Below are positions 1-26,654 of a DNA stretch of 26,654 bases, piece by piece. Position numbers and translations under genes: made by a program. Positions within the stretch are counted from its first letter, which is position 1. Each line of letters opens with the position of its first letter. The notes under the pieces were generated by a model. The model was given only the letters and a program-made list of their open reading frames with translations. It was not told the DNA's origin and ran no database searches. Source of the DNA: Clostridia bacterium (GTDB lineage: Bacteria; Bacillota_A; Clostridia; Christensenellales; CAG-138). The stretch is from contig JAFPXU010000025.1 in the NCBI GenBank assembly GCA_017394605.1, positions 1 to 26,654 on the forward strand, written 5' to 3'.

Positions 1-9
1 GATTCATAT

Positions 10-91
10 GAGCATTGTCATCCTCTCTTTGAGTTTTTGTGTGGTAACTTAACTTTACTTGAGAGCGAAGCACAATGCTCCTTCTTTTTTA
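10..91 (+). other. Possible structured RNA or large-loop terminator
   Basis: GAGCATTGT (10-18) is perfectly complementary to ACAATGCTC (72-80), and an inner pair CTCTC (23-27) with GAGAG (61-65) could extend the stem. The 3' arm is followed by a pyrimidine and U-rich tract (80-90). This could be the closing stem and terminator of a small RNA, or the tail of an upstream transcript. No known RNA family was recognised. No protein-coding gene is visible in 1-225. Confidence 0.3.
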
Positions 92-154
92 TGAATTATC
101 TATTAACCTTTTTTTCTTACCCCAATCTTTAATATAGAACCAATTTTATATATG

Positions 155-181
155 CCGCCGGTTTATTCCGGCGGTTTTTTG
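155..181 (+). terminator. Intrinsic terminator upstream of the LysR gene
   Basis: A perfect 7-bp G+C stem, CCGCCGG (155-161) and CCGGCGG (168-174), with a 6-nt loop is followed directly by six T and then GTTTT. It would end a plus-strand transcript coming from outside the window or from the structure at 10-91. Confidence 0.85.
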
Positions 182-210
182 TTTTCAATCGATTGACAAT
201 TTGTTAGAAT
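182..210 (+). promoter_or_regulatory. Candidate extended -10 promoter for the LysR gene
   Basis: TTTTCA (182-187), a 17-bp spacer and TAGAAT (205-210), preceded by TG at 202-203 (extended -10), lie between the terminator and the LysR start. It would give a leader of roughly 25 nt. Confidence 0.5.
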
Positions 211-240
211 AATATCAAAAATGTTATGGAGCGCGTGATT

Positions 241-1110
241 ATGAACGACCGTCAGATCGAATGTTTCCTTGAGGCAGCACGCCAACTGAATTTCACGCGT
301 GCCGCTGAGATTCTAACGCTTCCGCAGCCTGCCGTCAGCCGTTATATCTCCTCGCTGGAAGCCGAACTTCAGACCAAACTGTTCGAGCGTGAAAGCAACC
401 GTAAAATCGTTCTGACGACGGCAGGAAAGGCGTATTTCAACCTGTTTCAGAGAACGGCGTCGGAACTGGTTCACACACGCAGCAGACTCTGCGTTAACCC
501 TGAGATCCTTCGCCTGGGAATCAATCATAGCTGGACCACATCAGACTACCTGCCGAAGGTTGTCAGGTACTGTAGACAAAAAAACCCGAAGTTTCAAATT
601 GAATATGAGTGTCAGCCGTTTCATATGCTTACGTCCTCGCTTCGTTCAAGAAAGTTGGACGCTGTTATCGCTTTTGAAAGCTATATGACGCATTCTCTCG
701 AATTCGAGACGGAACACTTCACTTCGATTCAGCGAACGATTCTGTATTCCAAGAATCTTCCGGGTTATGAACAGATTACAAATCCATCTGATTTTTATCC
801 GTTTGATTTTCTCATTTCGGATGATCCGCTGATTCGACATCTGGTGCAGGAGAACGAGGGGGTATTCCGTTCGTTTCATTTTATTCCGAGGATCCGAACC
901 CTTGCCAATCAGGGAACGGTCCTTTCCTACGTGGAAAACGGACTTGGCGTAGCGCTGCAGGATGAATGGTGCTATATCCTTCATCATCCGCGAATGCTGC
1001 ATATGAATATAGATGAGTATCTGCCTGTCGCGCTCGCATGGAGGAGGGGCGCTCCTCCTGCTGTCGAACTGTTCCGCGAAGGATTGCTGCATGTATTTCA
1101 AAACAATTAA
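241..1110 (+). CDS. LysR-family transcriptional regulator
   Basis: A 289-residue protein with the usual LysR layout. The N-terminal winged helix-turn-helix (about residues 1-60) shows the family pattern FLEAARQLNFTRAAEIL, then QPAVSRYISSLEAEL and LFER. A periplasmic-binding-protein-like effector domain follows (about 85-285). The start at 241 is chosen over an in-frame ATG at 226 because GGAG (228-231) sits 9 nt upstream of it, and the protein then begins in the family's usual way (MNDRQIECFL). Family members bind DNA as tetramers and respond to a small-molecule inducer. It converges on ygfK rather than diverging from a target gene, so its regulon cannot be read from position. The ssnA-ygfK genes are a reasonable but unproven guess. 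Confidence 0.88.
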   Translation: MNDRQIECFLEAARQLNFTRAAEILTLPQPAVSRYISSLEAELQTKLFERESNRKIVLTTAGKAYFNLFQRTASELVHTRSRLCVNPEILRLGINHSWTTSDYLPKVVRYCRQKNPKFQIEYECQPFHMLTSSLRSRKLDAVIAFESYMTHSLEFETEHFTSIQRTILYSKNLPGYEQITNPSDFYPFDFLISDDPLIRHLVQENEGVFRSFHFIPRIRTLANQGTVLSYVENGLGVALQDEWCYILHHPRMLHMNIDEYLPVALAWRRGAPPAVELFREGLLHVFQNN

Positions 1111-1130
1111 TTGATCGACAGATAACAAAG

Positions 1131-1176
1131 CGGAGCAGTCCGGCGGACTGCTCCGAATTTCATTTATGAGTTTTTG
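1131..1176. terminator. Terminator-like hairpin between convergent LysR gene and ygfK
   Basis: An 11-bp perfect stem, CGGAGCAGTCC (1131-1141) and GGACTGCTCCG (1145-1155), with a 3-nt loop. On the plus strand it is followed by AATTTCATTTATGAGTTTTT. On the minus strand it is followed by a shorter U-rich stretch (CTTTGTTATC). It probably ends both converging transcripts, though neither U-tract is ideal. Confidence 0.6.
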
Positions 1177-1218
1177 AGTTGCGCCATACGTACGGCGCAT
1201 GTCTGAGTTTATTCAAAA

Positions 1219-4209
1219 TCAGGCAAGGAGATAGCTGTATTCGGCCAGAATCGTGAACAGGATTTTTTCGATATCCGTATCGAGATCCGAAACCTGTTCG
1301 AGATCGATCTCACAAACTTTTCCGTCCACCCTGAGCTTGAACTTTTTGTCCGAGATATGGAAGAACCCTGGATTGTCGCTTTCGTCAAACTCGGCTTCCG
1401 TCGAGAACAGCGTCAGTTTCTCCTTATAGGGTTTACTGTCATACGGACAGAAGATATAGCAGTTTCCGCATTCGTTGCACATTCTGTCAACATGAATAAT
1501 CTGCGGCATGCGGAGTCCCTTAACATCCAGAGCGATATTGGCGCGGTTCGGGCAGACCTGCACGCAGCACTCGCAGACGGAGGAGCAGGCAAGGCAGCGT
1601 TCGGATTCTCTGTAGCCGCTGTCGAAAGGACGAAGAATACCCTGTTTTTTAAGGCAATCTTCAGGCGAGGGTTCCGCGTCTGACGGGATTCTGTACGCGT
1701 ATTGTCCGATGATCGCGTCCGTAACGGTCCGCGCGTCTGCAATCGCCTCAACGATTGTCGCGGGACCGCGGTTTGCGTCACCGATCACAAATACGCTGTC
1801 CATGGATGTCTGAAGCAGGTCATCCACGGCGACGCGCCCTTTGGGTGTCAGATCGATGTCCTGCTCACGGAAATATCCGTCGTCGACAAGATTTCCTGTC
1901 GCGGAGATGAGGGAGGAGCAGGGGAGCTCCACCGTTTTTCCGGTCTTGACCGGCGAACGCCTTCCGGATGCGTCCGGATCGCCGAGACGCATTTCATCGC
2001 ACACGAGCATGCCGTTTTCAAGAGATTTAGGAGCGAGAAGTTCGGAAAATTCAACGCCGTCCTCGAGTGCAAGAGCAAGTTCCTCTTCGTCGGCTGGCAT
2101 ATATCTCCGCGTTCTGCGGTAGACAAGGCGGACATGTTTCACGCCCGGAACGCGCAGCGCGGTCCTAGCGGCGTCCATAGCTGTATTACCGCCTCCGATG
2201 ACAGCGATATCCTCGCCGAGAGACGGAAGCGTGTTGTTCTTGAACTGTTCCAGGAAATCGAGAACGTTGATCGCGGTTCCTTTCTCAAGTCTGAGATCTC
2301 CGCGTTTCCATGCGCCCGTTGCGTAGATAACAGCTGTATATCCCTGTTTCTTCAGTTCCTTCAGACTCGGGGCCTCTTTTCCGGTTCGGATATCGACACC
2401 CATGGCACGGATGATCTCCGCGTCTTTATCGATCGACTCGTCCGAAATACGGAAAGGCGGGATCACATAGCGGACGATGCCTCCGAGTTTTTCCCTGCGC
2501 TCAAAGAGCGTTACGGACGCTCCTTCACGGCCAAGGAAATATGCCGCAGCCATTCCCGCGGGACCGCCGCCGATCACGGCAGCTTTGATCTCCCTGTTCT
2601 GCGGAACGGCGGGTTTGAGTTCATTAATGACTTCCTCAAATCCGTTTTTCGCCGCGACAAGTTTCGCGTCGCGGATATGCACGCTTTCTTCGTAGAAGTT
2701 TCTCGTGCACTTGTCCATGCAGTGATGGCTGCAGATCGTACCGGTCATGAAAGGAAGCGGATTCTTCTGCAGGATCAGCTCAAGCGCCTCTTTATACTTG
2801 CCTTTGCCGACAAGTTCCACATATTCCGGAATGTCCTGATGGATCGGGCATCCGTGCGTGCATGGAGCCGTAAAGCATGTCGTCAGCGGGACCTTGGTCG
2901 GAATCTTCCTGTTCGGAAGCGGTTTGATCGCTTTTTTATTGCGCGAATCCGTCTTGCTTCTGGTCGCGAGATACTCGACTTTGCCGACGGATACGCCGTC
3001 GAACTCCTGGTACTCGGCTTTCAGAAGCTTGTTGGCCATCTGTTCGAGACGCTGGTAACCGCCGGGCTTCAGAAGAGTGGTGGCAAGCGTGATAGGCCAA
3101 ATACCGGATTTGAACAGCTGCGCGATATTGTTGACATCGATGCCGCCGGAGAAGGAGAGGCGGAGAGTTCCGGCGAATTCCGCGCTGATCCGTTTCGCCA
3201 TTTCGATCGTGAGAGGGTAGAGGGAACGGCCGCTCATGTACATCTCGCTGCTCGGCAGCTCGTTTCTCGTAACATCAACAGGGAATGTGTTGGAGAGCTT
3301 GAGTCCGAATGTCACGCCGTTTTCCGCAGCCTTAGCGAAAAGACGTCTGAACATCGGTACGGCGTCTTTGTACTGCAGATCCTCGTTGAAATGATGTTCG
3401 TCGAATACGATATAGTCGAATCCGAGATCATCCAGGATCTTTCTGGCGGTCTTGTAGCCGAGGATGGTCGGATTGCATTTCACAAAGGTGTGGAGTTTCT
3501 TGGTTTCGATCAGATAGGAAGCGATGCGTTCGATCTCGGTCGGCGGGCATCCGTGAAGCGTGGAGAGCGTGATGGATCGGCAAATATGAGGATTGATACA
3601 TTCGAGATAAGCGTCATCCACATGGGAGAAACGGGAAGCATTGGCTTTCGCCCATTCCATGCATGTTTTCCAGGCAGGCGAATTGGAGGCGTCTTTCAGG
3701 CCTTCGATGAAATTGTCGATTTTCGGGCTTGTGATGCCGGCATAATCGTATCCTACGCTCATGTTGAAGATGAACCCGTCCGGATCGCCGATATCCCATT
3801 CTTTCGAGAGAAGTTTGATCGCGAACCATGCTTTGACATACTCCCAGAACGCATCTTCGACCGTCAGTTCCGTGGACCATTCGCAGTTGTAGCATTCATC
3901 CCCTGCCGTGATGCACGGTTTCGGAACACATTTGGAAAGCTCTTCGCCGTCCATGATCTGGACGGTCTTCAGTTCGAAGAACCGCGCGCCGGCATAATAG
4001 GCGGCAATGATGTTTTGAGCGAGCTGGGTATGCGGACCTGCGGCGGGGCCGAAGGGAGTGTCGAGCTTCTCTCCGAAAATGGAAAGCTGTTTCCCTTTTA
4101 CAGCCTGAAAGTGACGGCGCACGCCGAATACGGAACCGTGTTCCGCACGCTCGGTCAGAATCCAATCCATCAGAGCCGGAAACGGAATCGGAGTCATTTT
4201 GTCAGACAT
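1219..4209 (-). CDS. ygfK: YgfK-type flavin / iron-sulfur oxidoreductase
   Basis: A 996-residue multidomain protein, close to the family's usual length. The N-terminal part (about 1-430) resembles a dihydroorotate-dehydrogenase-like barrel (DTPFGPAAGPHTQLAQN). A glutamate-synthase-small-subunit-like module follows: cysteine clusters near residues 440-500 (CFTAPCTHGCP, CSHHCMDKC), an FAD motif near 547 (GGGPAGMAAAYFLG) and an NAD(P)H motif near 670 (GGGNTAMDAAR). The C terminus (about 870-925) has two ferredoxin-type [4Fe-4S] motifs (CLACSSVCECCVQVCP, CNECGNCYIFCPY). The start at 4209 is preceded by AGGAGGA 7 nt upstream. A start 21 nt further up would translate the ribosome site itself. The family is called putative selenate reductase subunit YgfK and is linked to selenium-dependent hydroxylases and anaerobic purine/urate catabolism. 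The exact reaction is unsettled. Its family partner ssnA lies immediately upstream. Confidence 0.92.
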   Translation of the reverse strand: MSDKMTPIPFPALMDWILTERAEHGSVFGVRRHFQAVKGKQLSIFGEKLDTPFGPAAGPHTQLAQNIIAAYYAGARFFELKTVQIMDGEELSKCVPKPCITAGDECYNCEWSTELTVEDAFWEYVKAWFAIKLLSKEWDIGDPDGFIFNMSVGYDYAGITSPKIDNFIEGLKDASNSPAWKTCMEWAKANASRFSHVDDAYLECINPHICRSITLSTLHGCPPTEIERIASYLIETKKLHTFVKCNPTILGYKTARKILDDLGFDYIVFDEHHFNEDLQYKDAVPMFRRLFAKAAENGVTFGLKLSNTFPVDVTRNELPSSEMYMSGRSLYPLTIEMAKRISAEFAGTLRLSFSGGIDVNNIAQLFKSGIWPITLATTLLKPGGYQRLEQMANKLLKAEYQEFDGVSVGKVEYLATRSKTDSRNKKAIKPLPNRKIPTKVPLTTCFTAPCTHGCPIHQDIPEYVELVGKGKYKEALELILQKNPLPFMTGTICSHHCMDKCTRNFYEESVHIRDAKLVAAKNGFEEVINELKPAVPQNREIKAAVIGGGPAGMAAAYFLGREGASVTLFERREKLGGIVRYVIPPFRISDESIDKDAEIIRAMGVDIRTGKEAPSLKELKKQGYTAVIYATGAWKRGDLRLEKGTAINVLDFLEQFKNNTLPSLGEDIAVIGGGNTAMDAARTALRVPGVKHVRLVYRRTRRYMPADEEELALALEDGVEFSELLAPKSLENGMLVCDEMRLGDPDASGRRSPVKTGKTVELPCSSLISATGNLVDDGYFREQDIDLTPKGRVAVDDLLQTSMDSVFVIGDANRGPATIVEAIADARTVTDAIIGQYAYRIPSDAEPSPEDCLKKQGILRPFDSGYRESERCLACSSVCECCVQVCPNRANIALDVKGLRMPQIIHVDRMCNECGNCYIFCPYDSKPYKEKLTLFSTEAEFDESDNPGFFHISDKKFKLRVDGKVCEIDLEQVSDLDTDIEKILFTILAEYSYLLA

Positions 4210-4233
4210 ATAGTTCCTCCTGCTTTTCAAAGA

Positions 4234-4263
4234 ATAATATGGGTATTCATATCAAACATTCAA
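4234..4263 (-). promoter_or_regulatory. Promoter for ygfK
   Basis: On the minus strand, TTGAAT (complement of 4258-4263), an 18-bp spacer and TATTAT (complement of 4234-4239). The -35 box overlaps the U-tract of the ssnA terminator, so ygfK can be transcribed alone. Confidence 0.6.
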
Positions 4264-4290
4264 AAAAGCTGCCGCGAAAACACGGCAGCT
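4262..4290 (-). terminator. Intrinsic terminator after ssnA
   Basis: On the minus strand, an 8-bp stem AGCTGCCG/CGGCAGCT (arms 4283-4290 and 4267-4274) with an 8-nt loop is followed by six T (complement of 4262-4267). It begins 6 nt after the ssnA stop codon. Confidence 0.85.
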
Positions 4291-4295
4291 GTTGA

Positions 4296-5621
4296 TCAGC
4301 CATTAATGGACTTCCACAGGCGGGATGCGCTCTCACGGCATTCCTTCATTAGGGCAGCTTCGTCGCAGACAAGGACTTTTCTGTCCTTCATCAGGACCTT
4401 GCCGTTGCAGATCGTCGTTACGACGCTCTTTCCGTTCATGCCGAAGAGGATATGACCGTTCACGTTGGAGGCGTCCATCGGTGTCAGCGGATCATAGTCG
4501 GTCACGATCACATCGGCGTATGCGCCGGGACGGATGACGCCGAGAGGCTGTTTGAAATAGCGGGCAGTGATCATCCGGTTGTTGTCAAAAAGCATGGTCG
4601 GGATTTCGCTCCAGGCAACGGTCGGATCGCACAGATGATGCTTATGGATGATGTTTCCGACCTTATAGCTTTCCAGCATGTCGTTCGTATAGCCGTCCGT
4701 GCCGAGACCGACAAGAACGCCTTCCTTGATCATATGGATGACGGGACCGCAGCCGACCGCGTTGCCCATGTTCGATTCGGGGTTATGAATGACCATGGAA
4801 TTGGTATCGCGGAGGAGTTCCATCTCAGCCTTGTTGATATGCACGCAGTGAACGGCAAGAGTATGGCTGCCGAGGACACCGTTATCATAAAACCTTTCAA
4901 TAATGCGCTTGCCGTATTTATCGAGAGAATCCTGAAGGTCTTTCGGCCCTTCGGCGCAGTGGACGTGATATCCAGCTCCGTGACGGTGCGCTTCGCAAAG
5001 TTTCAGGGTATCGTCGGAGACTGTAAAGGAAGCGTGAAGGCCCATCAGACCTTTCAGCATATCGGTGTCGTCTTTCTGCGCACGGAGGATGAAGCGTTCG
5101 TTCTCCTCGATGCTCTCCATTTTTTTCTTTTCGCCGTCACGGTCGGAAACCTCGTAGCAGAGGCAGGACCTGACGCCGAGATTCACGGAAGCTTCGGCGA
5201 GATCGTCCAGACTTCCGGGGATATCATAATAGCTGGCATGATGGTCGAACACGGTCGTAACGCCGTTCTTGATGCAGTCCACAAACACAGCGTAAGCGGA
5301 AAGCTTGTTGTTCTCATGCGTAAGCTTCCTGTCGATCGTCCACCACTGGCCTTCCAGAATATCCATGAAATCCTTCGGCTGATAGCCCTTAATGGAAAGA
5401 CCGCGCGCGAAGGCACTGTAAATATGGTTATGCATGTTGATCAGTCCGGGCATGATGACGCAGCGTTTCGCGTCGATGAAATCAGCATCCGGGTATTTTG
5501 CCTTCATCTCGGAAGTCGTGCCGACGTCCTTGATCAGTTTTCCGTCAATGACAACAGCGCCGTCATCATAGAATTTACCGTCGTCCCGCGTGATCAGACG
5601 GCCGTTACCGATAAGCATCAT
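4296..5621 (-). CDS. ssnA: SsnA-type aminohydrolase (metal-dependent amidohydrolase)
   Basis: A 441-residue protein of the amidohydrolase superfamily, matching SsnA in length and in its association with ygfK. Visible metal and catalytic residues are the HxH of MHNHIYSAFARG (H64, H66), H221 and E224 (VHCAEG), H258 (LAVHCVH) and D309 (GLGTDGYTND). The family deaminates or hydrolyses cyclic nitrogen compounds. SsnA is genetically tied to anaerobic purine/urate breakdown, but its substrate is not established, and a cytosine- or guanine-deaminase-like activity is possible. Two adjacent ATGs (5621, 5618) could start it, with GGGG about 12 nt upstream. It is the first gene of the minus-strand pair, is followed by its own terminator, and diverges from the threonine-synthase-like gene. 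Confidence 0.92.
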   Translation of the reverse strand: MMLIGNGRLITRDDGKFYDDGAVVIDGKLIKDVGTTSEMKAKYPDADFIDAKRCVIMPGLINMHNHIYSAFARGLSIKGYQPKDFMDILEGQWWTIDRKLTHENNKLSAYAVFVDCIKNGVTTVFDHHASYYDIPGSLDDLAEASVNLGVRSCLCYEVSDRDGEKKKMESIEENERFILRAQKDDTDMLKGLMGLHASFTVSDDTLKLCEAHRHGAGYHVHCAEGPKDLQDSLDKYGKRIIERFYDNGVLGSHTLAVHCVHINKAEMELLRDTNSMVIHNPESNMGNAVGCGPVIHMIKEGVLVGLGTDGYTNDMLESYKVGNIIHKHHLCDPTVAWSEIPTMLFDNNRMITARYFKQPLGVIRPGAYADVIVTDYDPLTPMDASNVNGHILFGMNGKSVVTTICNGKVLMKDRKVLVCDEAALMKECRESASRLWKSING

Positions 5622-5655
5622 ATTGAACTCAATCCCCTTTCCTAAATCTCTTTAC

Positions 5656-5685
5656 ATTATACTCGTAATAAGCCATGATTTTCAA
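5656..5685 (-). promoter_or_regulatory. Promoter for ssnA
   Basis: On the minus strand, TTGAAA (complement of 5680-5685), an 18-bp spacer and a consensus TATAAT (complement of 5656-5661), about 35 nt upstream of the start codon. Confidence 0.7.
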
Positions 5686-5780
5686 CCGTCAACGGATATG
5701 CTCAGAGGTTACGGAATCATCCGTTCCGCCTTTGCCGGACAGGGCAAGACAAGGCAGGCAGAAGAAGGAAAATTCACTGT

Positions 5781-5798
5781 ACAAAGAATTTTCTTTGT
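5781..5798. promoter_or_regulatory. Palindrome, candidate operator
   Basis: ACAAAGAA (5781-5788) and TTCTTTGT (5791-5798) form a perfect inverted repeat around a TT centre. It lies between the divergent ssnA and threonine-synthase-like genes, about 45 bp before the latter's start. It could be a regulator site. It has no U-tract and only a 2-nt centre, so it is not a good terminator. Confidence 0.45.
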
Positions 5799-5842
5799 TC
5801 TAAAATTAGTTTATTAAATCTAATATTGCGGGGTAAATGCCA

Positions 5843-7081
5843 ATGAGAAGAGTAGTCGGTTATCGCTGTACGATCTGCGGAAAGGAATTTCCTTTCGGGC
5901 CTGAACTGATGACCTGTCCTTCATGCGGTGAAAAAGGTATTCTCGACATTCTGTACGATTACGATGAGATCCGCAAAACTCTGACGAAAGAAAAACTGAA
6001 GAATTGCACGGACAACAGCATGTGGCGCTACAGAGATCTCATGCCTGTGGCGGACGATACGGACGTAAGCAGATTTCTCCGCATCGGGTGGACGCCTCTC
6101 TACGAGTCAGCGTCCCTGCGCGACGAGCTCGGAATCAAAAAGCTGTATGTGAAAGACGACGGTCTCAATCCGACCGCTTCCCTGAAAGACCGAGCATCCG
6201 GCGTTGCGGTCGCAAAAGCGATTGAGCTCGGATATGACACGATTGCCTGCTCCAGTACTGGAAACGCCGCCTCTTCCTGCGCGGGAAGCGCCGCAAGGAT
6301 GGGTCTGAAAGCCGTTATTTTCGTCCCTGAACGCGCTCCGGAAGGAAAGGTCGCGCAACTTATGATCTTCGGTGCGAAAGTCGTTTCCGTACACGGCGAT
6401 TACAAGGCGACATTCGATCTTTCCAAAGCAGCGATCGCGAAATACGGCTGGTACAACCGCAATGCCGGAATCAATCCTGTTATGACGGAAGGCAAGAAGA
6501 CCGTGGCGCTCGAAATAGCGGAACAGCTGAACTTTGAGCCGACCGACTGGGTGGCGTGTTCGGTCGGTGACGGCTGCACGATCGGCGGCGTATACAATGG
6601 TTTTTATGATCTGTATAAACTCGGTCTGATCGACCGCATACCGAAGATCCTCGGCGTTCAATCCACCGGCTGCTGCCCGTTTGTCGACGCGGCGAACGAG
6701 GGCAGAGACCCCGTTCCCACGGAAGAGAACACGATTGCCGATTCGATTGCGGTAGGCGTTCCGAGAAATCCGAGAAAAGCGCTTCGCGCGGTACGTGACA
6801 GCAAGGGCGCATGGATCGCCGTAACGGATGAACAGATCCTCGATACGATGCGCGTTCTCGGGAGGCATGAGGGCGTATTCGGCGAACCTGCCGGCGTAAC
6901 TGCAACCGCAGGCGTAAGGGAAGCCGTCGCACGCGGAATCATAAAACCGAACGAAACCGTAACGGCTATTTCAACCGGCAGCGGGCTGAAGGACGTCAGA
7001 AACGCTCTGAAAGCTGCCGGCAAGCCGAAATTGTGCGAGCCGGATCTTGACGCGCTCGAAGCGAGCGGCATCCTCGGGTGA
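5843..7081 (+). CDS. thrC: Threonine-synthase-family PLP enzyme with N-terminal zinc ribbon
   Basis: A 412-residue fold-type II PLP enzyme of the threonine synthase family (COG0498 type). The N terminus has two CxxC pairs (C9/C12, C25/C28) forming a zinc-ribbon-like module. The PLP lysine is K115 in NPTASLKDRA. A phosphate-binding Gly/Ser-rich stretch (SSTGNAASSCAGSA) and a C-terminal STGSGLKD follow, as expected. The start at 5843 has GGGG (5830-5833) 9 nt upstream. An ATG at 5837 would leave only 3 nt. Threonine synthase turns O-phosphohomoserine into threonine, but no homoserine genes lie nearby. Because it is divergent from ssnA and next to a nucleoside-type transporter, it might instead act on an amino-acid intermediate of N-heterocycle breakdown, like the PLP lyase YgeX in related clusters. 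That is inference. Confidence 0.8.
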   Translation: MRRVVGYRCTICGKEFPFGPELMTCPSCGEKGILDILYDYDEIRKTLTKEKLKNCTDNSMWRYRDLMPVADDTDVSRFLRIGWTPLYESASLRDELGIKKLYVKDDGLNPTASLKDRASGVAVAKAIELGYDTIACSSTGNAASSCAGSAARMGLKAVIFVPERAPEGKVAQLMIFGAKVVSVHGDYKATFDLSKAAIAKYGWYNRNAGINPVMTEGKKTVALEIAEQLNFEPTDWVACSVGDGCTIGGVYNGFYDLYKLGLIDRIPKILGVQSTGCCPFVDAANEGRDPVPTEENTIADSIAVGVPRNPRKALRAVRDSKGAWIAVTDEQILDTMRVLGRHEGVFGEPAGVTATAGVREAVARGIIKPNETVTAISTGSGLKDVRNALKAAGKPKLCEPDLDALEASGILG

Positions 7082-7103
7082 TCGGTGGCGATTAGCGCAA
7101 ATC

Positions 7104-7133
7104 TTGACAAGATGTTTTTGAACTGACTATAAT
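7104..7133 (+). promoter_or_regulatory. Strong promoter for the BMP lipoprotein gene
   Basis: Both boxes match consensus: TTGACA (7104-7109) and TATAAT (7128-7133) with an 18-bp spacer. The predicted leader is about 70 nt and contains a hairpin at 7151-7188. Confidence 0.85.
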
Positions 7134-7150
7134 TTTCTATTATGGAACAG

Positions 7151-7188
7151 GTTGTTTCGCTCTCCTTCGAAAGCGAAAAAATAACAAC
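7151..7188 (+). promoter_or_regulatory. Leader stem-loop before the lipoprotein ribosome site
   Basis: TTTCGCT (7155-7161) pairs with AGCGAAA (7172-7178), and GTTG (7151-7154) pairs with CAAC (7185-7188) across an A-rich bulge. The ribosome site AAGGAGGA (7197-7204) stays free downstream. There is no U-tract, so this is more likely a 5' stabilising hairpin than a terminator. Confidence 0.4.
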
Positions 7189-7208
7189 AATGATGCAAGG
7201 AGGATATC

Positions 7209-8525
7209 ATGAAAAAGGTTTTTGCTTTGTTGATGGTTGTAGCTATGATGTTCGTCGTCGTTGCCTGCTCAGGCGGAAACGTGGAACAGGCTGCAGCTGC
7301 AGTTGAATCGGCTGCTACCCAGGTCGCTGAGGCGGTAGAGTCCGCTGCCAGCGAGGCCGCTGCACCCGCCGCTGAACCGGCTGCCAAGAGCGATTTCAAG
7401 GTCGGTGTCGTGCTGGTCGGCGATGAGAATGAAGGTTATACCTATTCTCACATCGAGGGCATCAAAGAGGCGATCGCAGAGCTCGGTCTGACCGAGGAAG
7501 CGAACGTCATCTGGAAGTACAGCATCCCCGAATCCGAACTGTGCTACGACGCGTGCGTTGACTGCATCGAGCAGGGCTGCACCGTTGTATTCACGAACTC
7601 TTACGGCCATCAGACTTATGCGCAGCAGGTTGCCGAAGAGTATCCGGACATTCAGGTTTGCGCTATGACGGGCGATACCGCCAGAGCTTCCGGACTTGAT
7701 AACTTCCACAACGCGTTCACCAATATCTATGAAGCCCGTTATGTTGCCGGTGTTGTTGCCGGTCTGAAACTGCAGGAGCTCATCGACGCCGGTAAGGTCA
7801 CTGACAAGAACATGGCAGGCGACAACATTAAGATCGGTTATGTCGGCGCTTTCCCGTACGCGGAGGTTGTTTCCGGTTATACCGCATTCTATCTCGGACT
7901 CAAATCCATCGTTCCGAACGTAGTCATGGATGTCCAGTACACCAACTCCTGGTTCGATATCACCGGTGAGAAGGAAGCTGCGCTTGCTCTGATCGACCGC
8001 GGCTGCATCATCATCGGACAGCACGCTGACTCCACAGGCGCACCGAAAGCCTGCGAAGACATGCTCAACGCCGGCACGACAGTCTACAGCGTCGGCTACA
8101 ACGTAGACATGCTGGCAGTTGCCCCGACAGCGGCTCTGACCTCTCCGACGAACCTCTGGTCCAAGTTCTATGCTTATGCCATCGGCGCAGTCATGAACGG
8201 CGGCAACTTTGACACGAACTGGGCAAAGGGCTATGCGGACGACGCAGTCAAGATCACTCCTCTCGGCGCGTCCTGCGCTGCCGGAACCCAGGAGAAGGTT
8301 GACGAAGTTATCGCGGCCATCAAGGACGGTTCTCTCCATGTATTCGACACTTCCACCTTCACGGTAGGCGGTGCTCCGGTAACTTCCGCATTTGCGACCG
8401 ATACGGACGGCGACTGGGTAAACGACGCGGATGAAGCGGTCTTCGACGGCTACTTCCATGAGTCCTACTTCCAGAGCGCTCCGGCATTCTCTCTGAGAAT
8501 CGACGGCATCACGGAACTCAACTAA
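7209..8525 (+). CDS. BMP-family solute-binding lipoprotein (nucleoside/purine-type ABC transporter)
   Basis: A 438-residue lipoprotein. The signal peptide MKKVFALLMVVAMMFVVVAC ends in lipobox cysteine C20. An Ala/Glu-rich low-complexity tether follows (about 25-60), then a BMP/PnrA-type substrate-binding domain (KVGVVLVGDENEGYTYSHIEGI, later IGYVGAFPYAEVVSGYTAF and GCIIIGQHADSTGAP). The family (NupN in Bacillus, PnrA in Treponema) captures nucleosides or purines outside the membrane for the ATPase and permeases encoded just downstream. The ligand here is unproven. The gene has its own consensus promoter, a very strong ribosome site (AAGGAGGA) and its own terminator, which suggests the binding protein is made in excess over the membrane complex. 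Confidence 0.93.
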   Translation: MKKVFALLMVVAMMFVVVACSGGNVEQAAAAVESAATQVAEAVESAASEAAAPAAEPAAKSDFKVGVVLVGDENEGYTYSHIEGIKEAIAELGLTEEANVIWKYSIPESELCYDACVDCIEQGCTVVFTNSYGHQTYAQQVAEEYPDIQVCAMTGDTARASGLDNFHNAFTNIYEARYVAGVVAGLKLQELIDAGKVTDKNMAGDNIKIGYVGAFPYAEVVSGYTAFYLGLKSIVPNVVMDVQYTNSWFDITGEKEAALALIDRGCIIIGQHADSTGAPKACEDMLNAGTTVYSVGYNVDMLAVAPTAALTSPTNLWSKFYAYAIGAVMNGGNFDTNWAKGYADDAVKITPLGASCAAGTQEKVDEVIAAIKDGSLHVFDTSTFTVGGAPVTSAFATDTDGDWVNDADEAVFDGYFHESYFQSAPAFSLRIDGITELN

Positions 8526-8542
8526 TTCACTTGACTGAAAAG

Positions 8543-8571
8543 ATTGGCTGCTTCGGCAGCCAATTTTTTTT
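8543..8571 (+). terminator. Intrinsic terminator after the BMP lipoprotein gene
   Basis: A 9-bp stem (8543-8551 with 8556-8564) capped by a TTCG tetraloop and followed by eight T (8564-8571). This is an excellent intrinsic terminator that separates the lipoprotein from the ATPase-permease genes. Confidence 0.93.
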
Positions 8572-8612
8572 GCCCGGATGAATTGTATTGTGCCTGAAAT
8601 GAATTCACTTTG

Positions 8613-8641
8613 TTTACATCTTTTTCAACTTTTGCTAAACT
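8613..8641 (+). promoter_or_regulatory. Promoter for the ATPase-permease genes
   Basis: TTTACA (8613-8618), a 17-bp spacer and TAAACT (8636-8641), with TG at 8633-8634 giving an extended -10. It lies downstream of the lipoprotein terminator. Confidence 0.6.
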
Positions 8642-8696
8642 AAAAAACAGGTAACAATTCAGTAAATGGCTCTGACCATTTGAAAGGAGACCAAAC

Positions 8697-10226
8697 TTGG
8701 AAAAAGCTCTGGAATTGAAAAACATTACCAAACATTTTGGCTCGTTGATTGCGAACGATCATATCGGCCTGACACTTTATAAAGGCGAGATCCTTTCGCT
8801 TCTGGGCGAGAATGGCAGCGGTAAGACGACTCTGATGAACATGATCTCCGGAATCTATTATCCGGACGAGGGACAGATTTTCGTTGACGGAAAAGAGGTC
8901 GAGATCAAGTCCCCGAAAGACGCGTTCGATCTTCACATCGGCATGATCCATCAGCATTTCAAGCTGGTCGACGTGTTCACCGCCGCGGAGAATATCGTCC
9001 TCGGTCTGGAAGGTGATAAAGGAAAACTTGACAAAAAAGCTGTTCACGCTGCCGTAAAGGAGATCGCGGACCGTTACGGATTTGAAATCGATCCCAACAA
9101 GAAAATCTACGACATGTCCGTTTCGGAAAAGCAGACGGTTGAAATCGTCAAGGTTCTCTATCGCGGCGCGAACATTCTGATCCTTGACGAGCCTACTGCC
9201 GTTCTGACGCCTCAGGAGACGGACAAACTCTTCGCTGTCATGCGGAACATGAAGCAGGACGGTAAGGCGATCATCATTATCACCCATAAACTTCACGAGG
9301 TTCTTGATGTTTCCGACCGTGTCGTTGTTCTCCGTAAAGGCAAGTACATCGGTGATGTGGAAACCAAAAACGCTTCCCAGCAGTCTCTGACGGATATGAT
9401 GGTAGGACGTGCCGTTTCTCTGAACATCGACCGCCCGCATTATGAGAATCAGAAGGATACGCTTCTTGTGGAACACCTGACCGTACGCGATAAGGAAGGC
9501 GTCAAAAAGCTCGACGACGTCACGTTTACGGCGCGCGGGGGAGAGATCCTCGGTATAGCAGGTATCGCGGGAAGCGGGCAGAGAGAGCTGCTGGAATCCA
9601 TAGCCGGGCTGCAGCATCTGGAAGAGGGCAGCAAGATCACATATATCAATCCCGAAGGCAAGCATATCGATATCAACGGGATGGATCCTCTCGATATTAT
9701 CAACAACAAAATTCTTCTTTCCTTTGTTCCTGAGGACCGTTTCGGAATGGGTCTGGTTGGCGGCATGGATATCACGAAAAACGTCATGCTGAGAACCTAC
9801 AGAAGAGGCGCGTCTCCGGTACTGGACAGAAAATATCCGCTTGATCTTTCAAACAAGATCGTGAACGATCTCGAAGTCATGACGCCCGATGTGAACAAAA
9901 CGCCGATCAGAAAGCTTTCCGGCGGAAACGTTCAGAAAGTCCTTGTCGGAAGAGAGATCGAGTGCCATCCGACGGTGCTGATGACAGCGTACGCCGTCAG
10001 AGGTCTTGATATCAACACATCCTATACGATCTACAACCTTCTGACGGAACAGAAGATGCAGGGCGTCGCCGTCATATACGTCGGCGAAGATCTCGACGTT
10101 CTGCTTGAACTCTGCGACAGACTTCTTGTGCTGTGCGGAGGCAAGGTCTCGGGCATCGTGGACGCGAGAAAGATCACGAAGGAAGAAGTCGGCCTCATGA
10201 TGACCAAGGTAGGAGGAGGTGCGTAA
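8697..10226 (+). CDS. Tandem ABC ATPase of the BMP/nucleoside transporter
   Basis: A 509-residue protein with two ABC domains, as in NupO and the sugar-type ATPases. Domain 1 is complete: Walker A GENGSGKT (37-44), a family-style signature MSVSEKQTVEI (140-150), Walker B LILDEP (161-166) and H-loop H197. Domain 2 is degenerate: its P-loop region AGSGQREL (291-298) lacks the lysine, the signature LSGGN is kept (407-411), and the Walker B site reads VLMTAYAVRGLD with no Asp-Glu. Only one catalytic site is therefore likely. The TTG start at 8697 is supported by AAGGAGA 6 nt upstream. The protein sits on the inner face of the membrane and powers the two permeases that follow. Confidence 0.93.
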   Translation: MEKALELKNITKHFGSLIANDHIGLTLYKGEILSLLGENGSGKTTLMNMISGIYYPDEGQIFVDGKEVEIKSPKDAFDLHIGMIHQHFKLVDVFTAAENIVLGLEGDKGKLDKKAVHAAVKEIADRYGFEIDPNKKIYDMSVSEKQTVEIVKVLYRGANILILDEPTAVLTPQETDKLFAVMRNMKQDGKAIIIITHKLHEVLDVSDRVVVLRKGKYIGDVETKNASQQSLTDMMVGRAVSLNIDRPHYENQKDTLLVEHLTVRDKEGVKKLDDVTFTARGGEILGIAGIAGSGQRELLESIAGLQHLEEGSKITYINPEGKHIDINGMDPLDIINNKILLSFVPEDRFGMGLVGGMDITKNVMLRTYRRGASPVLDRKYPLDLSNKIVNDLEVMTPDVNKTPIRKLSGGNVQKVLVGREIECHPTVLMTAYAVRGLDINTSYTIYNLLTEQKMQGVAVIYVGEDLDVLLELCDRLLVLCGGKVSGIVDARKITKEEVGLMMTKVGGGA

Positions 10227-10227
10227 G

Positions 10228-11316
10228 ATGCATATTTCGAAAAGAACCAACATCTCGACCGGCAAAGCATGGCTGATCCGGGCGATCGCGATTCTCGGCG
10301 CCTTGATCGTCTGTGCGTTTGTCATTTTCGCGATTGTGAAAATGAACCCGATCAAGGTCTACATCTCGATGTTCAACGGCGCGTTCGGAACGAACAAGCG
10401 TATCTGGGTTACGATCCGCGACCTGATGATCCTGACCTGTATCGCAATCGGTCTTGCTCCGGCTTTCAAAATGCGATTCTGGAACATCGGCGCGGAAGGA
10501 CAGATGCTGATGGGCGGCATCGCGACGGCATTCTTCATGATCAACTTCGCTGGTAAAATGCCTCTTCCGATCCTGTTTGTCTGCATGATCGTAACTTCCA
10601 TTCTGGTCGGAGCTATCTGGGGACTGATCCCTGGCTTTTTCAAGGCACAGTGGAACACGAACGAAACGCTGTTCACACTGATGATGAACTACATCGCGAT
10701 CCAGTTCACATCTTACGCGGTTTCAAAATGGGAGAACCCTCCGGGATCCAACTCCGTCGGCATCATCAACAGAAGCGGCGCGACGAAGAACGCCGGCTGG
10801 ATCGGCAACATGTTCAGCAGCGGCTACAACAAGGATTACGCCTGGCTTGTACTGATCACGCTCGTTCTCGCTGTCGCAGTCTATTACTACCTGACCTATA
10901 CAAAACAGGGTTACGAGATCGCGGTCGTCGGCGATTCGGAAAATACCGCCAGATATGCCGGCATCCGGGTCAAAAACGTGTATATGCGCACCATGGCGAT
11001 TTCCGGAGCGCTCTGCGCGCTGGCAGGGTTCCTCGCCGTTACGGCTGTATCCCATACGATCTCGACGGATACGGCGGGAGGCAGGGGATTCACCGCGATC
11101 ATCGTGGCATGGCTGGCAAAAATGAATCCGTTCGTCATGATCCTGATTTCCGCCCTGATCACGTTCCTGAACAAGGGCGCCATTCAGATCGCTTCCGACT
11201 TCGGTCTGAACGAGTATGTTTCGCAGATCATTACCGGAATCATTCTGTTCTTCATTCTTGGTAGTGAGTTCTTTATCAATTATGAAGTGCACTTCGCCAA
11301 GTCTCACAAAGAGTAA
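10228..11316 (+). CDS. ABC transporter permease, first subunit (nucleoside type)
   Basis: A 362-residue, highly hydrophobic permease of the branched-chain-amino-acid/ribose/nucleoside class. It has an N-terminal membrane segment (about 16-40) and the family's conserved stretch FKMRFWNIGAEGQMLMGGI, followed by several further membrane helices. The coupling-loop region AVVGDSENTARYAGIRV lies in its second half. The ATG at 10228 is preferred over a GTG at 10219 because AGGAGGAGG (10211-10219) lies 8 nt before it. The gap to the ATPase stop is 1 nt, implying translational coupling. It should pair with the next gene to form the channel (NupP-like role). Confidence 0.9.
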   Translation: MHISKRTNISTGKAWLIRAIAILGALIVCAFVIFAIVKMNPIKVYISMFNGAFGTNKRIWVTIRDLMILTCIAIGLAPAFKMRFWNIGAEGQMLMGGIATAFFMINFAGKMPLPILFVCMIVTSILVGAIWGLIPGFFKAQWNTNETLFTLMMNYIAIQFTSYAVSKWENPPGSNSVGIINRSGATKNAGWIGNMFSSGYNKDYAWLVLITLVLAVAVYYYLTYTKQGYEIAVVGDSENTARYAGIRVKNVYMRTMAISGALCALAGFLAVTAVSHTISTDTAGGRGFTAIIVAWLAKMNPFVMILISALITFLNKGAIQIASDFGLNEYVSQIITGIILFFILGSEFFINYEVHFAKSHKE

Positions 11317-11328
11317 GGAGGGATGACA

Positions 11329-12375
11329 ATGAACGGATTTCTTAATTTTCTGATTTCATTCCCGACACTGCTTCATTCCGGCATCATCTTCGGTACCGTT
11401 ATCATGTACGGCGCTCTCGGAGAAATCATAACGGAAAAATCCGGAAACCTTAACCTTGGTGTTCCGGGCATCATGTATCTCGGCGGTATCGCGGGACTTG
11501 CTTCCACGTTCTTCTATGAGAACATCTACTGTGTAAATAATGCCGTCAAACCCAATGCGTTTTTGTGCATCGTAATGGCGCTTGTAGCAGCGTTCCTGGC
11601 ATCCGCTCTCGGCGCGCTGATCTACAGCTTCCTGACGATCACGCTCCGCACGAATCAGAACGTAACCGGTCTTACTCTTACGATCTTCGGCTCCGGCATA
11701 GGAAACTTCTTCGGTGGCAGCTTGAACAAACTCGCTGGCGGCGTAGGACAGATCAATACACTGGTTACTTCGGCGTCGTTCCGTGCTTATCCCGCAAAAC
11801 TCGTCAACGCGCTGGATAAAGTAACGGAAAAGCTTCACTTCGGACTCGGAACTCTGCTGTTTTCCTACGGATTCCTGACATTCGTCGCGATCGCGCTTGC
11901 GATTTTCCTGTGGTATTTCTTCACGAAGACCAGAACCGGTCTTTCTCTGAGAGCCGTCGGCGAAAACACGGGAACGGCGGACGCAGCCGGTATCAACGTA
12001 ACTGCATTCAAATATCTCGCAACCTGCATCGGCGGCGGTATCTCCGGTATCGGCGGTCTTTACTACGTCATGAACTATATCGGCGGTACATGGGAGAATC
12101 AGGGAACCATCGAAGCCCTAGGCTGGCTCGCTGTCGCACTGGTTATCTTCGCGACGTGGAAACCGCTCAGGTCGATCTGGGGATCCTACCTGTTCGGTGT
12201 TCTTTACTGGGCTTACTTCTATATCCCGGGTCTCACGAGAAGCTCACAGGAGATCTTCAAGATGATTCCTTATATCGTCACCATATTCGTTCTCCTCATG
12301 GTTTCCATGAGAAGAAAGAAAGAGGACCAGCCTCCGGCAAGCCTTGGTCTCCCGTACTTCAGAGAAGAACGATAA
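11329..12375 (+). CDS. ABC transporter permease, second subunit (nucleoside type)
   Basis: A 348-residue permease with about eight to ten hydrophobic segments and the family pattern YGALGEIITEKSGNLNLGV near the N terminus. A coupling stretch (LRAVGENTGTADAAGINVTA) mirrors the one in the first permease. The start at 11329 is preferred over the ATG at 11323 because AAGGAGGG (11315-11322) directly abuts the earlier ATG but sits 6 nt before the later one. It is the last gene of the transporter unit (NupQ-like role) and is followed by a terminator. Confidence 0.9.
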   Translation: MNGFLNFLISFPTLLHSGIIFGTVIMYGALGEIITEKSGNLNLGVPGIMYLGGIAGLASTFFYENIYCVNNAVKPNAFLCIVMALVAAFLASALGALIYSFLTITLRTNQNVTGLTLTIFGSGIGNFFGGSLNKLAGGVGQINTLVTSASFRAYPAKLVNALDKVTEKLHFGLGTLLFSYGFLTFVAIALAIFLWYFFTKTRTGLSLRAVGENTGTADAAGINVTAFKYLATCIGGGISGIGGLYYVMNYIGGTWENQGTIEALGWLAVALVIFATWKPLRSIWGSYLFGVLYWAYFYIPGLTRSSQEIFKMIPYIVTIFVLLMVSMRRKKEDQPPASLGLPYFREER

Positions 12376-12388
12376 CACGCATTTCCAC

Positions 12389-12427
12389 GCAGGGAACGGT
12401 CATCCGATTCCCTGCTTATTTTTTTTT
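12389..12427 (+). terminator. Intrinsic terminator after the permease genes
   Basis: GCAGGGAA (12389-12396) pairs with TTCCCTGC (12408-12415), with an inner CGG/CCG pair, followed by TTA and a run of T to 12427. Confidence 0.9.
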
Positions 12428-12445
12428 AGGATATCTAATTAAATT

Positions 12446-12464
12446 TTCAACCATATCGGTTGAA
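12446..12464. promoter_or_regulatory. Palindrome over the serC -35 box, candidate operator
   Basis: TTCAACC (12446-12452) and GGTTGAA (12458-12464) form a perfect 7-bp inverted repeat with a 5-bp centre. The right arm overlaps the -35 element of the serC promoter, a position typical of a repressor site. The cognate protein is unknown. Confidence 0.45.
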
Positions 12465-12487
12465 TTGTCTTGAAAAGGGATTATAAT
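12460..12487 (+). promoter_or_regulatory. Promoter for serC-serA
   Basis: TTGAAT (12460-12465), a 16-bp spacer and consensus TATAAT (12482-12487), about 60 nt before the serC start. Confidence 0.7.
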
Positions 12488-12547
12488 GATATTTGTAGGG
12501 AAGATTTTACTGTTTTCCAAATAATATTTTATTAAAGGAGTCATAAT

Positions 12548-13636
12548 ATGAAGTACGGTCGTATCTACAATTTCTCTGCAGGTCCTTCCACGCTTCCGGA
12601 AAAGGTACTGGAAGAAGTTCGCGACGAAATGATGAACTACAGGGGATCCGGCATGTGTGTCATGGAGATGTCCCATCGTTCCCCCGTATATCAGAAGATC
12701 ATCGATGACGCTGAAAAAGATCTTCGCGAACTGATGAACATCCCGGACAATTACAAGGTTCTCTTCATTCAGGGCGGCGCAACGCTTCAGTTTTCCATGA
12801 TTCCTATGAACCTGATGAAAAACGGAAAAGCAGTCTATATCGAGACAGGCGCATGGGCCAAGAAAGCGATCGCGGAAGCCAAGAAGGTAGGGGAAGTGAT
12901 CGTTGCCGCTTCCAGCAAGGATAAAAACTACACCTATATTCCCGACTGCTCCGATCTGGATATCCCGGATGACGCCGATTATGTTTATATCTGCGAGAAC
13001 GAGACCATCCACGGCGTAACATGGAACAAACTTCCGAATACAAAAGGCAAGATCCTCGTTTCCGACCAGTCTTCCATGTTCCTCTCCAAACCCTGCAATG
13101 TTTCGGATTACGGCCTGATCTACGGGGGCGTACAGAAAAATGTCGGACCCGCCGGTCTGGCAATCGTGATTATCCGCGAGGATCTGATCCGCGATGATCT
13201 GACGAACCTTCCGATCTATCTGCAGTACAAGACGCATGCGGACAACGGTTCCATGTACAACACCCCGAACTGCTGGGCTATCTATGTTTGCGGCAAAGTC
13301 TTCAAGTATCTGAAAGACGATATCGGCGGACTTGCGAACATGGAGAAGATCAATATCGAAAAGGCGAAAGTCATGTATGACTTCCTTGACCAGAGCAAGA
13401 TCTTCAAGGGAACCGTTGAAAAGAAAGACCGCAGTCTGATGAACATCCCGTTCGTGACCGGATCTGCCGAGCAGGACGCGGAAGTAGTCGCATATACGAA
13501 AGCTGCAGGATTCGCCAATCTGAAGGGTCACAAGAGCGTCGGCGGCCTCCGCGCTTCCATCTACAACGCAATGCCGAAGGAAGGCGTTGAGGCGCTTGTC
13601 GAGTGCCTGACCAAGTATGAGAAAGAGCACGCTTAA
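12548..13636 (+). CDS. serC: Phosphoserine aminotransferase
   Basis: A 362-residue fold-type I aminotransferase of normal SerC length. It makes 3-phosphoserine from 3-phosphohydroxypyruvate and glutamate in the cytoplasm. Visible marks are the N-terminal YNFSAGPSTLP, the phosphate-binding region MEMSHRSPVYQ (residues 39-49), FIQGGATLQFSMIPMNL, and the PLP lysine K197 in YGGVQKNVGPAG. AAGGAG lies 7 nt before the ATG. It is followed 31 nt later by the gene for the preceding pathway step, so the two form a serine operon. The phosphatase SerB is not in the window. Confidence 0.96.
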   Translation: MKYGRIYNFSAGPSTLPEKVLEEVRDEMMNYRGSGMCVMEMSHRSPVYQKIIDDAEKDLRELMNIPDNYKVLFIQGGATLQFSMIPMNLMKNGKAVYIETGAWAKKAIAEAKKVGEVIVAASSKDKNYTYIPDCSDLDIPDDADYVYICENETIHGVTWNKLPNTKGKILVSDQSSMFLSKPCNVSDYGLIYGGVQKNVGPAGLAIVIIREDLIRDDLTNLPIYLQYKTHADNGSMYNTPNCWAIYVCGKVFKYLKDDIGGLANMEKINIEKAKVMYDFLDQSKIFKGTVEKKDRSLMNIPFVTGSAEQDAEVVAYTKAAGFANLKGHKSVGGLRASIYNAMPKEGVEALVECLTKYEKEHA

Positions 13637-13667
13637 TCGCAGCCAGTTTATCTGAAAGGAGTCAATC

Positions 13668-14588
13668 ATGATTAAAATTCTTGCTTCTGATGGAATGGAA
13701 AAAGGCGCAATCGCCGAACTGCAGGCGAAAGGGTGCCAGGTGGATTGCCAGTTCTATGAGCCGGACGCGCTCTGCGAAGCTGTAAAGGACTATGACGTTC
13801 TGGTCGTCCGTTCCGCCACAAAAGTCCGCACCGCTCAGATCGACGCCGCCAAAGCAGCCGGCAGACTGAAGCTCATCATCCGCGGCGGTGTCGGTGTTGA
13901 CAACATCGATGTCAAATATGCGGAAGAAAACGGCATCACGGTCCGGAATACGCCGAGAGCAAGCTCGCAGTCCGTTGCGGAACTCGCGCTCGGGCACATG
14001 TTCTCCTGCGCAAGATTCATTTCCGTAGCAGGCTATTCCATGCGTGAAGACAAGTGGGAAAAGAAAGCCTATTCGAAAGGAATCGAGCTTTCCGGCAGAA
14101 CGCTCGGCATCATCGGATACGGAAGAATCGGACAGCATCTTGGCGTCATGGCGAAAGCAATCGGCATGAATGTCATCGCCTATGATATCTATCACATCGA
14201 CGGAATCGAGGATAAACTCGGCATTCCTTATGTTGAAATGGACGAACTTCTTGCGAAATCCGATTTCATCAGTGTTCATGCTCCGGCGGTCGACGGCGGC
14301 GCAATCGTCAACAGGGATACGATCGCCAAGATGAAGGACGGCGTCTGCATCATCAATACTTCCCGCGGTGCCAACCTCGACGAGGACGCGCTTCTCGAAG
14401 GTCTTGAGAGCGGCAAGGTACGTGCTGCAGGTCTTGATGTCTATGCCAGCGAGCCCGCCAAGAACAAGGCGCTTTATTCTCATCCGATGGTTTCCTGCAC
14501 GCCGCATATCGGCGCATCAACCGGTGAAGCTCAGAAACGTATCGGCGCTGAGATCGTCAGCATCATTTCCGATAAGTTCGGAATCTGA
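13668..14588 (+). CDS. serA: D-3-phosphoglycerate dehydrogenase, short form
   Basis: A 306-residue 2-hydroxyacid dehydrogenase that oxidises 3-phosphoglycerate to 3-phosphohydroxypyruvate with NAD. The Rossmann motif GIIGYGRIGQ is at about 147-156. The catalytic triad is visible as R233 (TSRGA), E262 (ASEPA) and H280 (TPHIGAST). It ends right after the catalytic core with no ACT domain, so classic serine feedback through ACT is unlikely. This is the short type known from many anaerobes. The ribosome site is AAAGGAG. It shares the serC promoter and ends at a strong terminator. Confidence 0.93.
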   Translation: MIKILASDGMEKGAIAELQAKGCQVDCQFYEPDALCEAVKDYDVLVVRSATKVRTAQIDAAKAAGRLKLIIRGGVGVDNIDVKYAEENGITVRNTPRASSQSVAELALGHMFSCARFISVAGYSMREDKWEKKAYSKGIELSGRTLGIIGYGRIGQHLGVMAKAIGMNVIAYDIYHIDGIEDKLGIPYVEMDELLAKSDFISVHAPAVDGGAIVNRDTIAKMKDGVCIINTSRGANLDEDALLEGLESGKVRAAGLDVYASEPAKNKALYSHPMVSCTPHIGASTGEAQKRIGAEIVSIISDKFGI

Positions 14589-14609
14589 TCATTTGACTAA
14601 TAACAGTCC

Positions 14610-14656
14610 GACTGCCGGAACGCATTATTGTTTTCCGGCAGTCTTTTCTTTTTCTT
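14610..14656 (+). terminator. Intrinsic terminator after serA
   Basis: An 11-bp perfect stem, GACTGCCGGAA (14610-14620) and TTCCGGCAGTC (14633-14643), is followed by a long T-rich tract. Confidence 0.92.
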
Positions 14657-14683
14657 TTCAAAAACCGCACTTTATAGTATTAT
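14655..14683 (+). promoter_or_regulatory. Promoter for tRNA-Leu
   Basis: TTTTCA (14655-14660), a 17-bp spacer and TATTAT (14678-14683), placing the start of transcription about 7 nt before the mature tRNA. Confidence 0.55.
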
Positions 14684-14696
14684 ATTCATTGTCCGT

Positions 14697-14783
14697 GCCG
14701 CTGTGGTGGAACTGGCAGACACAAGGGACTTAAAATCCCTCGATAGAAATATCGTATGGGTTCGATTCCCATCGGCGGCACCA
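14697..14783 (+). tRNA. tRNA-Leu(UAA)
   Basis: An 87-nt class II tRNA. The acceptor GCCGCTG (14697-14703) pairs with CGGCGGC (14773-14779), followed by discriminator A and an encoded CCA. The anticodon loop CTTAAAA gives anticodon UAA. A long variable arm and the T-loop GGTTCGATTCC are present. Confidence 0.96.
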
Positions 14784-14790
14784 GATAAGG

Positions 14791-14822
14791 ATTGCTACGA
14801 ATACAGTGGCAATTCTTTTTTT
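14791..14822 (+). terminator. Intrinsic terminator after tRNA-Leu
   Basis: ATTGCTAC (14791-14798) pairs with GTGGCAAT (14806-14813), including one G-U pair, and is followed by TCTTTTTTT. Confidence 0.8.
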
Positions 14823-14925
14823 GTCCGATAATGCGAATTAGACCGCTGGCGTATGCTTACCCATATGTCTACAAATAATCTCTAGATCAACACTACCATT
14901 GTTACTGTTTAAACGCAGTTTCCTA

Positions 14926-14934
14926 TGATATAAT
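14926..14934 (+). promoter_or_regulatory. Extended -10 promoter for the histidine kinase
   Basis: TGATATAAT combines a TG extension with a consensus -10 (14929-14934). A -35 at the right distance is weak (TGTTTA, 14906-14911). Apart from this, 14823-15014 holds no recognisable gene. Confidence 0.5.
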
Positions 14935-15014
14935 TCAATATTACAAAATGGTTTAAAATGTCTGCATGCAGGCTGGAACGCTTGAAAAGTATCTGAATGG
15001 GAGCGGAAAGCGCT

Positions 15015-17537
15015 ATGAAAAAAAACTGGATTATCATTGTCAATGTGGTCATCATGATTGCACTGCTGACCTTCGTGGTTATTTATTCCAGGAATACGGT
15101 CCTGAGGCAGATAGAGCATTATGAAAATACAAACATCACAATGGAACGTGTCACCGAGAATTATCTTGAAGGTGAACAGCGGATTTGTGATGTGTGGGCA
15201 CGCTATATCAACAGCGAACGGATGTCGATCGAAGAAGCCGCGTCATTCATACGAATTTCTCATGTGCTTCCGAACGCCTCCGCGCATATCGTGTACGAGG
15301 ATACGCTTTCCGGTCTTTCCACAAGGGCGAAGCAAGGACAATCCGACGATTATTCCGTCTCCTATGAACGAATGGGACTTCTGGACGATCTCAGCTGGAT
15401 CCATGGCATCGGGGAAGCGATCAATATTTCCCGAGCGTATACGAACCCGGTCAACGGTGAGCAGTCCATCGCTTTCTGTAATTTTATTACGCTTTATGAT
15501 TCCGCGACAGGCAGTCCCCGAAACGCCATATTGCTGCGTGTTCTGCTGCTTTCCGAACTTGAACAGAAATGGATCATCCCGCATCAAGAGTTCAAAAATG
15601 CAGAGCTTTCCATGATCGACGCAGACGGCGATTATATTCTCAAAGGACATTCCTTTAAAAATTCCAGTTTCTTTGAGTTTTACAAGTCTTACAATGATAC
15701 GGATTCCGCATCAGCGCAGAAAGTGTTTTCACTGATCACTTCTTCGACCGGATCGTTAACCATGCGTAATTCCCGCGGTGAGAACTGTATCCTTGCGTAT
15801 ACTCCCGTTGCCGTTGCAGGCGGATGGACCTTTCTCAGCTTGCTTCCTACAAAGGACCTGAGCGTCAATGCCGAAAGCTGGCAGTTGATCGGAGCTGTTT
15901 CCGCCGGTCTGCTGTTGCTGTTCATAATTGATTTCGCCGGCATGGTCAATTTCAATAACAAACTCAAGGCTGCAGCCAGAGAAGCTGCGGCGGCAAACAG
16001 AGCGAAAACCGATTTTCTCTCAACGATGTCCCATGATATCCGCACGCCGATGAACGCAATAATCGGTCTGACGACGATTGCTGAAAAGAATCTCGGAGAT
16101 GCGGAATCGGTAGGCGAATACCTGCGGAAGATCTCGATGGCAAGCAATCATCTGCTAACCCTGATAAACGATATCCTGGACATCTCCAAGGTCGAGAGCG
16201 GAAAACTGAACCTGAGCCCGCTGACTTTCTCCATCGTCGAAACGGTTGAAAACCTCGTTAACATGTCGCAGCCGATGATCAAAGAAAAGAATATCGAATT
16301 CAACTTCCGGACCAGACGGATGGATAAAGAATATCTCTACGCCGACCAGCTCAGGCTGAATCAGATATACATTAACATCCTTTCCAATGCCATCAAATAC
16401 ACGGACCCCGGCGGGCAGGTCAGCGTGGATATGCATGAGGAGGAGAGTGAAAAAACCGGGTATGTGCGCCTCTTCTACAGGGTCGCCGATACTGGCATGG
16501 GCATGAGTCCGGAATTTATGAAAAACATGTACCAGCCATTTTCCCGCCAGACTGACAGCCGCGTAAACAGCATCCAGGGAACCGGTCTCGGACTTGCCAT
16601 CACGAAGCAGATGGTCGATCTGATGCGCGGAACCATCGACTGCCAGAGCGAACAGGGTAAAGGAACGACATTTACAGTAATACTGGATCTGCCCGTTGCG
16701 GATCGGCAGAGAGATGATATGATGCTTGAACCGATGGACGTGCTGGTCGTCGATGATGACGAGATCCTTCTCGAGACGGCGGTTGACACGCTTGAATCCC
16801 TCGGCGTTACTGCGGACCGTGCGAGGAGCGGAATGGAAGCGCTCGGCATGATCGCCCACCGTCATCACACCAGCCGGGATTACAGCGTTGTGATCCTTGA
16901 CTGGAAAATGCCTGATCTCGACGGCGTTGAAACGATTCGCCGGATCCGTCAGGAAGCGGGCGTCAATACGCCCATACTACTGATTTCCGCTTATGATTGG
17001 TCGGATATTGAGGATATCGCAAAGGACGCAGGTGCAAACGGTTTCGTCAGCAAGCCACTGTTCCGCTCCACACTTTACGATAAGATCAACTCGCTCCTTG
17101 GAAACGAGGCAAAATCCGTTGAGCCGGAAAACGACTATTCCGATCTTGAGGGGATCAATATCCTCATTGCGGAAGATAATGATGTCAACTGGGAGATCAT
17201 TTCCGCCATGCTTGAGATGTTTGGGATCACGACTGAACGCGCTGAAAACGGCCGTGTGTGCGTTGAGAAGATGCAACAGGCGGACGAAGGAAGTTACACC
17301 CTGATCTTTATGGATATTCAGATGCCTGAGATGAACGGACTGGATGCTACAAGAAACATCCGTTCGCTGGATGATCCATGGGCGTCTTCCATTCCGATCA
17401 TCGCCATGACGGCTGACGCGTTTTCGGAAAATGTCACAGAATGTCTTGAAGCCGGCATGAACGGACATATTGCGAAACCGATCGATATTAAACTTGTCAT
17501 CAAAGAGATTCGCCGAATCAAGGAGGAAAGATCATGA
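15015..17537 (+). CDS. Membrane hybrid sensor histidine kinase with two receiver domains
   Basis: An 840-residue protein. Membrane segment 1 (about 5-24), an extracytoplasmic sensor of about 260 residues (30-288) and membrane segment 2 (about 291-312) are followed by a short linker. The HisKA domain has phospho-acceptor H340 in SHDIRTPMNA. The ATPase domain has the N-box (ILSNAIKY, 455-462), DTGMGM (492-497) and GTGLGL (522-527). Two receiver domains follow, with phosphorylation sites D629 (ILDWKMPDLDG) and D767 (FMDIQMPEMNG). There is no DNA-binding output and no Hpt domain, so it must pass phosphate on or act by interaction. The start at 15015 is chosen for the signal-anchor, with GGGAG 11 nt upstream. 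Its stop overlaps the start of a truncated lipoprotein gene, suggesting the ancestral sensor worked with a solute-binding protein. The ligand is unknown. Confidence 0.92.
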   Translation: MKKNWIIIVNVVIMIALLTFVVIYSRNTVLRQIEHYENTNITMERVTENYLEGEQRICDVWARYINSERMSIEEAASFIRISHVLPNASAHIVYEDTLSGLSTRAKQGQSDDYSVSYERMGLLDDLSWIHGIGEAINISRAYTNPVNGEQSIAFCNFITLYDSATGSPRNAILLRVLLLSELEQKWIIPHQEFKNAELSMIDADGDYILKGHSFKNSSFFEFYKSYNDTDSASAQKVFSLITSSTGSLTMRNSRGENCILAYTPVAVAGGWTFLSLLPTKDLSVNAESWQLIGAVSAGLLLLFIIDFAGMVNFNNKLKAAAREAAAANRAKTDFLSTMSHDIRTPMNAIIGLTTIAEKNLGDAESVGEYLRKISMASNHLLTLINDILDISKVESGKLNLSPLTFSIVETVENLVNMSQPMIKEKNIEFNFRTRRMDKEYLYADQLRLNQIYINILSNAIKYTDPGGQVSVDMHEEESEKTGYVRLFYRVADTGMGMSPEFMKNMYQPFSRQTDSRVNSIQGTGLGLAITKQMVDLMRGTIDCQSEQGKGTTFTVILDLPVADRQRDDMMLEPMDVLVVDDDEILLETAVDTLESLGVTADRARSGMEALGMIAHRHHTSRDYSVVILDWKMPDLDGVETIRRIRQEAGVNTPILLISAYDWSDIEDIAKDAGANGFVSKPLFRSTLYDKINSLLGNEAKSVEPENDYSDLEGINILIAEDNDVNWEIISAMLEMFGITTERAENGRVCVEKMQQADEGSYTLIFMDIQMPEMNGLDATRNIRSLDDPWASSIPIIAMTADAFSENVTECLEAGMNGHIAKPIDIKLVIKEIRRIKEERS

Positions 17538-17758
17538 AAAAACTGCTCTGCGCCATTTTGGCCGTCTGCATGTTAGTTTCTTTGGCTGCCTGTGCCGGCA
17601 AGCCAAAGGAACAAGCTGCAGAAGGATTCAAACCTGCGCTTGACACGGCGACCAACTGCAAAACAAAAAGCCCCAAATCTTTTGGGACTTTCTTTGATAT
17701 ATGGTACCCGGTAGGGGAGTCGAACCCCTGTTACCGCCGTGAGAGGGCGGTGTCCTAG
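17534..17758 (+). pseudogene. Truncated solute-binding lipoprotein (remnant)
   Basis: The start ATG overlaps the kinase stop as ATGA, and AGGAGG (17521-17526) sits 7 nt upstream, so translation is expected. The first 20 residues are a clean lipoprotein signal (MKKLLCAILAVCMLVSLAAC), followed by a short tether and FKPALDTATNCK. This resembles the mature N terminus of clostridial extracellular solute-binding proteins. From about 17661 on, the reading frame only translates the antisense of the tRNA-Glu terminator and the tRNA itself, so the genuine part ends after about 43 codons. The bulk of the binding domain is missing. An intact tiny lipoprotein is the alternative, but the frame's run into a tRNA argues against it. 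Confidence 0.65.
17661..17688 (-). terminator. Terminator downstream of tRNA-Glu
   Basis: CCCAAA (17672-17677) pairs with TTTGGG (17681-17686). On the minus strand the hairpin is followed by CTTTTTGTTTTG. The stem is short, and on the plus strand it is also followed by a T-containing stretch, so it may work in both directions. Confidence 0.6.
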
Positions 17759-17777
17759 GCCACTAGACGAACCGAGC
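17702..17777 (-). tRNA. tRNA-Glu(CUC)
   Basis: A 76-nt tRNA on the minus strand that begins GCTCGGTTCGTCTAGTGG and ends in an encoded CCA. The anticodon loop CTCTCAC gives anticodon CUC. The G1-U72 pair is typical of Gram-positive tRNA-Glu. The T-loop GGTTCGACTCC is present. Confidence 0.95.
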
Positions 17778-17795
17778 AAAAACTCAACAATCAGA

Positions 17796-17824
17796 ATAAT
17801 ACCGAAAATGAATATTCCTGTCAA
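17796..17824 (-). promoter_or_regulatory. Promoter for tRNA-Glu
   Basis: On the minus strand, consensus TTGACA (complement of 17819-17824), a 17-bp spacer and TATTAT (complement of 17796-17801). It starts only 5 nt beyond the stop codon of the upstream CHR gene, with no terminator between. Confidence 0.8.
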
Positions 17825-17829
17825 GTCAT

Positions 17830-18393
17830 TTATAGAGGAATTATAATGCCGATCACCGCACCCGCAAGGATAAATACGATCGGGTGCAGCTTACTGATCT
17901 TCTTGATCTGAGTCAGGACTATCATGACCACAAACAATAACGCGCACCGGAGATCAACAGACCTGAAATCAGCGAAAGAAGTAATCTTCAATGCGGAAAA
18001 CAGAACGGTAAGGCAGGCTGCGGCAATCAGTCCTGTTACGGCAGAATGAAGCGCGTTGAACATATCGTTTACGATCTTGGACTGACGGTATTTATTATAT
18101 GCCCTCGCGATAATCGTGATGATGATCACGGAAGGAAGAATCAGCGAAAACGTTGCGACAAGTGCTCCGGGTATACCAGCTGCGGAAAAGCCGCAGTAGG
18201 TGGCGGCGTTAATGCCGATAGGGCCGGGCGTGGATTCCGCGATTGCAATCATATCCGTCAGTTTGATGTTCTGGAACCATTCTGAATATTTGACAGTCAT
18301 TTCCGTCAGGAACGGAATCGTCGCAAGACCGCCGCCGACAGCAAACAGGCCGGTTTTAAAGAATTCAAGAAAGAGAATCAGCAGCGTGTTCAT
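17830..18393 (-). CDS. chrA: CHR (chromate transporter) family protein, second half-size subunit
   Basis: A 187-residue hydrophobic protein corresponding to one CHR domain. The conserved stretch FFKTGLFAVGGGLATIPFL (about residues 9-27) and the motif ESTPGPIGINAATYCGF mark the family, followed by three or four membrane segments. Full-length ChrA carries two such domains. In many Firmicutes these are two short genes whose products work together as a pair. Members export chromate or transport other anions, and the natural substrate is often unknown. The start at 18393 overlaps the upstream stop (ATGA), indicating coupled translation. An upstream in-frame extension to 18495 would read inside the preceding gene and is rejected. 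Confidence 0.9.
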   Translation of the reverse strand: MNTLLILFLEFFKTGLFAVGGGLATIPFLTEMTVKYSEWFQNIKLTDMIAIAESTPGPIGINAATYCGFSAAGIPGALVATFSLILPSVIIITIIARAYNKYRQSKIVNDMFNALHSAVTGLIAAACLTVLFSALKITSFADFRSVDLRCALLFVVMIVLTQIKKISKLHPIVFILAGAVIGIIIPL

Positions 18394-18923
18394 GCTTTCG
18401 CCCTCCCGTACAGTATGCCCGCAAGCGCGACGGCGATCACAACGATGACAGGAGAAATATGCATGAAGGCAATAGCTGCGAATGAAGCCACACACAGCAA
18501 TGCGGTCAGCCAGTTGTGGATGCTCTTTTTACCCAGTTTTATAACGGAAGAAGCTATCAGCGCAGCTACAGCAACGCGTATCCCGTTAAACGCGTGCGCA
18601 ACGACCGGGGAACCCCAGAACTGTTTTAAAACCGAAGCGATCAGAAGAATGACGATAACGGGAACCGTCACAATCCCCAAGGTAGCCGCAATGCTTCCCG
18701 GAACTTTCTTCCGCTTATATCCGACAAATGTCGCCGTATTGATCGCGATGACGCCGGGTGTGCACTGCGCGACGGCAAAATAATCCATCAGTTCGTCTTC
18801 CGTAGCCCAGTTCCTTGTTTCGGACAGTTCTCGGATCAGAAGCGGGAGCATGGAATAACCGCCGCCGAAGAGGAAGGCGCCGATCTTCATAAAACAAAGA
18901 TAAATCTGAATTAATTCCTTCAT
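18390..18923 (-). CDS. chrA: CHR (chromate transporter) family protein, first half-size subunit
   Basis: A 177-residue single CHR domain with FMKIGAFLFGGGYSMLPLL (about 11-29) and the family motif QCTPGVIAINTATFVGY, then several membrane helices. The start at 18923 shares a base with the stop codon of the preceding gene (TGATG), with GGGGAG upstream. Paired with the next short CHR gene it should form the functional two-domain transporter (compare the Bacillus YwrA/YwrB pair). The substrate is not evident. Confidence 0.9.
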   Translation of the reverse strand: MKELIQIYLCFMKIGAFLFGGGYSMLPLLIRELSETRNWATEDELMDYFAVAQCTPGVIAINTATFVGYKRKKVPGSIAATLGIVTVPVIVILLIASVLKQFWGSPVVAHAFNGIRVAVAALIASSVIKLGKKSIHNWLTALLCVASFAAIAFMHISPVIVVIAVALAGILYGRAKA

Positions 18924-20341
18924 CAGAACACTCCCCACTGCAAAGCAAAAGCGTACAGGTATCCCGAAAGCAGCACGATCGACAGGATGCTGAACAAAAA
19001 GCTCCATGCTTTATGCTTGAGACAAGCGGCAAGACCGATCAGAACAGGCACGCAAAGAATGGAATATCTCGGTGCAGACACAAGATTCCCGAAGCTGAAT
19101 GCTGCGAGATAATAAAAGATTCCGTAAACCGTGAAGGAAAGACGGATCCTCCGCACGGACAGGAGAAGTAACAACGGAACAGCAACAAAACAGATCAGAT
19201 TAGGCAGGACATAACCATACAGCGCCTGAGCAGATCCGGAAGCAAACGAGTGAAAAAATGTCTGAACGACAGTGCAGAAATTCTGAAAAACCGTCGTGAA
19301 TCCTGTATTGGGAAGTTCAGCAGACAGGATGAACCACGGAAATACCGTACCGGATCTCCGTTCGATCAGTGTCACGCAGAATACCGTAACGGCAGGGATC
19401 AGAAAAGCGGAAAGCATCTTCGGAATATACGCTCCTGAGAGCGCTCCGGTATCGACTGAAGTGCTGCGGTCGTTTCGGAAATCCGTCATCAGTTCAAAAA
19501 CGACGGGAACGATGAGCAGGACACCCGTCAGGGCTGTTGCAGCTCCCGCAGCGGCGGAAAGAACTGCGGGGAAGTAACGGCGTCTGCGAGCGAATGACAG
19601 CGTCAGAATTGATAATAACAGATATAAAGCGTCCGCAGCGGGCAGATTCAGCAGAAAAGAAGGTGGCAGAACACAAAGAAACCACACGGCACGGAACGCG
19701 CAGCCGTTACCGTGATCATTCAATACGAGTCTGTAAAGCGCCGCTGACGAAAGAATGAAGCAGAGGAAAGATAGGATCAACCCCGCAAGAAACCGGTTTC
19801 CGGTCAGAAGATTCAAACCGGATACGAGCGCAGGATAAAGAGGAAACAGCGGCAGATAGGAGGATGTCGGGAAACCGGGAGCGGCATACCAGCTGTTCGA
19901 AATATTTAAGTAGGAGCTGCCCTGCGAATAGGGCGGATCCCAGAGTGCGGACATCTGCAGTATACCGGATTCATATCCGTATACAGCCGTATGTATCGCG
20001 TAAACGGCGACAAAAAACACGATTCTGGATAATGCCGCCATCAGAATGACCGTCAGTACGGGATGACGGACGGTAGGGGATAGGGAACGCTTTCCGTGAA
20101 CGTCCGCCGCATCCGGCAAGGAATCGGATCCGGCCCGCATCAGTTCCAGAAAACATCCTGAAGTCCGGATCAGTAGAAACGCGATGAGTAACGCAAGCAG
20201 ACCGGTAAAGACGGTCGGCAACACAGCGGAAGAATTGCCCATAAGCCAGAACGCAAAAAAGCCGATCAGGACAACCTGGGGCATCAGAGTAATCAGTACA
20301 GACTTTACCGTATTCTGTTTGTCAGAGAGATTCGGTTTCAT
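18923..20341 (-). CDS. Multi-pass membrane protein resembling Gpi18/PIG-V-type mannosyltransferases
   Basis: A 472-residue protein with roughly 10-12 hydrophobic segments. Two features fit the GT-C fold of Gpi18/PIG-V-like glycosyltransferases: an acidic WD at 134-135 after the first helix pair, in an outward loop, and LPLFPLYP (163-170), matching the family's FFPLYP signature. Such enzymes move a sugar from a lipid-phosphate donor outside the membrane. The bacterial acceptor is unknown. Its stop overlaps the start of the CHR gene by one base and it lies 10 nt after the zinc-ribbon gene. No strong ribosome site precedes the ATG, so it may depend on translation of the gene before it. Confidence 0.6.
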   Translation of the reverse strand: MKPNLSDKQNTVKSVLITLMPQVVLIGFFAFWLMGNSSAVLPTVFTGLLALLIAFLLIRTSGCFLELMRAGSDSLPDAADVHGKRSLSPTVRHPVLTVILMAALSRIVFFVAVYAIHTAVYGYESGILQMSALWDPPYSQGSSYLNISNSWYAAPGFPTSSYLPLFPLYPALVSGLNLLTGNRFLAGLILSFLCFILSSAALYRLVLNDHGNGCAFRAVWFLCVLPPSFLLNLPAADALYLLLSILTLSFARRRRYFPAVLSAAAGAATALTGVLLIVPVVFELMTDFRNDRSTSVDTGALSGAYIPKMLSAFLIPAVTVFCVTLIERRSGTVFPWFILSAELPNTGFTTVFQNFCTVVQTFFHSFASGSAQALYGYVLPNLICFVAVPLLLLLSVRRIRLSFTVYGIFYYLAAFSFGNLVSAPRYSILCVPVLIGLAACLKHKAWSFLFSILSIVLLSGYLYAFALQWGVF

Positions 20342-20351
20342 ATCAGTATAA

Positions 20352-20573
20352 TCAGGAAGCTGCCAGCTTCAGTAAACCTATAACGAGATAATACAGCAAG
20401 ATCATGACCGGGATACCGATCAGAATTGCGAGCCACTGCTTCTTGAGCGTTGTTTTCTCGGGCTTTGGAGCGTTTTGCTCCGCATCCCGGATGAGATCGG
20501 AAACGGGAAAGCATTTGGGGCACTGTCCCAGCTGATCGTTATAAAATGTTCCGCATTTATCGCAATGTTTCAA
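20352..20573 (-). CDS. Small zinc-ribbon membrane protein
   Basis: A protein of about 73 residues. The N-terminal zinc ribbon has CDKC and CPKC, about 15 residues apart. A polar stretch (EQNAPKPEKTTLKKQ) leads to one C-terminal membrane helix (QWLAILIGIPVMILLYYLVIGLL). The start is ambiguous. A TTG at 20573 gives MKHCDKCG, typical for such proteins, with GAGG a few bases upstream. A GTG at 20585 would add four residues and would read through that ribosome site. Function unknown. It heads the operon with the Gpi18-like and CHR genes. Confidence 0.7.
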   Translation of the reverse strand: MKHCDKCGTFYNDQLGQCPKCFPVSDLIRDAEQNAPKPEKTTLKKQWLAILIGIPVMILLYYLVIGLLKLAAS

Positions 20574-20606
20574 GCGGCACCTCACCGTATCGGAATCGTT
20601 TGTGAC

Positions 20607-20636
20607 TTGACATCATTGTATCACATATCCTATAGT
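20607..20636 (+). promoter_or_regulatory. Promoter for the cysE-cysS T-box transcript
   Basis: Consensus TTGACA (20607-20612), an 18-bp spacer and TATAGT (20631-20636). The leader starts near 20643. Confidence 0.75.
20615..20623 (-). promoter_or_regulatory. Extended -10 promoter for the zinc-ribbon operon
   Basis: On the minus strand, TGATACAAT reads as an extended -10 (TACAAT is the complement of 20615-20620). No good -35 is seen. It lies inside the spacer of the T-box promoter on the other strand. Confidence 0.4.
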
Positions 20637-20642
20637 TAATCT

Positions 20643-20889
20643 GTTAAAAGCGTGTAACAAAGTAGAGTAGGAACCGCTCCGGTGTAAAGAGAGTATTAGT
20701 TTGGTGCGATAATACCGCCGTCAGTTCTGAAGTGCACTTTGGTAGCTTCCGGTGACAAAGTAATCTGCGAGTATCTCCGGACGGGTCGTGACCGTTATAT
20801 CACATGCCGTAAGTGGGATTTTTATCCAAATAAAGTGGAACCGCGGATTATTTCGTCTTTATTCTTTTGCAATAAAGACTTTTTTATTT
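20643..20889 (+). promoter_or_regulatory. T-box riboswitch, cysteine-specific
   Basis: This transcribed leader controls cysE and cysS by sensing uncharged tRNA-Cys. Stem I marks are AGAGAG (20685-20690 region), the distal-loop sequence GGTGCGA (about 20703-20709) and the likely specifier codon TGC (20733-20735) followed by a purine. The T-box AAAGTGGAACCGCGG (20832-20846) carries TGGA, which fits the NCCA end of a tRNA with U73. The antiterminator and terminator are visibly exclusive: AATAAAG occurs at 20829-20835 and again at 20871-20877, and both can pair with CTTTATT (20857-20863). The specifier assignment is from pattern, not from a folded model. Confidence 0.92.
20855..20885 (+). terminator. 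Regulated terminator of the T-box leader
   Basis: GTCTTTATT (20855-20863) pairs with AATAAAGAC (20871-20879), followed by six T (20880-20885). The 5' arm is shared with the antiterminator. Confidence 0.9.
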
Positions 20890-20905
20890 ATTGAGGGAGA
20901 ATCAC

Positions 20906-21649
20906 GTGTTTGATTTGATGAAAGAAGACATGAAGTGCGTAATGGACCGGGACCCGGCTGCCAAAAGCAAGGCGGAAGTCTTTTTCTGCTATCCAGGACT
21001 TCACGCAGTCTGGTATTACAGAATAGCGCACTGGTTCTATAAAAAAGGCAGAAAAACGTTCGCGCGATATATTTCATCGGTCGGAAGATTCCGCACCGGT
21101 GCGGACATACATCCGGCTGCGGAGATCGGCAGGAGACTGTTTATCGATCACGCGCAGGGTGTAGTTGTGGGTGAAACCACCGTGATAGGAAATGACGTCA
21201 CGATGTACCAGGGCGCTACGCTCGGCGGAACAGGAAAAGAGACAGGAAAGCGTCATCCGACGATCGGCGATCACGTCATGATCTCATCCGGCGCTTCCGT
21301 TCTCGGGCCTGTCAAAATTGGCAACCATGTGCGCGTCGGAGCGGGCGCCGTCGTGCTGACGGATGTTCCTGCATACGCGACGGTCGTCGGCGTTCCCGGA
21401 CACGTCGTCAGAATGCGCACGCCTTCATGCGGGAAATGCGGCCGCCTGACCTGCGAATCGAACTATCAGAAATGCGAATATACGAAGATCTGCCCGGAAA
21501 GGTCAGATAATTGTCCGGTCCGGCAGACGACGGACGATGTCATCGATTTGAACCAGATGAATCTTCCGGACCCGGTTCAGCAGCAGATCAATGACCTGAC
21601 GGAAAGGATCCGTCAGCTGGAAAGCAAATTGGAAAACAGCAAATCCTGA
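20906..21649 (+). CDS. cysE: Serine O-acetyltransferase with a cysteine-rich insert
   Basis: A 247-residue enzyme that acetylates serine with acetyl-CoA, the first step of cysteine synthesis. A helical N-terminal part is followed by a left-handed beta-helix (about 65-170). The expected active-site residues D67 (GADIHP), H82 (DHAQG) and H117 (KRHPTI) and the GGTGK loop are present. The C terminus [20 protein letters not shown] is the usual helix. Between the two lies an unusual segment with six cysteines (C175, C178, C183, C190, C196, C203) that could hold a metal or disulfides. The GTG start at 20906 has GAGGGAG 6 nt upstream. A TTG at 20891 would overlap that site. It is first in a T-box-controlled operon. 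Confidence 0.93.
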
Positions 21650-21671
21650 AACAAGGCTGAAGGAGTATAAA

Positions 21672-23060
21672 ATGCAGATTTACAACACCATGACAAGAAA
21701 GAAAGAGGAGCTCGTTCCTCTCGAGCCCGGCAAGATCGGCATGTACGCATGCGGTCCGACCGTCTACAACTATTTCCATATCGGAAACGCGAGACCGTTT
21801 ATCGTCTTTGATACCCTCCGCAGATATCTCGAATATCTCGGATACGAGGTAACATTCGTCCAGAATTTCACCGATATCGACGATAAGATGATCAAGCGGG
21901 CAAACGAGGAGGGCATTACCGTCAAGGAGCTCGGCGACCGTTTCATCGAGGAATACTACCGTGACGCCGACGCGCTCGGCATCAAGCGCGCTTCTGTCAA
22001 CCCGAGGGCGACGGAACATATACAGGAGATCATCCGTCTCGTACAGACACTGATCGACAAAGGGCATGCTTACGTAGCCGATAACGGTGACGTGTATTAT
22101 TCCGTCCGGAGTTTTCCGGGTTACGGCAAGCTCTCCGGCCAGAACATAGACGATCTGGAAAACGGCGCCAGGGTCGATCCGACGGAAGAAAAGCGTGACG
22201 CTTTGGACTTCGCCGTCTGGAAAGCGGAAAAGCCGGGCGAGCCTTCCTGGGATTCGCCGTGGGGAAAGGGCAGACCCGGATGGCATATCGAATGCTCCGC
22301 GATGAGCATGTCGATTCTCGGAAAAACGTTCGACATTCACGGCGGTGGTCAGGATCTGATTTTCCCGCATCACGAAAACGAGATCGCCCAGTCCGAGGCC
22401 GCGACGGGTAAAGCGTTCGCGCGTTACTGGATGCATAACGGATACATCAATGTCGACAATCAGAAAATGTCAAAATCCCTCGGCAATTTCTTTACGGTCA
22501 GGGATATCTCCAAGGAATACGATCTGGAAGCCGTAAGAATGTTTCTTCTTTCCGTCCAGTACAGAAATCCGGTCAACTTCTCGAGAGAGCTGATCCAGCA
22601 ATCGAAAACGGCACTCGACCGGCTGAAAATCGCAAGGCAGCGCCTCGAGGATGCCGCTGCGGGCCCGAAAACGGAAGCTGACGCGGAATTCCTTTCCGAG
22701 CTCGAAACCTGCAGAAAACGCTTTGAGGAAGCAATGGACGACGATCTGAACACGGCGGACGCGATCGGTGTTCTGTTCGATCTGTCCCATACGATCAACA
22801 CGTTCGTGTCTCAGCCCAGGGATAAGGCATCGCTTGACGCTGCGAAAAAGCTGTTTGATTCACTGACAGGCGTTCTCGGTCTGTGCCAGAAAAAAGAGCA
22901 GGAAGAGATTCCGCAGGAAGCGCTTGATCTTCTTGAACAACGTCAGGCCGCTAGAAAGGAAAAGAACTATAAACTCGCCGATTCCATCCGCGAACAGCTG
23001 AAGGAAATGGGCTACAGCATCGAAGATTCCGCTCAGGGATCCAAACTGAAAAAGAATTAA
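21672..23060 (+). CDS. cysS: Cysteinyl-tRNA synthetase
   Basis: A 462-residue class I aminoacyl-tRNA synthetase that charges tRNA-Cys. The active-site zinc ligand C27 (YACGPTVYNYFHIGNARPF region), the HIGH-type HIGN (36-39), WHIECSAMS and GGGQDLIFPHHENE, and the KMSKS loop (about 265-269, QKMSKSLGN) are all in order. Its length is normal. GAAGGAG lies 6 nt before the ATG. It lies 22 nt after cysE under the same cysteine T-box, an arrangement common in Firmicutes. Its substrate tRNA-Cys(GCA) is encoded at the right end of this window. Confidence 0.97.
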   Translation: MQIYNTMTRKKEELVPLEPGKIGMYACGPTVYNYFHIGNARPFIVFDTLRRYLEYLGYEVTFVQNFTDIDDKMIKRANEEGITVKELGDRFIEEYYRDADALGIKRASVNPRATEHIQEIIRLVQTLIDKGHAYVADNGDVYYSVRSFPGYGKLSGQNIDDLENGARVDPTEEKRDALDFAVWKAEKPGEPSWDSPWGKGRPGWHIECSAMSMSILGKTFDIHGGGQDLIFPHHENEIAQSEAATGKAFARYWMHNGYINVDNQKMSKSLGNFFTVRDISKEYDLEAVRMFLLSVQYRNPVNFSRELIQQSKTALDRLKIARQRLEDAAAGPKTEADAEFLSELETCRKRFEEAMDDDLNTADAIGVLFDLSHTINTFVSQPRDKASLDAAKKLFDSLTGVLGLCQKKEQEEIPQEALDLLEQRQAARKEKNYKLADSIREQLKEMGYSIEDSAQGSKLKKN

Positions 23061-23075
23061 CGGAGGGACCTTTTT

Positions 23076-23609
23076 ATGACACTGCTTTTTGATGTGATCC
23101 TCATGGCTATGGCCGTTTACATTCTTGTAGGCGGTATTTCCGGTAAAGGGAAACTGCTGAAAGCCGACAATATCAAGGAAGGCAAGGAAGAGGAATTCAA
23201 GAAATACTCCAGAATCACTTATATTGTATTGGGATGCACCATGTTACTGCACAGCCTTATTACGACTGTTCAGAATCTGGTCTATGTCTATGATCCTGAA
23301 GCCAAAGCATTTGTCGCGACAAAGCCTTCCGGTCTCACGGACGCGATCAGTTATGAGCTTTTCCGCGCTTTTGGCATCGCATTCTTCGTACTGACGATTG
23401 CAGCGCTTGTTGTCCTGATCGTTCTCATGCGCAAGTACACGGATCCGGAAAAAATGAAACAGAATGCCGGCGCCGCGCAGAACGAACGTCAGAAAGGCCA
23501 TATCCTGCCGGTGGATGCGTTCGATTTCGATGAGGAAGAAACGGCAACCACGGAAGCCGCGGAAGAGAACAAAAAACATCTTGACGATTACGGGAAAACG
23601 GAGGAATAA
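23076..23609 (+). CDS. Small membrane protein of unknown function
   Basis: A 177-residue protein not assigned to a family. Three hydrophobic segments are visible: about 3-20 (LFDVILMAMAVYILVGGI), 48-66 (TYIVLGCTMLLHSLITTV) and 95-117 (FGIAFFVLTIAALVVLIVLM). A charged loop lies between the first two, and a long acidic C-terminal tail (DAFDFDEEETATTEAAEE) is likely in the cytoplasm. GGAGG lies upstream of the ATG, 15 nt after cysS, and galE starts 1 nt after its stop, so it is in the same operon. Confidence 0.8.
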   Translation: MTLLFDVILMAMAVYILVGGISGKGKLLKADNIKEGKEEEFKKYSRITYIVLGCTMLLHSLITTVQNLVYVYDPEAKAFVATKPSGLTDAISYELFRAFGIAFFVLTIAALVVLIVLMRKYTDPEKMKQNAGAAQNERQKGHILPVDAFDFDEEETATTEAAEENKKHLDDYGKTEE

Positions 23610-23610
23610 C

Positions 23611-24627
23611 ATGGCGGTTCTTGTTACAGGAGGTGCGGGATACATCGGATCGCATACATGCGTTGAGCTGCTCGACGCAGGATATGATGTCGTTGTCGCG
23701 GACAATCTCAGCAACAGTTCCGAGATCTCGCTTCAGAGAGTTGAAAAGATCACGGGAAAATCTTTGACATTCTATAACGCGGACGTTCGCGATGGAAATA
23801 AGCTGGATGAAATCTTCACCCGTCATGATATTACGCAGGTAATCCACTTTGCCGGATTCAAGGCGGTTGGAGAATCCGTTGCGAAACCGCTGATGTATTA
23901 TCGGAACAATCTGGATTCCACCATTTCGCTGTGCGAGGCGATGCTCCGTCATAACGTGATGGAACTTGTGTTTTCCTCTTCCGCTACCGTTTATTCGCCC
24001 GGAAACACGATGCCGCTGTCGGAAAGCAGCAGCACGGGAAACTGCACGAATCCGTACGGATGGACAAAATTCATGTGCGAACAGATCATAACAGACGTTG
24101 TGAAAGCTCATGAAGGCTTTTCCGCAGCGCTATTGAGGTATTTTAATCCTGTCGGCGCGCATCCTTCCGGTCTCATCGGGGAAGATCCTTCCGGAATACC
24201 CAATAATCTTATGCCGTTCATTTCTCAGACCGCAGTCGGAAGACGAAAGGAACTTTCCGTATTCGGCAACGACTACGATACGCCGGACGGAACGGGCGTA
24301 CGGGATTATCTGCATGTAGTCGATCTTGCGAAAGGACACGTTTCCGCAATCAGATATCTCGATGATCATTCCGGCGTTCATATCTTCAATCTGGGAACCG
24401 GCAGAGGATCCAGCGTCCTTGAAATGGTTCAAACTTTTGAAAGAGTGAACGGCGTCCGTGTTCCCTACAGGATCGCAGCAAGAAGGCCGGGGGATCTTGC
24501 GACCGTCTATGCGGACCCTTCCAAGAGCAACCGGGAACTCCAGTGGAAAACGGAAAAGGATCTCGACGACATGTGCCGTGACAGTTGGCACTGGCAGTCT
24601 TCCAATCCGAACGGATACGAATCCTGA
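23611..24627 (+). CDS. galE: UDP-glucose 4-epimerase
   Basis: A 338-residue short-chain dehydrogenase/reductase-type epimerase that interconverts UDP-glucose and UDP-galactose with bound NAD. The N-terminal TGGAGYIGSHTCVELL is the NAD motif. SSSATVY gives the catalytic serine near 124, and Y149 with K153 (NPYGWTKFM) completes the active site. The start at 23611 is fixed by GGAGG upstream and the family N terminus. A longer in-frame reading to 23464 would overlap the preceding gene and is rejected. It supplies UDP-galactose for surface sugars. Confidence 0.95.
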   Translation: MAVLVTGGAGYIGSHTCVELLDAGYDVVVADNLSNSSEISLQRVEKITGKSLTFYNADVRDGNKLDEIFTRHDITQVIHFAGFKAVGESVAKPLMYYRNNLDSTISLCEAMLRHNVMELVFSSSATVYSPGNTMPLSESSSTGNCTNPYGWTKFMCEQIITDVVKAHEGFSAALLRYFNPVGAHPSGLIGEDPSGIPNNLMPFISQTAVGRRKELSVFGNDYDTPDGTGVRDYLHVVDLAKGHVSAIRYLDDHSGVHIFNLGTGRGSSVLEMVQTFERVNGVRVPYRIAARRPGDLATVYADPSKSNRELQWKTEKDLDDMCRDSWHWQSSNPNGYES

Positions 24628-24648
24628 CACATTTTATATAGAGGTTTC

Positions 24649-26421
24649 ATGAACAAGAAAGTAAACGGCAATACATCGGGCATCAGAGATTCCGTCTTAA
24701 ACGGAATCTCTGAACTATACGACTGTTCTTTTGATTCGGATACCTTCGTAGATAAGGATCTGATCGACAGGATTAGTTATGTAACAGCGCTCGTTAACAG
24801 GGAAGTGCTCGTTTACATCTCACGAGGCGGAAGAGTGCTGGACATCAGGCTTGGCGACGATCATTCCGTTCATATGGAAGAAATCCGCGTAGTCCGCAAT
24901 ACGGACCGGTTATCCGGCGTTCGGTGCATCCATACACATCCCGGCTCGAGCGGCATGCTTTCCGCAGTCGACCTCGGTTCGCTTTCATCCCTGAAGCTGG
25001 ATGCCATGTGCGCCATAGGCGTTGACCAGAATGGAAACGCCACGGATCTTTATATCGCGTATCTGTCCGTCTCCGACGGCACCGAAGTAAAGCCTGTCAT
25101 GTACGGTCCGTTCAGTCCGTCCAGAATTCCGCAGAAGATGCTTATGGACGAGATTTACGCATCTGACCGTGCGTTTGTATCTTACGACAGTAAAGTAACG
25201 GAATTCGAACCTGACAAGGCAGTCCTGGTAGGCATTAATTCCGATCCGCGCTACGACTCGCTTGATGAGCTGGCGTCTCTCGCTGAAACTGCCGGGATCG
25301 TTGTAGTAGGAAGGGATTCCCAGAATAAAAGATCGATCGACAGCGCCACCTATGTAGGTTCGGGAAAGGCGAACGATCTTTCCTTGCTTTGCAGTGAACT
25401 GGAAGCGGATATTGTTGTTTTCGACGATGAGCTGAGCGCCGTGCAGATGAAAAACCTGGAGTCTATCCTCGGGCTTCCCGTTATCGACCGCACCATGCTG
25501 ATACTGGACATCTTTGCCCAGCGCGCTGCATCCAGAGAAGGAAAGCTTCAGGTGGAACTCGCGCAGCTTCAGTACAGGCTTCCGAGGCTGATCGGAATGG
25601 GAAGGATTCTATCAAGACAGGGTTCTTCCGGTGTGGGCATGCGCGGTCCCGGAGAGAAAAAGCTTGAGATCGACCGCAGAAGGATCCGCAGACGGATTTT
25701 CGAGCTTCGTCAGGATCTGTCGGAAATAGAGAAGCAGCGTTCTCTCAGAAGGGAGCAGAGGACAGGAAACAGGATACCGACCGTCGCGCTTGTCGGATAC
25801 ACCAACGCCGGCAAATCCACGATACTGAATCTTCTGTCGGAAAGCGACGTGCTCGCGGAGGACATGCTTTTTGCCACGCTGGATCCCGTTGTTCGAAGAA
25901 TTACGCTCCCGAACGGTCAGGAATGCCTTCTTTCGGATACGGTCGGATTTATCAATAAACTTCCGCACGAACTGATCGACGCGTTCAAATCCACGCTGGA
26001 AGAAGTCAGCAGCGCGGATCTGATCCTTCACGTGATCGACGCGTCTTCCGAATATCTGGATGTACAGATTGAAACCGTGGAGGAGGTTCTTTCGCAGCTT
26101 GGCGCATCGGATACGCCGGTCATCCGCGTCTATAACAAAATGGACTTAATCGGCGCGGATACTGTCCTGAAGGATGACGGCATCCTGATCAGTGCAAAGC
26201 ACAAGAGAGGGATAGAGGAGCTTCTGAGGGAGATCCAGAACGGAATCAAATCAAAGCAGGTGAAGGTGGACATCCTTATTCCGTACGATAAATATGAAAC
26301 CGTGCATGCGGTGCGATCAGCCGGCAAGATTCTGAACGAGTCGCACGAAGAGCAGGGGACGAGGCTTACCGTTCTGCTGAACGAGGAGGAACTCTGGAAG
26401 ATCAGGAACATGCTGGATTAA
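24649..26421 (+). CDS. hflX: HflX-type GTPase with an N-terminal JAMM-like domain
   Basis: A 590-residue protein, well above the usual 400-430 of HflX. Residues about 187-590 are a complete HflX: an N-terminal nucleotide-binding-like domain, the linker GVGMRGPGEKKLEIDRR, G1 GYTNAGKS (383-390), G3 DTVGF (430-434), G4 NKMD (496-499) and G5 SAK (515-517). HflX splits stalled or stress-inactivated 70S ribosomes. The first 180 residues are extra and contain HTHPGSSGMLSAVD (95-108). This fits the JAMM/MPN+ metalloprotease signature H-x-H-x7-S-x2-D exactly, with E52 or E77/E78 as candidate catalytic glutamate. It lies 21 nt after galE and is last in the T-box operon. Weak GAGG precedes the ATG. Confidence 0.93.
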   Translation: MNKKVNGNTSGIRDSVLNGISELYDCSFDSDTFVDKDLIDRISYVTALVNREVLVYISRGGRVLDIRLGDDHSVHMEEIRVVRNTDRLSGVRCIHTHPGSSGMLSAVDLGSLSSLKLDAMCAIGVDQNGNATDLYIAYLSVSDGTEVKPVMYGPFSPSRIPQKMLMDEIYASDRAFVSYDSKVTEFEPDKAVLVGINSDPRYDSLDELASLAETAGIVVVGRDSQNKRSIDSATYVGSGKANDLSLLCSELEADIVVFDDELSAVQMKNLESILGLPVIDRTMLILDIFAQRAASREGKLQVELAQLQYRLPRLIGMGRILSRQGSSGVGMRGPGEKKLEIDRRRIRRRIFELRQDLSEIEKQRSLRREQRTGNRIPTVALVGYTNAGKSTILNLLSESDVLAEDMLFATLDPVVRRITLPNGQECLLSDTVGFINKLPHELIDAFKSTLEEVSSADLILHVIDASSEYLDVQIETVEEVLSQLGASDTPVIRVYNKMDLIGADTVLKDDGILISAKHKRGIEELLREIQNGIKSKQVKVDILIPYDKYETVHAVRSAGKILNESHEEQGTRLTVLLNEEELWKIRNMLD

Positions 26422-26461
26422 AAAACAATATCGATGCATGAGTTCAACAGATAACAAGAAA

Positions 26462-26495
26462 AGATCCATCGGATTAAACACGATGGATCTTTTTT
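26462..26495. terminator. Bidirectional terminator between hflX and the tRNA genes
   Basis: A 10-bp perfect stem, AGATCCATCG (26462-26471) and CGATGGATCT (26481-26490), is followed by T-tracts on both strands (TTTTTT on plus, TTTTCTTGTT on minus). It ends hflX on one side and the tRNA-Gly/tRNA-Cys transcript on the other. Confidence 0.92.
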
Positions 26496-26568
26496 GGAGG
26501 CGCCACCCAGAATCGAACTGGGGATGAAGGTTTTGCAGACCTCTGCCTTACCGCTTGGCTATGGCGCC
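26495..26568 (-). tRNA. tRNA-Cys(GCA)
   Basis: A 74-nt tRNA on the minus strand that begins GGCGCCATAGCC, has anticodon loop CTGCAAA (anticodon GCA), T-loop AGTTCGATTCT, discriminator U73 and an encoded CCA. U73 is the identity base of tRNA-Cys and matches the A in the TGGA of the T-box at 20836-20839. Confidence 0.96.
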
Positions 26569-26573
26569 TTATT

Positions 26574-26649
26574 TGGAGCGGGAAACGGGGCTCGAACCCG
26601 CCACCTCAGCCTTGGCAAGGCTGCGCTCTACCAAATGAGCTATTCCCGC
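26574..26649 (-). tRNA. tRNA-Gly(GCC)
   Basis: A 76-nt tRNA on the minus strand that begins GCGGGAATAGCTC, has anticodon GCC in TTGCCAA, T-loop GGTTCGAGCC, and ends with an encoded CCA. It lies 5 nt upstream of tRNA-Cys, so the two are probably cotranscribed from a promoter beyond the window. Confidence 0.96.
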
Positions 26650-26654
26650 AAAAA

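Follow-up and report, generated by a model that had tools for sequence, protein, structure and literature searches.

A JAMM/MPN+-like domain fused to the ribosome-splitting GTPase HflX in Clostridia and other bacteria

HflX, its N-terminal extensions and a longer form from Clostridia

HflX is among the few general ribosome-splitting factors of bacteria. The ordinary protein (TIGR03156; structures 8a57 and 5ady) consists of ND1, a helical region, a G domain and a C-terminal domain, and a 2016 paper describes extensions of varying length on HflX in most bacteria (PMC4770234). A 2025 review places HflX with N-terminal extensions in several Clostridium and Paenibacilli species, and describes how, in the mycobacterial protein, accommodation of ND1 displaces H69 and initiates splitting while the N-terminal extension touches uL16 and H38 and extends to the H69-71 junction, acting through rRNA disordering (PMC12493154). 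JAMM/MPN+ metalloproteases, among them Pyrococcus JAMM1 (5ld9 and 5lda), AMSH and AMSH-LP, Rpn11 and the CBASS protein Cap3, are the second group that bears on the gene described here.

We analysed a contig of 26,654 nucleotides from a Clostridia bacterium (JAFPXU010000025.1, assembly GCA_017394605.1), referred to throughout as the window. Near its end lies an hflX gene with the following features.

24649..26421, + strand: hflX with a JAMM-like N-domain, 590 aa (open reading frame; TIGR03156 458.8 bits against a cut-off of 216.75)
24649..25206, + strand: JAMM/MPN+-like N-domain, residues 1-186 (AF2 model, JAMM-fold matches, family-profile links)
24802..24804, + strand: E52, candidate catalytic Glu (211/211 rows, HHalign to RadC, strand 52-58)
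24931..24972, + strand: JAMM motif HTHPGSSGMLSAVD, residues 95-108 (sequence and conservation)
25210..26418, + strand: HflX core, residues 188-590, with ND1, helical middle region, G domain and C-terminal domain
25795..25821, + strand: G1/P-loop GYTNAGKST, residues 383-391 (sequence)

The gene starts with ATG, with GAGG a few bases 5' of it, and its product both passes the curated equivalog cut-off of TIGR03156 and has the HflX fold. By Pfam, GTP-bdg_N covers residues 203-290, the middle region follows at 292-371 and the G domain spans 378-497, and in an alignment of HflX homologues eight of the nine P-loop positions are invariant, with A387 nearly so. Judged by its sequence the HflX core is complete, and ribosome binding and splitting are predicted for it here. 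The original prediction of about 180 extra residues in front of a complete HflX is borne out by the HflX models, which begin at residue 191 (TIGR03156, extending to 531) or 203 (Pfam). Residues 1-186 have no Pfam match at an E value of 10 and no NCBIfam match at an E value of 1. Compared with ordinary HflX, the window protein thus adds about 186 N-terminal residues that form a separate enzyme-like domain. The mycobacterial extension also precedes ND1 but comprises 39-58 residues (PMC12493154), whereas the window N-domain is folded and too long to be classed as a short extension.

Upstream of hflX the gene order is cysS, a 177-aa open reading frame (23076-23609, + strand) with weak membrane-protein-like Pfam matches only, and galE, which probably starts near 23611 (MAVLVTGGAGYIG) rather than at 23464. 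Elsewhere in the window, long reading frames overlap on opposite strands at 1219-4230 (- strand) and 1702-4455 (+ strand). The minus-strand frame is the likely gene, a pyridine nucleotide-disulphide oxidoreductase with Fer4_20 by Pfam, and the plus-strand frame has no Pfam match; similarly, an amidohydrolase at 4296-5621 (- strand) is the likely gene over 4452-5645 (+ strand), which has no match. A 472-aa frame at 18923-20341 (- strand) has no Pfam match at 0.1.

Fold, family links and active-site residues of the N-domain

The AF2 model of residues 1-190 has a pLDDT of 89.9 and a pTM of 0.84, and fold searches with it return JAMM-fold matches, headed among the solved structures by Ub/Ubl deconjugases or proteins related to them; the fold alignments show 3-23% identity to JAMM/MPN chains. 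A JAMM-like fold had been named beforehand as the point on which the domain assignment would stand or fall, and the predicted fold is JAMM-like. The first core strand of the model comprises residues 52-58, with E52 at its start. Because searches with the full-length model gave only HflX and other GTPase-type proteins among the best 50 matches listed, the N-domain was folded by itself. The window domain has in common with the known JAMM/MPN+ metalloproteases the predicted fold, the HxH...SxxD motif and the conserved Glu that opens the first core strand; unlike them, it is fused to a ribosome-splitting GTPase, and its activity is a prediction.

Family profiles give links to AMSH, Prok-JAB and RadC. 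When a 27-row N-domain profile was compared with the PDB, AMSH-like proteases were matched with a best E value of 0.0011, aligned on HTHP..S..D, and the other matches (ribosomal S19, an adenylyltransferase) had E values of 0.18 or worse. Prok-JAB was weakly matched by 11 of the 27 members (best E 9.6e-4) and RadC (PF04002) by four (best E 0.0011), with 12 other families matched at about chance level by one to three members each. These Prok-JAB (PF14464) and RadC matches lie below the curated cut-offs, and the window protein itself has no match to either family; PF14464 was also matched, again below its cut-off, at the N-domain position in three HflX-sized frames (G016, G102 and G055). Using HHalign, the N-domain aligns with 20 RadC proteins of the same phylum at an E value of 2e-6 (probability 89.5), pairing E52 with the Glu of RadC REHF, and with 22 Prok-JAB proteins at 0.013 (probability 3.4), where RadC against Prok-JAB, taken as a yardstick, gives 3.4e-5. 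On these sequence comparisons we assign the domain to the JAMM superfamily, closer to RadC by HHalign, and, because the cut-offs are missed, outside the Pfam families Prok-JAB and RadC. RadC itself (PF04002; 2qlc) mostly occurs in the sampled genomes as a frame of its own, about 215-265 aa long, whereas the window domain is N-terminal to HflX.

Residues 95-108 fit the pattern H-x-H-x7-S-x2-D exactly, as originally read from the sequence. Shuffles of the 590-aa protein reproduce this pattern in 193 of 200,000 cases and the stricter H-x-H-P form in six of 200,000, and it is mainly conservation that excludes a chance motif. Our principal alignment, of 211 rows, combines the window protein with 209 database homologues (the best 120 of 210 matches to residues 1-190 and 89 found through a Caloramator homologue) and a duplicate, P0122, whose sequence lies within that of P0123 from Caloramator quimbayensis; four rows have a length below 550 aa. 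The set is biased towards motif retention; candidates had to share short words with the query region. Within it E52, H95, T96, H97, P98, S105 and D108 are each present in 211 of 211 rows, as are R59, G61, G69 and C93, with R92 in 210 and R83 in 209. In a search of named genomes, from which the best 80 of 507 candidate stretches with a relative were taken, 77 loci had an HflX frame by pattern, and 74 of these contain HxHP-x6-SxxD; of the exceptions, Thr replaces the Pro in L048, the reading frame is lost at that point in L071, and L078 begins within the gene. E52, H95, H97, S105 and D108 are likewise invariant when the window protein is aligned with 26 of these loci. The conservation of His-His-Asp in homologues, which had been set as a test in advance, is thereby seen in the alignments as well as in the genome sample described below, and together with the predicted fold it agrees with the proposal of a JAMM/MPN+-like domain fused to a complete HflX.

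The mean pairwise identity of the N-domain is lower than that of the HflX core (0.48 versus 0.60), and invariant active-site residues in a domain that is otherwise less conserved than the core are as expected under active-site selection. H95, H97 and D108 are the candidate zinc ligands and S105 the candidate oxyanion stabiliser, on the assumption that the roles known in the JAMM family apply. Of the acidic residues proposed at the outset, E52, which opens the first core strand of the model, stands as the candidate catalytic Glu, whereas E77 and E78 are rejected for lack of conservation (112/211 and 119/211). C93 (window 24925-24927) lies two residues before the first motif His, is Ile in the Fusobacterium protein, and is possibly a redox-sensitive site.

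Distribution and history of the fusion

We searched 299 whole genomes, sampled evenly across the phylum of Clostridium bornimense, with the N-domain profile; this sample is less biased towards motif retention than the 211-row set. The profile matched 57 genomes, in 53 within HflX-sized frames and in four within frames of 232-251 aa that fit RadC. HflX was present in 228 of the 299 genomes, and JAMM-HflX is therefore found in about a quarter (53 of 228) of the HflX-bearing genomes. With at most six candidates scored per genome, 52 of the 53 carriers have a single HflX match at an E value of 1e-60, C. bornimense having three; since no other HflX was found in those 52, the JAMM copy probably carries the normal HflX role. 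The full catalytic set E/H/H/S/D is present in 47 of the 53 HflX-sized matches (44 of 50 read in one set, together with L172-L174, which keep the motif and a Glu at the expected place). In the remaining six it is missing, with EFRSD in four (L115-L118) and loss of HxH in two (L126 and L127). Two further HflX proteins that were not matched in the genome scan seem to contain decayed N-domains, L140 with a profile E value of 6.7e-10 and L135 as judged from length and by eye only. All of these copies (L115-L118, L126, L127, L135 and L140) have an N-domain that is recognisable or partly recognisable and has lost the JAMM His, and they offer a ready-made set of proteins on which a non-catalytic role could be examined.

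Among the named carriers are Clostridia MAGs, Christensenella, Caloramator, Clostridium bornimense and Clostridium sp. BNL1100, as well as Selenomonas and Anaerovibrio (as fragments), Fusobacterium animalis and F. vincentii. The 600-aa HflX of F. animalis aligns almost end to end with the window protein at 40% identity and holds HTHPGGNPHLSSVD (Fusobacterium JAMM-HflX at L226:3998-5800; also L227). JAMM-HflX is present in at least two phyla, the systematic genome sample covering one. The 2.1 Mb F. vincentii record is labelled a plasmid but, judged by its size, looks chromosomal; one MAG homologue (P0037) carries the name Candidatus Cryosericum; and the name Calditrichales for the relative L079 is rejected, its genome falling in the phylum of Clostridium bornimense. 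A 15 kb contig of a viral collection contains a full JAMM-HflX gene (L225:4001-5824) beside a polysaccharide deacetylase-like frame, as read by eye, and is possibly bacterial DNA within that collection. We rejected a viral origin, the gene being present on this one contig as a full hflX.

An HflX-core tree of 84 rows, made by a quick method, is unrooted, leaves 25 of 80 inner branches open and serves as a rough guide only. On it, domain presence and absence need seven changes, two of them forced by starred branches, compared to about 27 with shuffled labels, and loss of the catalytic set needs two changes compared to about six. The 34 rows labelled as domain-less had no match to the N-domain profile, and for L136-L139 the N-terminal parts were also read. 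We infer an old fusion with repeated loss, gain and loss being indistinguishable on an unrooted tree.

Among 89 matches of roughly 105-330 aa there is no clear standalone N-domain, so that it appears to act while attached to HflX. Thirty of these short matches run into the HflX core, 37 end earlier and leave at most 15 residues unmatched, and 22 end before the core with a longer unmatched tail, which in P0217, P0226, P0240, P0251 and P0282 looks by eye like a frame change, a rearrangement or a broken contig. The motif is present in 80 of the 89, and most of the other nine are cut off or out of frame in or near it; a ligand position is substituted by Glu in P0278 and by Asn in P0299. Using crude gene calls for four genes on each side of hflX in 67 loci, we found no recurrent partner (the commonest neighbour family occurs in 16 loci) and no neighbour that points to a substrate. 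An exchange for Prp, which we take to be the bL27-processing protease, was considered and rejected, because Prp does not anti-correlate with the fusion: 43 of the 53 genomes with JAMM-HflX have it, as do 187 of the remaining 246 (Fisher p 0.48).

A possible role at the ribosomal subunit interface

We think it slightly better than an even chance (probability about 0.55) that the gene product is a JAMM/MPN+ hydrolase domain joined to HflX that cuts a protein at the ribosomal subunit interface. Motif and modelled fold make the N-domain most likely a zinc-dependent hydrolase, either a peptidase or an isopeptidase. HflX-GTP would bind stalled or idle 70S or 50S particles and ND1 would settle beside H69, allowing the JAMM domain, which lies directly before ND1, to reach the intersubunit face. 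Should its path match that of the mycobacterial extension, it would sit near uL16, H38 and H69-71, and, since that extension lies before ND1 and near H69-71, a JAMM domain placed there would face the subunit interface. It might then cut an exposed protein substrate, whether the tail of a ribosomal protein, a bound factor or a conjugated group, and splitting and trimming would take place in a single visit. The original prediction, in which ribosome splitting would be coupled to the cutting of a tag, a nascent chain or a ribosomal protein, is plausible, though two groups of copies retain the domain and lack its catalytic residues. More tentatively, the protein may be a ribosome-targeted deconjugase or processing protease of Clostridia, Selenomonas relatives and fusobacteria, in which HflX would deliver the JAMM enzyme to stalled ribosomes; as part of the same reading, and with the same reserve, the delivered enzyme might remove a covalent modification or cut a ribosome-bound protein. 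Stalled ribosomes are marked via ubiquitin in eukaryotes, and if the domain is an isopeptidase, a comparable, novel signal made by protein conjugation would be implied for bacterial ribosomes.

A somewhat unlikely alternative that deserves to be taken seriously is a non-catalytic, MPN-minus-like scaffold that binds rRNA or a ribosomal protein and aids HflX in splitting or holding subunits, its JAMM residues serving only to stabilise the fold through a structural zinc. The six sampled copies that keep the domain without the catalytic set, and the two apparently decayed N-domains, are consistent with such a role, and the conserved R59, R83 and R92 could face RNA. A structural role by itself, however, leaves unexplained why Glu52 and Ser105 show the same invariance as the His and Asp positions; in JAMM enzymes these two positions are not direct zinc ligands. 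Precedent for a scaffold is provided by the mycobacterial extension, which promotes 70S splitting by disordering H68-H71, although this extension is only 39-58 residues long (PMC12493154).

That the domain instead cuts HflX itself or an HflX regulator, for example by stress autoproteolysis near the linker at about residues 180-188 that frees the GTPase, seems improbable. The linker could be reachable, with a pLDDT below 50 for residues 180-183 of the full-length model, and, fragments aside, the N-domain is found only in cis with HflX; residues 177-187, however, are poorly conserved, and JAMM enzymes usually target other proteins. We give marginally less credit still to a metal hydrolase acting on a non-protein bond, such as a modified nucleotide or small molecule, or to a RadC-like activity. 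The stronger HHalign link to RadC than to Prok-JAB favours this idea, and to our knowledge RadC chemistry is not settled, but Ub/Ubl deconjugases or relatives head the solved folds matched, and we know of no non-peptidase JAMM enzyme. An artefact, in which a chance motif or faulty gene calling has put a false N-terminal part before an ordinary HflX, could account for Pfam JAB matches that are weak throughout and missing for the window sequence alone. We consider it refuted, and a chance motif ruled out by conservation and predicted fold, because the N-terminal region is conserved across many genomes of two phyla and its fold is predicted with confidence.

HflX and JAMM are each well known. Srinivasan and others reportedly treated the evolution of HflX modules in 2018 and might mention the N-terminal extension. 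In the literature searched, whose scope left out most subscription papers and all preprints, we recognised no paper describing JAMM or JAB with HflX, and the text of the review on mycobacterial HflX uses none of the terms JAMM, JAB and metalloprotease (PMC12493154).

As read from its sequence and modelled fold, the JAMM-like front domain on HflX hints that ribosome rescue may include an as yet undescribed step of protein cleavage. The fusion makes testable the question of whether a protein on stalled bacterial ribosomes is cut or deconjugated during splitting, and it suggests that results obtained with E. coli or Listeria HflX may not transfer to bacteria that carry JAMM-HflX.
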